NCBI RefSeq assembly: GCF_000265465.1
Contig: NC_018016.1
Coordinates: 1,466,501 to 1,530,500 of the forward strand
DNA length: 64,000 nucleotides
Direction of reading: 5' to 3'
DNA from: Ornithobacterium rhinotracheale DSM 15997
Lineage (GTDB): Bacteria > Bacteroidota > Bacteroidia > Flavobacteriales > Weeksellaceae
The notes under the pieces were generated by a model. The model ran no database searches and was not told the DNA's origin. It worked only from the letters and a program-made list of their open reading frames with translations. Shown here piece by piece: positions 1 through 64,000 of this stretch. The stretch's first letter is position 1. Each line of letters opens with the position of its first letter. Both the position numbers and the translations under genes were made by a program.

Positions 1-136
1 ATTCGATGGCATCTGCCACGAGTGCAAAAGAGTTCCCGAAAATCCCGCTCAGTAATTTTACAAAAAATAAAAATGAATTGCCGAGAATCCCTAGAAATAA
101 TGCGCTTTTAGCTTTATGTATATTATGATTTTGCAA
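1..136 (-). CDS. Cation diffusion facilitator (CDF) family transporter, N-terminal fragment
   Basis: This is a partial gene running off the left edge. The reverse strand is open from a TTG at 134-136, preceded in frame by TAA at 149-151, and encodes about 45 residues. They include KSALFLGILGNSFLFFVK followed by LLSGIFGNSFALVADAIE. This matches the first transmembrane helix and the start of helix 2 of CDF (ZitB/CzcD/FieF-like) divalent-metal/proton antiporters, including the characteristic small-residue GNS and ADAIE segments. Family placement is by recognition; the metal specificity residues lie outside the window. No ATG is available upstream of the stop, so TTG is the likely start. Confidence 0.72.
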   Translation of the reverse strand, partial: MQNHNIHKAKSALFLGILGNSFLFFVKLLSGIFGNSFALVADAIE

Positions 137-355
137 GTTTTTTTGGACTTAAATGCTTTAGTGCAAATTTGCCTAAAATTGAAGGAATAAAAAAAGAATT
201 AGCCCAAAAATAATTTTGATATTAAATTTTATATTCAAAGCGAAGTGCGTAATGTCTTGAAAATTAAATGTGTTTATGTCTCTTGATGAATGTTTTTTAT
301 AATTGAATTTAACAAGAGTTTGTGAGATTAAAAACATTAATTAAAAAAATGTATT

Positions 356-363
356 TATTTTTG
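356..363 (+). promoter_or_regulatory. Bacteroidota -7 box for topA
   Basis: TATTTTTG matches the phylum's TAnnTTTG element, 20 nt before the topA ATG. No well-placed TTG -33 box is visible, so this is a partial match. The rest of 137-355 holds no recognisable gene and is very AT-rich. Confidence 0.5.
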
Positions 364-383
364 CATCAAAATTTTATTAAACG

Positions 384-2936
384 ATGCCCAAGAATTTAGT
401 CATAGTAGAGTCACCTGCAAAAGCCAAAACGATTCAAAAATATTTAGGGGGAGATTTTGAAGTTCAATCAAGTTTTGGTCATGTAGTGGATTTACCCAAG
501 AAAAGTATGGGGATAGACATTGAAAATCATTTTAAACCAGAATATGAGATCTCTCCCGATAAACGCGATGTGGTAAAGAAACTAAAAGAACTCTCTAGCA
601 AGGCTGAAACCGTGTGGCTAGCATCCGATGAGGATCGTGAGGGGGAAGCCATCGCGTGGCATCTATACAATGAGTTAGGTCTTAGAAAAAAAGATACCAA
701 AAGAATTGTTTTCAACGAAATTACTAAAAAAGCAATTTTAAAAGCAGTAGAAAATCCAAGAACCATAGACGAAGACTTGGTAAATGCGCAACAAGCACGC
801 CGAATCCTAGACCGCTTGGTTGGGTTTAAAATGTCGCCTGTTTTATGGAAAAAAATAAAGCCAGGACTTTCAGCAGGGCGCGTGCAATCGGTAGCAGTGC
901 GATTGATTGTGGAGCGAGAGAAAGAAATTATGGCATTTGAGCCAGAAAATAGTTTTCGATTTATCGCAGAATTTGTTTTAGAAACAGGCGAAATATTCGA
1001 AGCAAGTTTAAATACTGAATTTAAAGACTATAAAGAAGCTAAAGCCTTTATAAAAAAGTGTAAAGAGGCAGATTTTTTTGTGTCTAATGTAGATACACGA
1101 CCGGGGAAACGCTCTCCAGCACCGCCTTTTACAACTTCTACTTTGCAGCAAGAGGCATCTAGAAAGTTAGGATTTTCGGTAACACGCACCATGAGTGTTG
1201 CCCAGCAATTATATGAGCAGGGGATGATTACTTACATGCGTACCGATAGTGTAAACTTGTCGGACGATGCTTTGGCAGAAGCTAAAAAAGTAGTAACCGA
1301 AGAATATGGCGAGAAATACGCTAAAACGAGAAGATATAAAAGTAAGACCAAAGGTGCACAAGAGGCACACGAGGCAATCCGCCCAACTAATTTAGCTCAG
1401 CAACATGCGGGAATGGATTCGGCTCAGAATCGATTATATGAGCTAATCTATAAAAGAACACTTGCGAGCCAAATGGCTGATGCCGAGCTTGAAAGAACAA
1501 CAATAAGCGTTAAAAATGAAAAAACACCTAAACACATCTTTAGAGGAAAAGGTGAAGTGGTGCTTTTTGATGGTTTTCTAAAAGTGTATCAAGAAAGTAG
1601 CGAAGACGATGACGATGTAGCTCAAGCTCAGGGAATGACACTTTTGCCTAAAGTATCTGTGGGAGAGGATTTAAAAGTAAATTTAATTAAAGGAATAGAG
1701 AAATTCACGCGTCATGCACCCCGCTATTCAGAGGCAACTTTGGTGCGCCAATTAGAAGAATTAGGCATCGGGCGACCATCTACTTATGCTCCCACAATTT
1801 CTACCATTCAAAAGAGAAATTATGTAGAGCTCTATAATTCAGACGGAGAGGAACGCAACATCAGAACCCTAGTTTTGAACAACAAAGGGGAGGTAAAAGA
1901 AGTTTCGGAATCAGAAAGATTTGGAACTGAAAAAAATAAACTGAAACCGACAGATGTGGGAATTGTAGTAAATGATTTTTTGGTTGAATATTTCAAAAAT
2001 ATCATGGATTATCAATTTACTGCCAAAGTAGAAGAAGGATTTGATGAAATTGCTGCAGGAAAAGAAGATTGGACCAAAGTCTTGGGCGATTTTTATAAAG
2101 GGTTCAACGAAAATGTAGCAAAAGTAGAAGAAAATGCGGAGCGAGCTACGGGAGAACGCCTTTTAGGAGTTGATCCTAAAACTGGGAAAAATGTATATTC
2201 CCGAATCGGAAGATACGGAGCCATGGTGCAAATAGGAGAGGTGGAGGATAAGGAAAAACCAAAATTTGCAGGGCTAAATCCTGATCAGAATATTTCTACA
2301 ATCACGCTAGAAGAGGCACTTAAATTATTTGAGTTGCCAAAAGATTTAGGAACTTATAAAGGAGAAGAAGTAGAGGTAAATATAGGAAGATTTGGACCTT
2401 ATGTTCGTTTTGGAGAAAAATTTATTTCCCTTAGCAAAGATGAAGATCCTTATGAGGTGGAATTTGAAAGAGCCAAAGAATTAATCGAGATAAGACTCAA
2501 AGAAGATGCTCCAATCGCCATGTACGATGGCTTGGAAGTAACTCGTGGAAAGGGACGATTTGGACCTTTTATCAAATGGAATGATTTGTATATCAATGTC
2601 AATAAAAAATACGATTTCGATAATTTATCTCAATCAGACATCAAAGAATTGATCGAAGATAAAAAGAAAAAAGAAGCAGAAAAAGTCGTAAAAAATTGGG
2701 AAGCAGAGGGGATTCGTATCGAAAAGGCAAGGTGGAAACGCCACAACATCATTCAAGGAAAACTGAAAGTAGAAGTTGGCAAAGAAGTTGATGTGCAAAA
2801 CATGTCTCTAAAAGAGGCGCAAAAAATCTTGGAAAATGCAAAACCTAAAAAAGCAACTAAAAAAAGTGCAGGTAAAAAATCAACTCGTAAAACTTCTTCC
2901 AAAAAATCTACTATAAAAATCAAGAAAACTAAATAA
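384..2936 (+). CDS. topA: DNA topoisomerase I (type IA)
   Basis: This enzyme relaxes negative supercoils by transient single-strand cleavage. The N-terminal Toprim domain carries the catalytic Glu9 in VESPAKAKT and the metal-binding ASDEDREGEA motif (Asp82, Asp84). The nucleophilic tyrosine lies in QGMITYMRTDS at about Tyr284. The C-terminal part has no zinc-ribbon cysteines. It carries glycine-rich TopoI C-terminal repeats (for example SRIGRYGAMVQIGE and NIGRFGPYVRFGE) and a very lysine-rich tail, as is usual in this phylum. At 850 aa the length is normal. Its stop overlaps the next gene's ATG by one base (TAATG), indicating translational coupling. Confidence 0.97.
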   Translation: MPKNLVIVESPAKAKTIQKYLGGDFEVQSSFGHVVDLPKKSMGIDIENHFKPEYEISPDKRDVVKKLKELSSKAETVWLASDEDREGEAIAWHLYNELGLRKKDTKRIVFNEITKKAILKAVENPRTIDEDLVNAQQARRILDRLVGFKMSPVLWKKIKPGLSAGRVQSVAVRLIVEREKEIMAFEPENSFRFIAEFVLETGEIFEASLNTEFKDYKEAKAFIKKCKEADFFVSNVDTRPGKRSPAPPFTTSTLQQEASRKLGFSVTRTMSVAQQLYEQGMITYMRTDSVNLSDDALAEAKKVVTEEYGEKYAKTRRYKSKTKGAQEAHEAIRPTNLAQQHAGMDSAQNRLYELIYKRTLASQMADAELERTTISVKNEKTPKHIFRGKGEVVLFDGFLKVYQESSEDDDDVAQAQGMTLLPKVSVGEDLKVNLIKGIEKFTRHAPRYSEATLVRQLEELGIGRPSTYAPTISTIQKRNYVELYNSDGEERNIRTLVLNNKGEVKEVSESERFGTEKNKLKPTDVGIVVNDFLVEYFKNIMDYQFTAKVEEGFDEIAAGKEDWTKVLGDFYKGFNENVAKVEENAERATGERLLGVDPKTGKNVYSRIGRYGAMVQIGEVEDKEKPKFAGLNPDQNISTITLEEALKLFELPKDLGTYKGEEVEVNIGRFGPYVRFGEKFISLSKDEDPYEVEFERAKELIEIRLKEDAPIAMYDGLEVTRGKGRFGPFIKWNDLYINVNKKYDFDNLSQSDIKELIEDKKKKEAEKVVKNWEAEGIRIEKARWKRHNIIQGKLKVEVGKEVDVQNMSLKEAQKILENAKPKKATKKSAGKKSTRKTSSKKSTIKIKKTK

Positions 2937-4036
2937 TGGACTTTCAGGATATATTGTTGCCTATTCCTTATGAATTAAGAGCTTATGCAGAAGCTACGAC
3001 CAAGTATATGGTTGGTAGTCATGTTCGTTTTGAGATAGATGAAGCCCTAGATTCAAACGCTGTAGTGTTACTCTCAGTGGGAGAGTACGACAGTTTTGGA
3101 AACGGAGAGGTGGATCCATTCTTTTCAGAGGTGCGTCGTAGATTTTATCAGCTTTCGATCAGTAATTGGAAAAATCCGTTGTATGATTTAGGAAGTATAG
3201 CTGTGAGCGAGGATTTTCTAGATACTTGCGCCGATGTGGAAAGCATTGTAAAGCAATTTTCAGAAAAGAAAGTTACTTTAATCATAATAGGAGGAACTCA
3301 GGCACTTTCTTACTCCATCTTTTTGGGGATTCAGAAGAAATGGGTGAATGTTGCAGGTATTGATTTTAAGTTAGATATAAATTCTTTAGATGGTAGATTA
3401 AGTCATGATAATTTTGTGTCTCAAATGATTTTGGGAAAAGAGCAAAAATTGCTAGAATATGTAAATATAGCCAATCAAGCACCATACAATGCGGCAGAAG
3501 AATTCGATATACTAGAGCAATTAAATTTTGACAATATCCGTCTCGGGAAATTAACAGAGGATTTAAAACAAGCAGAACCATTACTTAGAGAGAAAGATCT
3601 TGTGTCGGTAGATTTCTCTGTAATGCAAGCTTCAAGTTTCAATAATCCGCTAGTGTTAACGGCAAATGGATTGAACGAAAGAGAGATTTGTGCCTTAATG
3701 CGCTACTCGGGGCTGAGTCCAGCCGTTAAAAATTTACATTTATCAAACTCCTATTTATTAGATATAGCAGATGCAAGTCTAGTAGCGGAGATGATGTGGT
3801 ACTTTATTGAAGCAAAAAACAACTTGAAAGATGATTCTGAAAAAGAAAAATTCCGAGTGTTGTACGAAGAGGAAGAAATAGTATTCTATAAATCCACCAA
3901 TTCAGAAAGATGGTGGATCGAAGTAAACATAGATGGAATAAGAAAAATGCTCCCTTGTAGTGAGTATGATTATAGAGAAACATTAAGCGGAAATTTACCT
4001 GAAAAATGGTTTAGATTTTACAAAAGGTTTTTCTGA
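2936..4036 (+). CDS. Ureohydrolase (arginase/formimidoylglutamase)-fold protein, apparently inactive
   Basis: The 366-aa protein has the overall pattern of the arginase/agmatinase/formimidoylglutamase fold: a GG turn at about 119-120 and SVDFSVMQ at about 224-231 in place of the family's S-D-D-D-P strand. The Mn-binding residues are degraded. GGTQ replaces GGDH, KLDIN stands where DAHxD is expected, and the second Asp pair is missing. I therefore call it a probable pseudoenzyme. It is coupled by a 1-base overlap to topA and precedes gldK. A C-terminal segment of about 70 residues (after residue 300) extends beyond the core. Function is unknown; catalysis is unlikely from the visible motifs. 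Confidence 0.7.
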   Translation: MDFQDILLPIPYELRAYAEATTKYMVGSHVRFEIDEALDSNAVVLLSVGEYDSFGNGEVDPFFSEVRRRFYQLSISNWKNPLYDLGSIAVSEDFLDTCADVESIVKQFSEKKVTLIIIGGTQALSYSIFLGIQKKWVNVAGIDFKLDINSLDGRLSHDNFVSQMILGKEQKLLEYVNIANQAPYNAAEEFDILEQLNFDNIRLGKLTEDLKQAEPLLREKDLVSVDFSVMQASSFNNPLVLTANGLNEREICALMRYSGLSPAVKNLHLSNSYLLDIADASLVAEMMWYFIEAKNNLKDDSEKEKFRVLYEEEEIVFYKSTNSERWWIEVNIDGIRKMLPCSEYDYRETLSGNLPEKWFRFYKRFF

Positions 4037-4044
4037 TAAATAGG

Positions 4045-4074
4045 TTGAAATAAACAATATAACATTTATTTTTG
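4045..4074 (+). promoter_or_regulatory. Promoter of the gldKLMN operon
   Basis: A TTG at 4045-4047 and TATTTTTG at 4067-4074 are separated by 19 nt, an excellent match to the Bacteroidota sigma-ABfr promoter. Transcription would start near 4080, downstream of a possible TTG start at 4072. This supports the ATG at 4126 as the gldK start. Confidence 0.72.
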
Positions 4075-4125
4075 GGTAGTTCAAAAAAATATAATAGTTT
4101 TACACACTCTAAAACGAAGAGTCAA

Positions 4126-5571
4126 ATGATAAGAATTTATGTAGCTATATTCATGGCAGTAACATTGACTTCTTGTAACATGTTCAATGGGAAGAAGAAG
4201 TCTAATGACAGAGGGATGATTGTCTCAAGTAGCAAATCCAAAAGTTTTGTTCCTCAGCGCCCAGTAGGTATGGTGCCTGTTCCGGGAGGATCTTTTGTTA
4301 TGGGACAAACTGATTATGACTTTGCGCAACAAAGAAATGCATCTCCAAAAACAGTTTCGGTTTCAGGATTTTTTATGGATGAAACTGAAATTACCAACGA
4401 AATGTATCATGATTTTGTAAATTATGTAAGAGATTCTATCGTAAGACAAAGACTAGCTGAAAGAGCCAATGAATTAGGTTACAGCGGGGGACAAAATCAG
4501 GGTCAAAATGGTATTGCAGAATATGCATTTAAAGTAAGAACCAATGGAGATCAGCCATCGGCTTACGATCAGTATATTAATGAAATGGCAGATGGTAGAA
4601 GTGGCTACGATTCTGAACGCCAATTGAACTGGGATGTGCCAATCATTTGGAATAAATTTGACTACCCAGATAGAGATTATGTAGAAGTAATGGAGGATTT
4701 ATATTATCCACCAAAAGACAGATTCAATGGAGAGAGATTATTAGATGTTCGAAAATTGAACTATGTATTTACTGAAATTGATAAAAACAAAGCAGCGAAG
4801 TATGCTAAAAGCGGAAAAACTAGAAAAGACTTTGTTACCGTAGATACTATCAATGTTTATCCAGATACTACCGTTTGGGTAAGAGACTTTAATTATGCAT
4901 ACAATGATCCGTTACATCAAGATTATTTCTGGAATACAGCTTATTCAAAATATCCAGTAGTAGGGGTAACATGGGATCAAGCAAGAGGATTCTGTGCTTA
5001 TAGAACAGAAAAACATAGAAAATACAATAATTCAAGAAAAAAGAAACCAGAAAACGATGTGATTGTGTACCGTCTCCCTACCGAAGTAGAGTGGGAATAC
5101 GCAGCTCGTGGAGGTTTGGAAGATGCACCATATCCTTGGGGAGGCCCTTACTTGATGGATAGCAGAGGATGCTATTTGGCAAACTTTAAGCCTAAAAGAG
5201 GAGATTATGTAGAAGATTGTTGTTCTAAATCTAAGAAAAAAGGATACATTTATACAGCACCTGTAAAATCATTTTATCCAAACGATTACGGATTATATGA
5301 TATGGCAGGAAATGTAGCCGAGTGGACACAGTCTCCTTATGAAATCATTTCTAGTGAATATACTTCAACCTTGAATCCTTATTTAGGTTCTGGAAAAGAT
5401 AATAGAAAGAAAACTGTAAAAGGAGGTTCTTGGAAAGATATAGGATATCTGCTCATGGTAGCCAACAGAGAATATGAATACAAAGATTCAGCTCGAAGCT
5501 ACATCGGCTTTAGAACTGTACAAACCATTCCAGAAGGAGCTAAAGTAAAATATAGAAAACCAAGAAGATAA
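4126..5571 (+). CDS. gldK: Gliding motility / type IX secretion lipoprotein GldK
   Basis: GldK is an outer-membrane lipoprotein that forms the periplasmic ring of the type IX secretion system with GldN. From the ATG at 4126 it is 481 aa, with a lipoprotein signal ending in LTSC (Cys17). Most of the protein is a formylglycine-generating-enzyme/SUMF1-like fold, with VPVPGGSFVMG at the start, LPTEVEWEYAARGG in the middle, and MAGNVAEWTQSPY and VKGGSWKD near the end. The catalytic cysteines of true FGEs are not expected in GldK. A TTG 54 nt upstream is in frame, but it overlaps the predicted -7 box and would bury the signal peptide. It is the first gene of the gldKLMN operon. Confidence 0.95.
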   Translation: MIRIYVAIFMAVTLTSCNMFNGKKKSNDRGMIVSSSKSKSFVPQRPVGMVPVPGGSFVMGQTDYDFAQQRNASPKTVSVSGFFMDETEITNEMYHDFVNYVRDSIVRQRLAERANELGYSGGQNQGQNGIAEYAFKVRTNGDQPSAYDQYINEMADGRSGYDSERQLNWDVPIIWNKFDYPDRDYVEVMEDLYYPPKDRFNGERLLDVRKLNYVFTEIDKNKAAKYAKSGKTRKDFVTVDTINVYPDTTVWVRDFNYAYNDPLHQDYFWNTAYSKYPVVGVTWDQARGFCAYRTEKHRKYNNSRKKKPENDVIVYRLPTEVEWEYAARGGLEDAPYPWGGPYLMDSRGCYLANFKPKRGDYVEDCCSKSKKKGYIYTAPVKSFYPNDYGLYDMAGNVAEWTQSPYEIISSEYTSTLNPYLGSGKDNRKKTVKGGSWKDIGYLLMVANREYEYKDSARSYIGFRTVQTIPEGAKVKYRKPRR

Positions 5572-5608
5572 TTATAAAATAATACAAAAATTAAATCATA
5601 ATAAAATT

Positions 5609-6298
5609 ATGGCAGCAAAAACAAAAAAGAAAGATGTAATACTAAATATGGTGTACTCCCTAGGAGCCGCCGTGGTAATTATTGGAGCTTTATTTAAAAT
5701 TAACCACTGGGGAATTGGTCCAATAAATGGCTCATTAGTATTAGCAATAGGTCTAGGCGTAGAGGCACTTATCTTTATAGTCTTTGCATTCGATCCTCCA
5801 GCAGGAGAGTATGATTGGGAAAAAGCCTATCCAGAATTGGCAGACCCAAATGCAAAACCAGTTGCAAGAAAACAAAATGTAGTAGCAGATTCAGGGGCTT
5901 CAGAAGCTTCATTAAGTGCTAAATTAGATAAAATGTTGGCAGATGCTAAGTTAGACGCAGCTTTGATGACTAGATTAAAAGATGGTATCAATAGCTTTAG
6001 CAACACTGTAGAAGAAATGAATAAAACAGTAGATGCTTCAAGAAATACACAAAAATATGGTGATCAATTAGCCTTGGCTGCAAATCATATGGAGTCTTTA
6101 AACTCACTATATCAAGTGCAACTAGAAAATGGTAAAAAACAAGTAGAATTAAACCAAAAATTCATCAACGAGATGCAAAAATCTGCTTCAGGATCTGAAC
6201 AATTTATGGCTGAGATGAATAAATTAACTAAAAATGTAAACGACTTAAACAAAGTATATGGTGGCATGTTATCAGCCATGAGACAACCAAATGTTTAA
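5609..6298 (+). CDS. gldL: Gliding motility / T9SS motor protein GldL
   Basis: GldL is the inner-membrane stator of the T9SS rotary motor, working with GldM and proton motive force. It has two transmembrane helices near the N-terminus (residues about 9-30 and 38-60), with a conserved glutamate in the second (GVEALIF) that is typical of the proton channel. A long cytoplasmic alpha-helical region, rich in Ala, Lys, Asn and Gln, follows. At 229 aa the length is normal. It lies 37 nt after gldK and 37 nt before gldM in the same operon. Confidence 0.96.
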   Translation: MAAKTKKKDVILNMVYSLGAAVVIIGALFKINHWGIGPINGSLVLAIGLGVEALIFIVFAFDPPAGEYDWEKAYPELADPNAKPVARKQNVVADSGASEASLSAKLDKMLADAKLDAALMTRLKDGINSFSNTVEEMNKTVDASRNTQKYGDQLALAANHMESLNSLYQVQLENGKKQVELNQKFINEMQKSASGSEQFMAEMNKLTKNVNDLNKVYGGMLSAMRQPNV

Positions 6299-6335
6299 TT
6301 CAATTTTAATTATTAATTCTACAAAGATTTAAACC

Positions 6336-7868
6336 ATGGCAAAGGGAAAATTACCACCACGCCAGAAGATGATCAACCTGATGTATCTTATCTTCATTGC
6401 TATGATGGCGATGCAGATAGATAGAGAGGTGTTGAGAAGCTTTGAAGGCGTAAATACTTCGCTCACAGATGCATCAGCTTTGGCGAGCGAAAACAATAAT
6501 ACATTTTACGAGCAAATTAAGAATAAAGCAAAAGATGATGCCGATTACCAAAAAGTGCAAGCTAAAGCTGAAGAGGTTAGGGCTAAATCTAACGAAGTGT
6601 TTGAAGCAATAGAAGCTGTGAAACAACAACTTATTGCAGAAACTGGCTATGTAGCACCAAAAGATGGTGAACAAGAAACTAGTTATAATTCTTTGCAAAA
6701 TACAGATGCTGTAACTAATTTGTTTTTCCGTTCACAAGAACCTTCAAAAACGGGGGCAGAACTTAAAAATAAAATCAATCAGTATCACGATTTTATGCTA
6801 GGACAATACACTAGCGAAACAGATAAATCTCGTGTCAATAAATTGTTTAGCACAGAAGGAAATGCTAAGAAAGAATGGTTGTATAGAATGTTCTATAATC
6901 AGCCGATGGTAGCAGCCTTGACTAATTTATCTAAAATTCAATCTGATGTTAGAACAGAAGAGGGGAATTTAGTGAGAAATTTATTGGCAGATAAACTACA
7001 GGATGAGATTGAATTAAAAGCATTCCAGCCAATTGTTGATATTCCTCCAATTGTTAAGAAAGGAGAAAAAGTATTAGCAAATATAGCTTTTGGAGCTTAT
7101 GACAACTCCTTACAAGGAACTGTGACTGCTAATGGAAGATCTATTGCATTGACTAATGGTCGAGCAACCTTTGATTTAAACACCTCGACAGATGGCACAC
7201 AGACAATTAGAGGTACTATGACTTATAAAAAGCCAGATGGCTCAACTGAAACAATGCCATTTGAGCGTACATACCAAGTTGTAAGCGAAACATTAGCAAA
7301 AGCACCTACAGGAGGATCTATCTCAGCAGATAAGATGAATGTTGTGTATAGAGGCGTAACAAACCCTATTACTGCAACCATCAATGGGGCAGATGGTCCA
7401 ATTAATATGACTGCCTCTACAGGATCGCTTAGTGGATCAAACGGAAAATATAATTATCGAGTTTCTTCTGGAAACACCGTAGTATTTACCGCAAGTGCCA
7501 AAACTTCTTCGGGAGCAGTAGTTACAGAGAAAAAGGAATTTAGAATAAAACCAGTTCCACCGCCACAAGGACAAATTCGTGGAAAAAATGCTCTTACCAC
7601 TTCTGTAAGCTCATTATCAAGACTTACGGTAGATGCAGCCATTCCGAATTTCGAGTTCCCTGTAAGCTTTACAGTTAAGAGTTTTAAAGTTAAAGTTCCA
7701 GGGCAGAAGACAGTTAGCGTTTCAGGAAATAGTTTAAGCGGAGCCGATCGAGTGCTTAAAAATGTGAAACCTGGAGATGCGGTTAATATTTTCGATATTG
7801 AAGCTACAGCTTCTGGACTAGATGGTAGAATACCGAATATCTCTCCAGTAGTAATAGATGTTCAATAA
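6336..7868 (+). CDS. gldM: Gliding motility / T9SS motor protein GldM
   Basis: GldM forms a dimer that spans the inner membrane and periplasm and transmits torque from GldL to the GldK/GldN ring. The sequence shows a short cytoplasmic start (MAKGKLPPRQK), one transmembrane helix (LMYLIFIAMMAMQ), then a helical domain of about 200 residues. Beta-rich, Ig-like domains follow, ending in a C-terminal domain (from about PVPPPQGQIRGK, residue 407 on) that contacts the ring. At 510 aa the length is that of the family. It lies inside the gldKLMN operon, with 24 nt to gldN. Confidence 0.96.
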   Translation: MAKGKLPPRQKMINLMYLIFIAMMAMQIDREVLRSFEGVNTSLTDASALASENNNTFYEQIKNKAKDDADYQKVQAKAEEVRAKSNEVFEAIEAVKQQLIAETGYVAPKDGEQETSYNSLQNTDAVTNLFFRSQEPSKTGAELKNKINQYHDFMLGQYTSETDKSRVNKLFSTEGNAKKEWLYRMFYNQPMVAALTNLSKIQSDVRTEEGNLVRNLLADKLQDEIELKAFQPIVDIPPIVKKGEKVLANIAFGAYDNSLQGTVTANGRSIALTNGRATFDLNTSTDGTQTIRGTMTYKKPDGSTETMPFERTYQVVSETLAKAPTGGSISADKMNVVYRGVTNPITATINGADGPINMTASTGSLSGSNGKYNYRVSSGNTVVFTASAKTSSGAVVTEKKEFRIKPVPPPQGQIRGKNALTTSVSSLSRLTVDAAIPNFEFPVSFTVKSFKVKVPGQKTVSVSGNSLSGADRVLKNVKPGDAVNIFDIEATASGLDGRIPNISPVVIDVQ

Positions 7869-7892
7869 GGTTTTTTAAAAGAATAAATTCAT

Positions 7893-8816
7893 ATGAAAAT
7901 GAAATATAAACTATTAAGTTTAACATTAATACTGCTAGGTGCTATTGTAAATGCACAATCGGTGCTAAATGCTAAGTCACCCGAAGAACTCCGAAGAATG
8001 AGAGCAGAAAATGTTTCTTTAAATTCTAAAGGAGACACAATTCCCAATGCAGATGAGCCTATGCCATACGGTTATATAGACGACAATGATGTGCTATGGT
8101 CTAAAGTAGTTTGGGAAATTATAGACATGAACGAGAAGCTGAATCAGCCTTATTATAATTCATCAAACGGTATAGCATACAGCACTTTATCATTGTTCGA
8201 TGCATTGAAAAAAGGAATTGAAAGTGGCGAAATCAAAGAAGTTTATGATGATGAGTTTTTTGAGCATAAATTAACTCCTCAAGAAGCACTAAATTCTCTT
8301 TCAAGAACAGATACCACAGATTGGTATTATGAGCAAAAAGAAGCAGGTGTAGACATGAGCAAAGTGCAAGATACTGGTATAGATAGATATCCTGTAGGAA
8401 GCGACAAGGTTAAAATGATCAAGATCAAGGGAATGTGGTATATCGATAGAAGAATAGGCGAAATGCGTTACCGTATCCTCGGAATTTCGATGATGGGTCC
8501 AGACGCTCAATCTATGGGGAGAGGTTTTGATGGAGCCGATGATTATGTAGATTTATTCTGGATTTGGTATCCAGATGCTAGAAAGGTTCTGAACAGATAT
8601 AAGGTGTTTAATTCCAAAAACGCCTCATCAAAAGTAACATTTGATGATATGCTGAATGGACGAAGATTCAATACCGTGATTTATAAAGCTAGCGACATGA
8701 TGGGAAATCGAAGCATAGACCAATTTATTCCAAAAGATGCAGAAGCTCAGCTAGAAGCCAGCCGAAAAATCAAGGAAGAAATTCTACAAAAGGAAAACGA
8801 AATGTGGAATTACTAA
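7893..8816 (+). CDS. gldN: Gliding motility / T9SS periplasmic ring protein GldN
   Basis: GldN is the periplasmic partner of GldK in the T9SS ring. The 307-aa protein has a cleavable signal peptide (LLSLTLILLGAIVNAQS). The mature part contains family-typical segments such as VVWEIIDMNEKLNQP and MMGPDAQSMGRGFDGADDY. It is the last gene of the gldKLMN operon, and a strong terminator follows 44 nt after its stop. Confidence 0.95.
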   Translation: MKMKYKLLSLTLILLGAIVNAQSVLNAKSPEELRRMRAENVSLNSKGDTIPNADEPMPYGYIDDNDVLWSKVVWEIIDMNEKLNQPYYNSSNGIAYSTLSLFDALKKGIESGEIKEVYDDEFFEHKLTPQEALNSLSRTDTTDWYYEQKEAGVDMSKVQDTGIDRYPVGSDKVKMIKIKGMWYIDRRIGEMRYRILGISMMGPDAQSMGRGFDGADDYVDLFWIWYPDARKVLNRYKVFNSKNASSKVTFDDMLNGRRFNTVIYKASDMMGNRSIDQFIPKDAEAQLEASRKIKEEILQKENEMWNY

Positions 8817-8859
8817 CAAGAAATAGTTAAAAATATATTTCTAAAAATATGACAAATAT

Positions 8860-8892
8860 AATCCCGATGTGTTAGCATATCGGGATTTTTTT
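8860..8892 (+). terminator. Intrinsic terminator of the gld operon
   Basis: A 9-bp perfect stem (AATCCCGAT / ATCGGGATT) is followed by a run of T. It closes the gldKLMN transcript. Confidence 0.88.
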
Positions 8893-8896
8893 ATGT

Positions 8897-8904
8897 TAAC
8901 TTTG
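8897..8904 (+). promoter_or_regulatory. -7 box four bases before a start codon (leaderless type)
   Basis: TAACTTTG matches TAnnTTTG and ends only 4 nt before the ATG at 8909. Transcription would begin at or next to the start codon. No clear -33 TTG is present, as it would fall in the terminator. Confidence 0.55.
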
Positions 8905-8908
8905 TCTC

Positions 8909-9940
8909 ATGAAAACGCGATATATATTAGTGGGCTATGGGCTAGCCAATGTTTGTTTTGCTAAATATTGTGTGGAAAACAAACAATCTTTTGTAATTTT
9001 CGATGATCAAAAAATCACCGCCTCCAATGTTGCAGCGGGTGTTGTAAACCCCGTGGTGCTGAAACGCTTTACACCAGTTTGGCAAGCGATAGAACAAATG
9101 GAGCTGCTCAAAAAGACATTTGCTGAATTTGCCGATCTTTTAGGTAATAAATACTTTCATGAAATGCCTATTTATAGAGTCTTGGCAAACGAGAAAGAAG
9201 GTGAAATTTGGCAAAGAAAACGATTAGAAAATCAAGTTTTAGAAAAATATTTAAACAAAGATTTAAAGGCTAATAAATACGCAAGCATCAAAGCGGAACA
9301 TGGATTTGGAACAATGCGCTACACAGGATATGTAGACATTACTCAACTTTTGGCTGATTTCAAAAATCAATATAAATCACATTTTAGGAATGAAAAATTT
9401 GATTATTCCAAATTAAATCTAGAAAATAATACTTACGAAGATATAGCATTTGAGAAGATTGTCTTTGCAGAAGGAGCCAAAGTTTCTCAAAATCCGTATT
9501 TTGGTTTTATTCCAGTAGTTCCTAATAAGGGGCAAGTGTTGAAAATCAGAACAGAAGAAGCCTTGCCACATGCTATTGTGAAATCAAAATGTTTTCTAAT
9601 GCCCATAGGCAAGCATGAATACTTTGTAGGAGCTACCTATAATCGTGATTTTGAAAATGAAGAAGCCACAATCGAAGATCGCCAGAAACTTCAAGAACAA
9701 TTGGAGCATTTCTATACAGAGCGATATCAAATCATTGATGAAAAAGTAGGATTAAGACCCACGGTTCCAGATCATAAGCCAATCATTGGTCAGCATCCAG
9801 AACACGCAAATTTGTATGTTTTAAATGGTCTAGGCACGCGCGGAACATTCAATGGGCCAGCTATGTCCAAAGCTTTGTATGAATCCATAGAACTAAACAA
9901 ACCGATTGATCCGTTAATCGATATTAAAAGATTTTTGTAA
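8909..9940 (+). CDS. FAD-dependent oxidoreductase, DAO family
   Basis: A 343-aa protein of the D-amino-acid oxidase/glycine oxidase superfamily. The N-terminal nucleotide-binding turn is YILVGYGLANVCFAKY, a variant of GxGxxG. A conserved FAD-binding segment follows the first strand (NVAAGVVNPVV), and the C-terminal signature is VLNGLGTRGTFNGPAMSKAL. The substrate cannot be told from the sequence; a small amine or amino acid is usual. It stands alone between two terminators, so it is probably monocistronic. Confidence 0.8.
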   Translation: MKTRYILVGYGLANVCFAKYCVENKQSFVIFDDQKITASNVAAGVVNPVVLKRFTPVWQAIEQMELLKKTFAEFADLLGNKYFHEMPIYRVLANEKEGEIWQRKRLENQVLEKYLNKDLKANKYASIKAEHGFGTMRYTGYVDITQLLADFKNQYKSHFRNEKFDYSKLNLENNTYEDIAFEKIVFAEGAKVSQNPYFGFIPVVPNKGQVLKIRTEEALPHAIVKSKCFLMPIGKHEYFVGATYNRDFENEEATIEDRQKLQEQLEHFYTERYQIIDEKVGLRPTVPDHKPIIGQHPEHANLYVLNGLGTRGTFNGPAMSKALYESIELNKPIDPLIDIKRFL

Positions 9941-9942
9941 GA

Positions 9943-9967
9943 AAAACCGCTAAAAAGCGGTTTTTTT
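9943..9967 (+). terminator. Intrinsic terminator
   Basis: The stem AAAACCGC / GCGGTTTT has a 6-nt loop and is followed by T7, three bases after the DAO gene stop. Confidence 0.88.
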
Positions 9968-10071
9968 AAGTTTATAACAAAATTGAATTTGTATCATTTT
10001 TAGTTGAAATTAAAAAATCATTTGGGGTAGTTATTTAAAAAATACTATATCTTTAAAAAATTACTGCAATA

Positions 10072-10102
10072 TTGTACTTACAAACTAAATAATGTATTTT
10101 TG
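10072..10102 (+). promoter_or_regulatory. Promoter of the ABC-F gene, leaderless spacing
   Basis: TTG (10072-10074), 20 nt, then TATTTTTG (10095-10102), an excellent match to the phylum consensus. The box ends 4 nt before the ATG at 10107, so the mRNA is probably leaderless. This argues against the in-frame ATG at 10092, which lies upstream of the -7 box. Confidence 0.7.
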
Positions 10103-10106
10103 CCCC

Positions 10107-11984
10107 ATGTTACAAGCGCAAAATGTTGGAGTACACTTCGCGGGCAATTATTTGTTTGACGGAGTAACTTTTAGAATCAATAAAGGCGATCGCGTGGGGC
10201 TCGCTGGTAAAAACGGAGCAGGAAAATCTACCTTGCTAAAAATCCTTTCAAAAAAACAAAATCCTACCGAAGGAGAAGTAGTTTATGAAGGGCAAATCAG
10301 TGTGGGCTATTTGTCGCAAGATATTGATTTTGAAGAGGGACGCACCGTGTGGGAAGAAGCCCAACAAGCCTTTGAACAGCTCAATTATTTGCAACAACGG
10401 ATGGACGAGGTCAATCACCAATTGGCAACACGCACCGATTACGAGAGCGATGAATATCATGATTTAATCCACGACATCAGCCACTTAACAGAACGCTACA
10501 CCATGCTCGGTGGCTATACCAAAGATGCTGATATCGAAAAAGTTTTAAAAGGTTTAGGATTTAAGAATTCAGACTTTAATCGTTTAACTTCGGAATTTTC
10601 AGGCGGGTGGCGTATGCGCGTGGAATTAGCCAAATTATTACTTCAAAAACACGATGTGATGTTACTCGACGAGCCGACCAACCACTTGGACATCGATTCC
10701 ATTTTGTGGTTGGAGGATTTCTTAAAAAGCTACGAGGGAGCAGTGATTTTGGTATCGCACGACAAATTATTTTTGGACAATGTAACCAATCGTACGCTCG
10801 AGGTGGCAAATAAGCGTATTCACGATTATAAGGCAAATTACACCAAATACATTCAGCTGAGAGATGAACGCCGTGAGCAACTCAAAGCCGAGAAGAAAAA
10901 TCAAGAACAATTTATAAAACACACCGAGCAATTAATCGATAAATTTAGAGCCAAAGCCTCCAAAGCTTCAACGGCTAAATCTTTGCAAAAGAAATTGGAG
11001 CGTATTGACATTATCGAAGTCGAAAACGAAGATGTCCACAGCATGAACATCAATTTTGAGGCATCTCAACGTTCTGGCAAAGTGGTGTTTAATCTCGAAA
11101 ATGTGAAAAAAGCATTTGGAGATCATACGATTTTTAGCAATGTAAATCTTGAAATTGTACGAGGCGAAAAGGTGGCTTTTGTGGGACAAAACGGACAAGG
11201 GAAAACCACGCTGGCACGCTGCATCGTGGGCGAACTGGATTTTGAGGGCAAAATCAAACATGGGCACAATGTAGAAGTAGGGTATTTTGCACAGAATCAG
11301 CATCATGTGTTAGTGGATACGCGTACAGTGCTAGAAGAAGCAGAGCATGCCGCCAATGAAAATACAAGACCACGAGTGCGTGATGTTTTAGGCGCATTTT
11401 TATTCAGTGGAGAAGCAGCCGAGAAAAAAGTGAAAGTCCTTTCAGGAGGAGAGAGAAATCGTTTAGCTTTGGCTAAATTACTCTTGCATCCGTCTAATGT
11501 TTTGATCATGGACGAGCCTACCAACCACTTGGATATTCAGTCTAAAGAAATTTTGAAAAACGCACTGAACAACTATGAGGGAACTTTAATTTTAGTTTCT
11601 CACGACCGTGAGTTTTTAAGCGGACTGGCAGATAAGATTGTGGAATTTAAAGAAGGAGAAGTTAAAGAATTTTTAGGCAATATCGATGAATATCTAGAGT
11701 ATAGAAAAGCATCGAATATGCGCGAAATCGAAAAGGTGGAACAGAAAAAAGAAACGACTAAATCTGTTGAAGTTCAGCCCGAAAGAAAAGAAGATAAACG
11801 AATTAAAAATAAAATTAGTAACTTAGAGGCAGAAATAGCACAACTCGAAGAAGAAATTGCTAATTTAGAACAAAAATTTATGCAAGAAAATCCAAGCGAG
11901 GAGCAATTGGCAAATTATGAAGCTTTAAAAAATAATTTGCAAGAAAAAATGCAGAATTGGGAGGATTTATCTGAACAACTTTAA
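10107..11984 (+). CDS. ABC-F family ATP-binding protein (ribosome-associated)
   Basis: A soluble protein with two ATPase domains and no membrane segment; ABC-F proteins act on the ribosomal E site. Domain 1 has Walker A GKNGAGKST, signature FSGGWRMRVE and Walker B LLDEPTNHLD. Domain 2 has GQNGQGKTT, LSGGERNRLA and IMDEPTNHLD. The linker (about residues 240-300) is charged and helical, and the C-terminus is a coiled coil of about 80 residues, like Uup/YheS-type housekeeping members. I start at ATG 10107 rather than 10092 because of the promoter position. It is 625 aa from that start. A resistance role cannot be inferred. The TerB-like gene follows 14 nt later. Confidence 0.92.
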   Translation: MLQAQNVGVHFAGNYLFDGVTFRINKGDRVGLAGKNGAGKSTLLKILSKKQNPTEGEVVYEGQISVGYLSQDIDFEEGRTVWEEAQQAFEQLNYLQQRMDEVNHQLATRTDYESDEYHDLIHDISHLTERYTMLGGYTKDADIEKVLKGLGFKNSDFNRLTSEFSGGWRMRVELAKLLLQKHDVMLLDEPTNHLDIDSILWLEDFLKSYEGAVILVSHDKLFLDNVTNRTLEVANKRIHDYKANYTKYIQLRDERREQLKAEKKNQEQFIKHTEQLIDKFRAKASKASTAKSLQKKLERIDIIEVENEDVHSMNINFEASQRSGKVVFNLENVKKAFGDHTIFSNVNLEIVRGEKVAFVGQNGQGKTTLARCIVGELDFEGKIKHGHNVEVGYFAQNQHHVLVDTRTVLEEAEHAANENTRPRVRDVLGAFLFSGEAAEKKVKVLSGGERNRLALAKLLLHPSNVLIMDEPTNHLDIQSKEILKNALNNYEGTLILVSHDREFLSGLADKIVEFKEGEVKEFLGNIDEYLEYRKASNMREIEKVEQKKETTKSVEVQPERKEDKRIKNKISNLEAEIAQLEEEIANLEQKFMQENPSEEQLANYEALKNNLQEKMQNWEDLSEQL

Positions 11985-11998
11985 AAAATAACTAATTT

Positions 11999-12364
11999 AT
12001 GAGCAAATCAAATAAAACCATTGCAGGATATCATATTTTAATGTTGCTTTCAACCATCGACGAGGACTTTGATTCTCGTGCCGATAATATCATTCGCGAG
12101 TATTTAAGCGATGAGTCGCCTTTTCCTTTAAATCTTGATCAAGATTTAGAAGAAATCATCAATCTTGAAAGCACAGAATTAGAAAAACATTTTGTGAGCA
12201 AAGTAGAGGATTTCTACGATGATTCTACACCAGAAGAGCGTGAGCAATTCATCGAAGTTGCCAAAAAGCTCATTCGTGCCGATGAGGATATTACCGATTG
12301 CGAAAATGCGTTTTACAAAATATTATTAAAGACTTTTAGAGCAAAAGACCAAGCGCAAGCATAA
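11999..12364 (+). CDS. TerB-like small acidic protein
   Basis: A 121-aa acidic, all-helical protein. The C-terminal half (STPEEREQFIEVAKKLIRAD then EDITDCENAFYKILL) resembles the TerB/co-chaperone-like helical bundle, with its conserved acidic loop after the alanine/lysine helix. It is 14 nt after the ABC-F gene and likely co-transcribed. Function is unknown; a direct role in tellurite resistance is not implied, as no other ter genes are present. Confidence 0.6.
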   Translation: MSKSNKTIAGYHILMLLSTIDEDFDSRADNIIREYLSDESPFPLNLDQDLEEIINLESTELEKHFVSKVEDFYDDSTPEEREQFIEVAKKLIRADEDITDCENAFYKILLKTFRAKDQAQA

Positions 12365-12405
12365 ATTTAAATTTTAGGCAGTTTTTACGCTTGATTAAAA
12401 ATCCT

Positions 12406-12413
12406 TAAATTTG
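12406..12413 (+). promoter_or_regulatory. -7 box upstream of ffh
   Basis: TAAATTTG matches TAnnTTTG 51 nt before the ffh ATG. No -33 TTG stands at the right distance. Confidence 0.5.
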
Positions 12414-12464
12414 CCAAAAGTCGGAAAAAACGATAATTTTTAATATTAAATCAAACAGAAATAA

Positions 12465-13805
12465 ATGTTTCAAAGCTTACAAGATAAATTAGATAATGCC
12501 TTGCACACGCTCAAAGGGCACGGGCATATTTCAGAAATAAATGTTGCAGAAACCATCAAGGAAATCAGACGCGCACTTGTGGATGCCGATGTTAGCTACA
12601 AAGTAGCCAAAGATTTTACTAATAAAGTAAAAGACAAAGCCATAGGTCAAAATGTATTAACAACCTTGAATCCAGGGCAGTTGATGACCAAAATCGTGCA
12701 CGACGAAATGGCGGAGCTTATGGGAGGCGAAACCCAAGAATTAAATGTTTCTGCCAACCCAACTATTATCTTAATTGCTGGTTTGCAAGGTTCTGGTAAA
12801 ACCACTTTTTCAGGTAAATTAGCTCAGTTTCTTAAAAAGAAAAAGAGCAAAAAACCACTTTTGGTAGCAGGCGATGTGTATCGTCCTGCAGCGATCGATC
12901 AGCTAAAAGTTTTAGGCGAGCAGATTGATGTGCCAGTTTACACCGAGGAGGGGAACAAAAATCCTGTGGAAATTGCTCAAAATGCTTTGCAACAAGCCAG
13001 ACAAAACAATAATAATGTAATCATTGTCGATACCGCAGGGCGTTTAGCAATAGATGAGGCAATGATGCAGGAGATTCGAAATGTGCACCAAGCCATTAAG
13101 CCAACCGAAACCCTTTTCGTAGTGGATTCGATGACGGGGCAAGATGCGGTGAATACGGCAAAAGCTTTCAACGAAGTGCTTGATTATGATGGTGTAGTGC
13201 TCACAAAATTAGATGGTGATACCCGTGGTGGAGCGGCACTTACGATTCGCACCGTGGTAGATAAACCTATCAAATTTATCTCAACAGGTGAGAAGCTCGA
13301 TAAACTAGATGTGTTCCACCCAAGTCGTATGGCAGACAGAATTTTGGGAATGGGAGATGTGGTTTCCCTTGTAGAGAGAGCGCAAGAACAATTTGACGAG
13401 GAAGAGGCGAGAAGATTACAAAAGAAAATCGCTAAAAATAAATTTGATTTTAATGATTTCTTAAAACAAATCAAGCAAATCAAGCGCATGGGGAACATGA
13501 AAGACCTTTTGGGTATGATTCCAGGTGCAGGAAAAGCCTTGAAAGGAATCGAAATCGACGATGATGCCTTTAAACATGTAGAAGCAATCATTTACTCAAT
13601 GACCAATCAAGAGCGTGAAAATCCAAACATCATCGATGCCAGTCGCAAACGCCGTATTGCAAGAGGTTGTGGTCGCTCGGTGCAAGATGTAAACCAATTA
13701 TTGAAGCAATTCTCGCAAATGGGCAAGATGATGAAATTTATGCAATCTAGCCAAGGAAAGGCTATGATGAAGATGATGGGAAGTAAAATCCCTGGCATGA
13801 ATTAA
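12465..13805 (+). CDS. ffh: Signal recognition particle protein Ffh (SRP54)
   Basis: This GTPase binds signal sequences and SRP RNA for co-translational membrane targeting. The N domain is followed by the G domain, with G1 GLQGSGKTT, the DTAGR motif, and TKLDGD for guanine specificity. The methionine-rich M domain carries the RNA-binding segment SRKRRIARGCG with VNQLLKQFSQMGKMMKFM. At 446 aa the length is normal. The 4.5S RNA gene was not found in this window. Confidence 0.97.
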   Translation: MFQSLQDKLDNALHTLKGHGHISEINVAETIKEIRRALVDADVSYKVAKDFTNKVKDKAIGQNVLTTLNPGQLMTKIVHDEMAELMGGETQELNVSANPTIILIAGLQGSGKTTFSGKLAQFLKKKKSKKPLLVAGDVYRPAAIDQLKVLGEQIDVPVYTEEGNKNPVEIAQNALQQARQNNNNVIIVDTAGRLAIDEAMMQEIRNVHQAIKPTETLFVVDSMTGQDAVNTAKAFNEVLDYDGVVLTKLDGDTRGGAALTIRTVVDKPIKFISTGEKLDKLDVFHPSRMADRILGMGDVVSLVERAQEQFDEEEARRLQKKIAKNKFDFNDFLKQIKQIKRMGNMKDLLGMIPGAGKALKGIEIDDDAFKHVEAIIYSMTNQERENPNIIDASRKRRIARGCGRSVQDVNQLLKQFSQMGKMMKFMQSSQGKAMMKMMGSKIPGMN

Positions 13806-13817
13806 CAAAAGAAATAG

Positions 13818-13847
13818 TTGCACAATTGGTAAATATTATTAAATTTG
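13818..13847 (+). promoter_or_regulatory. Promoter of the small beta-barrel gene
   Basis: TTG (13818-13820), 19 nt, TAAATTTG (13840-13847), located 30 nt before the ATG. Confidence 0.7.
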
Positions 13848-13877
13848 CTGTAACAACATTAAGTTAAAATTACAGAA

Positions 13878-14372
13878 ATGAAAAAGTTATTATTCAGCGC
13901 GTTAGTCGCTTTCGGAATTTCACAAGTAAGTGCACAACAAGGTGAAACATTAATCAATGTAGGTGTTGGTTTTGATTCATGGTCTGGTGTTCCTGTTTAT
14001 GTAGGAGCAGAACATTATGTGACTGATGATATCACAGTTGGAGGGCAGTTAGAATATGGTAGTGCAAGCAATTATGGATATCAATCTTTAAAAGTAAAGG
14101 CTGACATTTTTTCGGTGGGAGCTGTTGGAAATTATTATTTCGATAGACTTTTAAGCTTGCCAAGCGAGTGGGATGTTTATGCTGGATTAAACCTTACTTA
14201 TTATTCTTATAACATTAAGGATGATGTTTATAAAGTTAGCGGTTCTAATACAGGTTTTGGAGCTCAAGTAGGAACAAGATATTTCTTTGCTCCAAACTGG
14301 GCAGCTAATTTAGAGTTTGGTGGAGGAAGCCAAGTATCTGGAGGAAAAATAGGAGTTACTTATAAATTCTAA
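13878..14372 (+). CDS. Small outer-membrane beta-barrel protein
   Basis: 164 aa with a signal peptide (KKLLFSALVAFGISQVSAQQ). The mature protein of about 145 residues shows alternating polar/aromatic strands (VYVGAEHYVTDDITVGGQLEY and similar) and ends in an aromatic residue (GVTYKF), as beta-barrel proteins do for BAM recognition. It resembles OmpW/OmpX-sized porin-like proteins of the phylum. It is monocistronic, between a clear promoter and a terminator. The specific role is unknown. Confidence 0.75.
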   Translation: MKKLLFSALVAFGISQVSAQQGETLINVGVGFDSWSGVPVYVGAEHYVTDDITVGGQLEYGSASNYGYQSLKVKADIFSVGAVGNYYFDRLLSLPSEWDVYAGLNLTYYSYNIKDDVYKVSGSNTGFGAQVGTRYFFAPNWAANLEFGGGSQVSGGKIGVTYKF

Positions 14373-14395
14373 TTTTAATCCAAGTTAAAAATATA

Positions 14396-14429
14396 AAATC
14401 ACTCTCATTTTTTTGAGGGTGATTTTTTT
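14396..14429 (+). terminator. Intrinsic terminator
   Basis: The stem AATCACTCTCA / TGAGGGTGATT (with G-T wobbles) is followed by T7 after the beta-barrel gene. Confidence 0.82.
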
Positions 14430-14442
14430 ATAATCAAAATTT

Positions 14443-14480
14443 AAAACCCGTTGGGAAAACATATTCTCAACGGGTTTTTT
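14443..14480. terminator. Bidirectional hairpin between convergent genes
   Basis: AAACCCGTTG pairs with CAACGGGTTT, with T-rich tracts on both strands. It probably terminates the minus-strand coiled-coil gene and backs up the previous terminator. Confidence 0.72.
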
Positions 14481-14505
14481 AATATGAAAAATTAAATGAA
14501 ATTTA

Positions 14506-14751
14506 TTATTTCAAACCTTGTTCTATTTGGTTTTTCTTGATTTCAAAATCCTCAATAGCTTCAGTGATTACATCTAGCGAATCAGCTGCTGCTTGATGCA
14601 CTTTTTCTAATCTTTTGTCTAATTGTTCAGATTTGATTTCAAATAAATCTACTTCAACTTGTCCCACTTTTTCGATTAAACTTTGTTGTGTGTTTTTGAT
14701 ATCTTCTAGTTTGTTCAAAACACTTTTCATTACTTCTACTTGATTTGCCAT
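14506..14751 (-). CDS. Small coiled-coil protein, function unknown
   Basis: An 81-aa protein, almost wholly helical, with heptad-like hydrophobic spacing (VLNKLEDIKNTQQSLIEKVG, then VEVDLFEIKSEQLDKRLEKV). It has no signal peptide and no membrane segment. I do not recognise the family. It sits alone between a bidirectional terminator and the GMC oxidoreductase gene, which ends about 90 nt upstream on the same strand. Confidence 0.65.
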   Translation of the reverse strand: MANQVEVMKSVLNKLEDIKNTQQSLIEKVGQVEVDLFEIKSEQLDKRLEKVHQAAADSLDVITEAIEDFEIKKNQIEQGLK

Positions 14752-14840
14752 AATTTAAAATTTTATACAATTAATATTGCAACATTGATTCCAAAAAAGA
14801 CTTTTGAAATAAAAAATATTTATAAAAATTACCTAAATCG

Positions 14841-16427
14841 TTAAATTTGTTTAAAATCTTCTTTCGCAATGGTTGCCATATTTCGCTCTGCCAAGGCGGT
14901 GATAAACACAAAAGGATTTACGCCCGCACTCCCTGGAATGAGTGAGCTGTCTTGCACATACAGATTTTTGTACCCATGCACACGACCAAAATCATCGGTA
15001 GCTTTGCCTAGCACGCAACCGCCAAGTGGGTGGTAGCAGAAATCATCTCCAAATCCATTATTAAACAACAATCGCGAACGAGTTCCGCCGTTGTCTTCTT
15101 TCAGTTTTTTGAGTAAAAGTTTGGCTGCTTTTACAGAATATTCGTTTTGAGATCTTTTCCAGTTCAGTTTTACCTTTTTACTTGCTTTGTCAAAATAGTA
15201 GTTTCCACGCTCTCGGTTGTCTGAAATAGAGAGGAATAGCGTAGTCCAAGTTTCAATGCCTAAAGGAAGCGGTGCAATTTCAGCAAAAATTTTGTATTCA
15301 AAATCGCCATTCCACATATCAATCCCTTTCACTGGAATAGTTGATTGGTTCACGCCCGTGCTATTTACAAAGTTTCGCCCTGTCATGATATTTCCGTTGG
15401 GTCCCCAATGTTGCCCAAGTTCTTCGTTTAAATTTGGCAAGCCACCTAAATATTTAGATTTAAGCAAAACCTCAGAAGTTCCTGTGCTACCCGCGTTGAG
15501 GAATAATTTGTCGCAAGTATAAATTTCGAGTACATCTACATCGCCATTCTCTTTAATCACTTTCACCTCTAGTGTGTAAGTTCCATCTTCGTTGGCAATG
15601 ATTTTGTCGAGCATTCGCATCGTTCTGAGCGAAACAAGTCCAGTTTCTTCCGCTTTTTTAAGATAAGTTTGGTCTAAGCTGAATTTTCCAGCATTGTTTC
15701 CATAAATTACTTCTCCTCCTAAAGCAGATTTGTAAACCTCGCCCTTGGCTTCAAGTTGCATGTAATCAAAGTCGTAGGTGTTGCTAAAGAATTGTGTTTT
15801 TAATCCTGCATTGTGTGCTTGTTTTTCGGCAGAGCGCGAGAAATTATAATATTCCGTTGTGTCATAGAATTTTTCTGGAATTCTTTGCACTTTTAATTCC
15901 TTATTGGCAAGTGGGAAGAAGACATCATACATTTCCTTATCATCGATTTGCGGGAAAATCTCTTTAAAATAATCTCTCCTTGGCGGAATAGATATTCCTC
16001 CGTTCACAATGGAACCACCACCATAGGCACGCCCTGCAAAAATATCCATTTCGTCATATTTTATTTTATCTAAAACTCCTGGATATTTTTTTATCGGGAT
16101 CGGGATAGGAATTGGAGCATTTGGCCAATTAGAAAACCAGCTAGAGCGTTTATCTGCCTTAATCATTTTACAAAAAGTATCGTGCTTAGGCGTTCTGTCC
16201 CAGCGTTTTCCCATTTCTAGAATTAACACAGGTTGCTTGTTCTCGGTTAATCTCCTCGCACACACAGCCCCACCGTAGCCACTCCCCACGATGATGTTGG
16301 GAAAATGTCCCACTTTTTTAGTTCTGTTTGGAGCAAGATTTAAAACTCTACATGCACTCAGTGTGCTGCTTGCCAACAAGGCAGAGGCACCTAAACCTGT
16401 TAATTCTAAAAATTTTCTTCTTTCCAT
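14841..16427 (-). CDS. GMC-family FAD oxidoreductase, Tat-exported lipoprotein
   Basis: A 528-aa flavoprotein of the glucose-methanol-choline/cholesterol oxidase-like superfamily. The start MERRKFLELTG is a twin-arginine motif, and LSAC (Cys26) is a lipobox, so the folded protein is probably exported by Tat and lipid-anchored. The FAD-binding turn is NIIVGSGYGGAVCARRL. The active-site-side signature near the C-terminus is CYHPLGGCVLGKATDDFGRV, followed by NLYVQDSSLIPGSAGVNP. The His in HPLGGC is typical of cholesterol oxidase-type members. The substrate is unknown. It has no obvious operon partner. Confidence 0.85.
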   Translation of the reverse strand: MERRKFLELTGLGASALLASSTLSACRVLNLAPNRTKKVGHFPNIIVGSGYGGAVCARRLTENKQPVLILEMGKRWDRTPKHDTFCKMIKADKRSSWFSNWPNAPIPIPIPIKKYPGVLDKIKYDEMDIFAGRAYGGGSIVNGGISIPPRRDYFKEIFPQIDDKEMYDVFFPLANKELKVQRIPEKFYDTTEYYNFSRSAEKQAHNAGLKTQFFSNTYDFDYMQLEAKGEVYKSALGGEVIYGNNAGKFSLDQTYLKKAEETGLVSLRTMRMLDKIIANEDGTYTLEVKVIKENGDVDVLEIYTCDKLFLNAGSTGTSEVLLKSKYLGGLPNLNEELGQHWGPNGNIMTGRNFVNSTGVNQSTIPVKGIDMWNGDFEYKIFAEIAPLPLGIETWTTLFLSISDNRERGNYYFDKASKKVKLNWKRSQNEYSVKAAKLLLKKLKEDNGGTRSRLLFNNGFGDDFCYHPLGGCVLGKATDDFGRVHGYKNLYVQDSSLIPGSAGVNPFVFITALAERNMATIAKEDFKQI

Positions 16428-16532
16428 AAATATTTTTTATGCCTCTTGTAGGTGCAAAAATGTTGCCGTTATCTCAAAATCCTATAAAATTTATATCCGT
16501 TGAATGTTTTAAATCCATTTGAAAATATAGAT

Positions 16533-16733
16533 TTAGTCCGTTTCTTCTAGACTAAAAATAGCTTCAACTTGCGTTTCAAAATAAGCTGCGATTTTCAAAG
16601 CCAAAACGGTGGAAGGGACATACTTTTTGCTCTCGATGGCATGTATCGTTTGTCGGCTCACGCCAATTTCTTGCGCCAATTGCTCTTGTGTGATGTTTTT
16701 TTTGGCGCGTTTTACCTTGAGTGTATTTTCCAT
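16533..16733 (-). CDS. XRE/Cro-type transcriptional regulator, YgzD-like small HTH
   Basis: 66 aa, almost entirely one helix-turn-helix: NITQEQLAQEIGVSRQTIHA then IESKKYVPSTVLALKIA. It resembles the minimal HTH regulators paired with small membrane proteins in many bacteria. It lies 2 nt after the 4-TM gene and is co-transcribed with it, so the regulator likely controls its own partner operon. No palindromic operator was identified with confidence. Confidence 0.85.
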   Translation of the reverse strand: MENTLKVKRAKKNITQEQLAQEIGVSRQTIHAIESKKYVPSTVLALKIAAYFETQVEAIFSLEETD

Positions 16734-16735
16734 TT

Positions 16736-17185
16736 TTAGCCTTTTTTCTGTTTAAATAAAAGATAATGAAATCTGAGTATAAATAAAATAAGAACGGTGT
16801 AAATGCTGAAAATCAAAACATTGATGAAAGCAAAACCGTAGACAAAAATAAATAAAACCAATAAGATTAAATAATTAACCAAAAATGCCCACTGAAAGGA
16901 TTCTAAACGCAGTTTTTCGATAAATTCATCTTCAACCTTTTCTCGTGCAAAGGCAATCATGAGACCGCCCACGATCCAGAGCACATTTACAAGCGTGTAC
17001 AGAATATCTCTAGACGAAAAATCAAAAATTTTATCTTCCTCAAAATAGCCCAAAAAGGCAAAAACTTTGGTTTCGATACCAAAATTAGGTTTAAAGGTAG
17101 AATAAGTCCAAAGCGCAATGCCAATCAAGACAAGAGCAAGCCCAAGCCATTTAAAATTACGCGGAATTAAGAATTTTGTTTTCAT
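16736..17185 (-). CDS. Four-helix integral membrane protein paired with an XRE regulator
   Basis: 149 aa with four predicted transmembrane segments: around FKWLGLALVLIGIALWTYS, ILYTLVNVLWIVGGLMIAFA, WAFLVNYLILLVLFIFVYGF and VLIFSIYTVLILFILRF. There are few charged residues outside the loops. No catalytic motif is seen. Membrane protein plus minimal XRE regulator is a recurrent two-gene arrangement of unknown job. Confidence 0.75.
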   Translation of the reverse strand: MKTKFLIPRNFKWLGLALVLIGIALWTYSTFKPNFGIETKVFAFLGYFEEDKIFDFSSRDILYTLVNVLWIVGGLMIAFAREKVEDEFIEKLRLESFQWAFLVNYLILLVLFIFVYGFAFINVLIFSIYTVLILFILRFHYLLFKQKKG

Positions 17186-17302
17186 GATTAAAGGGTTTTA
17201 TTGTTTCATATTCCAAATGTAAAATAAACTTTACAAATTGTTTGGTTTTCTTGTCGTGAAATTTTAGCCTAAAAAGATTTAAAAGAGAATTAACGAATAA
17301 AA

Positions 17303-18819
<1,517 letters not shown>

Positions 18820-18856
18820 GAAATCATAAATTATTTTTTTATTATTAATTACACTT

Positions 18857-18894
18857 AGATGATACTTTATTCCGATAGAGTATCATCTTTTTTT
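18857..18894 (+). terminator. guaB intrinsic terminator
   Basis: A 10-bp perfect stem AGATGATACT / AGTATCATCT is followed by T7. Confidence 0.88.
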
Positions 18895-18968
18895 ATTCAA
18901 ATAAGCCTAGAAAACGAAATTTAGCAGTATTTTTTTTGTGTAAAGTCTGTTTTTAAGTAAAAAATATC

Positions 18969-18976
18969 TATATTTG
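18969..18976 (+). promoter_or_regulatory. -7 box of the Lrp-family gene
   Basis: TATATTTG matches the consensus and ends 21 nt before the ATG at 18998. A TTG at 18974-18976 is inside this box and is therefore not a plausible start codon. Confidence 0.55.
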
Positions 18977-18997
18977 ACCACGATTTTAGAATTAAAT

Positions 18998-19468
18998 ATG
19001 AATATCGATAATATAGACAAGCGGATTTTAAAGGAATTATTGATTAATAGTAAGCAATCAATCAAGGATCTTGCGCAAAAAGTTGAACTTTCAGTAACAC
19101 CCGTACACGAACGAATCAAGAAGCTGGAATCTACGGGAATCATCAAGGGATATTCTGCCAATTTGGATATCAAAAAAATTGGATTTAATCTCGTAGTCTA
19201 CATGAATATTACGCTCATTAGACATCAAGAAGAGCTAGACAGCGAAATCGCTAATTACATCAATGGGCTTGATGAGGTGGTGGAAGCCTATTTCGTTTCA
19301 GGAGATTTTGATTTAATGGTGAAAGCCGTTTTGCGAGATATGTCTCATTATCAAGAATTTGTGTTGCACAAAATGTCTAGAATCGATATTATTTCTAATG
19401 TGCGTAGCTATTTTGTAATCAAAGATATTAAAGACCACAACGAGCGTATATATCCAGATAATTTGTAA
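18998..19468 (+). CDS. Lrp/AsnC-family transcriptional regulator
   Basis: 156 aa from the ATG at 18998. The N-terminal winged HTH (IDKRILKELLINSKQSIKDL, then VTPVHERIKKLESTGIIKGY) is followed by an AsnC/RAM ligand-binding domain (EVVEAYFVSGDFDLMVKAV). The start at 18998 gives the usual MNIDNIDKRIL opening. An EamA transporter begins 9 nt after its stop, and Lrp regulators commonly control such amino-acid exporters. The link here rests on position only. Confidence 0.9.
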   Translation: MNIDNIDKRILKELLINSKQSIKDLAQKVELSVTPVHERIKKLESTGIIKGYSANLDIKKIGFNLVVYMNITLIRHQEELDSEIANYINGLDEVVEAYFVSGDFDLMVKAVLRDMSHYQEFVLHKMSRIDIISNVRSYFVIKDIKDHNERIYPDNL

Positions 19469-19473
19469 CTTTG
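19466..19473 (+). promoter_or_regulatory. -7 box four bases before the EamA start (leaderless type)
   Basis: TAACTTTG overlaps the Lrp stop codon and ends 4 nt before the ATG at 19478. It suggests an internal leaderless promoter in addition to read-through from the Lrp gene. Confidence 0.45.
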
Positions 19474-19477
19474 CGCC

Positions 19478-20362
19478 ATGAGAAATTACAAAGCGAGCCT
19501 TTTGGTAGGGCTCGGTGCGTGCAGTTATGGCGTGCTCGCTACCACAGTAAAACATGCCAATGAGATGGGGATACATACCAGTATCCTTACCGTAGCGCAG
19601 TTTTTAATCGGTTTTTTGTTTTTATTAGTTTTGGGCGAAATCACAACCCGACAAAACAAAAACATTCAAAAAGTAGATTCTAAAGATAAACTACAACTTT
19701 TTTTATGGGGTATCAGTTTAGGTACCACCACAATTTTCTATTACCTATCGTTGCGATACATTCCTGTGTCGATCGCCATTATAATGTTGATGCAATCTAT
19801 CTGGATGAGTGTGCTCATTGGAGGTATTACACAGAAGAAAATTCCGCCTAAAAATACCATCATCGGTGCATTGATTGTACTTGGCGGAACGCTTTTGGCT
19901 ACCAATATTTTTGATGTAAAACAGAGTATAGATTACCGTGGAGTATTGCTAGGATTGGGGGCGGCACTTTCATATTCTACCAATATTTTTGCCTCGAGCC
20001 GTGTGGCGGTAAAAGCCAATAATATTTTGAGAAGTAAATATATGGTGCTCGGTGGATTAACTTTTATTGTGCTTTTCTGGAATGTAGAGACTTTTCACCA
20101 CATCAGTGGGCAAGCCATATTTTGGGGAGCTGTAATTGCGCTTTTTGGAGCAATTTTACCACCGATTTTATTCAATATTGGCGTGCCAAAGATTGGCGTA
20201 GGATTGGGGAATATCATTGCAAGTTTAGAAATTCCAGTATCGATTATTTCTGCTGTTATCGTTTTGGGCGAACCCGTAAAACCTATTCAGTGGTTGGGTG
20301 TGCTTACGATTTTGTGTGCAGTAATCATCATTAATACGCCGAAAATTAAATTGAAAAAATAA
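19478..20362 (+). CDS. EamA/DMT-family transporter
   Basis: A 294-aa inner-membrane protein with about ten transmembrane helices in two EamA repeats (second repeat from about residue 155, GVLLGLGAALSYSTNIFASS). The C-terminal end has ASLEIPVSIISAVIVLGEPV and IQWLGVLTILCAVIII, both typical of drug/metabolite transporters. It is a probable amino-acid or metabolite exporter given the adjacent Lrp regulator; the substrate is not determinable. Confidence 0.87.
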   Translation: MRNYKASLLVGLGACSYGVLATTVKHANEMGIHTSILTVAQFLIGFLFLLVLGEITTRQNKNIQKVDSKDKLQLFLWGISLGTTTIFYYLSLRYIPVSIAIIMLMQSIWMSVLIGGITQKKIPPKNTIIGALIVLGGTLLATNIFDVKQSIDYRGVLLGLGAALSYSTNIFASSRVAVKANNILRSKYMVLGGLTFIVLFWNVETFHHISGQAIFWGAVIALFGAILPPILFNIGVPKIGVGLGNIIASLEIPVSIISAVIVLGEPVKPIQWLGVLTILCAVIIINTPKIKLKK

Positions 20363-20387
20363 ATTTTTCTATAAAAAAAATAATATA

Positions 20388-20395
20388 TACATTTG
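20388..20395 (+). promoter_or_regulatory. -7 box for the TPR-like gene
   Basis: TACATTTG matches the consensus 55 nt before the ATG at 20451. No -33 TTG stands at 19-22 nt. Confidence 0.5.
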
Positions 20396-20450
20396 CCTTA
20401 AATCAAAAGTTAGTCTTGGCTAACAAAATAGTTTTGAAGAATTTTATTTT

Positions 20451-20867
20451 ATGGCAGAGTTTTGTATAAGACATTTAGAGCGATATTGGGGCGAGCTTAT
20501 CCAATCAGCAAATGAGTATTTCATGAATGGAAAATACGAGCAGTCTCTTGAAATATACACCCATGCACTATTTAGGGCTGAGGTTTTGGCTAGTAATCCA
20601 AACGATTGTTTACGGTTAGCGGTGCCATTTATAAAGATGTATGTAGATTCACAGAATTATTTGGTGCAGAACTATATTATGCTGAATGATCTAAAAAATG
20701 CTAGAAATCAAATTTCTTTATCTACGCAATTTTTAATGTTTTTGTATAGCCGAAAAATACTAAAAATAAGTGAGTTGGAGGAATGGTTGTTGAGAAATCA
20801 TTTTTTATTTCAAGAAATTCAAAATCATATAGACAATAAATCATGTTTAAAGAAAATAGTAAATTAA
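20451..20867 (+). CDS. Hypothetical TPR-like helical protein
   Basis: 138 aa, no signal peptide. The segment SANEYFMNGKYEQSLEIYTH then ALFRAEVL has the Asn/Gly/Tyr/Ala spacing of a tetratricopeptide helix pair, and the rest is predicted helical. It is reminiscent of small TPR-like families of the DUF2753 type, but I cannot assign it. It stands alone, with its own promoter box, between the exporter and the mutase. Confidence 0.55.
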   Translation: MAEFCIRHLERYWGELIQSANEYFMNGKYEQSLEIYTHALFRAEVLASNPNDCLRLAVPFIKMYVDSQNYLVQNYIMLNDLKNARNQISLSTQFLMFLYSRKILKISELEEWLLRNHFLFQEIQNHIDNKSCLKKIVN

Positions 20868-20991
20868 TTATTTGTTAAATTTGAATAACTCATAAAGCAC
20901 TTTTACGTCTATATATTTTTTTGTGTTTAAAATTATTTAGAGTCTCATTTAAAAAATAAACTTGTAAGAGTGCTTTTTTAATTTAAAAATC

Positions 20992-21591
20992 ATGAAAGAA
21001 TTAATTTTAGTCCGCCACGGGCAATCCGAATGGAATTTAGAAAACCGATTCACGGGTTGGAAAGATGTAGATCTTACGCCGCTCGGCATTGAGGAAGCCC
21101 AAAAAGCAGGCGAATCGCTCAAGGGCGTGCATGTCGACGAAGCCTTTACTTCCGAGCTGATTCGGGCACAGCATACTTTGCAAATTATTCTCGAAACGAT
21201 GGGGGAGCCCAATATTCCGATTACTAAAAACATTGCGCTCAATGAGCGTTCTTATGGCGATTTGGAGGGATTGAATAAAGCCGATACTGCCAAGAAGTTT
21301 GGCGAAGAGCAGGTGCATATTTGGCGACGCTCGTTTGATGTAGCACCGCCTCATGGCGAAAGTTTAAAGGATACCTACGACCGCGTTGTGCCGTATTACG
21401 AAAAAGTGATTAAGCCCAAATTGGCGACCGAAAATATTTTAATCGTGGCACATGGCAATAGCCTAAGGGCACTGATTATGTATCTAGAAAATCTGACCAA
21501 AGAAGAAATCCTCAATCGTGAAATCGCTACGGGACATCCTGTGATTTATCAAATTGATGGGAGTTTACATCCTACTTTAATTCAGAAATAG
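20992..21591 (+). CDS. gpmA: 2,3-bisphosphoglycerate-dependent phosphoglycerate mutase
   Basis: It interconverts 3- and 2-phosphoglycerate in glycolysis. The phosphohistidine motif is [18 protein letters not shown] (His9), with the acidic catalytic loop in [12 protein letters not shown] and the second histidine in [10 protein letters not shown]. At 199 aa it is the short bacterial form lacking the C-terminal insertion of the roughly 250-aa enterobacterial enzyme. The retention of [13 protein letters not shown] supports a true dPGM rather than a generic phosphatase. Confidence 0.9.
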
Positions 21592-21617
21592 AAAATCGTT
21601 TAAAATCGGATTTTTTG

Positions 21618-21660
21618 AAACAAGATTTAGTTATAAAAACATAACTAAATCTTGTTTTTT
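21618..21660. terminator. Strong hairpin between convergent gpmA and truB
   Basis: AACAAGATTTAGTTAT pairs perfectly with ATAACTAAATCTTGTT across a 6-nt loop, followed by T-rich sequence on the plus strand. It serves gpmA and probably also blocks the converging truB operon. Confidence 0.8.
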
Positions 21661-22355
21661 TATGCTTGAAAGAAATCAAATTCCATAGGAGAGTTGTCGG
21701 CATTTTCTACTGAAAATTCACCAATTCTCGTGCGGCGAAGTGCCGTTAAATAGCCCCCAGAGTTAAGTGCTTTGCCAAAATCATGTGCAATCGAGCGAAT
21801 GTAAGTTCCTTTGCTGCAAGTGATTTCGAAATCTACGAAAGGCATTTCGATTTTAGTGATTTTAAAATCTTTAATTGTGATTTTGCGTGGTTTTATTTCG
21901 GCAGATTCGCCTTTTCGAGCCATTTCATACAAGCGAGTTCCGTTGAGTTTTACGGCAGAATGCATGGGCGGAAGTTGCTCAATTTCTCCGATGAATTTTT
22001 GCGTTGCATTGTGAATCATTTCATCAGTTAGATGCTCAGTCTCAAAAAATGCATTTTCGGGCTTTTCTGTGTCATAAGATTCAGTTGTGGCTCCGAGTTT
22101 TATGGTGCCAGTGTAGGTTTTTTCTTGTGCTTGGTAGGTGTCGATTTTCTTGGTGAATTTTCCCACGCACACGATGAGCAAGCCCGTAGCTTTGGGGTCT
22201 AGAGTTCCCGCATGTCCTACTTTAAATTTCTTGAGATTATAGTTTTTTCGAATGTTATATCGAATTTTTTTGACCACATCAAACGAAGTCCAATCCAGTG
22301 GCTTATCTATCAAAAAAACTTTGCCTGCTTGCAATTCTTCTAACGAGTATGGCAT
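21660..22355 (-). CDS. truB: tRNA pseudouridine(55) synthase TruB
   Basis: It makes pseudouridine 55 in the T-loop of tRNAs. The 231-aa protein has the catalytic Asp53 in VGHAGTLDPKATGLL, plus the family segments DKPLDWTSFDVV, QLPPMHSAVKLNGTRLYEMA and CSKGTYIRSIAHDFG. The C-terminal PUA domain of longer homologues is missing, as in other Bacteroidota. It is last in the ftsX-DUF3098-uppP-truB operon, starting 3 nt after uppP. Confidence 0.95.
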   Translation of the reverse strand: MPYSLEELQAGKVFLIDKPLDWTSFDVVKKIRYNIRKNYNLKKFKVGHAGTLDPKATGLLIVCVGKFTKKIDTYQAQEKTYTGTIKLGATTESYDTEKPENAFFETEHLTDEMIHNATQKFIGEIEQLPPMHSAVKLNGTRLYEMARKGESAEIKPRKITIKDFKITKIEMPFVDFEITCSKGTYIRSIAHDFGKALNSGGYLTALRRTRIGEFSVENADNSPMEFDFFQA

Positions 22356-22358
22356 AGA

Positions 22359-23177
22359 TTATTTTTGGAAATAATAGAAATAAACTAAAAGCACAATCCC
22401 TACGATGATACGATACCAGCCCCAAGGCTTAAACCCATATTTATTAAGCACCGCGATAAATGTTTTAATCGCTACCAAAGCCACGATAAAGGCAATGATA
22501 TTTCCGATTAAAAACATCATCATATTGTCGTTTGAAGCAAGTAGCATTTCGTAACCTTTTTGCTTTACGGCACCCATTCCCCATTCTTTTAAAAATAAAG
22601 AATACACCGTAACGGCAAGCATGGTGGGAACTGCCAAGAAAAATGAAAATTCTGCTGCCGCTTTTCGGCTAAGTTTCTGCGTCATTCCCCCGATGATAGA
22701 GGCAGCACTTCGGCTTGTACCAGGCATCATCGCCAAACATTGCCAAAAACCGATAATCACGGCTGTTTTGTAACTAATTTCTCTTTCGCTATGAATTTGT
22801 GGATTTTTAAACCATTTGTCGGCAAAGATTAAAATGACCCCACCAATGACCAAAACTGTAGAAATCGCAATTTGATTGTCCAAAACGGCTTCGATTTTAT
22901 CATCAAATAGTTTTCCTAAAATCAAGGCAGGAACTACGGCTGCCGCCAATTTGAAATAAAATGTGAGATTACTAAAATCAAAGAATTTTTTGTAATACGC
23001 CACAACTACCGCCAAAATCGCCCCAAACTGAATGGAGACTTGATACATCTTCAAATATTCGGTTTCTTCCATGCCCATTAAGCTCGCAGTGAACCCCATG
23101 TGGGCGGTAGATGAAATGGGCAAATATTCAGTAAGTCCTTCTATGATGGCAATTACGATTGATTGTAATAAATCCAT
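22359..23177 (-). CDS. uppP: Undecaprenyl-diphosphatase UppP (BacA)
   Basis: An inner-membrane enzyme that dephosphorylates undecaprenyl pyrophosphate for reuse in peptidoglycan and polysaccharide synthesis. The 272-aa protein has multiple helices. The conserved motif EGLTEYLPISSTAHM is near the N-terminus, and PGTSRSAASIIGGM is in the middle with the catalytic arginine. It sits 4 nt after DUF3098 in the operon. Its placement with ftsX-like and truB is common in Bacteroidota. Confidence 0.96.
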   Translation of the reverse strand: MDLLQSIVIAIIEGLTEYLPISSTAHMGFTASLMGMEETEYLKMYQVSIQFGAILAVVVAYYKKFFDFSNLTFYFKLAAAVVPALILGKLFDDKIEAVLDNQIAISTVLVIGGVILIFADKWFKNPQIHSEREISYKTAVIIGFWQCLAMMPGTSRSAASIIGGMTQKLSRKAAAEFSFFLAVPTMLAVTVYSLFLKEWGMGAVKQKGYEMLLASNDNMMMFLIGNIIAFIVALVAIKTFIAVLNKYGFKPWGWYRIIVGIVLLVYFYYFQK

Positions 23178-23181
23178 TTAG

Positions 23182-23418
23182 TTATTTAGTTTTGGGTTGA
23201 TACATGATTGCTACAACTTCTACGATAAAACCGATTAGGATAAGGCTAGGAGCCAAACGGATTCTTCTCCATGAGAAGATATCTTCGTTCCAGTAAGTTG
23301 GGTCGAAAGTGCCATCTGGTCGAGTGTTGGCATCTGCACCACCCATAAGCCAAAATCCAAGGGCTATGAGTGCTAACCCTGCAAACATGATTAGGTAATT
23401 TTTTTTATTAAAAAGCAT
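23182..23418 (-). CDS. DUF3098 small membrane protein
   Basis: 78 aa with two transmembrane helices (IMFAGLALIALGFWLMGG and LAPSLILIGFIVEVVAIMYQ) separated by a conserved loop (DGTFDPTYWNEDIFSWRRI). This is the pattern of DUF3098, a family I know as always found between ftsX and uppP in this phylum. A role in cell-envelope synthesis is inferred from position only. Confidence 0.85.
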   Translation of the reverse strand: MLFNKKNYLIMFAGLALIALGFWLMGGADANTRPDGTFDPTYWNEDIFSWRRIRLAPSLILIGFIVEVVAIMYQPKTK

Positions 23419-23432
23419 TTTTTACAATTTAA

Positions 23433-24329
23433 TTATAAGTAATATAATTGGTCTGTTCTAAGTTTTAAATAACGCCATGAAGCGAAGAATGTACTTAATA
23501 TTGCAATAAGCACACCGACTAAAATCACACCTGCGATGATGTAAATAAAGTCATCATGCCATAGTGCTAAATTAAGTTTTGGGGCGGCATAATACCATAA
23601 ACCACCCAAGGCAACGAGCGAAAGGATAGACCCCAAAAGTCCAAGCCAAAAGCTCTGAATCAAGAAAGGTTTTACGATAAATCTTCTTTTTGCACCCACG
23701 AGTTGCATTGTCTTGATGGTAAATCGTTTAGAGAATATTTTTAATCTCAATGAGTTATTGATCAATATAATAGAGATGATTAAAAATAAAGCGGCTAATG
23801 CAATGAGCCAGAAAATGATATTATCGATTCTTTTGTAAATGCCTGCTAAGCCAGAAGTGTTGTTCACTTTGTCGATGATTGGGTAGTTGCTTAAAACCTT
23901 AGTGATGCTATCAATTCGCACAGAATCCACATAGCTTGGGCGCACGGTAATCACCACAGATGGCGGGAATATTCCGTCCTCAAATAAGGCTAAATCATCA
24001 TTTTTAAGTCCCAATTGTTGTTTCGCAATTCCAGTTGCAGTGGCTTTGTCGATGTATTTTACATTTTTTACATAAGGTTTGGTCTTGAGTGTATCGACAA
24101 AAGCTTGTTGCATTTCTGGTTCTTTCTTTTTTTCTTTACTGTCTTTTGCTTCTTTAAAATAAGCCTCGATTTCAAACTGATTTTTTAAGTGCTCGGCATA
24201 ATCGTTTGAGTTTACAACGATAAGTGCAAATAAGCCCAACAAAAAAAGCACGAGAGAAATACTCACCACTACCGTAAAGTTCGAAGAGCGAAGTCTTCTG
24301 CGGTTCATTCTATCAATTGATTTTGACAT
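23433..24329 (-). CDS. ftsX: FtsX-like cell-division ABC permease
   Basis: 298 aa with an N-terminal helix (VVSISLVLFLLGLFALIVVN), a periplasmic domain of about 120 residues, and three C-terminal helices (IFWLIALAALFLIISIILIN and following). This is the FtsX/FtsE-partner topology. It acts with FtsE to activate septal peptidoglycan hydrolases; ftsE is not adjacent. It is first in an operon with DUF3098 (14 nt), uppP and truB. Confidence 0.9.
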   Translation of the reverse strand: MSKSIDRMNRRRLRSSNFTVVVSISLVLFLLGLFALIVVNSNDYAEHLKNQFEIEAYFKEAKDSKEKKKEPEMQQAFVDTLKTKPYVKNVKYIDKATATGIAKQQLGLKNDDLALFEDGIFPPSVVITVRPSYVDSVRIDSITKVLSNYPIIDKVNNTSGLAGIYKRIDNIIFWLIALAALFLIISIILINNSLRLKIFSKRFTIKTMQLVGAKRRFIVKPFLIQSFWLGLLGSILSLVALGGLWYYAAPKLNLALWHDDFIYIIAGVILVGVLIAILSTFFASWRYLKLRTDQLYYL

Positions 24330-24438
24330 GAAAAAAAGAATTTTATAGTTTTATCACTGCAATATTACTAAAAAGAATTTTAAATTTCTACATTAGGTCT
24401 TGCTAAAATTCAACAAACAAAACTTTTAATAGAAAAAA

Positions 24439-24471
24439 TTAGGAAGTTTCCTAAAACTTTTTATAGCTTTG
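24439..24471 (+). promoter_or_regulatory. Promoter with an overlapping perfect palindrome, upstream of the phase-variable leader
   Basis: TAGCTTTG (24464-24471) fits TAnnTTTG, 10 nt before an ATG. Upstream, TTAGGAA-GT-TTCCTAA (24439-24454) is a perfect 7-bp inverted repeat lying where the -33 box would be; no canonical TTG is present there. The palindrome looks like an operator for a dimeric regulator. The stretch 24330-24438 holds nothing else that I recognise. Confidence 0.55.
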
Positions 24472-24481
24472 CCCCACTCTT

Positions 24482-24965
<484 letters not shown>

Positions 24966-25064
24966 CACCACGGTAAGGCTTTTTTTATGAAAACAAGGGG
25001 AATAAAAAAATAATAACAGATGCAAATATATAAACAGAATAGAAACTTTTTAAAATTAAATTTT

Positions 25065-25709
25065 ATGAAAAAGACAATGTTAAGTTTAGGAGTATTCGCC
25101 TTGTTAGGCTTGAGTACCCAAGTATTCGGACAAGTAGAGACTGCTACGGAAGGACCTTTGAGTAAAGATGCCGTAGGAATAAACACCGATGAGCCTACCG
25201 CAACCTTAGATGTGAATGGGGGAGCGCGTGTAAGAAAAGCGAGAGCTGCCGTATTGCCTACAGACCCGAAAGTAAAAGCCACCGAGATTTTGGTAGTAGA
25301 CAAAGATGGAAACTTATTGCGTTTGCCAATTAGTACCACTACGCTACAAGAGTTAGTAGGTTCCGCTCCAACAAGTGGTGCACAGCCAGGGGGAACTGTA
25401 AATGGCTTTCCAGCTCAAACGAAGTTAGGAAAAACCATTGCAAGCATTAGAACTAAAGAATTACCAATGTTAGCAACTGATTGGACAGATTCAGACTATA
25501 CAATCGTTATTAAAGGGGATGGAGATGGTATTGCTCTTCCTTCCGCAAAAAATAATAAAGGAAGAATTTTATGTATAAGAAATGGAGAAACAACCAATAG
25601 AACCTATTTTGGAAGTGATATTCCAAAGAACAATGGGGCAATAGGAGGAAACAGAGGTCAAGTATTGCAGTCTGATGGTGAATATTGGTGGGTGATTGGA
25701 GGTTTTTAA
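25065..25709 (+). CDS. Exported protein with a tail-fibre-like GINTDEPTATLDVNG repeat start
   Basis: From the ATG at 25065 the protein is 214 aa with a signal peptide (LSLGVFALLGLSTQVFGQ). After it comes VGINTDEPTATLDVNGGARV, a motif common in Bacteroidota surface and tail-fibre-like proteins. The rest is a beta-rich domain ending in GQVLQSDGEYWWVIGGF. An in-frame ATG at 25020 would place the signal peptide internally, so it was rejected. It is 19 nt before the FISUMP gene and forms an operon with it. No T9SS C-terminal domain is visible. Function is unknown; it is probably surface-associated. Confidence 0.7.
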   Translation: MKKTMLSLGVFALLGLSTQVFGQVETATEGPLSKDAVGINTDEPTATLDVNGGARVRKARAAVLPTDPKVKATEILVVDKDGNLLRLPISTTTLQELVGSAPTSGAQPGGTVNGFPAQTKLGKTIASIRTKELPMLATDWTDSDYTIVIKGDGDGIALPSAKNNKGRILCIRNGETTNRTYFGSDIPKNNGAIGGNRGQVLQSDGEYWWVIGGF

Positions 25710-25728
25710 TCGGAAAAAATAAGAAATC

Positions 25729-27645
25729 ATGAAAAAGATATTTATCAGTTTATCTCTTTTAGGGTTAGCAGTAGGCTATGCTCAAAATACGACGAATAGC
25801 ACAATTGCTTTGACCATTGATAAAAACTACTTTTTAGATGGTTCATTTAATACCTTCTCAAAGGTTTCTTTAGGAAAAGGTTTAAATTTTCCGAGAACAG
25901 ATTTAACAAAGTTTGAGTTTAGTACTACAGATTTAGGTGGATACCAATATTCTCGCACTGCTTTTGATGGTATGATAGTGTATAATACCGCAAAGGGAAC
26001 CACGGGAAGTAATGCCGCTACGCAAGGAAAACAAGTGTCTGTAACACCAGGCTTTTATTATTTCTATAATCCTAAAGGGACAGAAAAAACAACAGATTTA
26101 TCAGAAGGGCAATGGGTGCGTTTGGGCGCGGAATCAGTAACATCTACTTTAAGCACTTTGCCAAAATATAGCACAGAAGAAAGAGATAAGTTAAAAGTTG
26201 TAGAAGAAGGAACCATTATTTATAATACCACCACCAAGCAAGTAGAGGTGTATAATGGTACGGGTTGGGTGCCGGTATCTGGAGTAGCTACCACCAACCC
26301 AGGCGGAGGCACCCCAGTATCTCCAGGCACAGGTCCAGGTACAGGCGTAACACCTCCACCAAGCACTACCACCTATTCTGCTACCAAAACGGGAACTTAC
26401 CGCAAAAGTTTTACTAGAAACAATTGTGGGGCTGGTTATATAGGGGGAAGTCATGAAGTGTCTCACCAATCACAAGCTACGGCAACCAGTACTATAAGCC
26501 AAGAGGATGCTGATAGAAAGGCATTAGATGCCGCAGTAGCCGCAGCCACCCAATGGGTGATTGCCAATGGGCAAAGAGAGGCAAATAGCCGTGGACAATG
26601 TAGACAAGACCCCAATAGTGGCGTTGCGAATTTAGGAAATGGAGTCCGCGCTACTTTGCAAGATGCAAAAGGCTATGTGGTATCGCTTACTTATCAAGGA
26701 GCACAAGTGCAGGGAAAAATAGACAATGGAAGTAATAAGGTGCAGATACAAATTCCGTATACAGGAGGAAATGGAGGAAGCTATGGGCGAGTAACCGCCC
26801 AAACGCAAACCCTTGCGAGAGCAGCCCAAGATGGAAGAAGTACAGCGGCAACCTTAACAATCCCTGCTGGTCAATTAGCCAATGGAAATGGTTATATCTC
26901 AGCAGAGATGAGTACGCCAAGTCTTTACAAAGTAAAAATGCTAGCCCCAGGACAAACTGAAAAGGTGGCAGAGTTTAAAGTACGCATCAATGGACAAGAG
27001 AAAACAGTGGTGGTGAATGCTTTAGGCGGTATCCCAGATAAGAAGTTTAATGTAATGACCAATGGTAGATTAGAGCACCAGTTTGTGTATATTCCTATCA
27101 CAGGTCCAGATGGCAGAACATGGTTAAATAACAATTTAGGAGCGGATTATGCTAATGTTAATTCTCCACACTTTAATCCAACCCAGCAGGCTACAAGTAA
27201 GGCTGATTATAAGGCATATGGTTCGTTGTTCCAGCGGGGTAGAGAGGCAAATGGACATGAGTTAGTAGATTGGACAAGGTTCATTTTTGGACGTGTAGTT
27301 CATTCAAATCTGTCTTGGAGTAGAGATATGTTGTCAAGTTTAACCACTTATCATGATCCATGTCCAAATGGGTATCATACTCCATCTAAGTCCGAGTGGG
27401 AACAATTGTTCCGCGCAGTGGGTTCAGGCAATTCAATGTGGAAAGAGCGTAAGTTAAATCTTCCCGCTGCAGGCTTCCGCAACTACGCCAATGGTTCGCA
27501 GTTCAGTCACACAGGTAGCGGCGGCTACTACTGGTCGTCTACGCAGAGCCTCTACGCATGGGAGTTGCGCTTCAGCTCAAGCGGTAGCAGCATGGGCAAA
27601 ACCAGTCCTTCCTACGGGTATCCGGTTCGTTGCCTCAAGGATTAG
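25729..27645 (+). CDS. Exported FISUMP (Fib_succ_major) domain protein with a DUF5977-like region
   Basis: 638 aa. In order: signal peptide (IFISLSLLGLAVGYAQ); an N-terminal beta-rich region of about 180 residues; a Gly/Pro/Thr linker; a DUF5977-like segment (about 216-290, RKSFTRNNCGAGYIGGS ... ANSRGQC); an Ig-like region; and a C-terminal Fib_succ_major/FISUMP domain (about 460-638) starting near DGRTWLNNNLGADY. The domain includes CPNGYHTPSKSEWEQLF, GGYYWSST and a final PVRCLKD. FISUMP is a C-type-lectin-like fold used as a display scaffold. The last 60 codons are GC-rich and look like a DGR variable region (see the separate entry). It is followed by a hairpin and an HU-like gene. Confidence 0.8.
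   Translation: MKKIFISLSLLGLAVGYAQNTTNSTIALTIDKNYFLDGSFNTFSKVSLGKGLNFPRTDLTKFEFSTTDLGGYQYSRTAFDGMIVYNTAKGTTGSNAATQGKQVSVTPGFYYFYNPKGTEKTTDLSEGQWVRLGAESVTSTLSTLPKYSTEERDKLKVVEEGTIIYNTTTKQVEVYNGTGWVPVSGVATTNPGGGTPVSPGTGPGTGVTPPPSTTTYSATKTGTYRKSFTRNNCGAGYIGGSHEVSHQSQATATSTISQEDADRKALDAAVAAATQWVIANGQREANSRGQCRQDPNSGVANLGNGVRATLQDAKGYVVSLTYQGAQVQGKIDNGSNKVQIQIPYTGGNGGSYGRVTAQTQTLARAAQDGRSTAATLTIPAGQLANGNGYISAEMSTPSLYKVKMLAPGQTEKVAEFKVRINGQEKTVVVNALGGIPDKKFNVMTNGRLEHQFVYIPITGPDGRTWLNNNLGADYANVNSPHFNPTQQATSKADYKAYGSLFQRGREANGHELVDWTRFIFGRVVHSNLSWSRDMLSSLTTYHDPCPNGYHTPSKSEWEQLFRAVGSGNSMWKERKLNLPAAGFRNYANGSQFSHTGSGGYYWSSTQSLYAWELRFSSSGSSMGKTSPSYGYPVRCLKD
27472..27645 (+). other. Candidate hypervariable region (DGR-VR-like) at the FISUMP C-terminus
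   Basis: In 27481-27600, 68 of 120 bases are G or C, far above the AT-rich surroundings (25 of 60 in 26401-26460). Codon usage also shifts: many codons end in C with varied first two bases (TTC, CAC, AGC, GGC, TAC, CTC, CGC), as expected if AAC codons of a template were mutagenised at adenines. Scaffold residues (YYWSST, YAW, PVRCLKD) are kept. FISUMP domains are known targets of diversity-generating retroelements. No reverse transcriptase or template repeat is in this window, so the assignment is an inference. Confidence 0.45.
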
Positions 27646-27652
27646 CGAGCGT

Positions 27653-27683
27653 TTAATTCCCCCTTCTCAAAGAGGAGAATTAA
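27653..27683. other. Hairpin immediately after the FISUMP gene
   Basis: TTAATTC (27653-27659) pairs with GAATTAA (27677-27683). Inside, TTCTC (27664-27668) pairs with GAGGA (27672-27676) around a 3-nt AAA loop, leaving a CCCC bulge. It begins 8 nt after the stop. It could be a weak terminator, an mRNA stabiliser, or the cruciform that DGRs need downstream of the variable region. No T-tract follows, which weakens the terminator reading. Confidence 0.5.
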
Positions 27684-27747
27684 GCCCACAAAAAAAGCAT
27701 TATAAATATGAATTATGAATAACAAATAAGAATCAAAAACAAAAAAA

Positions 27748-28131
27748 ATGAGCATTAAATATAAAGTAGTAGAGAGAGGTCAGCCCGGTGTAAAAGGTGG
27801 CGGGACCAAGAAGTTTTATGCCAATGTGGTGAACGATGGAGAGTATAGTATAGACGATTTGGTAAAACAAATTGAGAAGTTTTCGGCACTCAGCGAGGCA
27901 GACATCCGTGGTGTCATCATTGCGCTAGAGAATGTAATTCAAGACGCCTTGGCCGCCAGCAAGATTGTACGCTTAGAGAAACTAGGAACGCTCTACCCTA
28001 CGCTAAGCAGTGGAGCTGCCGCAAGCGAGAAGGAGTTTCAAGCGGGATTAATCAAGAAAGTAGGCGTAAACTACCGCCCAGGCAAGCGTATTCTAGATGC
28101 GATGAAGTCGGCAGGATTTGAAAAGGCGTAG
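27748..28131 (+). CDS. HU-related histone-like DNA-binding protein (TIGR01201-type)
   Basis: 127 aa with the HU/IHF-related fold of the Bacteroidota HU_rel family. It has an N-terminal extension (VVERGQPGVKGGGTKKFY), a helical part (SEADIRGVIIALENVIQDAL), and the DNA-binding arm and C-terminus VRLEKLGTLYPTLSSG ... VNYRPGKRILDAM. It follows the FISUMP gene by about 100 nt and is followed by a terminator. HU-related genes of this type often sit beside variable surface loci in this phylum. A role in recombination or silencing of the neighbouring cassette is inferred. Confidence 0.88.
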   Translation: MSIKYKVVERGQPGVKGGGTKKFYANVVNDGEYSIDDLVKQIEKFSALSEADIRGVIIALENVIQDALAASKIVRLEKLGTLYPTLSSGAAASEKEFQAGLIKKVGVNYRPGKRILDAMKSAGFEKA

Positions 28132-28159
28132 TTTTATTTATCATTCCTATTTATAGTAG

Positions 28160-28194
28160 AAAAGGCACTATTTTTTAGTGCCTTTCTTTTTTTT
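28160..28194 (+). terminator. Intrinsic terminator after the HU-like gene
   Basis: The stem AAAGGCACTA / TAGTGCCTTT is followed by a C and then T8. Confidence 0.87.
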
Positions 28195-28205
28195 GTAGTA
28201 TTGTA

Positions 28206-28315
28206 AAAACCTGCGCAAGTTCCAACAGAAACCCGCGCGGGTTTGGGCTAAAACTTGCGCGGGTTTGGAGCAAAACCTGCGCAGGTTTCAAGACAATGTT
28301 GCGCAGGTTTTATGC
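28206..28315. repeat. Five tandem 22-bp units with a palindromic TGCGCA core
   Basis: The GCGC cores are at 28213, 28235, 28257, 28279 and 28301, a period of exactly 22 bp with no spacers. The fourth unit has the perfect palindrome AACCTGCGCAGGTT; the others vary at one or two symmetric positions. Twenty-two bp is about two helical turns, so the palindromes face the same side of the helix, as in a cooperative protein-binding array. The unit length is not a multiple of three and no ORF crosses it. The rest of 28316-28508 holds nothing recognised. Confidence 0.9.
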
Positions 28316-28508
28316 CTAAGCTAGAGGCAGGATTAAAAAAATACTTTTAGATTTACTTTATCACCGCAAGAAATCGCTTACTTTTAAGGTTAGAGCGAAA
28401 AAAAGTAGATAGGTTTGTGTAAACTATGACAAAAACCATAATCGTTTATTTGTACAGGCTATTTTTTTTAAACATCTTTACGAAACTTAAAAATTATGTA
28501 CAAATAAT

Positions 28509-30197
28509 ATGGAATGGATAGTTGATTTATTCTCTAATCATGAGAGTATTGCATATACAGTACTTGTATATAGCATTGTAATTGCGTTGGGTGTTTTTTT
28601 AGGAAGACTCAAATTCTTTGGGATTTCATTTGGAATTGCCTTTGTGCTTTTTGCGGGCATAGCAGTTTCGCATTTTGGATTCACCATCAATCCAGAAATC
28701 CTACATTTTGTTAAGGAATTTGGTTTAATTCTTTTTGTGTACACCATTGGTTTGCAGGTAGGTCCAGGTTTCTTTGCTTCGCTAGAAAAAGAGGGGCTAA
28801 AGTTAAACTTCATCTCAATCATCACCATTGTAACTTGTGTGATTACGGTACTTGCCATTTTTTATATAACTAAAGAAGATATTGTGGTGCTCACGGGAGT
28901 GATGTCTGGAGCGGTGACCAATACGCCAGGGCTCGGTGCGGCACAACAAACCATTATGGATTTAACAAATGGAAATCCAGATAATAAAATTTCTACACTA
29001 GGTACAGCCTATGCTATGAGCTATCCGTTTGGTGTTTTGGGGATCATTATTGTTATGCTTTTGTTTAAATCTATTTTGCGCGTAAATGTGGAGGCGGAGT
29101 CTCGTTTAAATAAATGGAAAACAATAGCCAAGGCAGGCACTTTTAGTCGTAGAGCGATTAAGGTTATAAATCCTCAGCTTTTTGGAAAAAAAGTGGGAGA
29201 CATCTACGAAGTGTTGGGAGATCATTTAGTGATTTCCAGATTGTCTAGAAAAGGTAAAATTCTACGCGCCAATCCCGAAACAATACTAGAGGCAGATGAT
29301 GTATTGCTAATTGTAGCAGCACCAGATGATTTTAGAAAAATTGAAAACTTTGTAGGGAAAGAAGATTTCGAGACCGATTTAGGACTAGACAATCCAGGCA
29401 ATTCCCCAATTGTATCTAAAAGAATCAGCGTTACCAAAAAAGCTGCTTATGCTAAAAAGATAGGACAGTCTGATATATTTAATGCTTACCCTATCACTGT
29501 AACACGCTATATTCGTGCAGGTTTAGAGTTTATAGCAACTCCTTCAACTAAATTACAGTTCGGTGATACCATTATCGTAATTGGGGAAGAAAAAGACATC
29601 GAGAAGTTTGCCAAAGCGGTAGGTAACTCTAAAAAAGAAATGAGTACTCCACATATCGCAGAATTGTTCTTTGGAATTATTTTAGGCGTATTGTTAGGAA
29701 GTATCCCATTCCATATCCCAGGCGTGCCATTGCCTGTGAAATTAGGATTGGCAGGAGGTCCTTTGGTGGTAGCGATTTTAATCAGCCGCTATGGCGGAAA
29801 ATTCTCTGTAACGCATTATGTTTCACAGAGTGCCAATTTAATGGTGCGCGAAATAGGTATCGTATTGTTCCTAGCCAGTGTAGGGCTCGGCGCGGGAGAA
29901 AACTTTGTGGAAACCATCGTAAACGGAGATGGCTTATATTGGATGCTTTTAGGGGTGATTATTACTTTGGTGCCTCTGATTGTTACTTCCATCGTATGCC
30001 GTTCTATTTACAAATTGAGCTATCCCGAAATTTGTGGAATCTTAGCTGGAGTATCAACCGATCCGCCTGCACTTGCCTTTGCCAATCAGTCAACAGGTTC
30101 AGATGCTCCAGCGGTGAGCTATGCCACTGTGTATCCGCTCACTACCTTTTTACGAATTATGGTCGCACAGTTTTTAATTTTATTTTTCTATACTTAA
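28509..30197 (+). CDS. AspT/YidE-family transporter with TrkA-C (RCK_C) domains
   Basis: A 562-aa inner-membrane protein. The N-terminal Asp-Al_Ex half has about five helices (including FGLILFVYTIGLQVGPGFF and GAVTNTPGLGAAQQ). It is followed by cytoplasmic RCK_C/TrkA-C regions (about 200-370, for example YEVLGDHLVISRLSRKGKIL and LQFGDTIIVIGEEKDIEKFA). The second Asp-Al_Ex half is from about 385 (ELFFGIILGVLLGSIPF ... AGVSTDPPALAFAN). The two-half layout with soluble regulatory domains is that of the aspartate-alanine antiporter family. The substrate is unknown. The next gene, an SLC13 permease, starts 12 nt later, so they are likely co-transcribed. Confidence 0.87.
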   Translation: MEWIVDLFSNHESIAYTVLVYSIVIALGVFLGRLKFFGISFGIAFVLFAGIAVSHFGFTINPEILHFVKEFGLILFVYTIGLQVGPGFFASLEKEGLKLNFISIITIVTCVITVLAIFYITKEDIVVLTGVMSGAVTNTPGLGAAQQTIMDLTNGNPDNKISTLGTAYAMSYPFGVLGIIIVMLLFKSILRVNVEAESRLNKWKTIAKAGTFSRRAIKVINPQLFGKKVGDIYEVLGDHLVISRLSRKGKILRANPETILEADDVLLIVAAPDDFRKIENFVGKEDFETDLGLDNPGNSPIVSKRISVTKKAAYAKKIGQSDIFNAYPITVTRYIRAGLEFIATPSTKLQFGDTIIVIGEEKDIEKFAKAVGNSKKEMSTPHIAELFFGIILGVLLGSIPFHIPGVPLPVKLGLAGGPLVVAILISRYGGKFSVTHYVSQSANLMVREIGIVLFLASVGLGAGENFVETIVNGDGLYWMLLGVIITLVPLIVTSIVCRSIYKLSYPEICGILAGVSTDPPALAFANQSTGSDAPAVSYATVYPLTTFLRIMVAQFLILFFYT

Positions 30198-30209
30198 ACA
30201 CTTTAATAT

Positions 30210-31673
30210 ATGGATTCAAGAAGAGCCGCACAGATTTTATCAAAGAAAATGCAGCGTGTGATAGATGCACAGCGTAGGATAATCCTATTCCTTATCTGTA
30301 TTATTTTTGCTTTTGGAGTTACATTCGCCATGGCGCATTATGAGGAGAGTTTAAACATGATTCAAATCTATGTAGTATTCATTCTCTTTTTAGCCATTTC
30401 ACTCTGGGTAACAGAGGCGGTGCCTCCCTTTGCTGTGGGACTCCTCATCGTAGGATTACTAATATTTTTCATAGGAAACTCTGCCACCAATATCAAAGGG
30501 CAGGCAGACTATATAGATGTAAAAACCTTTGTGCAAACTTGGTCTAACTCTGTAATTTGGCTAATGCTCGGTGGTTTCTTTTTGGCTGAAGCACTTAAAA
30601 TCACGGGGCTAGACAAAGATTTGTTCCGTTTGAGTATCTCTAGAGTGGGCAACAATCCCAAGCACATTATTCTAGGACTGATGATGGCAACGGGAATTGC
30701 CTCCATGATTATGTCTAATACTGCCACCACTGCTATGATGATAGCCTCCATCATGCCATTTATCGATGTGGTGGGCTACCAAAACCGAGTGAGCAAAGCT
30801 TTGCTTATTGGGATACCAGCTTCGGCAGCCATTGGTGGGGTAGGGACAATCATTGGGTCGCCACCCAATGCCATTGCCGTAGACGCCATTAATAACTTGG
30901 CGAGGGATCATGGCGATCTTCATTACATTTCTTTCCTCGATTGGATGATTTATGGCGTGCCCATCGCCCTTATTTTGATGGTAGTTTTCTGGTTTATTTT
31001 AATTAAAGTCTACAAGATCAAAAATACGCCTATCGAAATCGACTTTTTGCACAAAAAAGGACTAGAAAGCCAGATGGAGAAATTCAATAAGCGCATGGTC
31101 ATCGGAGTTTTGATTATCACCGTATTGTTGTGGCTTACGGGCAGTGTGCACGGAATCCCATCGGCTGCAATTTCAGGTATTCCCATCATCGTATTGCCCA
31201 TGTTGGGCATCATTACAGGCGTGGGCGTGAGAAAATTACCTTGGGATACACTGATGCTCGTAGCGGGAGGTTTGTCGCTCGGTATTGCGATTCAACAAAG
31301 TGGATTGGCAGATTTCTTTGTCTCAAAAATCAGTAATTATGAATTTTATGATGTAGTGTTTTTAATCATCTTTGCCTTTGCCACGGTGATATTCTCCAAC
31401 ATTATGAGCAACACCGCAACGGCAACGATTTTAATCCCCGTAGCGACCATTCTGCCAGGTGTAAACCCCATAGAAGCCGCCGTTGTTATTGGGCTTTCGG
31501 CATCATTTGCTTTGTTCTTGCCCGTGTCTACACCGCCTAATGCAATTGCGTTTAGTACAGGATATTTAAAGCAATCCGATTTTAAATTAGGAGGATTCTG
31601 GATAGGCTTGCTAGGACCTGTGCTCACTATTCTGTGGGTATTGCTGTTGTCTTATTTTGGATTCATGTCTTAG
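30210..31673 (+). CDS. SLC13/DASS-family sodium:anion symporter
   Basis: A 487-aa protein with about 11-12 helices. It carries the duplicated SNT sodium/substrate motifs of DASS carriers: MSNTATTAMM in the first half with IGSPPNAIAVDAI, and MSNTATATILIPV in the second half with VSTPPNAIAFSTGY. Members move dicarboxylates, citrate or sulfate with sodium. The substrate is undetermined. It is translated just after the AspT-like gene, and the transcript ends at a bidirectional terminator. Confidence 0.92.
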   Translation: MDSRRAAQILSKKMQRVIDAQRRIILFLICIIFAFGVTFAMAHYEESLNMIQIYVVFILFLAISLWVTEAVPPFAVGLLIVGLLIFFIGNSATNIKGQADYIDVKTFVQTWSNSVIWLMLGGFFLAEALKITGLDKDLFRLSISRVGNNPKHIILGLMMATGIASMIMSNTATTAMMIASIMPFIDVVGYQNRVSKALLIGIPASAAIGGVGTIIGSPPNAIAVDAINNLARDHGDLHYISFLDWMIYGVPIALILMVVFWFILIKVYKIKNTPIEIDFLHKKGLESQMEKFNKRMVIGVLIITVLLWLTGSVHGIPSAAISGIPIIVLPMLGIITGVGVRKLPWDTLMLVAGGLSLGIAIQQSGLADFFVSKISNYEFYDVVFLIIFAFATVIFSNIMSNTATATILIPVATILPGVNPIEAAVVIGLSASFALFLPVSTPPNAIAFSTGYLKQSDFKLGGFWIGLLGPVLTILWVLLLSYFGFMS

Positions 31674-31691
31674 TTGATTTTATAGTTAATT

Positions 31692-31726
31692 AAAAAATCC
31701 CGAATTTCAATCATTCGGGATTTTTT
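31692..31726. terminator. Bidirectional terminator between convergent genes
   Basis: AAAAAATCCCGAAT / ATTCGGGATTTTTT has A6 upstream and T6 downstream, so it works for both the SLC13 gene (+) and the LOG gene (-). Confidence 0.9.
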
Positions 31727-31734
31727 GTGTTTTT

Positions 31735-32886
31735 TTAAGCCACGGGAATTGGTGGATTTTTCTTGATGAAATCAACAATTAGCTCTGGCTCATCAGTTAA
31801 GTAGAGCAATTTCTTGTATTCTTGTCCTATTGCCAATTGGTGCAAAACCGAATACAGAGAAGAATCTTCTACATATCGTTTTTTGCCCAAGAAAATCATC
31901 GGGCTGTAGTAGCCAAAGGTTCCGTAGTGGTTCTGTGCCGCTTCTTGGAAAATTTCCTGCGTGGTGCCCGCACTTCCTGGCGCGAAAATTACACCATATA
32001 AGCTAATGGCAAGCAAGACATCTTCTCGAATGGAATTGGAGAAATATTTAGCCACATGTGTTGCAAAAACATTGGTAGGCTCGTGCCCATAAAACCAAGT
32101 GGGAATCGCCAAATTCTCGGTAGTGCTTGGATATTTTTCCAAAACCTTTTTAGCCTGAATTAAATAGTTTTTAGCCAAGAAATCTTTAGTTTCCTCAGGA
32201 TTTAATTTTCCAAAATCCAAATCGCTTAATATTTCAATAGCATCCATGAGCTCTGCCTCAGTTTTGTTTGCCATATAAGCTCCTAAATTTGCTGCTTCCA
32301 TAATCCCAGGACCTCCGCCCGAAACGATGTAGTAGCCCTCCTCGGCAAGCAATTTGGCAGTTTGCGCCGATTTAATATAAAATTCAGAACCCCTGCGGGT
32401 AGAATGCCCTCCCATGAAACCAATAGCCTTGCGATCCGTCATGCCCAGATCGTTGTAGCCCATCAATTCGCGGATAGATTCATCGATATTGAAATCGTGT
32501 AACCGTTGTGCCATCGCAATATGGAAACCTGGGTTGTATTTATTTAGGCTAAAGTGTTTATAGATTTGCAAATCGGTAGAGTTGTCGTGCACAGGATCAT
32601 AGCCCTCCAGCAATTCTTCGTGAGTGTAAAGCGTTTTTCGATTAGGATTAAAAGGTAAATTATCAAATTTTGGATAAATAAAAGCCCCCATTTGCATCAA
32701 TAGGAAAGCATCTTCTTGCTTAAAATCACAACTGATAAAAACGGTATTATCTAATTCAAAAGATTCCCAATTGATAGCCTCTTTGGTAAAATCTAAATTC
32801 TGGATTACCAAATCCCTCAAACTATTGCTCGCCTTGGTATGTTTTCTCCAGTAATCTAAAGTTCTAATAAGTTTTCCTCGTTTCAT
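31735..32886 (-). CDS. LOG-family Rossmann-fold protein, long form
   Basis: 383 aa, longer than the about 200-aa cytokinin-riboside phosphoribohydrolases (LOG). It has about 120 extra N-terminal residues. The core contains GGHSTRRGS and IVSGGGPGIMEAANLGAYMA, the nucleotide-binding region. The usual PGGxGTxxE appears as APGSAGTTQEIFQ, with the second glycine changed to serine and the glutamate retained. Its preference for AMP-type substrates is from family knowledge. No operon partner is visible. Confidence 0.8.
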   Translation of the reverse strand: MKRGKLIRTLDYWRKHTKASNSLRDLVIQNLDFTKEAINWESFELDNTVFISCDFKQEDAFLLMQMGAFIYPKFDNLPFNPNRKTLYTHEELLEGYDPVHDNSTDLQIYKHFSLNKYNPGFHIAMAQRLHDFNIDESIRELMGYNDLGMTDRKAIGFMGGHSTRRGSEFYIKSAQTAKLLAEEGYYIVSGGGPGIMEAANLGAYMANKTEAELMDAIEILSDLDFGKLNPEETKDFLAKNYLIQAKKVLEKYPSTTENLAIPTWFYGHEPTNVFATHVAKYFSNSIREDVLLAISLYGVIFAPGSAGTTQEIFQEAAQNHYGTFGYYSPMIFLGKKRYVEDSSLYSVLHQLAIGQEYKKLLYLTDEPELIVDFIKKNPPIPVA

Positions 32887-32891
32887 AACAT

Positions 32892-32899
32892 CAAAATTA
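32892..32899 (-). promoter_or_regulatory. -7 box five bases before the LOG gene start
   Basis: On the minus strand, TAATTTTG ends 5 nt before the ATG at 32886, again a near-leaderless arrangement. Confidence 0.5.
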
Positions 32900-32951
32900 C
32901 ATAAAAAAATAGCTTAAATACTTAATTTCACTATTTAATAAATAATACTCG

Positions 32952-32959
32952 TATCTTTG
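32952..32959 (+). promoter_or_regulatory. -7 box of the D-2-hydroxyacid dehydrogenase gene
   Basis: TATCTTTG, 18 nt before the ATG at 32978. No -33 TTG was found at the proper distance. Confidence 0.5.
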
Positions 32960-32977
32960 TATTAAATATTATGCCAA

Positions 32978-33913
32978 ATGAGAATTTTAGCCCTAGATAC
33001 CAATCATTCCATTTTAATTGAAAAATTAGAAAAAGCAGGTTTTTCCGTTGATGAAGATTATACTTCGCCCAAAAACGAAGTAGAACAGAAAATTGCAGAC
33101 TACGATGGAATCATTATCCGAAGCCGTTTCCCGATTGACGAAACTTTTTTAAGCAAGGCAGAAAAATTAAAATTTATCGGCAGAGTAGGCGCAGGGCTGG
33201 AGAACATAGATTTAGATTTTGCCGAAAGCCGTGGAATCATTTGTTTTAACGCGCCCGAAGGTAATCGCGATGCGGTGGCAGAGCAGGCAATGGGCATGCT
33301 ATTGAGCATTATGAATCGTTTTTGGATAGCCAATCGCGAAGTGAGCCAAGGCATCTGGAAACGAGAAGAAAATCGTGGCGAAGAAATTAAAGGAAAAGTA
33401 GTGGCACTCATCGGCTATGGAAATATGGGGAAAGCTTTTGCTCAAAGGCTAAAGGGATTTGGTTGCAAAGTGATATTTTATGATATCAAAGACGGGCTCA
33501 GTGATGAAAATGCTCGCCAATCCACGATGGATGAGGTGTTTGAACGAGCAGATATTTTAAGCCTACATATTCCGCAAACGCCCGAAACGCTGGGCTTGGT
33601 AAATGATGCGTATCTTCAAAAATTCCATAAAAATATATATTTTATCAACACGGCTCGTGGCAAATCCGTAGTTACAAAGGACTTGGTGAAACACCTTAAA
33701 ACGGGAAAAGTGAAAGCCGCTGCACTTGATGTGCTAGAGCAAGAGAAAGCATCTTTTGAGTCTTTATTGCAAAGCGAAATTCCAGAAGAATTAAATTATT
33801 TAATTCAAGCTGAAAATGTGTTGCTCACGCCACACATCGCGGGCTGGACTCTTGAAAGTAAAGTGAAACTAGCAGAAGTCATTGCCGATAAAATTATTGA
33901 AGCATTTGGCTAA
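32978..33913 (+). CDS. D-2-hydroxyacid dehydrogenase (phosphoglycerate dehydrogenase-like)
   Basis: A 311-aa NAD-dependent enzyme. The N-terminal flavodoxin-like substrate domain is followed by an NAD-binding Rossmann domain with VALIGYGNMGKAFAQRL. Catalytic residues sit in INTARGKSVV (Arg), in ALDVLEQEKAS (Glu) and in LTPHIAGWT (His). The absence of ACT and intervening domains marks a short SerA-type enzyme, used either in serine synthesis or as a 2-hydroxyacid reductase. No serC neighbour is present, so I leave the symbol blank. Confidence 0.87.
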   Translation: MRILALDTNHSILIEKLEKAGFSVDEDYTSPKNEVEQKIADYDGIIIRSRFPIDETFLSKAEKLKFIGRVGAGLENIDLDFAESRGIICFNAPEGNRDAVAEQAMGMLLSIMNRFWIANREVSQGIWKREENRGEEIKGKVVALIGYGNMGKAFAQRLKGFGCKVIFYDIKDGLSDENARQSTMDEVFERADILSLHIPQTPETLGLVNDAYLQKFHKNIYFINTARGKSVVTKDLVKHLKTGKVKAAALDVLEQEKASFESLLQSEIPEELNYLIQAENVLLTPHIAGWTLESKVKLAEVIADKIIEAFG

Positions 33914-33914
33914 G

Positions 33915-34520
33915 TTATAAATTATCTTCGTACGGCACTCGGTGCGTGATAGAACGCCCTAGCGTGAGCTCGTCGGCATACTCGAGCTCGTCGCCCACAC
34001 CGATTCCGCGTGCGATGGTGGAAAGTTTTACATCGCTGTCTTTTAGTAATTTATATAGATAGAAAACCGTGGTGTCGCCCTCCATGGTGCTACTCATGGC
34101 AAAAATGATTTCTTTGGCATTTTTGGCGCGTTCGAGTAGGGGAACGATGTTTAATTTTTCGGGACCTATGCCTTCCATGGGAGAAATCTTTCCGCCCAAA
34201 ACATGATAAACGCCACGATATTGTCCCGTATTTTCAATCGCCATCACATCACGGATGTCTTCTACAACGCAAATAATGTCTTGCTCACGCAATTGATTTT
34301 CACAGATTTCGCAAATATCGTTGTCGCACAGTGCATAGCATTGTTTGCAATATTGAATTTCGTCTACCAATTTCGTCATCGATTGTGCCAAAACATGTGT
34401 TTGGCTTTTGGGGCGTTGCAACATATGCAAGGCTAAACGCAAAGCCGTGCGCTTCCCAATTCCTGGTAGTTGAGAGATTTCTTCTACTGCTTGTTCCAAA
34501 ATTTTGCTAGGATAGTGCAT
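33915..34520 (-). CDS. recR: Recombination protein RecR
   Basis: It is a RecFOR pathway ring protein that loads RecA at gaps. The 201-aa protein has an N-terminal helix-hairpin-helix ([19 protein letters not shown]) and a C4 zinc finger ([18 protein letters not shown]). A Toprim domain ([19 protein letters not shown]) and the Walker-like C-terminal part follow. It converges with the dehydrogenase gene, with the stop codons 1 nt apart. Confidence 0.96.
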
Positions 34521-34527
34521 AGGAGCG

Positions 34528-34535
34528 CAAAGGTA
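34528..34535 (-). promoter_or_regulatory. -7 box of recR
   Basis: TACCTTTG on the minus strand ends 7 nt before the recR ATG. It points away from the symporter gene. Confidence 0.5.
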
Positions 34536-34610
34536 TAAATAAAAGATTTTGTGCTAAAGAAAGTTTCGTTTAATTTTTATATTTTTACGCGAAATAAAAA
34601 AAATGAATTT

Positions 34611-36077
34611 ATGCTCACGCCTTGGCTCACGGCTGCTTTGATTGCAGGATATTTTTGTGTCTTATTATTCGTTAGCTATTTAACTTCACGAAAATCCACT
34701 AGCGAAACCTTTTTTACGGGCAATCATCAATCGCCTTGGTTTGTAGTAGCTTATGGAATGATTGGAGCCGCACTTTCGGCGGTAACTTTTGTTTCCATTC
34801 CTGGGGGCGTGGTGAATAACGCATTCTATCTTTCGCAATTTTTCTTGGGAAATCTAGTTGGCTATTTGTTCATCACATTTGTGTTGATACCGATTTATTA
34901 TCAATTAAGGCTGGTGTCCATTTATAGCTATTTGCACAATCGGTTTGGGTGGTTTAGTTATAAAACAGGTTCCTTTTTCTTTTTGCTTTCGCAGTCCTTT
35001 GGGGCAGGGTTGAGACTACTTTTAGCCATCAAAATCTTGCAAGTTTTGTTTGGCTTAGGCAATGAACACGCTTGGTGGCTTGGGCTTTTGTTTTTGGTTT
35101 TAATCTTTCTTTACACTTTTAAAGCTGGGATTAAAACCATTGTTTGGACAGATTTATTGCAGACTACTTTTCTGATTTTAGCCGCGTTAAGCATTGTTTT
35201 TGTCATTTTTTCTAAACTACAAATGGGCTTGGGCGACATGATTGCTATGGGCGAAGAAAAAGGCTACTGGAGATGGCTCAATACTGATGTGAACAGTGGT
35301 TCCTATTTCTGGAAACAGTTTCTCTCTGGGATTTTGATTGCCATGGCGATGAATGGACTCGACCAAAACATTATGCAAAAAAGCTTGACTTGCAAAAACA
35401 TGCGCGAAGCACAGAAAAATACGCTTGTCTTTAGTTTTTCGGTGGCGGTGGTGCAATGTTTATTTTTGTTTTTGGGAATGATGCTTTATTTATACGCCGA
35501 TGTGTACCAAATCGAGCTGCCTACCAAAATGGTGAATGACGTATCTCAAATTGCAACCGACAAAGTTTTGCCATTTTTAACGCTTAATCACTTTGGTTTA
35601 TTGGCGGGCGTGATGTTTGTTTTGGGAACCGCTGCCGCGGCTTTCTCGAGTGTGGATTCTGCACTCACAGCACTCACTACTTCATTTTGTTATGATTTTT
35701 TAGGCATCGAAAAAAAGAAAAATCCGATACAATTAAAGACCATTACGCATATAGGATTCAGTGTGGTGATGCTTGGTTTAATTTTGATTTTTCAAAACTC
35801 TGGGAGCGATGTGTTTAGCCTAATTTTTAGTTTGGCAGGCTATACCTATTCGCCACTTTTAGGATTGTTTTTGTTGGGGATTTTTACTTCGTTTAAACCC
35901 AATGATAAAATCGTCCCAGTTGCCTGTATTTCAACTCCGATTTTGGCTTATTTTTTAAATCAATTCTTATTGAAAAATTACGATTTTAATATGGGATTTT
36001 TGACTATTCTCACGGGGGCGATCATCAGCATAGTTTTGCTATATGTGCTGAATGCTGTGAGTAAATTAGTTAAATAA
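34611..36077 (+). CDS. Sodium:solute symporter (SSS family)
   Basis: From ATG 34611 it is 488 aa with about 13 helices. Family motifs include SLYGMIGAALSAVTFVSIPG-like YGMIGAALSAVTFVSIPGGV and GTAAAAFSSVDSALTALTTS, the conserved sodium-binding region near helix 8. A GTG at 34551 would add a non-hydrophobic 20-residue extension and is less likely. The substrate is unknown; a sugar, sialic acid, proline or similar cannot be distinguished. It diverges from recR. Confidence 0.88.
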   Translation: MLTPWLTAALIAGYFCVLLFVSYLTSRKSTSETFFTGNHQSPWFVVAYGMIGAALSAVTFVSIPGGVVNNAFYLSQFFLGNLVGYLFITFVLIPIYYQLRLVSIYSYLHNRFGWFSYKTGSFFFLLSQSFGAGLRLLLAIKILQVLFGLGNEHAWWLGLLFLVLIFLYTFKAGIKTIVWTDLLQTTFLILAALSIVFVIFSKLQMGLGDMIAMGEEKGYWRWLNTDVNSGSYFWKQFLSGILIAMAMNGLDQNIMQKSLTCKNMREAQKNTLVFSFSVAVVQCLFLFLGMMLYLYADVYQIELPTKMVNDVSQIATDKVLPFLTLNHFGLLAGVMFVLGTAAAAFSSVDSALTALTTSFCYDFLGIEKKKNPIQLKTITHIGFSVVMLGLILIFQNSGSDVFSLIFSLAGYTYSPLLGLFLLGIFTSFKPNDKIVPVACISTPILAYFLNQFLLKNYDFNMGFLTILTGAIISIVLLYVLNAVSKLVK

Positions 36078-36078
36078 A

Positions 36079-36114
36079 AAAAGATTTAGCATTTGTTTTA
36101 ATACTAAATCTTTT
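36079..36114. terminator. Weak bidirectional hairpin
   Basis: AAAAGATTTAG / CTAAATCTTTT has a 14-nt loop and lies between two convergent genes. The A/T tracts on both sides suggest terminator function. Confidence 0.6.
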
Positions 36115-36142
36115 CTATAATTAAAATTAAAACTATTCGGAA

Positions 36143-37684
36143 TTAAGATTTTCTTCTTAGGATATATAAATCTTTTCTTCTGTCTTTTAAGTTTTTCACG
36201 CTACCTTGCTCGTGCAATTCAAGCAATAAATCTAAATTGACATCTACCACGAGAATCATCTCTGTGTTTGGTGTAGCGGCAGCTTTTACACCATCGGCAG
36301 GAAAGGCAAAATCACATGGTGTGAACACCATAGACTGCGAGTATTGAATGTCCATGTTATGCACCTTTGGCAAGTTTCCTACACTTCCCGCAATAGCGAC
36401 ATAGCATTCGTTTTCGATGGCGCGGGCTTGGGCACAATGTCTTACACGAGAATATCCGTTTTGCGTATCGGTTAAGAAAGGCACAAAAAGAATATTCATT
36501 CCGTCGTCGGCAAGTAGGCGGCTCAATTCTGGAAACTCGGAATCGTAGCAAATCAAAATTCCGATTTTGCCACAATCTGTGTCAAAGGCTTTGAGCTGCG
36601 TTCCGCCCACAAGTCCCCAAGCTTTTTCCTCGTCTGGCGTAACATGCAGTTTTTCGTAACGCTCCACCGAGCCATCTCTGCGGCATAGATACCCGATGTT
36701 ATAAAGCTCATCTTCCACGATTTCTGGCATACTTCCCGTGATGATATTGATGTTGTAATTTACTGCCAATTCCGAAAATCTCTCGCGCACTTGCGGTGTA
36801 TATTTAGCCAAAGAACGAATCGCTTCTGCCTCGCTCAAATGGTTGAACTCAGCCATCAATGGTGCGTTAAAATATTCTGGAAATAGTGCAAAATCACTTC
36901 GGTAGCCCGAAAGCGTATTGATGAAGTATTCGGCTTGTTCCATTACTTCTTCAAAGTTTTTGTACGGGCGCATTTGCCACTGCACTAAGCCTAAACGCAC
37001 TACTGTTTTGTTAGAAGTAGGCATGGTTTCTTCCTTGTCTTTTCCCTCGTAATAAATGTTGTCCCATTCCATTAAGATGGCATTTTTTACCGAAAGTTTA
37101 TCATCAGGAAGATAGTTTCTCAAAATACGAGTTGGTCTGAAATCGTTTGCCATTTGGAACGAAAGCACAGGATCGTGGATCTCCTTGTGGCTCACTTTTT
37201 CGATGTATTCCTTTGGCGTCATTTCCTCAGAATATTTGTGATAGCCAGGCATTCTTCCTCCAAAGGCAATTCCCTTTAAATTCAATTTTTCGCATAATTC
37301 TTGGCGGTATTCGTATAATCTTCGCCCGAGTTTCATGCCCCTAAATTTTGGGTGTACAAAAATCTCGATTCCGTATAGAACATTTCCGTCTGCATCGTGT
37401 GTAGAGAAAGTTTCGTTTCCCGTAATTGAATTAAAAGTATGGTGTTTATCCACTTTTTTTCCTGGAACAATGATCGAAAGAGCCACACCAGCAATTTCAT
37501 TGTTCACCTTCAACGCCACTTGCCCTTCAGGGAAGATTTTAATCAACTTTTTGATTTGTTTTTTCTCCCAAACTAGATGAGGCATGCTTTGATAAGATTC
37601 CTGCATCGCAGTCAAAAGTTGTGGATAATCTTCCACCGTTAAATAATGTAATTCAATATTCTCTACTATATTGTCGTTTTTCAT
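36143..37684 (-). CDS. GNAT acetyltransferase-carbon-nitrogen hydrolase (nitrilase) fusion
   Basis: 513 aa in two domains. The N-terminal GNAT domain (about 1-200) contains the acetyl-CoA loop region GRRLYEYRQELCEKLNLKG. A nitrilase-superfamily amidase domain follows (about 230-513) with the catalytic triad Glu (ALFPEYFNAP), Lys (EKLHVTPDE) and Cys (GILICYDSEFPE). The fusion is a known family of undefined substrate, probably an amide or omega-amidase-type reaction linked to acetylation. It is alone on its transcript. Confidence 0.88.
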   Translation of the reverse strand: MKNDNIVENIELHYLTVEDYPQLLTAMQESYQSMPHLVWEKKQIKKLIKIFPEGQVALKVNNEIAGVALSIIVPGKKVDKHHTFNSITGNETFSTHDADGNVLYGIEIFVHPKFRGMKLGRRLYEYRQELCEKLNLKGIAFGGRMPGYHKYSEEMTPKEYIEKVSHKEIHDPVLSFQMANDFRPTRILRNYLPDDKLSVKNAILMEWDNIYYEGKDKEETMPTSNKTVVRLGLVQWQMRPYKNFEEVMEQAEYFINTLSGYRSDFALFPEYFNAPLMAEFNHLSEAEAIRSLAKYTPQVRERFSELAVNYNINIITGSMPEIVEDELYNIGYLCRRDGSVERYEKLHVTPDEEKAWGLVGGTQLKAFDTDCGKIGILICYDSEFPELSRLLADDGMNILFVPFLTDTQNGYSRVRHCAQARAIENECYVAIAGSVGNLPKVHNMDIQYSQSMVFTPCDFAFPADGVKAAATPNTEMILVVDVNLDLLLELHEQGSVKNLKDRRKDLYILRRKS

Positions 37685-37706
37685 GGTTTGTATTTAAAAA
37701 GTGGTG

Positions 37707-37714
37707 CAAAGATA
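37707..37714 (-). promoter_or_regulatory. -7 box of the GNAT-nitrilase gene
   Basis: TATCTTTG on the minus strand, 22 nt before the ATG at 37684. It is divergent from the iron operon promoter. Confidence 0.5.
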
Positions 37715-37776
37715 CATAATTATAAAAAAAGCCCGTGAAATTGAGAGATATAGCATTTGAATTTTATAGGTTTTAA

Positions 37777-37806
37777 TTGTTGTGTAATAAAAATTATTTA
37801 TATTTG
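37777..37806 (+). promoter_or_regulatory. Promoter of the imelysin-HTTM-TonB receptor operon
   Basis: TTG (37777-37779), 19 nt, TATATTTG (37799-37806), 22 nt before the ATG. No Fur-box match was established. Confidence 0.7.
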
Positions 37807-37828
37807 TATTCAATCTAAATAAATATAG

Positions 37829-38956
37829 ATGAAAAAATTATTTTTATTAAGTTTAGCAAGTATTTTACTTTCAGCTTGTTCCTCTTCAGATAGCCGAAAG
37901 GATTCGGGACCTTCCACATGTGAGCAATGCATAAAAGAATTTAATAGAAAAGCAACACTTACGCATTGGGCTGATGATATCATTATTCCAAATTATAAGA
38001 CATACAATCAGTCCATTATTCAGCTTAAAACAGAAACGGAGGCTTTTGTACAATCGCCTTCTACCGAGAATTTGGCAAAACTCAAAAATGCGTTGAGCCA
38101 AACTTATTTACTTTGGCAAACAGTGGCTCCGTTTGAAATGGGCAAAGCCAAAGCTGTGGATTTAAGATTTTATACCAATATTTATCCCACCAATGTTACT
38201 AGGATTGAGCAAAATATACAAAGCCAAAATCTTAACTTAAAATTGCCAGATACCAACACACAGCAAGGGCTTCCTGCATTGGACTATTTAGTAAACGGAG
38301 TGGCAGACTCTCCAGAGAAAATTGTAGAAAAATACCAAGATGATAAGTATAAAAAATACTTGGTAGCTGTTGTGGATAGATTGCAACAAATTACGCAACT
38401 AGTTGTAGATGATTGGGATACCTCTTATCGAGGGAAATTTATCCAAAACGATGGAAATTCGGCGGTATCTTCTATCAATGTTTTAGCCAATGATTATTTA
38501 CTTTATTATGAGAAATATATGCGAAACGGAAAAGTGCGTTTCCCATCTGGTGCCGCAACAGGAAAGGCTTATCCCAATGATGTGGAATCTCGCTACAATC
38601 CGCAACTTTCGTTTCCTTTGCTCATAAAATCGCTAGAAACCATGCAAAACTTCTTCAACGGAAGACGCTTTGTAGATCAGCCAGTTGGCTTAGGATTTAG
38701 AACTTATCTAGATAAATACCATAAAGTAACAGGAGGTAAAGATATAGCACAAGCCATCAATTCAAAATTTGATGAAGCCATCAATTATACAAAGAAAATA
38801 AGCGAACATGCCACAGAGTATGAGTTGATAAAAACGAATAACAAAGCCATGCTAGAGTTGCATGACATTATCCAATCAAATATAATTAATCTAAAAGTGG
38901 ATATGTTCCAAGCAATGGGTGTTTCTGTGCAATATGTAGATGGAGACGGGGATTAA
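37829..38956 (+). CDS. Imelysin-family lipoprotein
   Basis: 375 aa with a lipoprotein signal (LLSLASILLSACSSS). Imelysin/EfeO-M75-like proteins are periplasmic or surface iron-associated proteins. The protein is mostly helical and contains the characteristic segment LLWQTVAPFEMGKAKAVDLR, with a GLPALDYLV segment in place of the canonical GxHxxE metal motif. It is first in an operon with an HTTM protein (26 nt) and a TonB-dependent receptor, which supports iron or metal acquisition. Confidence 0.87.
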   Translation: MKKLFLLSLASILLSACSSSDSRKDSGPSTCEQCIKEFNRKATLTHWADDIIIPNYKTYNQSIIQLKTETEAFVQSPSTENLAKLKNALSQTYLLWQTVAPFEMGKAKAVDLRFYTNIYPTNVTRIEQNIQSQNLNLKLPDTNTQQGLPALDYLVNGVADSPEKIVEKYQDDKYKKYLVAVVDRLQQITQLVVDDWDTSYRGKFIQNDGNSAVSSINVLANDYLLYYEKYMRNGKVRFPSGAATGKAYPNDVESRYNPQLSFPLLIKSLETMQNFFNGRRFVDQPVGLGFRTYLDKYHKVTGGKDIAQAINSKFDEAINYTKKISEHATEYELIKTNNKAMLELHDIIQSNIINLKVDMFQAMGVSVQYVDGDGD

Positions 38957-38982
38957 GTGTTTTGATTTCAAAGGATTAAACA

Positions 38983-40350
38983 ATGTTCGTTAAAGTTAAA
39001 AATTATTTAGCGCAAAATACCTCTGCTGCTCCACTCAGCGTCTTTAGAATGATTTTCGGGACGATGATGTTTGCCAGCATCATTCGTTTTTGGCACAATG
39101 GCTGGATCGAGGATTTTTACATTAAGCCCAGATTTTTCTTTTCCTACTATGGATTTGAATGGGTAAAGCCTTTAGGCATATATACTTATGTGCTTTTTGC
39201 CATTTGTGCATTGGCAGCATTGGGCATTGCATTGGGCTATAAATATCGATTTTCAGCGATTTTGTTTTTTCTGTCGTTTACCTACACCGAGCTGATGGAT
39301 AAAACCACTTATCTCAATCATTATTATTTCATTAGTTTAATGGCATTTTTAATGATTTTTTTGCCCGCCAATGCGTATTTTTCGGTAGATGCCTATCTCA
39401 AGAAATCGGAGAAAAAATACATTCCGCGATGGACGATTTTTTCGGTGCAGTTTATGCTGAGTATCGTTTATTTTTATGCAGGTTTGGCAAAACTAAATTC
39501 AGATTGGTTGTTCAATGCCATGCCACTTAAAATCTGGTTGCCACCACACCACGAAATGCCAATTGTGGGCGAATTATTTTCGCAAACATGGTTTCTGTAC
39601 TTTATGTCTTGGGGTGGAGCGATTTATGATTTAGCCATTCCGTTTTTATTGTTTAATAGAAAAACGAGATTTATAGGATTTTTATTCGTTTTATTCTTTC
39701 ATATTTTTACACGAATTTTATTCCCAATCGGGATGTTCCCGTTCATCATGATAGGTTCTACACTTATCTTTTTTGATGCCAAATATCACCAGCGATTCAT
39801 TGATTTTCTGAGAAAAATCCTTCGAAAATTGAATTTTAAAAAGATTGCAACAAGCGAAGTTCCATATAAATATCCCGCATTTTTAAATCGCCCGATTCAA
39901 GTGCTTTTTGTGCTATTTTTTATCGTGCAAATTGTTTTTCCGTTTAGATATTTATTGTATCCAGGCGAATTGTTTTGGACAGAGGAGGGATTCCGATTTT
40001 CGTGGCGAGTGATGTTGATGGAAAAAGCGGGCTACACTTCATTTATCATTAAAGATAAAAATTCAGACAGAAGAACGATTGTAGAGGCGAGAGATTACCT
40101 CACGCCGTTTCAAGAAAAGCAAATGTCGTTTCAGCCCGATTTTATCATTGAATTTGCACAATATTTAGCCCAAGAATTTAAGAAAAGAGGTTACGAAAAT
40201 CCGCAAGTTTTTGCACAAAGTTATGTCGCGCTCAACGGGCGTGGAAGTGTGCAGTATATTGATCCTACGGTGGATTTAGCCCAAGAAAAAGATTCTTGGA
40301 AACATAAAACATTTATTTTACCATTTAATCATGAAATCAAAGGTTTATAG
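38983..40350 (+). CDS. HTTM-domain (vitamin K gamma-carboxylase-like) membrane protein
   Basis: A 455-aa inner-membrane protein with several helices. The N-terminal half matches HTTM proteins: PLSVFRMIFGTMMFASIIRF, LMDKTTYLNHYYFISLMAFL, then the YFYAGLAKLNSDWL segment with its conserved Lys-Leu-Asn. HTTM is related to the eukaryotic vitamin K-dependent gamma-carboxylase; the bacterial reaction is unknown. It overlaps the TonB receptor gene by 20 nt, so translation is coupled. Its recurrence between imelysin and TonB receptor genes suggests a job in modifying or assembling the uptake system. Confidence 0.85.
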   Translation: MFVKVKNYLAQNTSAAPLSVFRMIFGTMMFASIIRFWHNGWIEDFYIKPRFFFSYYGFEWVKPLGIYTYVLFAICALAALGIALGYKYRFSAILFFLSFTYTELMDKTTYLNHYYFISLMAFLMIFLPANAYFSVDAYLKKSEKKYIPRWTIFSVQFMLSIVYFYAGLAKLNSDWLFNAMPLKIWLPPHHEMPIVGELFSQTWFLYFMSWGGAIYDLAIPFLLFNRKTRFIGFLFVLFFHIFTRILFPIGMFPFIMIGSTLIFFDAKYHQRFIDFLRKILRKLNFKKIATSEVPYKYPAFLNRPIQVLFVLFFIVQIVFPFRYLLYPGELFWTEEGFRFSWRVMLMEKAGYTSFIIKDKNSDRRTIVEARDYLTPFQEKQMSFQPDFIIEFAQYLAQEFKKRGYENPQVFAQSYVALNGRGSVQYIDPTVDLAQEKDSWKHKTFILPFNHEIKGL

Positions 40351-42562
40351 TATATTTTCTTTGTTGATTTGTTTGCCCATTTCGGCACAAATTCAGTCCA
40401 AAGAAAAAGCAAAAAAGGATAGTATTGAAACCATTAATCTAAACCAAGTGGAGGCGCAGGCGCACCGCAAAAAGGCTTTCACGCTCAGGCACATGAAAGA
40501 GGTGGAGGGAACCTCTATCCTCGCAGGGAAAAAGACCGAAGTGGTGCTTGTGGATCAAAAAACAGCAAACCTTGCAACCAATAATGCACGCCAAGTGTAT
40601 AACCAAGTGGTGGGGCTCAATATTTATGATTACAACGATGGTGGGTTGCAGCTCGGAATTGGAGGGCGCGGACTGGATCCCAACCGAACTGCCAATTTTA
40701 ATACAAGACAAAATGGCTACGACATCAGTGCCGATGTGTTGGGCTATCCCGAAAGCTACTACACGCCGCCCACAGAGGCATTGCAAGAGGTGCAAATCAT
40801 TCGTGGAGCGGCATCTTTGCAATACGGAACGCAGTTTGGTGGAATGATTAATTTTAAATTTAAAGAACCCACCTCACGCAAAAAGATTTTGCTCAATTCA
40901 AGACAAACGATAGGTTCGTATAATTTATTTACCTCGTTCAATAGTTTGGAGGGCACGCTGGGTAAATTTTCTTATTATACTTTTTACAATCACAAACAAG
41001 GCGATGGGTTTCGTCCTAATTCTAATTTTAATTCCAATAATGCCTTTGGTGCATTTAAATATCAATTTAACGAAAATACGAGTGTAAAGTTTGAATACAC
41101 TTATTTCCATTATTTAGCACAACAAGCGGGCGGGCTCACCGATAAAATGTTTTACGAGAATCCCACATTTAGCAATCGTTCCAGAAACTGGTTTGAGGTA
41201 GATTGGAATTTATTTAATTTAAATTTTCATCATAAATTTAGCGAGAAAACAGCTTTTGACCTTAATACCTTTGGGCTAAAGGCGGATAGAAAAACAGTGG
41301 GATTCCGAGTGCAACGCGTGGGGCAACCAGATAATCCTAATGAGGCGAGAGATTTAATCGTGGGCGATTTTGTGAACTGGGGAGCGGAAGCAAGATTATT
41401 GACAAAATATAATTTCTTTAATAAAGAAAATGTGCTACTCGTGGGGGCAAAATACTACCAATCACGCAACAAGTCGCGCCAAGGACCTGGGACAAAAGGA
41501 GCCGACGCCGATTTCAATTTTGATACAAAAACTTCGCCCGATTATCCGCACCAGAGCGATTTCACTTATCCGAATTTGAATTTAGCCGTTTTTGGAGAAA
41601 ATATTTTTAGAATCACGCCTAAATTTTCCATCACACCAGGAATTAGATTTGAATACATTGATACGCAGGCTGATGGTGCATTTCGCTATGTGTTGAAAAA
41701 TTTGGCAGGAATTGTTATCCAAAACGATTTGATAAAAGACGATATTGATTACAAAAGAAGTTTGGTACTTTTGGGAATAGGAGCCAGCTATAAACCCACC
41801 GATTTCTTGGAAGTGTATGGAAACCTGTCTCAAAACTATCGTTCTGTGACATTCAGTGATTTGCATACCACCAATCCTTCGTTTGAAGTGGACAAAAACA
41901 TCAAAGACGAAAACGGATTTACGGCAGATTTAGGCTTCAGAGGAAACTTCAATCGATTTATTTCTTATGATACCAATATTTTTGGATTGTGGTATCTAGA
42001 TAAAATAGGGAATTACATACGCCCAGCAGATGCCAAAAGCGTGAGGGCAAATGTGGGAGATGCCATTATTTATGGTTTGGAGTTTTTTGCCGAGGCAGAT
42101 TTTTTGAGAGCCTTTAGAGTAGCCAATCGCTCGCTCATGTTTACAGGCTTTGTAAATTCATCTTTTTCTGAATCTAAATACATTAGATCAAAAATCGTTG
42201 GGGTAGAAGGGAAGCGAGTGCAATTTAATCCACAAGTAAATTTAAAAACGGGAATCAATTTTGGGTATAAAAATTTCCTAGCCGCATTGCAGTACATGTA
42301 TGTTTCGGAGCAGTTTTCAGACGATAGCAACTCGCCACAGCTCAAGCAAGAAGACACTTACGGAATCCGTGGGGCAATCCCTGCCTATGGCATTATGGAT
42401 TTTTCTGCCTCGTACACCTATAAGCGATATAAACTCGAGGCGGGAATCAACAATTTGCTTAATGATTATTATTTTGTGCGTCGTGCCACGGGCTATCCAG
42501 GACCAGGGATTATCCCATCAGACCCGCGTACTTTTTATGTAACTTTTGGGTTTAAATTATAA
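40331..42562 (+). CDS. TonB-dependent outer-membrane receptor (FecA-like)
   Basis: A 743-aa beta-barrel with signal peptide (YSIFSLLICLPISAQ). There is no carboxypeptidase-like domain, unlike SusC types. The plug is around residues 60-180 (NNARQVYNQVVGLNIYDYND, then ALQEVQIIRGAASLQYGTQF and GGMINFKFK). The barrel ends in a C-terminal aromatic/leucine strand (FYVTFGFKL), as TBDRs do. It is last in the operon with imelysin and HTTM. It is probably a ferric-complex importer; the ligand is unknown. Confidence 0.92.
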   Translation: MKSKVYSIFSLLICLPISAQIQSKEKAKKDSIETINLNQVEAQAHRKKAFTLRHMKEVEGTSILAGKKTEVVLVDQKTANLATNNARQVYNQVVGLNIYDYNDGGLQLGIGGRGLDPNRTANFNTRQNGYDISADVLGYPESYYTPPTEALQEVQIIRGAASLQYGTQFGGMINFKFKEPTSRKKILLNSRQTIGSYNLFTSFNSLEGTLGKFSYYTFYNHKQGDGFRPNSNFNSNNAFGAFKYQFNENTSVKFEYTYFHYLAQQAGGLTDKMFYENPTFSNRSRNWFEVDWNLFNLNFHHKFSEKTAFDLNTFGLKADRKTVGFRVQRVGQPDNPNEARDLIVGDFVNWGAEARLLTKYNFFNKENVLLVGAKYYQSRNKSRQGPGTKGADADFNFDTKTSPDYPHQSDFTYPNLNLAVFGENIFRITPKFSITPGIRFEYIDTQADGAFRYVLKNLAGIVIQNDLIKDDIDYKRSLVLLGIGASYKPTDFLEVYGNLSQNYRSVTFSDLHTTNPSFEVDKNIKDENGFTADLGFRGNFNRFISYDTNIFGLWYLDKIGNYIRPADAKSVRANVGDAIIYGLEFFAEADFLRAFRVANRSLMFTGFVNSSFSESKYIRSKIVGVEGKRVQFNPQVNLKTGINFGYKNFLAALQYMYVSEQFSDDSNSPQLKQEDTYGIRGAIPAYGIMDFSASYTYKRYKLEAGINNLLNDYYFVRRATGYPGPGIIPSDPRTFYVTFGFKL

Positions 42563-42623
42563 TTAAACGGATTCTTTATCATTACTAAAATTTGTTTGAA
42601 TTAAAATTTGTACATAACTAAAA

Positions 42624-42887
42624 ATGATTGCAATGCTAGTTACCAATATTTCAGAATTTAGAAAAGATTTAAAATCCTATTTAAACAAGGTTGCAAAAAA
42701 CTTTGAAACCTTAATCATTAATCGTGGAAAAGAATCTGCAATCGTGGTTTTGTCGCTTGATGAGTATAATTCTTTGATGGCGACAAATTATGAACTGTCT
42801 TCTCGCAAAAACGAACAGCGTCTAGATGCTGCAATAGCAAAATTGAAATCAGGAGAATCATTTGAGAAAACACTGATTGAAGATTAA
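42624..42887 (+). CDS. yefM: YefM-like antitoxin (Phd/YefM family)
   Basis: 87 aa. The N-terminal Phd/YefM DNA-binding part is NISEFRKDLKSYLNKVAKNF followed by LIINRGKESAIVVLSLDEYN; the acidic toxin-binding tail is KSGESFEKTLIED. ATG 42633 is an alternative start that would remove three residues. It neutralises the YoeB-like toxin encoded 2 nt downstream and normally represses the pair. Confidence 0.9.
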   Translation: MIAMLVTNISEFRKDLKSYLNKVAKNFETLIINRGKESAIVVLSLDEYNSLMATNYELSSRKNEQRLDAAIAKLKSGESFEKTLIED

Positions 42888-42889
42888 TT

Positions 42890-43147
42890 ATGAAATATAT
42901 TTTTGTAGATGAATCTTGGGAAGATTATCTATATTGGCAAAAAGACGATAAACGAAAGCTTAAAAGAATCAATGCTTTGTTGAAAGATATTTCGCGCACG
43001 CCTTTTGAAGGTATTGGCAAACCTGAGCCATTAAAACATAAATATTCAGGATTTTGGTCACGCAGAATTGATGATGAACATTGTTTAATTTACCGTTACG
43101 AAGAAGATAAAATCCTGATTGCCAAATGTAGATTTCATTATGATTAA
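42890..43147 (+). CDS. yoeB: YoeB-like RNase toxin with the Arg65 position changed to Cys
   Basis: An 85-aa toxin, aligning collinearly with E. coli YoeB. The catalytic Glu46 (GKPEPLKH) and His83-Tyr84 (CRFHYD) are kept. The active-site Arg65 is Cys65 (DDEHCLIYRY), a single-base CGT-to-TGT type change. YoeB cleaves mRNA in the ribosomal A site; losing Arg65 would be expected to weaken it. The antitoxin gene appears intact. This is a complete, in-frame gene, not a pseudogene. Confidence 0.9.
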   Translation: MKYIFVDESWEDYLYWQKDDKRKLKRINALLKDISRTPFEGIGKPEPLKHKYSGFWSRRIDDEHCLIYRYEEDKILIAKCRFHYD

Positions 43148-43154
43148 AAATAAA

Positions 43155-43184
43155 AAAGCTATCTCTAGATATTGAGATAGCTTT
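43155..43184. terminator. Bidirectional hairpin
   Basis: AAAGCTATCTC / GAGATAGCTTT with A- and T-rich flanks lies between the convergent yoeB and cbpM genes. Confidence 0.78.
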
Positions 43185-43202
43185 CTTTTCTTATGAATTA
43201 AA

Positions 43203-43496
43203 TTAGTCTTTGTCAAAAAATCGCAACGAGTTTTTCAACGATTGAATTTCTCGTTCCATTTGTTGCATTCTTTGTAGCATGTGGCGCATCGCATCGATTC
43301 CTGCAAGGTTCACGCCCAAATCATAATGCCAGCGACTGTATTTTTCAAGCTCTTCTAGCATATCCTCTTCAATACAATACTCATTGTCCACCTGTTGCAA
43401 AACGAGAATTCCCTCGTCCTGCAGATCGCTGATGAAAGTACGCTCAATCTGCGTGTTCTTACAATAATCAGATATTTTGATATATTTTATTTCCAT
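43203..43496 (-). CDS. cbpM: CbpM-like chaperone modulator
   Basis: 97 aa. The N-terminal winged-helix-like part (SDYCKNTQIERTFISDLQDE) and the following helices (LGVNLAGIDAMRHMLQRMQQ) match the CbpM/MerR-type modulators that bind and inhibit the J-domain of CbpA. It lies 5 nt after the J-protein gene and is co-transcribed with it. Conserved operon context makes the call firm. Confidence 0.82.
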   Translation of the reverse strand: MEIKYIKISDYCKNTQIERTFISDLQDEGILVLQQVDNEYCIEEDMLEELEKYSRWHYDLGVNLAGIDAMRHMLQRMQQMEREIQSLKNSLRFFDKD

Positions 43497-43501
43497 GATT
43501 T

Positions 43502-44428
43502 TTAAAGTTTAGCTAGTTTTTCAAACAATTCTTTTTGTTCATCGCTTAATTGCGTAGGAATTTCCACTTGGTAATTGATGATTAAATCACCAAATTCTCC
43601 TGCCTTTTTGTATTTAGGGAAACCTTTTCCTTTCAATTTTACTTTGCTATCGTTTTGTGTGCCTGGTTTTACTTTTAATTTCACTTCGCCATCAAAAGTT
43701 TTAACCAAGATTTCTCCGCCTAAAACAGCGGTGTATAAATCCAATTTTTGAGTTTTGTGCAAATCATTGCCTTGGCGTTTAAACTCGGGATCTTGCGCAA
43801 TGTTAAAGGTAATGTACAAATCTCCTTTTGGTCCGCCATTCACGCCTTCGCCGCCGTAGCCTTTTAGCTTAATTTTTTGCCCATCTTCTACACCTGCAGG
43901 AATTGTAATTCTGATTTTTTTACCATTCACATTCAGCTCGCGTTTGTGCGTAGTGTAGACATCTCGCATGCTAAGCTGCAGTTCAGCAGAAAGATCCTGT
44001 CCTCGGAATTTTCTTGTACGGCTACCTCTGCCAAAATGTGCACTACCACCAGCACGACTGCCAAATAAATCGCTGAAGAAGTCAGAGAAATTACCTTCTT
44101 CAAAATTTCCGTCATAGGATTCGCTCCAAGCTTGCCCACCACCAAACGGATTGCCACCGCCATAGGCTTGCTGTTGCTGTCTCATTTTTTCTATCTCCTC
44201 AGCGTGTTTCCAATTTTCGCCATACTCATCATATTTCTTACGATTTTCAGGATTGCTCAGCACCTCGTTAGCCTCGTTCAGTTGCTGGAATTTTTGTTGA
44301 GCCTCCTTATCGTTTGGGTTCAAGTCTGGGTGGTATTTTCTTGCCAATTTGCGATAAGCTTTTTTGATGTCGGCTTCGCTGGCATTTTTGTCCACCCCTA
44401 GTATTTGATAATAATCTATATATGCCAT
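43502..44428 (-). CDS. cbpA: CbpA-type J-domain co-chaperone
   Basis: 308 aa. The J domain ([20 protein letters not shown], then the HPD motif in RKYHPDLNP) is followed by a Gly/Phe-rich region and the C-terminal peptide-binding domains ([16 protein letters not shown] ... [20 protein letters not shown]). There are no zinc-finger CxxCxGxG repeats, so this is type B (CbpA), not DnaJ. It stimulates DnaK ATPase. It is paired with CbpM. Confidence 0.9.
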
Positions 44429-44479
44429 AAATATTTCTAAATTTTTTGATTAATTAGGGTAAATCAATTATTGTGCAAA

Positions 44480-45256
44480 CTATTGATTTTGTTCTTTTTT
44501 TGCCTTTTCCCACAATAAATCAAGCTGTTCTATCGATAAATCTGACAAATTTACCTTTTCGTTTTCTGCCAAATTTTCCATTTTTTGAAAACGATTAATA
44601 AATTTCTGATTGGTTCTTTCTAGTGCATTCTCTGGATTGATCCCTATTTGGCGGGCATAATTTATAATTGAAAAAAGCACATCGCCCAGCTCGTCTTCTT
44701 GCTTTTGCTTGTCAGTCTCGGCCTTAAACTCTGCAATTTCTTCTTCTATTTTGCTGAAAGCCTCCTCGGGTGTAGGGAAATCAAAGCCAATGCCTTTTAC
44801 CTTATCCTGAATGCGGTAGGCTTTCACCATAGCGGGCAAACCTTTAGGGACACCTGCCAGTACAGAACGATTACCTTCTTTTAGTTTTAGTTTTTCCCAA
44901 TTTCGTTTTACTTCTTCCTCGTCTTGCACTTGCACATCACCATAAATATGCGGATGGCGGAAAATCAATTTTTCGCATTCGGCATGTATGGCATCTGCAA
45001 TATCAAAAGCCTTTTGCTCCTCGGCGATTTTGGCGTAAAAGATGAGGTGCAACATCACATCGCCGATTTCTTTTTTAAGCTCAGGGAGATCGTTGTTTAA
45101 AATAGCATCGCCTAATTCGTAAACCTCTTCTAGTGTGAGATGGCGTAGGCTGAGCAAGGTTTGTTTTCTATCCCAAGGGCATTTTTCTCTTAAATCGTCT
45201 AAAATATCGAGCAATCGCCCGAAAGCTTGCATTTTTTCTTCTCTAGTGTGCATCAT
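44480..45256 (-). CDS. mazG: Nucleoside triphosphate pyrophosphohydrolase MazG
   Basis: 258 aa in two MazG repeats. Each has the metal-binding EExxE-like helices: CPWDRKQTLLSLRHLTLEEV with EVYELGDAI in the first, and EEIAEFKAE ... QEDELGDVLFSIINYAR in the second. It cleaves NTPs to NMP and pyrophosphate, protecting against non-canonical nucleotides and affecting (p)ppGpp levels. Two tandem ATG codons start it; I use the upstream one. Confidence 0.93.
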   Translation of the reverse strand: MMHTREEKMQAFGRLLDILDDLREKCPWDRKQTLLSLRHLTLEEVYELGDAILNNDLPELKKEIGDVMLHLIFYAKIAEEQKAFDIADAIHAECEKLIFRHPHIYGDVQVQDEEEVKRNWEKLKLKEGNRSVLAGVPKGLPAMVKAYRIQDKVKGIGFDFPTPEEAFSKIEEEIAEFKAETDKQKQEDELGDVLFSIINYARQIGINPENALERTNQKFINRFQKMENLAENEKVNLSDLSIEQLDLLWEKAKKEQNQ

Positions 45257-45282
45257 GGCATATTTTCTTGGCAGAAAGGTAC

Positions 45283-45315
45283 AAAAAAAAGCCCAAAAAC
45301 TAATTTTTGGGCTTT
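45283..45315 (-). terminator. Terminator of the DUF5606 transcript
   Basis: On the minus strand, AAAGCCCAAAAA / TTTTTGGGCTTT is followed by T8 (A8 at 45283-45290 on the plus strand). It separates DUF5606 from mazG. Confidence 0.85.
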
Positions 45316-45341
45316 ATAGATTTATTAATTTATTTAAAATC

Positions 45342-45767
45342 TTATTCCTCTTCGCTTTTAGCGTTTTCAGTTTCTTCGTTTTCTTCTGGAGTCAATAAAT
45401 CGTTTTTAAGCAAAATATTGTACCATTGGAATAATTTTTTAAGATCTGAGTGGTACACACGGCTTTCGTCGTATTCAGGAAGCACCTCTTGCATATAAGC
45501 ACGCAATTCGCTCTCTGGAGATTTGTGGCTTATGCACTCTTTTCCGTTTTCTTTTTCGTAGATTTTTTTGAAAACTTCGCGTAATGGAACTTCTTCTGTA
45601 TGGGTGTAAATCGCTACATTGCTAAGCAAACTTACATTGTAAGATGCTGGAATGCTTGATTTTTTTCCGTCGTCTAAGTTTTTTGCAATAAAACCACTTT
45701 TGGTTTGAGAAATTAGGTTGTATAAACCTGGCTTTCCTGAGATTGCAATTACTTTTTCTATCTTCAT
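45342..45767 (-). CDS. DUF5606 protein
   Basis: 141 aa. The N-terminal MKIEKVIAISGKPGLYNLIS, then KSGFIAKNLDDGKKSSIPAS, is the conserved start of DUF5606 in Bacteroidota. The C-terminal part is acidic. No catalytic residues are evident. It sits just downstream of def in the same direction. Function is unknown; neighbours are protein-maturation genes. Confidence 0.85.
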   Translation of the reverse strand: MKIEKVIAISGKPGLYNLISQTKSGFIAKNLDDGKKSSIPASYNVSLLSNVAIYTHTEEVPLREVFKKIYEKENGKECISHKSPESELRAYMQEVLPEYDESRVYHSDLKKLFQWYNILLKNDLLTPEENEETENAKSEEE

Positions 45768-45816
45768 CTTTTATGTTTTAGTATTAAAATTTTTTTCGTG
45801 ATGGCAAATATAAAAT

Positions 45817-46389
45817 TTATTTCGGAAAACGCATCTTATATTTTACATTTACATTCCCTTTGCTGATTTTATCCAGTTTTTTGCTCACCAATTTTTTCTT
45901 AAAATTGCTCAAATAGTCGGTAAACAAAACACCATCTATGTGGTCGTATTCGTGCTGAATGACACGCGCAAATATATCCGAAAAAGTTTCGGTATGCTCC
46001 ACAAAGTTTTCATCTAAGTAGCGTAGCGTAATGCTCTCTGGGCGAGCTACATCTTCGCGCACATTTGGGATACTTAAACACCCTTCGTTAAATTTCCAAG
46101 GCTCGCCAGTTTCCTCGATTTTGTGAGCGTTGATAAATACTTTTTTAAAAGTTTTAAGCTCCTCGGCTATGTTCTCGTACTCTTCATCTTCCGCAAAAGG
46201 AGTAATGTCAATCACAAAAAGGCGAATCGGAAGCCCTACTTGAGGTGCTGCAATCCCGATGCCATTGGCTGTGTACATGGTTTCAAACATGTTTTCAATC
46301 AACTCGTTGAGGTGCGGATAATCTTTATCAATGTCTTCGCATTTTTTTCTTAAAACAGGGTCGCCATATGCGCGAATATCTAATATCAT
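45817..46389 (-). CDS. def: Peptide deformylase
   Basis: It removes the formyl group from nascent proteins. The 190-aa protein has all three motifs: GIGIAAPQVG, EGCLSIPNVRE and QHEYDHIDGVLF (HExxH), which supply the metal ligands (Cys, two His) and the catalytic Glu. It is downstream of ruvX. Confidence 0.97.
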   Translation of the reverse strand: MILDIRAYGDPVLRKKCEDIDKDYPHLNELIENMFETMYTANGIGIAAPQVGLPIRLFVIDITPFAEDEEYENIAEELKTFKKVFINAHKIEETGEPWKFNEGCLSIPNVREDVARPESITLRYLDENFVEHTETFSDIFARVIQHEYDHIDGVLFTDYLSNFKKKLVSKKLDKISKGNVNVKYKMRFPK

Positions 46390-46539
46390 TTCTTTAAATG
46401 TTTTAAATTATAAATTTTTAATTTTCTTTTAATTCTGAAAGAAAAAATCCTCCAGAAAATGATTTTTTTTTATTAAAGCTAAAAAATGAATTTCAACCGA
46501 ATTTTTAATAAAAAAATAGGGCGAAATCTATATTATTTT

Positions 46540-46950
46540 TTAGCCGTTTCGTTCCATGAAAGATTGCAAAATCAATGTGGCACTCACGCGATCGATGATG
46601 GTTTTGTCTCGTCGTTTTTTCTTTTTTGCGCCGCTCATAAAAATCGCTTCTGCCGCTCGTATGGAGGTGTAGGATTCATCTTCTCTGTGAATATTGATTT
46701 TCGGGTATTTTTTCTGAAAATCTTGAATGAAAATCTGAATGTCTTCTTCAATTTCTCCAGGCACGCCGTGTGCACGCATTGGCAAACCTATCACCACATC
46801 GCTCACGGGCTCGGTCGCAAAATATTTTTCAAGATACGGCATCAAATCCTTGGTAGGCACTGTGTCCAATGCCGAGGCAATGATGCGCAGGGGATCTGTT
46901 ACGGCGAGTCCCGTTTTTACTTTTCCGTAATCTATGGCTAAAATTCGCAA
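46540..46950 (-). CDS. ruvX: Holliday junction resolvase-like RuvX (YqgF)
   Basis: 136 aa, RNase H-like fold. The N-terminal ILAIDYGKVKTGLAVTD carries the first catalytic Asp, and the C-terminal RRDKTIIDRVSATLILQSF carries the last acidic residue. It starts with TTG, since no ATG is available in frame upstream of MRILAIDYG. It processes 16S rRNA and possibly junctions. It lies between clpS and def. Confidence 0.92.
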   Translation of the reverse strand: MRILAIDYGKVKTGLAVTDPLRIIASALDTVPTKDLMPYLEKYFATEPVSDVVIGLPMRAHGVPGEIEEDIQIFIQDFQKKYPKINIHREDESYTSIRAAEAIFMSGAKKKKRRDKTIIDRVSATLILQSFMERNG

Positions 46951-46967
46951 AATTTCAATTTTTAAAA

Positions 46968-47261
46968 CTAAACAATCTCCGCCGAAAGTCCGCTATCTAG
47001 CAAGGCAGAACACATCGGGATAAGTGTATCTTTGTCACCAGATTTCACATCGCACTTGCCAGAGTAGTGCACAATCATAGCACACTGTTCCGCTTGAATA
47101 GGCGTGTGCTGGCAGATTTTGACCAAGCATTCAATCACCCAATCAAAGGTGTTTACATCATCATTGTGCAGAATGATACGGTAAGCATTCTCGGTTTCGG
47201 TAAGCACCGCGATGTCTTCTAATGTTTCGGTTTGTGTGTTAAAATATGGATTCTGTGTCAT
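46968..47261 (-). CDS. clpS: ATP-dependent Clp protease adaptor ClpS
   Basis: 97 aa. The core has IILHNDDVNTFDWVIECLVK (the NDD residues that bind N-degrons), CAMIVHYSGKCDV and the usual C-terminal strand. It delivers N-end-rule substrates to ClpA/ClpC. It lies 3 nt after prmA and is co-transcribed. Confidence 0.94.
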   Translation of the reverse strand: MTQNPYFNTQTETLEDIAVLTETENAYRIILHNDDVNTFDWVIECLVKICQHTPIQAEQCAMIVHYSGKCDVKSGDKDTLIPMCSALLDSGLSAEIV

Positions 47262-47264
47262 TTT

Positions 47265-48092
47265 TTAAGCTTTTTCAAAACGGAGAGCAATCCACTCGTT
47301 TCGTTCTTTCTTATCTACAAAATTTAATCCAAAACCTTCTACAAATTGAATCATTTCTTGCTCATCGATATCAAGCAATCCACTCAAAATCAATTGTGCA
47401 TTAGGTTTTAGTGCATTGATGTAAAAAGGCATATCTGCCTTTAAAATATTTTTGTTGATGTTTGCCAAAACCAAATCAAATTTTTCGTCTGGAATGGATT
47501 CAGCACCACCTTTTATAAAACTAACTTCTACATTGTTTCGTTCGGCATTTTCTACCGCATTTTCGTACGACCATTCATCAATATCGATACCCAAACAAGA
47601 TTTAGCCCCACGCATTTTGCTCAAAATCGCCAAAATGCCCGTTCCCGTTCCCATATCAAGTACAGATTTTTGGTCTAAATCTAGGTTTAAAAGATATTCC
47701 ACCATTAAATGCGTGGTCTCGTGGTGCCCTGTGCCAAAAGACATTTTGGGCTGAATCACGATTTCATACGGAGCATCGGGATGTGGCTCGTGGAATTCAG
47801 CACGAATGTAGCACGCATCGTTGATGTTGATAGGCGAGAAATTACTTTCCCACTCTTTGTTCCAGTTTACGGGTTCTATTTCTGTTCTTTCGTACACGGT
47901 TTCGGCGGTGTCGAGTTCTGCAACTTGGTCTTTTACAAATTCCTCGTCGTCATAATCTTTTAAGATATAAGCCTTTAACCCAGTCGCTGTTTCTTCAAAA
48001 GATTCAAATTCAGCTTGAGAAAGTAGTGCGATTAAAATCTCGCTAAATGGCTGAGGAGGTACAATATTAAAGTTGTATTCAATATAATTCAT
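47265..48092 (-). CDS. prmA: Ribosomal protein L11 methyltransferase PrmA
   Basis: 275 aa from the ATG at 48092; a longer in-frame start 30 nt upstream adds MLDLNLKNYI and is less likely. The SAM-binding motif is VLDMGTGTGILAILSKMRGA, with LVLANINKNIL as the catalytic-side NxNI motif. It trimethylates L11. It is first in the prmA-clpS-ruvX-def group. Confidence 0.93.
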   Translation of the reverse strand: MNYIEYNFNIVPPQPFSEILIALLSQAEFESFEETATGLKAYILKDYDDEEFVKDQVAELDTAETVYERTEIEPVNWNKEWESNFSPININDACYIRAEFHEPHPDAPYEIVIQPKMSFGTGHHETTHLMVEYLLNLDLDQKSVLDMGTGTGILAILSKMRGAKSCLGIDIDEWSYENAVENAERNNVEVSFIKGGAESIPDEKFDLVLANINKNILKADMPFYINALKPNAQLILSGLLDIDEQEMIQFVEGFGLNFVDKKERNEWIALRFEKA

Positions 48093-48167
48093 GATGTAAT
48101 TTTTAAGGTTTAAATCAAGCAAAATTTAGCCTTAAAGCCAATTTGTTTTGTGCTGAAAAACCTTTTG

Positions 48168-48175
48168 CAAAGATA
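48168..48175 (-). promoter_or_regulatory. -7 box of the prmA group
   Basis: TATCTTTG on the minus strand, 75 nt before the prmA ATG. No -33 TTG was found at the right spacing. Confidence 0.45.
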
Positions 48176-48248
48176 CAAAAATCTAAGCTAATAAATGATT
48201 TGGAAATGGATTTAAGCTAAAAAATTAAAAAATCTGAATTAAAAAAAG

Positions 48249-48256
48249 TACCTTTG
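48249..48256 (+). promoter_or_regulatory. -7 box four bases before the rlmB start
   Basis: TACCTTTG ends exactly 4 nt before the ATG at 48261, matching the other leaderless-type promoters in this window. Confidence 0.55.
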
Positions 48257-48260
48257 CTGT

Positions 48261-49001
48261 ATGAAAAATGATAATAAAATTTTTGGGCTTCATCCTGTGT
48301 TAGAAGCCATAGATTCTGGCAAAACCATAGATAAACTATTTGTGCAAAAAGGCTTGCAAGGCGAATTGGCGAGCGAGGTTTTGCGTAAAGCCAGAGCGTT
48401 GGGGATTCCGATGCAGTATGTTCCCGTGCAAAAACTCAATAAGCTTACCCGCAAGAACCATCAAGGGATTTTTGGGTATTTGTCGCCCATTGAATTTTAT
48501 AAAATAGACCAAATTTTGCCTCTCGTGTACGAAAAAGGAGAAAATCCGTTTTTCTTGATTTTGGATAGATTGAGCGATGTGCGAAACTTTGGGGCCATTG
48601 CCCGCACCGCTGAATGCTGTGGTGTGCATGCCATTGTGGTGCCAGAGCGTGGGGCGGCAGCCATCAACGAAGATGCCTTGAAAACATCAGCTGGAGCTTT
48701 GTTTAAAATCCCCGTGTGTAGAGAAAAATCGTTGAAAGAAGTGGTGAGTTTCTTGCAATTGAGCGGAGTTTCTGTTGTGTGTGCTACGGAAAAAACCGAT
48801 GATACGATTTACAATACCGATTTAACCAAGCCGCTTGCTATTGTAATGGGGAACGAAGGTGATGGAGTGGGCGAGGAGTTGCTCGCAAAGGCAGATCATT
48901 TAGCCAAATTGCCGATGCTTGGAGAAATAGGTTCTTTAAATGTTTCAGTAGCCTGTGGTGCGTTTTTGTACGAAGCCATTCGCCAGCGAGATTTTGCTTA
49001 A
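48261..49001 (+). CDS. rlmB: 23S rRNA (guanosine-2'-O-)-methyltransferase RlmB
   Basis: It 2'-O-methylates G2251 in 23S rRNA. The 246-aa SpoU-class protein has an N-terminal RNA-binding domain and motif 1 NFGAIARTAECCGVHAIVVP. Motif 2 is LAIVMGNEGDGVGEELL, and motif 3 is EIGSLNVSVACGAFLYEAI. It is alone between divergent prmA and the small membrane protein gene. Confidence 0.94.
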   Translation: MKNDNKIFGLHPVLEAIDSGKTIDKLFVQKGLQGELASEVLRKARALGIPMQYVPVQKLNKLTRKNHQGIFGYLSPIEFYKIDQILPLVYEKGENPFFLILDRLSDVRNFGAIARTAECCGVHAIVVPERGAAAINEDALKTSAGALFKIPVCREKSLKEVVSFLQLSGVSVVCATEKTDDTIYNTDLTKPLAIVMGNEGDGVGEELLAKADHLAKLPMLGEIGSLNVSVACGAFLYEAIRQRDFA

Positions 49002-49079
49002 AATGATTTCAATCATAGAAAAGCAGTAAAATTTTATATAATCATTTAAAATATTTAACTTTACAAAAATTAGAAAACA

Positions 49080-49355
49080 ATGAAATATTCAACAATTATA
49101 GGTTTAGTTTTGCTAGTTGTAGGATTGATTTTATACATCCTTCAGGCACCAGATTATACCGCAAAAGAATTTTATATTGCAGGATTCTTAGGGCTAGGTA
49201 TAGGTTTGCTTTTGGGCGGATTTATGGGCTATGCACAGAAAAAACGCAAAAAAGTAATTGAAAAAGTGGTGAAAATAACTCCACAAAACGGTGCCGAACC
49301 AGAAACTATGCCTATTGCGGAAGATGTGAATAAAACAGAAGAAGAATATAGATAA
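49080..49355 (+). CDS. Small two-TM protein upstream of tpiA
   Basis: 91 aa. Two transmembrane helices (TIIGLVLLVVGLILYILQA and YIAGFLGLGIGLLLGGFMGY) are followed by a Lys-rich patch and an acidic tail. I do not recognise the family. It is 14 nt before tpiA and likely co-transcribed with it. Confidence 0.7.
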   Translation: MKYSTIIGLVLLVVGLILYILQAPDYTAKEFYIAGFLGLGIGLLLGGFMGYAQKKRKKVIEKVVKITPQNGAEPETMPIAEDVNKTEEEYR

Positions 49356-49369
49356 AATATAATTAAATC

Positions 49370-50137
49370 ATGAGAAAAAAAATCGTAGCAGGAAACTGGA
49401 AAATGAATAAAAACTGGGCAGAGGCTAAAGAGCTTTTGCTTGGTGTAAATAGCTTTGTTTCGTCAAGAAACCCAAAATGTGAAGTGATCGTAGCACCCCC
49501 TGCTACTTATTTGCTAAACGCAGCGGAGATTTTCCAAAGCAATGCGGAGATTTCTGCTCAAAATGTTTCTGAATTTGAACCAGGAGCTTACACAGGAGAG
49601 ATTTCTACCGATATTTTAAATTCAATTGGAGTAAAATATTCAATCATTGGGCACTCAGAGCGTCGTTCAATCTTTGGAGAGACCAACGAGCAAATCGGAA
49701 AAAAAGTAGACAAAGCTTTGGCTGCTAATATTTCGCCAATTCTTTGTTGTGGAGAGGTGCTTGAAGAAAGAAAAGCTAACAAGCATGTAGATGTAGTGTC
49801 TGAACAATTGAAAGCTGCACTTAAAAATGTGAAAAAAGAGCAAATGAAAGATGTAATCATTGCTTATGAGCCAGTTTGGGCAATTGGAACAGGTGAAACT
49901 GCTACGCCAGAGCAAGCTCAGGAAATGCACGCTGAAATCAGAGCTTTATTAAGAAGTTTATTTGATCAAGAAACATCAGAGGCTGTAAGAATCCTTTACG
50001 GAGGAAGTGTAAAACCTAGCAATGCAGACGAATTATTCTCTCAGCCAGACATCGATGGTGGACTTGTGGGAGGAGCTTCATTAAACATCGAAGATTTCTC
50101 TGCCTTAATCACTTCAGGTAGCAACGCTACAAAATAA
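49370..50137 (+). CDS. tpiA: Triosephosphate isomerase
   Basis: A TIM-barrel glycolytic enzyme of 255 aa. It has NWKMNKNW (catalytic Lys), IIGHSERRSIFGE (His), AYEPVWAIGTGETATPEQA (catalytic Glu, loop 6) and RILYGGSVKPSNADE (phosphate binding). It is followed by a clear terminator. Confidence 0.98.
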   Translation: MRKKIVAGNWKMNKNWAEAKELLLGVNSFVSSRNPKCEVIVAPPATYLLNAAEIFQSNAEISAQNVSEFEPGAYTGEISTDILNSIGVKYSIIGHSERRSIFGETNEQIGKKVDKALAANISPILCCGEVLEERKANKHVDVVSEQLKAALKNVKKEQMKDVIIAYEPVWAIGTGETATPEQAQEMHAEIRALLRSLFDQETSEAVRILYGGSVKPSNADELFSQPDIDGGLVGGASLNIEDFSALITSGSNATK

Positions 50138-50160
50138 TAATTTGGTTTTTATTGATATTA

Positions 50161-50186
50161 AAACGCCCTTATGTGGGGCGTTTTTT
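50161..50186 (+). terminator. tpiA intrinsic terminator
   Basis: AAACGCCC / GGGCGTTT is followed by a run of T. Confidence 0.88.
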
Positions 50187-50221
50187 GTTTTTGGGAAAAT
50201 TAAGAGTTTTTGTGATTTGTT

Positions 50222-50253
50222 TTGATAAAATAAAGTAGTTTTACTTATATTTG
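50222..50253 (+). promoter_or_regulatory. Promoter of the DUF262 gene
   Basis: TTG (50222-50224), 21 nt, TATATTTG (50246-50253), 22 nt before the ATG. Confidence 0.7.
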
Positions 50254-50275
50254 TCGGAGATATAAATTCTAATAA

Positions 50276-52477
50276 ATGAAAACAGAAAGTCATTCTATTA
50301 ATGATGTCTTAGCAAAAAATGCGACGTCTTTTTTTATACCTCCATTTCAGCGAGCTTACGCTTGGGGTAGACCAGAACTTGAAAGATATTTTAGTGATGT
50401 ATCAAGGATCATTGAATCAGAATTAGATATTAGACAACAAAATAAATTGGAACACTTTTTTGGCACAATCGTTATTAAAGAAGAAAAAGCTGGTTTTGCC
50501 AATAAGTCTATCATAGTAGATGGGCAACAAAGATTAACTACAACATTATTATTTTTAATAGCACTTAGGGATTCTGATTTTGATGATGAAAATGAAAATT
50601 ATATACATCAAACATATCTAATAAATAATTCATCAACTTTTCAAGATAAAATAAAATTGAAGCAGGTTACAAAAGATTGGGATTCTTATAAAGCCTTAGT
50701 TAATAAGCTAGAACCAAAACCTGGAGTAATAAAAAATGCGTATGATTTTTTTAAAAAACTTATAGGTGATCGAAAAAGAGAATCGCCACAAATAAAACTA
50801 GAGCATTATATTAGAGCTATTCAAAAAATGAATGTTGCTGTGATTTTTTTAGATGAAAGACCCTACAAAGGAGAAGATCCTCAAATAATATTTGAAACAT
50901 TAAATTCTTTGGGGAAGCCCTTGACCTTGTCTGATCTTGTGAGAAATTTTGTTTTGCTTAACATGGAAAGTAATAAACAATCTGAGATATATGAAGGAAT
51001 CTGGCATCCTAAAATAGAAGCTATTTTAAATGAGAATACATCAAAATTTTTTAGAGATTATTTACAGTATAAAACAGCAAGTTCATTGAAGATAGTCAAT
51101 GATAGTAATACAAAAGAGCTATACCAATATTTTAAAAGTTTTGTAGAAAAGGAATTTAATGATCATGAGAATTTTATAGATGATATAGTACATTTTGTAG
51201 TTTTTTATAAATGGATAATAACAGAAGTGGTGACAGATATTATATCTCCAAATAAATTAAATGATAAAAAAATAAAAGAATTACTCAGGAATATTTTTCA
51301 TGATATTAAATCAGAGGCTTTTAAGCCTTTTGTCTTGGGGTTGTTAGATCTTCATCAAAGTGAAAAAAATGATATCAAATTAACAGATGATATTCTTATA
51401 TCCACATTGACAGCAATTAGAACATATTTGATAAGGAGGAGAGTTTTGGGGTTAACTCAAGGGGAAAATAAAAATATAATTCCTCTTGTTAAAAAGATTG
51501 AGCTTATAAAAAATGGTGATTTAACAATGTTTGAGTTGTTAACTAATATGTTTTATAGATTAAGATTGCCAAATGACAATGAAATGAAAGATTCTTTAAC
51601 TTCGTTAAATTTTTACAAAGGCTTAAAGCAATATTCAAAGCTCATACTAGGGAAAATAGAGGAGCATAATACTAAGGTTGCAGTGGATTTTAGAGATTCT
51701 AAAATAACGATAGAACATATAATGCCTCAAACATTAGGAGACAGTTGGAAGGTTGAATTGGGGGAAAAATCAAATGAAATTCATCAAAAATACATTCACA
51801 ATATAGGTAACTTAATACTGACAGAATTTAATAGTGAAATAGGTAATAAATCTTTTGAGGAAAAAAAAGATAAGATTAGAACATCTTCATTGTCTTATCG
51901 ATTAGGAATTATAGATAAAAATATATGGAATGAAGAAAGTATAATTGAACATCAAAAAAATATGATAAAATGGTTTTTATCTACATTTGAGATTCCTGAT
52001 GAGTATAAGGAGAAAGCTAATTGGAATACAAAAACAGTAGAAGATGTGTCATTTTCTCCACTAGACATAGACGCAAATGAAATGGCAGAAGGAAATAAAC
52101 CAAAGGAGTTACATGTTTTTAAAGAAGTTATAGAAGTAAATACTTGGCAAGACATCTTTGTAAGTTTTCTTAAATATTTAAGAGAAAGTCAGAATTTTGA
52201 TTTTAATTTTATATTAGACAATCAAGAACTGCTATTTAAAAATAGCGATATTATTGTTAAATGGAGAAGGTTAAAAGAAATTTTTGAATTTAACTCAGAT
52301 TTATCAAATCGCTATAAGAATTTTGAAGGAAGGTTTTATAGTAAGGAAAAAAAATTAAATGATGAAATGTTTTTTATTCATATAAATATATCAGCATCAA
52401 CTTGCATGAATAGGATTAAAAGTATTATGCAAAAATTTAATATATCAGAAAATGAGGTTAAAGTAATTTTAAAATAA
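50276..52477 (+). CDS. DUF262/DUF1524 (GmrSD-type) protein, likely anti-phage
   Basis: 733 aa. The DUF262 (ParB/sulfiredoxin-like nucleotidase) domain has the family marker IVDGQQRLTTTLLFLIAL (from about residue 80). After a helical middle region comes a DUF1524 HNH-type nuclease domain with IEHIMPQTLGDSW (from Glu480) and IHNIGNLILTEFN. A C-terminal region of about 130 residues is unassigned. GmrSD enzymes restrict phage DNA with modified cytosines; single-chain relatives are common in defence islands. Composition is far more AT-rich than its neighbours (12 of 60 G/C in 51121-51180, versus 20 of 60 in tpiA at 49561-49620). This suggests horizontal acquisition. It has its own promoter and no second gene. 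The next 234 nt hold nothing recognised. Confidence 0.85.
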   Translation: MKTESHSINDVLAKNATSFFIPPFQRAYAWGRPELERYFSDVSRIIESELDIRQQNKLEHFFGTIVIKEEKAGFANKSIIVDGQQRLTTTLLFLIALRDSDFDDENENYIHQTYLINNSSTFQDKIKLKQVTKDWDSYKALVNKLEPKPGVIKNAYDFFKKLIGDRKRESPQIKLEHYIRAIQKMNVAVIFLDERPYKGEDPQIIFETLNSLGKPLTLSDLVRNFVLLNMESNKQSEIYEGIWHPKIEAILNENTSKFFRDYLQYKTASSLKIVNDSNTKELYQYFKSFVEKEFNDHENFIDDIVHFVVFYKWIITEVVTDIISPNKLNDKKIKELLRNIFHDIKSEAFKPFVLGLLDLHQSEKNDIKLTDDILISTLTAIRTYLIRRRVLGLTQGENKNIIPLVKKIELIKNGDLTMFELLTNMFYRLRLPNDNEMKDSLTSLNFYKGLKQYSKLILGKIEEHNTKVAVDFRDSKITIEHIMPQTLGDSWKVELGEKSNEIHQKYIHNIGNLILTEFNSEIGNKSFEEKKDKIRTSSLSYRLGIIDKNIWNEESIIEHQKNMIKWFLSTFEIPDEYKEKANWNTKTVEDVSFSPLDIDANEMAEGNKPKELHVFKEVIEVNTWQDIFVSFLKYLRESQNFDFNFILDNQELLFKNSDIIVKWRRLKEIFEFNSDLSNRYKNFEGRFYSKEKKLNDEMFFIHINISASTCMNRIKSIMQKFNISENEVKVILK

Positions 52478-52711
52478 TTAAGGATATGCTTTTTTTAAGA
52501 AAAATAATTAGTAATTATCATATCAATACCCAAATTGATGTGTAGTTTATTTTATGAAAGAATGTTTTTTGAGATAAAAGCAAGTTTATCTGGATTAAGA
52601 TGTTCTTAATAAACTATCTTTTAATACCAATTGATTACTTTTATATATTTTTTGTAAGTTGTCAAGTTATTGTGTTATTTGTGTAAATATTTTATTTAAA
52701 CAATAGAAATT

Positions 52712-53365
52712 ATGGAGGAGGTAAAAAGTAGTTCGCGAATCGAAAGAGTCCAAGAGAATCTTTATTTAAATTTAGTAGAAGGTGAGAAAATAGAAGCTAT
52801 AGCTTGCCAAAAAAGATTGTATACAATTTTTCCAATTCTTACAGGTGGAAATTTGTTCCCTTTAATCAAGCGTCGAGATATTATTGCTGTAACTTCTGGG
52901 CGATTTATTTTAATGAAACGAAAATTAATTATGGGGTATGATCTTATAGATATGAGATGGCAAGATATTGGAGATGTCAAGTTAGAAGTTGGAATTTTTG
53001 GTGCGGATTTATCTATCTCACAATACGCGTCTACAGATTTATCTATCGATAAAAATATTGGTGCTTATATTTTAAAATTGGTTGGTTTTCAAAAAGAGCG
53101 TGTGTATCAAATTTATAGGTTGATTCAGCAACAAGAGCAAATTTGGAGAGAAAAACGAAGAATAAGAGGACTGGAGGAATTGAGAGCTAAATCTGGAGGC
53201 ATGCAAATGAATCAATCACTTGGAAGTGGATTGAATGGTGCTGATACAGAAAAAGCATCTCCTTCTACACGATTAGCTGAAGCTAAAAAGATGCTTGATG
53301 ATAAACTCATATCCGATAGTGAATATGAAGCATTAAAAGCTAAGATCATAAATGAAATGGTTTAG
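52712..53365 (+). CDS. PH-like and SHOCT domain protein
   Basis: 217 aa. The N-terminal part (about 20-130) resembles a bacterial PH domain (RRDIIAVTSGRFILMKRKLI, RWQDIGDVKLEVGIF). The C-terminal SHOCT motif is SPSTRLAEAKKMLDDKLISD then SEYEALKAKIINEM. SHOCT domains mediate oligomerisation. No signal peptide or TM is present. It could be accessory to the adjacent DUF262 gene or an independent stress protein; the sequence does not decide. Confidence 0.7.
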   Translation: MEEVKSSSRIERVQENLYLNLVEGEKIEAIACQKRLYTIFPILTGGNLFPLIKRRDIIAVTSGRFILMKRKLIMGYDLIDMRWQDIGDVKLEVGIFGADLSISQYASTDLSIDKNIGAYILKLVGFQKERVYQIYRLIQQQEQIWREKRRIRGLEELRAKSGGMQMNQSLGSGLNGADTEKASPSTRLAEAKKMLDDKLISDSEYEALKAKIINEMV

Positions 53366-53370
53366 TTAAG

Positions 53371-53484
53371 TTACCCACCAAAATAAGTGTTGTAAAGATA
53401 AATCACTAACACCAAGGCTAGGATAATAGTCAGAAATAAATTTTTCTTTTTCTCTTTTTGTAGTTGTCTTTCTAGATTTTGCAT
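53371..53484 (-). CDS. 37-residue single-TM protein
   Basis: The true start is probably ATG 53484 (MQNLERQLQKEKKKNLFLTI), giving a short basic cytoplasmic part and one TM helix ending in YNTYFGG. A -7 box (TATATTTG, 53505-53512 minus strand) precedes it by 20 nt, which supports a real gene of this size. No family is recognised. Confidence 0.55.
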   Translation of the reverse strand: MQNLERQLQKEKKKNLFLTIILALVLVIYLYNTYFGG

Positions 53485-53504
53485 TTGTTTGAATTTTAGA
53501 TTAA

Positions 53505-53512
53505 CAAATATA
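53505..53512 (-). promoter_or_regulatory. -7 box of the 37-residue protein
   Basis: TATATTTG on the minus strand, 20 nt upstream of the ATG. It lies just downstream of the tRNA terminator. Confidence 0.5.
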
Positions 53513-53524
53513 TAAAAATAATAT

Positions 53525-53559
53525 GAAAAAAAAAGCCACCTGACAATCAGATGGCTTTT
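53525..53559 (-). terminator. Terminator of the tRNA-Gln transcript
   Basis: AAAGCCA, CTGA / TCAG, TGGCTTT is followed on the minus strand by a T-rich run. Confidence 0.83.
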
Positions 53560-53572
53560 AATTAAATTAATG

Positions 53573-53643
53573 TAGACCCACAGGGATTCGAACCCCGACA
53601 AACGGCACCAAAAACCGGTGTGCTACCGTTACACCATGGGTCT
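53573..53643 (-). tRNA. tRNA-Gln (anticodon TTG)
   Basis: 71 nt on the minus strand. The acceptor stem AGACCCA / TGGGTCT is perfect, the T-arm has GGTTCGAATCC, and the anticodon loop is TTTTGGT with TTG at positions 34-36, reading CAA. The anticodon stem has a C-T mismatch at its first pair. CCA is not encoded. Upstream on the minus strand, TATATTTG (53661-53668) is its probable -7 box, with a TTG 18 nt further out. Confidence 0.92.
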
Positions 53644-53694
53644 CCGTTTCAACTGGACTGCAAATATAGAACAAAAAATTTAATTACAAAAAAA

Positions 53695-54411
53695 TTATTT
53701 AAAATATTTTTCGGCAAGTGTTGTGGCTTCTGGTTTGCCTATGTCTAAAACCTTGGCATTGTGCGCAAAGCCTAAAATATTTTCATCGGTCATTAAATCT
53801 AAATAAGATTTCATGATAGAAAATTTGCCCGAAAATCTATTTTTCTCAAAAAATAAAGGAGAAAGCATATGCACTCCACTGAATGCTAAAGATTTGGAGA
53901 GGTTCTCTCTGGCAATAATTTCTTGATTGTTCCTCAGATCTCGCCAGCCACACAATCTATTTTGCGTATCAAAAAGCAGTTTTCTAGTACTTTCCCGATC
54001 GCTTACCGCTAAACTTGCTAATGCATTGTTTTTTTTGTGAAAATCAATAAGTTGTTTAAGGTTAATGTCGGTTAGGATATCGCTGTTTAAAATTAAAAAA
54101 TCTTGATTTCCAAGTAAATTTTTTGCTTTGAGTAAGCCGCCTCCTGTTTCAAGCAATTCGTCGGTCTCGTCAGAAATCAGAATTTCCGCCCCAAAGTTGT
54201 CGTGCTGTTTTAGGAAATTAAGAATTTGGTCTGAAAAATGGTGGACATTAATAACAAATCGCTGAATCCCAAAAGACTGAGCATACTCAATGTTTCGTTG
54301 CAAAAGCGGTTTGCCATTGATGGGGAAAAGTGCTTTGGGAGCCGTGAGTGTAAATGGACGCAGGCGAGTGCCCAAGCCCGCCGCAAAAATCATTGCCGTG
54401 ATATTATCCAT
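53695..54411 (-). CDS. MurU-like nucleotidyltransferase
   Basis: 238 aa from ATG 54411 (an in-frame ATG at 54429 is possible). The NTP-binding signature is MIFAAGLGTRLRPFTLTAPK then ALFPINGKPLL. LILNSDILTDI is the metal-binding strand. It resembles MurNAc-1-phosphate uridylyltransferase (MurU), which works after the kinase AmgK in peptidoglycan recycling. It overlaps the end of the RapZ-C gene and lies close to the AmgK-like gene, which supports that pathway over a sugar-nucleotide role elsewhere. Confidence 0.85.
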   Translation of the reverse strand: MDNITAMIFAAGLGTRLRPFTLTAPKALFPINGKPLLQRNIEYAQSFGIQRFVINVHHFSDQILNFLKQHDNFGAEILISDETDELLETGGGLLKAKNLLGNQDFLILNSDILTDINLKQLIDFHKKNNALASLAVSDRESTRKLLFDTQNRLCGWRDLRNNQEIIARENLSKSLAFSGVHMLSPLFFEKNRFSGKFSIMKSYLDLMTDENILGFAHNAKVLDIGKPEATTLAEKYFK

Positions 54412-54823
54412 TTTGCCAGTTTTTTGCATCTTGCACGGTGTGTGCGGTTTTCACATCCACATCGTCTGGGTAATTTTCACGCAGATAATCGCTGATGCGA
54501 TCCGCCGCAAAAACCGAACGATGTTGCCCTCCTGTGCAACCAAAATTAATTTCCAAATTGGTGAAACCTCGAGCGATATAATCTTTTACTGTGATGTCTA
54601 TTAAGTTCTGAATCAGTTCAATGAATTTTGGCATTTCGGTTTTGGTCAGTAAAAAATCTTTTACGCCTTGGTCTCGCCCCGTTTGTTTTTTGTATTCGTC
54701 GATGCGCCCGGGGTTTAGAATCCCACGACAGTCGAAAACGAAGCCACCACCATTCCCAGAAGGATCTTGTGGAATTTCCTCTCGGTACGAAAAACTTCTT
54801 ACATTTATATTTAATTTATTCAT
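54404..54823 (-). CDS. RapZ C-terminal domain-like protein
   Basis: 139 aa, only the C-terminal half of RapZ. The motif INFGCTGGQHRSVFAADRIS and the starting FSYREEIPQDPSGNGGGFVF then DCRGI match the RNA/metabolite-binding fold. The ATP-binding N-terminal domain of RapZ is missing. In E. coli this domain senses GlcN6P to control amino-sugar supply; here its place between AmgK-like and MurU-like genes fits a cell-wall precursor role. It overlaps neighbours at both ends. Confidence 0.85.
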   Translation of the reverse strand: MNKLNINVRSFSYREEIPQDPSGNGGGFVFDCRGILNPGRIDEYKKQTGRDQGVKDFLLTKTEMPKFIELIQNLIDITVKDYIARGFTNLEINFGCTGGQHRSVFAADRISDYLRENYPDDVDVKTAHTVQDAKNWQNG

Positions 54824-55836
54824 TATAGGGGATTTATGATTTCAGTTTTGTTTAAATTTTTAAAAATATCTTTTAAGGCTAAAGAATTTTTGATTAAATC
54901 TAAATTTTGTAATTCTTCTAAGTTTTTGATTCCTAGTGAAATGCTAGATGAGAAATGCTCTTTTTTGTAAATCCAGCCCAAACGACCATACACGCCTAAA
55001 ACTTGTAAAAGTCTGAGAATTAAACAAGTATTAAATTCGTTTAAAAATGCATTTTTATCAAAATTGGGGATTACTTTTTTAAGCTCAGAAATATAAAAAT
55101 TCAATAATTTTTGTCTAAGCTCAGGGCTTAAATTAGCTTTAGCTTGCCACAAAAGCGATACCACATCATATGCGCAAGAACCCCGCATGGCACCTTGAAA
55201 ATCAATGAAGTATATATTTTCGTTGTGAAGCATTACATTTCTGCCTTGCAAATCACGATACATTAAAAATTGATATTTGGCAGTTTCTATTGAATTGGCA
55301 AGCGTGTCAAAATCTGAGAGCAATTTGTCTTCGGCATAAACTTGCTGAGACAAATCAAGGAAATAATTTTTAAATCCAAATAAATCTCTGTAAACTAGTG
55401 TTTTATCGAATTTTTTGTGCGTGAAAAAATCTTCATCATTGATTAATTCATTGCCCTGAATTTGAAATTTTACTAAATCTTCAAGCGTTTTTTTGTAATA
55501 ATTTTCTGTTTCAGGTGAATTTTCCAATACATTATTAAGTAATGTTTTGTCGCCTAAATCTTCTTGAAGATAGTAAAATCCTTGGTCAAAGAAAAGAATT
55601 TTAGGCACATTCACGGGGATTTGTGCAAGTTTTTGGGCTAAATTTATAAAACATTGATTTTCATGTGTGTCTTTGTTTTTAACTAAGATTAAAGTTTTAA
55701 ATTCTCCCTCGTCAAAAAACACACGAAAATAAGTTCTGCCCGAGCCCCCTGCATTCATAGGAACTATGTCGCAAACGCTCCCAAAAGTTTTGATTTTTTC
55801 TATAATTTCTGCCGAAAGTGGCAAATCTTGCATCAT
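54823..55836 (-). CDS. AmgK-like sugar kinase (APH fold)
   Basis: 337 aa of the aminoglycoside phosphotransferase fold. NMHLHNEN-type catalytic loop appears as YRDLQGRNVMLHNENIYFID and the DFG equivalent as IDFQGAMRGSCAYDV. These are typical of AmgK, the MurNAc/GlcNAc anomeric kinase. Together with the RapZ-C and MurU-like genes it forms a compact peptidoglycan-recycling operon. Substrate specificity was not tested. Confidence 0.82.
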   Translation of the reverse strand: MMQDLPLSAEIIEKIKTFGSVCDIVPMNAGGSGRTYFRVFFDEGEFKTLILVKNKDTHENQCFINLAQKLAQIPVNVPKILFFDQGFYYLQEDLGDKTLLNNVLENSPETENYYKKTLEDLVKFQIQGNELINDEDFFTHKKFDKTLVYRDLFGFKNYFLDLSQQVYAEDKLLSDFDTLANSIETAKYQFLMYRDLQGRNVMLHNENIYFIDFQGAMRGSCAYDVVSLLWQAKANLSPELRQKLLNFYISELKKVIPNFDKNAFLNEFNTCLILRLLQVLGVYGRLGWIYKKEHFSSSISLGIKNLEELQNLDLIKNSLALKDIFKNLNKTEIINPL

Positions 55837-55851
55837 GATAAAAATTCGATT

Positions 55852-56775
55852 TTAAACGATATTTGGCGTAATTTCTAATTGTGCTGTAGCCACCTTTCGT
55901 TGCTTATTAAAGGTATCGAAATAGAAATCAAGTCGCCCAAGATATAAGCCAGCCCAGCCCACTTGGTTCACAATCGTTGGTTCTCCAGCTTTGTTAATGA
56001 TTTCGGTAGGGTGAGGGAGGAAGGTGTGCGTGTGTCCGCCAATGATTAAATCTATATCTTGAGTTTTGGTAGCAAGTTCACAATCAGAGATTTTAGGTGT
56101 GTCATACTTGTACCCAATATGTGAAAGGCAAATGATCATATCACATTTTTTATCTTTTAGGATTCGCGTCATTTCTTGCGAAATTTCGACGGGGTCGAGA
56201 TATTTGGTTTCTAAATAATTTTCTTTGCTAATGAGTCCTACGGGATCGATTCCTAGTCCGAAAATACCGATTTTCACCCCGCCTTTATTTATGATTTTAT
56301 ATTTTTTGGTTCTTCCGTCCAGAATTGTGTTGGTGAAATCGTAGTTTGAACAAATAAAATCAAAATTTGCATATTTTAGTTGTTTCTCAAATCCAGCCAA
56401 GCCATTGTCAAAATCGTGATTTCCCATGGTGGAGGCTTCATATCCCATTTTAGACATGAGTTTAAACTCCAATTCGCCTCCAAAAAAGTTGAAGTATGGT
56501 GTTCCTTGGAAAATGTCGCCTGCATCTAGCAACAAAACATTGGGCTCTTCTTTTCTGATTTTATCTATTAATGCTGCACGGCGTGCAAAACCACCTTTGT
56601 TGGAATATTTTGGATTTTCCGAAGTTTCAAATGGTTCGATTCTACTATGTTGATCGTTAGTGTGTAGTATAGTGATTTTCTTTGCATTAGACTTTGCCCA
56701 CGCAGGAATACTCGGTAAAAGTGCAAGTGCGGTGGCAGCAGATGTAGTTGCTAAAAATTTTCTTCTTGAAAGCAT
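55852..56775 (-). CDS. Metallophosphatase (5'-nucleotidase N-terminal domain), Tat-exported
   Basis: 307 aa from the ATG at 56775. The N-terminal MLSRRKFLATTSAATALALL carries a twin-arginine motif. The calcineurin-like metallophosphatase motifs are ILHTNDQHS, LDAGDIFQG, MGNHDFDNG and GGHTHTF. It lacks the 5'-nucleotidase C domain, which is encoded by the adjacent gene upstream on this strand. It is exported, probably to the periplasm. Confidence 0.9.
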   Translation of the reverse strand: MLSRRKFLATTSAATALALLPSIPAWAKSNAKKITILHTNDQHSRIEPFETSENPKYSNKGGFARRAALIDKIRKEEPNVLLLDAGDIFQGTPYFNFFGGELEFKLMSKMGYEASTMGNHDFDNGLAGFEKQLKYANFDFICSNYDFTNTILDGRTKKYKIINKGGVKIGIFGLGIDPVGLISKENYLETKYLDPVEISQEMTRILKDKKCDMIICLSHIGYKYDTPKISDCELATKTQDIDLIIGGHTHTFLPHPTEIINKAGEPTIVNQVGWAGLYLGRLDFYFDTFNKQRKVATAQLEITPNIV

Positions 56776-56787
56776 GGTCAATAGATT

Positions 56788-57537
56788 TTAGGGTAAATAT
56801 CTTGGATTGTTGTTGATTTGTAAAGTGTCGTTTGCCTTAAATTCTTGAATAAAAATATCACGAAGTTTTTCGTTGATATTTACGATTTCTTCGGGCTGAG
56901 TTAAGAAAGTCATGCCATCGCCACCTTTTTGCAAATAATCGTTGGTAATCACCCAGTAAGACTTATTCACATCAAATTTGCGATTGTTGCTAAGTATAAT
57001 GTTTAAATCTGGACCATCAAGCGAAAAGCTTAAACCAGCAATTGGGTGTCCTTTTTTGCGGTGTTCTTTGAGGTAATCAATCATTTTTATAAAATCCTTG
57101 CCACTGAGTTTTACCACCACGGCTTCATTTTCAAATGGCATCAGCTCAAAAATACTGCGTACCGTGATGTTTCCAGGCGTAAAAGTTCTGCGGATCCCCC
57201 CAGCATTGAGCAAAGCTACATCAATATCGTGATGATATTTTTTTTGAAAAATTTTATTCCCCGCTTCAAGCAGTTGATCGGCAAGGAGGTTGCTCAAATT
57301 CGCATTCATTCCTTTATTTAATTCATAAGGATTGTAGGTAAGCACTTGGTCCATCTCTTGGTCAAGTTGCTTTTTATAGGGAGCAATTATTTCGGTAAGC
57401 TCAGGGCTTGGGGCATATTCTGCTGTAATGTTGATTTCTTGTTGCGCAACTTCGGGCTGTTTGTAAAGTTGCTTTTGGCAAGCGGTAAACGCGAGAACAC
57501 TAGCCAATGAAATCACTGAAAATGTGCGTTTTTTCAT
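56788..57537 (-). CDS. 5'-nucleotidase C-terminal domain lipoprotein
   Basis: 249 aa from the ATG at 57537, giving a lipoprotein signal (VISLASVLAFTACQKQ). The protein matches the 5'-nucleotidase C domain: NLLADQLLEAGNKIF, DVALLNAGGIRRTFTPGNIT and PIAGLSFSLDGPDLNIILS. It ends 13 nt before the metallophosphatase gene, so a UshA-like enzyme is split into two secreted proteins in one operon. The region 57538-57863 upstream holds nothing else recognised. Confidence 0.87.
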   Translation of the reverse strand: MKKRTFSVISLASVLAFTACQKQLYKQPEVAQQEINITAEYAPSPELTEIIAPYKKQLDQEMDQVLTYNPYELNKGMNANLSNLLADQLLEAGNKIFQKKYHHDIDVALLNAGGIRRTFTPGNITVRSIFELMPFENEAVVVKLSGKDFIKMIDYLKEHRKKGHPIAGLSFSLDGPDLNIILSNNRKFDVNKSYWVITNDYLQKGGDGMTFLTQPEEIVNINEKLRDIFIQEFKANDTLQINNNPRYLP

Positions 57538-57863
57538 ATTTGTAATTTTCTTGTTTACAAAATTGAAAAAAATATTTGTAATAAAGGCTTTTTTCATGAC
57601 TAAAAAAATGTAAAGATTTAAAAATGGACACTTAAAGCATTGAGTTAATTTTCTAATTTCTATACTTTTTTAGAGAAGGAGATTTGAATGTTTATATTCT
57701 TGTTGAGTGAATTTTTTAATTCATATGTTATAAAGTATGCGAAACAAAAAAACGTAGATGATAGTGTTTTAGAGAAATAATGTTGAGTTGATAGAAATAC
57801 GCATTGAATTTGACTTGGCAGCAGAGGTCGGGATTGTATAATAAATAAAAAGTATAAAAAAAT

Positions 57864-57893
57864 TTGTAGGGTTAAAAGTTTTTCTTACATTTG
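57864..57893 (+). promoter_or_regulatory. rplM-rpsI promoter
   Basis: TTG (57864-57866), 19 nt, TACATTTG (57886-57893), an excellent match, 50 nt before the GTG start. Confidence 0.78.
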
Positions 57894-57943
57894 CAACCCG
57901 ATTTTATCCAAAAGTACATAATAATTATTTAAAAATCAAAAAG

Positions 57944-58399
57944 GTGGATACACTAAGTTATAAAACAATATCAGCAAACAAGCAAACCGCTAATAAGGAG
58001 TGGTTGTTGGTAGATGCAGAAGGGCAGTCTCTAGGGCGTTTGGCATCTAAAGTGGCTAAATTACTAAGAGGAAAGCATAAGCCTAATTTTACCCCACATG
58101 CAGATTGTGGTGATTATGTAGTAGTCGTAAATGCAGATAAAATCAATTTGACCGGAAATAAATGGTCTGATAAAGTTTACCAAAGATATACTGGGTTCCC
58201 AGGAGGGCAAAGAAGTATCTCTGCAAAGCAATTCTTTGCAAAAGATGCAACTGGATTGGTAGAGAAAGCTATTAAAGGTATGCTTCCTAAAAATAAATTG
58301 GGAAGAGCAATCCTTAAAAATGTGAAAATTTACGAAGGTGCAGAGCATGAACAAACTGCACAACAACCAAGAACAATAGATATAAACGAATTCAAATAA
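57944..58399 (+). CDS. rplM: 50S ribosomal protein L13
   Basis: 151 aa, GTG start, giving MDTLSYKTISANKQTANKEW as is usual in this phylum. The core has GRLASKVAKLLRGKHKPNF and YQRYTGFPGGQRS, followed by LPKNKLGRAILKNVKIYEGA. It is in an operon with rpsI (5 nt). Confidence 0.97.
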   Translation: MDTLSYKTISANKQTANKEWLLVDAEGQSLGRLASKVAKLLRGKHKPNFTPHADCGDYVVVVNADKINLTGNKWSDKVYQRYTGFPGGQRSISAKQFFAKDATGLVEKAIKGMLPKNKLGRAILKNVKIYEGAEHEQTAQQPRTIDINEFK

Positions 58400-58404
58400 A
58401 ATAT

Positions 58405-58791
58405 ATGGCTATCACTCATAAAATAGGGCGTAGAAAAACATCTGTTGCTAGAGCCTATATCCAAGAAGGAAAAGGAGAAATCACAATCAATGGTCGTGAT
58501 TTAGAAACTTATTTTGGTACAGATGTATTAAGATATAAAGTATTGCAACCTTTCGTGATTACTGAGACTGTAGACCAGTACGATGTAAATGTACTAGTAC
58601 ACGGCGGTGGTATTACTGGGCAAGCTGAGGCTATCAGAATGGCTTTATCTCGTGCACTTTGCGAAGTGAACCAAGAGTTTAGAGCGTTGTTGAAACCAGA
58701 AGGATTGCTTACTCGTGACCCAAGAATGGTTGAGCGTAAGAAATACGGACAGAAGAAAGCTCGTAAGAGATTCCAATTCTCAAAACGTTAA
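58405..58791 (+). CDS. rpsI: 30S ribosomal protein S9
   Basis: 128 aa. It has HKIGRRKTSVARAYIQEGKG, HGGGITGQAEAIRMALSRAL and the C-terminal basic tail ending in KARKRFQFSKR, which contacts the P-site tRNA. It follows rplM in the usual order. Confidence 0.97.
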   Translation: MAITHKIGRRKTSVARAYIQEGKGEITINGRDLETYFGTDVLRYKVLQPFVITETVDQYDVNVLVHGGGITGQAEAIRMALSRALCEVNQEFRALLKPEGLLTRDPRMVERKKYGQKKARKRFQFSKR

Positions 58792-58804
58792 TCAATCTTC
58801 TGTT

Positions 58805-58874
58805 GGAAAAGTATATTTCAATTTTTTGAAGAAAGAATTAGTTTGCTTAGTCTTCGTGCTAGGCAAACTTTTCC
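58805..58874 (+). promoter_or_regulatory. Attenuator-like structure after rpsI
   Basis: GTTTGCTTAG (58841-58850) pairs with CTAGGCAAAC (58859-58868), followed by TTTTCC: a terminator-like hairpin. GGAAAAGT (58805-58812) could instead pair with ACTTTTCC (58867-58874), competing for the end of the stem and the U-tract. This could set how much rplM-rpsI transcript reads into rpsB. Confidence 0.5.
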
Positions 58875-58944
58875 TATTTAAATTAATGAATGTTTTTTCC
58901 AAATTCAAATTAAACAATTATAATTAAAATAAAACAAAAGCCGG

Positions 58945-59031
58945 TTAGTTTAGCATCCAAATGCAGCGGGCGATTGATGTAAAGTCATGACCACCACTGG
59001 ATTGATTGCTGATTAGCGGAAAGTAAACTAA
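58945..59031 (+). promoter_or_regulatory. Structured leader before rpsB, candidate S2 autoregulatory element
   Basis: TTAGTTTA (58945-58952) and TAAACTAA (59024-59031) form an 8-bp closing stem around an interior of about 70 nt that is more GC-rich than the flanks. It ends 17 nt before the rpsB ATG. Closed domains at this place suit ribosomal-protein feedback control; a match to known S2 leaders was not tested. Confidence 0.5.
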
Positions 59032-59048
59032 TTTAAAACAATTAAAAA

Positions 59049-59801
59049 ATGGCAAAAAAAAGCGTAAAAGAATTGCTAGAAGCTGGTGTTCACTTTGGAC
59101 ACTTAACTAGAAAATGGAATCCTAACATGGCTCCTTACATCTTCATGGAGAAAAACGGAATCCACATCATCGATCTTCACAAAACAGCTGTAAAATTAGA
59201 AGATGCTTGCAACGCACTTCAACAAATGGCTTCTTCAGGAAGAAAAATTTTGTTTGTAGCTACTAAAAAGCAAGCTAAAGACATCGTTTCTAAATACTCT
59301 GCAGAGGTAAACATGCCTTACATCACTGAGCGTTGGCCTGGTGGAATGTTAACAAACTTTGTTACCATTCGTAAAGCTGTGAAAAAGATGAACTCTATCG
59401 ATAAAATGAAGAAAGATGGTACTTTCGAAAGTTTATCTAAAAAAGAGAGATTACAAGTAGATCGTCAAAGAGCTAAATTAGAAAAAGATTTAGGTTCTAT
59501 CGCTGACATGACTCGTATTCCTTCAGCTTTATTCGTTGTGGATATCGTAAACGAGCACATTGCGATTAAAGAAGCTCAAAAATTGAACATTCCTGTATTT
59601 GCTATGGTGGATACTAACTCTGATCCTAGAGAAGTAGATTTCCCAATCCCAGCAAACGATGATGCTACAAAATCTATTGAAATCATTATGCAGACTGTTA
59701 CAGATGCAATCAAAGAAGGTTTATCTGTAAGAAAAGCTGAGAAAGAAAAAGCAAAACAAAACAAAGACGGAGATACAGAAACTTCTAACGAAGAAGAATA
59801 A
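59049..59801 (+). CDS. rpsB: 30S ribosomal protein S2
   Basis: 250 aa. It has [53 protein letters not shown] and [14 protein letters not shown]. The acidic C-terminal tail is usual. It precedes tsf by 73 nt in the conserved rpsB-tsf order. Confidence 0.98.
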
Positions 59802-59874
59802 TTTTTAATGTTTATTTAAACTTTAAATAATTATAAAATAGTACATTCGTATAACAAATTTTAAAATATAAAAC

Positions 59875-60699
59875 ATGGCATATCAAGTAAAAGCTGCTGA
59901 AGTAAGCAAATTAAGAAACGAAACTGGAGCTGGTATGATGGACTGTAAAAAAGCCCTAGTAGAAGCAGAAGGTGATTTTGATAAAGCAATTGAACTCCTT
60001 AGAAAAAAAGGACAAAAAGTAGCTGCAAAAAGAGCTGACAGAGAAACCTCTGAAGGTGCTGTTATCGCTGCTACAAATGCAGACAACACTAAAGGTGCAA
60101 TCGTAGCTTTAGGTTGTGAAACTGATTTCGTTGCTAAAGGAGAAGGTTTCGTAGCTTTGGCTAAAGAGTTTGCTAACCACGCACTTAATTTCTCTTCTAA
60201 AGAAGATTTCCTTGCATCTGAAATGGGAGGAATGACTGTAGCTGATAAATTAACTGAGCAAACTGGTGTAATCGGTGAAAAATTAGATATCAAATTCTTC
60301 GAAACATTAGAAGCTCCATTTGTAGGTTCTTATATCCACAACGGAAACAAAATTGCTGCTCTTGTAGGTCTTAGCGAAAGCTTTGATAACGCTGCAGAAG
60401 TTGCAAAAAATGTTTCTATGCAAGTAGCTGCTATGAATCCAATTGCATTAGATGAATCTAAAGTAGATCAGGCAGTTATCGACAAAGAAGTAGAAATTGC
60501 TAAAGAGCAATTAAGACAAGAAGGTAAACCAGAAGCTATGTTAGACAACATCGCTAAAGGTAAACTAAACAAATTCTTTAAAGAAACTACACTTGTAAAC
60601 CAAGAATATATCATGGGAGACAAAGTTTCTGTAAAAGATTATGTAAATTCAGAAAAAGCTGGTGTTACAATCGTAGATTTCGTAAGAGTAGCGATCTAA
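59875..60699 (+). CDS. tsf: Translation elongation factor Ts
   Basis: The guanine-nucleotide exchange factor for EF-Tu, 274 aa. The N-terminal UBA-like part is VSKLRNETGAGMMDCKKALV. The core TDFVAKG motif is seen in GCETDFVAKGEGFVALAKEF. It ends at a strong terminator. Confidence 0.98.
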   Translation: MAYQVKAAEVSKLRNETGAGMMDCKKALVEAEGDFDKAIELLRKKGQKVAAKRADRETSEGAVIAATNADNTKGAIVALGCETDFVAKGEGFVALAKEFANHALNFSSKEDFLASEMGGMTVADKLTEQTGVIGEKLDIKFFETLEAPFVGSYIHNGNKIAALVGLSESFDNAAEVAKNVSMQVAAMNPIALDESKVDQAVIDKEVEIAKEQLRQEGKPEAMLDNIAKGKLNKFFKETTLVNQEYIMGDKVSVKDYVNSEKAGVTIVDFVRVAI

Positions 60700-60744
60700 T
60701 TTGCACATAGAAAAAATAATTTTCTAATTTTTTATAATACTAAA

Positions 60745-60778
60745 GAGGCTGAAATTTCGTTTTCAGCCTCTTTTTTTT
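60745..60778 (+). terminator. rpsB-tsf intrinsic terminator
   Basis: A 10-bp perfect stem GAGGCTGAAA / TTTCAGCCTC with a 6-nt loop is followed by T8. Its last T is also the first base of the miaA -7 box. Confidence 0.93.
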
Positions 60779-60785
60779 ATTTTTG
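60778..60785 (+). promoter_or_regulatory. -7 box abutting miaA
   Basis: TATTTTTG ends 5 nt before the ATG at 60791 and overlaps the terminator tail by a base. The GTG at 60785 lies at the box edge, so ATG 60791 is the better start. Confidence 0.5.
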
Positions 60786-60790
60786 TGTTT

Positions 60791-61696
60791 ATGAATTCAA
60801 AGAATCTTGTGGTAATTGTAGGCCCTACGGCTATTGGAAAAACAGCAACAGCCATTGCACTTGCCAAGCATTTTAATACAGAAATCATTTCAAGTGATAG
60901 TAGGCAGTTTTTCAAAGAAATGTGCATAGGTACAGCCGTCCCTAGTCCAGATGAATTGTCGCAGGTTAAGCATCATTTTATTCAGCAGTTGAATATTCAT
61001 GAGGACTATTCAGTAGGGGATTTTGAGCGAGATGCGATCGAATTTATAACTGAATATTTTCAAAAAAACGATTTTTTGATTATGGCAGGAGGTTCTGGTT
61101 TGTATGAAAAAGCCATTACGCAAGGGCTCGATGATTTTCCAGATATTCCACCAAGTGTGCGAGAGCAATTAAATTCTGATTTGAATGAAAAAGGACTAGA
61201 TTTTTTACAAAATGAATTAAAAAATAAAGATTTAGCCTATTTTGAGAAAGTGGACACTCAAAATCCACATCGTGTGATTCGTGCGTTGGAGGTTATTCGC
61301 CATACGGGGAAAGCCTACTCAGGTTTTTTAGCCAAAAATCAATCAAAAAGGAATTTTAATATCATAAAAATCGGGCTTACTTTATCTCGAGAGGAAATTT
61401 ATGACCGAATCAATCGTAGAGTGGATATTATGATTGAAAATGGATTGCTCGAAGAAGCTAAAAATCTTTATAAATTTAAAAATTTGAACGCCTTAAACAC
61501 CGTGGGCTACAAAGAATTATTCCATTATTTTGACGGAGAAATTTCTCTGGACTTTGCCATTGAGGAAATCAAGAAAAATACGAGAAGATTTGCCAAAAGG
61601 CAACTTACTTGGTACCGAAAAGATGAAAATATTAGGTGGTTTGCCCCCAATGAAATTGAACAAATAATCGCTTATATAAATTCTGAAATACAATGA
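60791..61696 (+). CDS. miaA: tRNA dimethylallyltransferase MiaA
   Basis: It adds dimethylallyl to A37 of tRNAs reading UNN codons. From ATG 60791 it is 301 aa. Walker A is VGPTAIGKTATAIAL, followed by IISSDSRQFFKEMCIGTAVP (substrate and catalytic Asp region). RVIRALEVIRHTGKAYS and the C-terminal RRFAKRQLTWYRKDENIRW complete the family set. Confidence 0.96.
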   Translation: MNSKNLVVIVGPTAIGKTATAIALAKHFNTEIISSDSRQFFKEMCIGTAVPSPDELSQVKHHFIQQLNIHEDYSVGDFERDAIEFITEYFQKNDFLIMAGGSGLYEKAITQGLDDFPDIPPSVREQLNSDLNEKGLDFLQNELKNKDLAYFEKVDTQNPHRVIRALEVIRHTGKAYSGFLAKNQSKRNFNIIKIGLTLSREEIYDRINRRVDIMIENGLLEEAKNLYKFKNLNALNTVGYKELFHYFDGEISLDFAIEEIKKNTRRFAKRQLTWYRKDENIRWFAPNEIEQIIAYINSEIQ

Positions 61697-61858
61697 TTTT
61701 TTGCTGATAATTAACATATTTATCAATTTTTAATTGTATTTAAATGTTTGAAATTCAGAAAATTGATTGGAAATGTGAATTTTTGTGATTAATTATTTTC
61801 ATTTTCTTTTTTTCGAAATAATTTTTAATTTATATATTGCGAAAATAATTAAAATCCT

Positions 61859-62239
61859 ATGTCGAAGAAAAAGTATGAATTGGAGGTGCCGGTACAAGCC
61901 TCGCCAAGTTTTTTATACAATTATATATCAACACCATCGGGGCTTTCCGAGTGGTTTGCCGATAATGTAAACTCAAGAAGCGATAAATTCACTTTTATTT
62001 GGGACGATTATGAGGAAGTAGCTCATTTAATTCGTTCTAAATTCGATGAATATGTGCGTTTTCGTTGGGAACACGACGAGGATTCAAAATATTATTTTGA
62101 GCTAAAAATCCAAGAAGATGAATTAACGGGAGATGTTTCGTTGATTGTAACGGATTTTGCCGAAGAAGATGAATTAGACGAGGCTAAAGATTTATGGGCT
62201 AGTCAATTAGAAGATTTAAAACATATTATAGGTTCTTAA
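61859..62239 (+). CDS. START/AHSA1-like domain protein
   Basis: 126 aa. The opening MSKKKYELEVPVQASPSFLY then NYISTPSGLSEWFADNV resembles the AHSA1/START-like fold (ligand-binding beta sheet with a long C-terminal helix). The C-terminal helix is LDEAKDLWASQLEDLKHIIG. The whole protein is acidic. It is 15 nt before the aminotransferase-IV-like gene. Function unknown. Confidence 0.8.
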   Translation: MSKKKYELEVPVQASPSFLYNYISTPSGLSEWFADNVNSRSDKFTFIWDDYEEVAHLIRSKFDEYVRFRWEHDEDSKYYFELKIQEDELTGDVSLIVTDFAEEDELDEAKDLWASQLEDLKHIIGS

Positions 62240-62254
62240 CCTAAAAATACAATT

Positions 62255-63052
62255 ATGATTAATTTTAACGGGAATATCATTGAAGCATCTGAGGCTCAGC
62301 TAGATTTAAACAATGATTTCTTTCAAAATGGGCTCATCATTACAGAAAAATTGTTGGTGATCTCGCACAAGATTTTGTTTGCAGAGTTACATTATTTCAA
62401 TTTAATGGCAGCGATGCGCATGAGCCGTATCGAAATTCCTTTGAGTTTTACGCCAGAATTCTTTGAAAATCAAATTAATAATTTGTTAGAAGAATTTCCT
62501 CAAGAAAATTTAGGAATAAGATTCGATGTTTTATACCACAAAAACAAAATCAATTTTACTGTAAGAGCACACGAAATTCAGGATTTATATCGTTTTGAGG
62601 ATTACCCGATGGATTTGTATCGTGAGTCTTTTGTCCCAAACACATTTTTCGATAGAATTAATTTCTTAAATCCCGTAAATCATATTTTAGACATTTATTG
62701 CCAAGAAAACGATTTTGCAGATTTATTACTTCAAAATGACAAAAAAGAATTGGCAAGAAGTTTAAAAGGAAGCATTTTTGTTATCAAAGGGACAACAATT
62801 TCTACGCCTTCCATAGAAGATGGGGCTAAATCAAGCGTTTTGAGAAACAAAATTTTAGATACTGCTAAAAAATTACCCGAATTTGATGAAGTGCAAGAGG
62901 GGAGTGTTTTCCCGTTTGCTGTTACAAAAGCCGACGAAGTTTTTGTGGCAATTGACGGAGAGGGAATCGTTTCATTGAAAAGCTTTAAGAAAACACAGTT
63001 TTCAAACGAATATACACAGAGTATTGTTAATCAATTATTTGGTTTAAGCTAA
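62255..63052 (+). CDS. Class IV aminotransferase-fold protein lacking the PLP lysine
   Basis: 265 aa with the fold of 4-amino-4-deoxychorismate lyase/branched-chain aminotransferases. Conserved landmarks include GSIFVIKGTTISTPSIEDGA then KSSVLRNKIL, matching NxFxVkxgxlxTPxxxxGxLxGxxR. The PLP lysine site (GxKTLNRL in PabC) aligns with FLNPVNHIL, where Asn139 replaces Lys. The upstream Glu of the family's TExxxxN is also changed. It may be a non-catalytic relative. It is in an operon with START-like, pdxH and DUF493 genes, which is a suggestive PLP/vitamin context. Confidence 0.75.
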   Translation: MINFNGNIIEASEAQLDLNNDFFQNGLIITEKLLVISHKILFAELHYFNLMAAMRMSRIEIPLSFTPEFFENQINNLLEEFPQENLGIRFDVLYHKNKINFTVRAHEIQDLYRFEDYPMDLYRESFVPNTFFDRINFLNPVNHILDIYCQENDFADLLLQNDKKELARSLKGSIFVIKGTTISTPSIEDGAKSSVLRNKILDTAKKLPEFDEVQEGSVFPFAVTKADEVFVAIDGEGIVSLKSFKKTQFSNEYTQSIVNQLFGLS

Positions 63053-63058
63053 AGTATT

Positions 63059-63703
63059 ATGGAACAAGATTTAAGCGACTACAGAAAAAGCTACGAGAAG
63101 TTTCAATTGATTGAAAGTGAGGTTTCTGATAACCCAATGGAGCTTTTCAGAGATTGGTTTTATGTGGCAGATAATGAAGAGAAAATCAGTGAGGCAAATG
63201 CCATGAGTGTGGCAACGATGGGGCTAGATGGTTTTCCGAAAACGCGTGTAGTTTTGCTTAAAAAATTCACTCACGAAGGATTCATTTTTTATACCAATTA
63301 CGATAGCGAAAAGGGAAAAGCAATCGCTGCGAACAATAAAATTTGCTTATCGTTTTTTTGGCCAGTGCTTGAACGACAAATAATCATCAAAGGTGAAGCA
63401 GAAAAATTACCTGAAAATCTGTCTGATGGCTATTTCGAGTCGAGACCAAAACAAAGCCAAATTAGTGCAATTGTGTCGCCACAAAGTTCGGTGGTGCCCA
63501 ATCGCGATTTTTTAGAAAATAAAGTAAGAGAAATTGAGATGCAATATCAAGATGATTTGCACCGGCCAGAAAATTGGGGAGGCTACTTGGTGCGACCTGT
63601 GAGCATGGAATTTTGGCAGGGCAGGGCAAACCGCCTGCACGACAGGCTTCGCTATACTTTGCAAGAAGATTTTGATTGGAAAATAGAAAGATTAGCACCA
63701 TAA
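63059..63703 (+). CDS. pdxH: Pyridoxamine/pyridoxine 5'-phosphate oxidase
   Basis: An FMN-dependent oxidase that makes PLP. The 214-aa protein has NAMSVATMGLDGFPKTRVVL then LKKFTHEGFIFYTNY (FMN binding). Further on come PKQSQISAIVSPQSSVV and the C-terminal SMEFWQGRANRLHDRLRYT that binds the substrate. It lies 6 nt after the aminotransferase-IV-like gene. Confidence 0.96.
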   Translation: MEQDLSDYRKSYEKFQLIESEVSDNPMELFRDWFYVADNEEKISEANAMSVATMGLDGFPKTRVVLLKKFTHEGFIFYTNYDSEKGKAIAANNKICLSFFWPVLERQIIIKGEAEKLPENLSDGYFESRPKQSQISAIVSPQSSVVPNRDFLENKVREIEMQYQDDLHRPENWGGYLVRPVSMEFWQGRANRLHDRLRYTLQEDFDWKIERLAP

Positions 63704-63756
63704 ATTATTTTGGTTTAAAATTTGATATAGAACTTTAAATCAAAAAGAATAATAAA

Positions 63757-64000
63757 ATGAGCGAAGAAAATAAAAACCAAGAACAAAAAACAGAAGAATT
63801 TTATATAAAATTAAAGGAAGAATTAAATAAAGTTGAAGAATTTCCAAAAGATTTTACATACAAATTCATTCTCCCGACCGATAATCAAAAAATCGCAGAG
63901 CTTAAAAAAGTGTTTGATGGTGCTAGAGCACAATTCCAAAACCGCGAATCTAAAAATGGAAAATATACAAGTATCACAGCGGTGATTTATGCGCTAGATG
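63757..64000 (+). CDS. DUF493 family protein, truncated by the window edge
   Basis: 81 complete codons from ATG 63757, with no stop before the edge. The N-terminal acidic extension is followed by EEFPKDFTYKFILPTDNQKI and SKNGKYTSITAVIYALD, characteristic of DUF493 (YbeD-like). Function is unknown; E. coli YbeD is small and monomeric. It lies 53 nt after pdxH on the same strand. Confidence 0.85.
   Translation, partial: MSEENKNQEQKTEEFYIKLKEELNKVEEFPKDFTYKFILPTDNQKIAELKKVFDGARAQFQNRESKNGKYTSITAVIYALD

Follow-up and report, generated by a model that had tools for sequence, protein, structure and literature searches.

A dispersed element that precedes surface operons in Ornithobacterium rhinotracheale DSM 15997 is, with a probability of about 80%, a phase-variable, translation-coupled transcription attenuator. 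The copy described here (Table 1) lies in the window, i.e., the whole 64,000-nt stretch of DNA that was analyzed. The reading draws on directly observed properties of the element, which comprise its anatomy, a three-phase logic at 59 loci, selection that keeps the frame open while constraining the peptide little, base pairing, and differences in repeat number between sister loci that are otherwise near-identical.

In the proposed switch, transcription would start shortly upstream of the leader ATG, and ribosomes would translate the (AC)n tract in every phase. In two of the three phases, they would encounter a stop codon within ~20 nt past the repeat and leave the transcript. The ~320 nt of leader RNA that are thereby left bare would allow the terminator to fold, and the cassette for the exported protein, the Fibrobacter succinogenes major (FISUMP) domain protein, and the HU protein would stay untranscribed (OFF). 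With 22, 25, or 28 units (third phase), the ribosomes would instead trail the RNA polymerase and come to a halt at the stop codon, which is located in the loop of the terminator. The footprint of the halted ribosome (~24945-24977) would cover most of both arms, so that the terminator could not form and transcription would go on (ON). Replication slippage, which adds or removes AC units, would make each change of state heritable. Leader translation, termination or read-through, and their control of operon expression are what we infer from the features described below.

Table 1. Features of the window copy and of the cassette that follows it (positions in the window).
Feature	Position	Strand	Basis or remark
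Dispersed repeat element (promoter, leader ORF, AC repeat, terminator), ~545 nt	24448..24992	+	15 genome copies
Bacteroidota -7 promoter element TAGCTTTG (TAnnTTTG)	24464..24471	+	Motif match
Leader ORF start and 5′ part (peptide MKQRVQHIMNYDKFNNFFLFSSRKSVN-)	24482..24560	+	ATG at -79 from AC run
(AC)24.5 microsatellite, candidate slippage switch, codes (His-Thr)n	24561..24609	+	Own copies 4-28 units
Two early stop codons closing both OFF phases	24620-24622, 24625-24627	+	Direct translation
ON-phase leader continuation, end TAA 24963-24965	24610..24965	+	Open frame kept in own copies, pN/pS 0.67
First hairpin within leader frame (AAAGCCAAAG...TTGGCTTT), possible earlier terminator	24720..24756	+	Termination presumed
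Intrinsic terminator: 13-pair stem, 13-nt loop with leader stop, T7	24942..24986	+	Predicted fold and pairing across copies
First cassette gene: exported 214-aa protein, no Pfam match	25065..25709	+	Signal peptide by eye
Exported 638-aa protein, DUF5977 and FISUMP domain	25729..27645	+	
HU-HIG/HU family DNA-binding protein	27748..28131	+	
Terminator-like site closing cassette	28161..28194	+	

The window terminator is formed by the arms GCCTTGCTGTGG (24943-24954) and CCACGGTAAGGC (24968-24979), which pair over 12 bp including two G-U pairs; the 13th, outer pair is also G-U. The loop spans 24955-24967, T7 occupies 24980-24986, and the distance from the T run to the ATG of the first cassette gene (25065) is 79 nt. 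With a minimum free energy of -21.5 kcal/mol (z = -3.97), the fold was equaled in none of 200 shuffles. A sequence-only reading of this DNA had claimed a 12-bp hairpin with T7 as a strong terminator 79 nt upstream of the exported-protein gene, and both coordinates and fold agree with it. The same is true for the leader stop TAA 24963-24965, which direct translation of the long leader frame places inside the terminator loop. The terminator loses all structure when 24945-24978 is barred from pairing, a constraint that mimics a ribosome positioned at the stop codon. Terminators of the window type, compared over eight distinct sequences, pair in 100% of the cells, and one pair has changed on both sides; covariation is slight because these copies are too alike. 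The first hairpin of genome G003 has 17 consensus pairs, five of which are changed on both sides.

The leader frame starts at ATG 24482 (or 24506) and crosses the AC repeat, which codes for alternating His and Thr in any frame. Direct translation shows where each phase ends: at 24622 with 24 units, at 24627 with 23 or 26 units, and at the TAA in the terminator loop only with 22, 25, 28 units, and so on. The window locus is predicted to be OFF, since its 24 full units put the leader stop at 24622. From 24610 to 24963, the ON frame is free of stops while the other two frames contain 11 to 13 each, and the chance of any frame staying open this far is ~0 (dinucleotide shuffles, 15 own copies). The first hairpin inside this frame carries a T run that is weak in the window, whereas sister copies, for example L042, have a good one. 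Classical in-gene phase variation of the opa or oipA type also shifts a frame by slippage. In the window, by contrast, the frame ends at 24965 in the terminator and the cassette starts at 25065, so that the repeat is not in frame within the switched product. An inverted repeat (CTTTTTCTTG...CGAGAAAAAG, 24529-24555) was further observed just upstream of the AC run and recurs at the same place in other loci; in Riemerella-genus loci it reads AATTATTTGG...CCAAATAATT. It might have a role in slippage or RNA structure.

The -7 element ends 11 nt before ATG 24482, and from this known motif the transcription start is predicted at ~24477, ~5 nt before the ATG. A TAnnTTTG motif at -94 to -98 from the AC run is found in 55 of the 57 loci with an ATG at -79. 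In 50 of all 82 tabulated loci, the first start codon listed is an ATG that lies exactly 79 nt before the AC run, and the frame opened by this ATG runs stop-free into the repeat. Between terminator and gene, the TAnnTTTG motif is absent in 18 of 19 own loci, the window included. This argues against a separate transcription start between 24986 and 25065, which the sequence-only reading had named as one of the findings that would refute attenuation if it supplied all cassette mRNA. The exception is L051, where several TAnnTTTG motifs and a 281-aa ORF on the opposite strand separate the leader from the FISUMP gene; by eye, this ORF resembles a transposase. Where other copies carry a TTG, ~19 nt before the -7 element, the sequence of the window copy is TTAGGAAG (24436-24450), and its -33 element may be weaker for this reason. 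No relatives of the 214-aa protein encoded by the first cassette gene were found in a search of the genome contigs. Just past the cassette terminator, a 22-bp tandem repeat (2.7 copies) occupies 28229-28288.

With 24400-25100 as the query, 14 places were returned from the own genome, and the divergent 15th copy (L099) was found via its repeat. Promoter element, ATG, repeat, ~340 nt of sequence, and terminator are present in all aligned copies, and the similarity stops just past the terminator in most of them. The genes that follow encode signal-peptide proteins, FISUMP-domain proteins, and HU-HIG DNA-binding proteins. The same layout with different leader sequences is seen at four more own loci (L053, L054, L097, and L098). 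AC counts range from 4 to 28 units among the own copies, and unit number is the main difference between sister and orthologous loci. Over 250 nt, the downstream leader of the own locus L097 (22 units, ON) is identical to that of L024 (14 units, OFF), the orthologous locus of a sister species, and the leaders of L044 (15 units, ON) and L050 (4 units, OFF) are likewise identical. As a comparison between loci, L097/L024, L044/L050, and L045/L048 differ in AC unit number while being otherwise identical. Seven of the 19 own loci are predicted to be ON. Over all genomes, this state is predicted for 14 of 76 usable loci, which is below one third.

Several loci depart from the window arrangement in how the ON frame ends. 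In L045 and L048, a +1 shift ends it 47 nt before the last terminator, and in L047 and L051, a -1 shift ends it 9 nt before. These four copies, which speak against the attenuator, are two pairs of similar copies, and the shifts are single-base changes near the frame end. In L053 and L054, the ON leader frame passes a hairpin and directly enters the exported protein, as in in-gene phase variation. The ON leader of L126 (G051) ends in a TGA that overlaps the ATG of the next gene.

The layout of promoter, ATG, (AC)n, hairpin, and surface operon was tabulated for 82 loci from ten genomes in three genera; a fourth genus, represented by a single copy cut by a contig end, was left out. Exclusion of stretches with N left 76 usable loci, 59 of which have a strong downstream hairpin. 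Each of these 59 loci has one, and only one, AC phase out of three that gets to within 15 nt of the first hairpin, and in 57 one phase reaches the last hairpin. The ON frame runs past the last hairpin in 41 loci, ends inside it in 10, 0 to 15 nt before it in six, and earlier in two. The closed phases stop at a median of 14 nt past the repeat (76 loci), as expected from the earlier claim that OFF ribosomes stay far from the terminator. The anatomical predictions of the attenuator proposed in the sequence-only reading are thus borne out in the window and in 58 further loci; the stop codon placed exactly in the loop, which that proposal featured, is one solution among several. Since the loci are related, the segments between repeat and last hairpin were clustered, giving eight clusters without detectable similarity to each other. 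The product of the shuffle probabilities over these clusters, ~4e-10, is a rough guide, because it comes mainly from three large clusters and carries a floor of 1/3000. Independent clusters are few, as the pattern is held by only 11 of 296 family genomes.

The main rival to attenuation by the hairpin is Rho-dependent polarity, in which the bare OFF leader would recruit Rho and the hairpin would be a secondary backstop or shape the 3′ end. The ~320 nt left untranslated in the OFF phases would suit Rho, and an identical conservation of the open frame would follow. The terminator scan found no hairpin in some loci (most of those in G043 and G051), and these still show the three-phase logic. An argument against Rho as the switch is that leaders unrelated in sequence repeatedly carry strong hairpins with a T run. 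Moreover, in a short class of loci, where 8 nt separate the ATG from the repeat (L097 and L098 in the own genome; G001, G002, and G100), only ~60 nt are left before an 18-20 bp hairpin with T run that precedes HU-HIG or other genes, which is short for Rho loading. Rho in place of the terminator is improbable; it could act alongside attenuation.

With a translation-coupled attenuator, the frame would be expected to stay open largely regardless of what it encodes. Past the repeat, no stops were found in 47 aligned copies (15 own, 11 from G003, and 21 from three Riemerella-genus genomes), counting the frame in L045, L047, L048, and L051 only up to the shifted stop. Without selection, 12.1 own, 10.1 G003, and 18.7 Riemerella-genus copies (~41 of 47) would be expected to contain one. 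The pN/pS of the leader frame is 0.67-0.68. A neutral simulation that forbids stops only gives 0.84-0.88, and the lower observed value indicates some peptide constraint. Zero stops combined with weak constraint is the pattern that would be expected if the act of translation counts, and judged from these comparisons the leader peptide seems weakly constrained while its translatability is kept, so that translation would matter more than the product. Gap lengths showed no clear bias toward multiples of three (5/10, 6/9, and 6/16), although such a bias had been expected. ATG codons in the ON frame number 5 versus 39 and 49 in the other two frames of the own loci, 3 versus 10 and 17 in the Riemerella genus, and 11 versus 10 and 2 in G003; this depletion was not used as evidence because G003 lacks it.

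The residual peptide constraint could alternatively mean that the product of the long frame is a small, phase-variable protein with a function of its own, with the terminator as the end of its gene and the cassette served by another promoter. A conserved leader protein was set aside, given a pN/pS of 0.67 and clusters that share no similarity in their post-repeat segments. A separate cassette promoter also finds little room where the TAnnTTTG motif is missing. In addition, a gene end at the terminator does not match the 41 of 59 frames that pass the last hairpin or the L053/L054 frame that enters the exported protein. This explanation is very unlikely. Still less credit is given to a noncoding RNA or riboswitch-like element with a fortuitously open frame. 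The probably identical Ornithobacterium hominis element has been described as noncoding (PMC10353427), and a local AC-complementary motif together with GU-rich terminator loops hints at RNA-RNA pairing. However, an Rfam scan of the window at gathering score returned a tRNA only and no match for the leader, and a fortuitous frame would have to account for the complete lack of stops and for exactly one open frame in each of eight unrelated clusters. An attenuator sensing His/Thr scarcity, as in his or thr leaders, is highly improbable: the repeat does offer alternating His and Thr codons whatever the frame, but these lie ~330 nt upstream of the terminator, unlike the codons of trp/his-type leaders, which adjoin the competing hairpins, a stall at the repeat would leave the terminator bare and lower rather than raise expression, and the downstream genes encode surface proteins instead of biosynthetic enzymes.

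A further candidate for RNA pairing is a GU run in the terminator loop. At 32 loci of G003, G068, G081, and G091, the loop of the last terminator contains a TGTGTGTG run that is complementary to the AC repeat. Of these, G081 is Riemerella anatipestifer CCUG25054, which shares its genus with G051, G068, G091, and G100. GTGTGTG served as the selection criterion for the list, which takes in 11 of 11 G003 loci (L030-L038, L100, and L103) and 21 of 24 from the other three genomes (L101 and L102 in G068; L104-L111, L114, L137, and L138 in G081; L115-L119 and L121-L123 in G091). No hairpin was detected in the remaining three loci (L112, L113, and L120). The duplex between loop and repeat is calculated at about -13 to -14 kcal/mol, and the GU run is kept while the stem changes. 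G003 has this run in codon phase 1 (once 2) and the Riemerella-genus genomes have it in phase 0, which suggests that nucleotides rather than peptide are kept. A GU loop was also sought in the window's own terminator and is absent there. A tentative idea, which we hold to be rather doubtful, is that in these two genera the repeat RNA itself might be a working part of the terminator, with repeat-loop pairing in cis or between the transcripts of different loci tuning or coupling the switches. As a separate observation, G003 and G043 loci contain, in the first 45 nt past the AC repeat, a GCGTGTG(C)G-like motif capable of pairing with the repeat next to it. Its duplex averages ~-10 kcal/mol compared to -2 to -3 in shuffles and is weaker in the own loci.

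Translation that keeps a leader hairpin from forming has a familiar precedent in the pyrBI leader of E. coli. There, UTP-dependent pausing of the polymerase determines whether translation proceeds through the terminator region and prevents the hairpin. The element would resemble pyrBI in the role of the translating ribosome and differ from it in using repeat slippage.

The closest known system is found in Streptococcus gallolyticus, where the pil1 and pil3 pilus loci harbor GCAGA repeats in a leader ORF followed by an intrinsic terminator (PMC3894217). The pil1 switch was tested in 2014 by terminator deletion, loss of the start codon, added stops, and chloramphenicol (PMC3894217). This kind of switch was hence already known from mutation of pil1, and the principle put forward in the sequence-only reading is not new (PMC3894217). 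Common to pil1/pil3 and the window are short repeats in a leader ORF, an intrinsic terminator, and a surface operon downstream, with the frame deciding whether ribosomes end well before or within/near the terminator. Stop codons of the high-expression phase lie inside or just before the hairpin in pil1/pil3, and the stop of the predicted ON phase lies inside it in the window. Like in pil1, the repeat examined here is located in a leader ORF downstream of a promoter (motif match) and ahead of a predicted intrinsic terminator that precedes the operon, one phase ends within, near, or past this terminator, and repeat number varies between otherwise identical loci. The differences concern the repeat (a GCAGA pentamer vs AC) and the scale, with two pilus loci in a Gram-positive organism compared to ~10-20 dispersed loci per genome in Bacteroidota. 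Unlike pil1/pil3, the element has an open leader of ~115 codons after the repeat with several hairpins, and GU-run terminator loops in two genera. Given the different repeat and phylum, an origin independent of pil1 is assumed; if this and the proposed switch are right, repeat-switched attenuation arose at least twice.

Within the family, O. hominis carries "450-bp noncoding sequences" beside FISUMP (FSD) genes (PMC10353427), and a "putative phase variation mechanism" is mentioned without detail (PMC13183296). By this description, the 450-bp sequences are probably the same element: they share the family, the downstream gene class, a similar length, and the dispersed arrangement with the window element. 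In contrast to the reading given here, they are called noncoding, and the accessible text describes no leader ORF, terminator, or mechanism (PMC10353427, PMC13183296). A leader ORF or attenuator in this family was not found described in the open-access literature, and no mechanism was found in the literature on Riemerella, Ornithobacterium, and FISUMP phase variation. The novelty lies in the Bacteroidota setting, in an AC repeat as the variable tract, in a network that spans the genome, and, at 32 loci, in the GU-run terminator loop complementary to the repeat.

If the proposed attenuator is correct, each surface operon would be switched ON or OFF independently of the others by a compact cis element of which the genome has 15 copies, and because the switch acts on transcription, OFF operons would cost almost nothing. 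The probable "noncoding repeat" of the literature would become a readable switch, with the state of a locus predictable from repeat count alone. Such switches would also shape the surface antigens of R. anatipestifer, a poultry pathogen. With dozens of natural variants, the loci would further open a way to study how terminators are overcome by ribosomes in Bacteroidota.

The TAA(AC)n pattern occurs in 4 of 33 genera of the family, mostly with many copies in each genome, while a reversed control pattern is almost absent from the same 296 genomes. Among 247 genomes of the class, a similar pattern was matched in the own genome only, so that beyond a few genera the exact junction of the repeat is rare. 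GTAA(AC)n loci beyond the family were observed in uncultured Bacteroidales (L144 and L145), Bacteroidetes (L148), and Alistipes (L149). L144 and L145, which came from a scan of species genomes, have the same leader layout with a similar peptide end in both, and L148 has one hairpin and one long frame.
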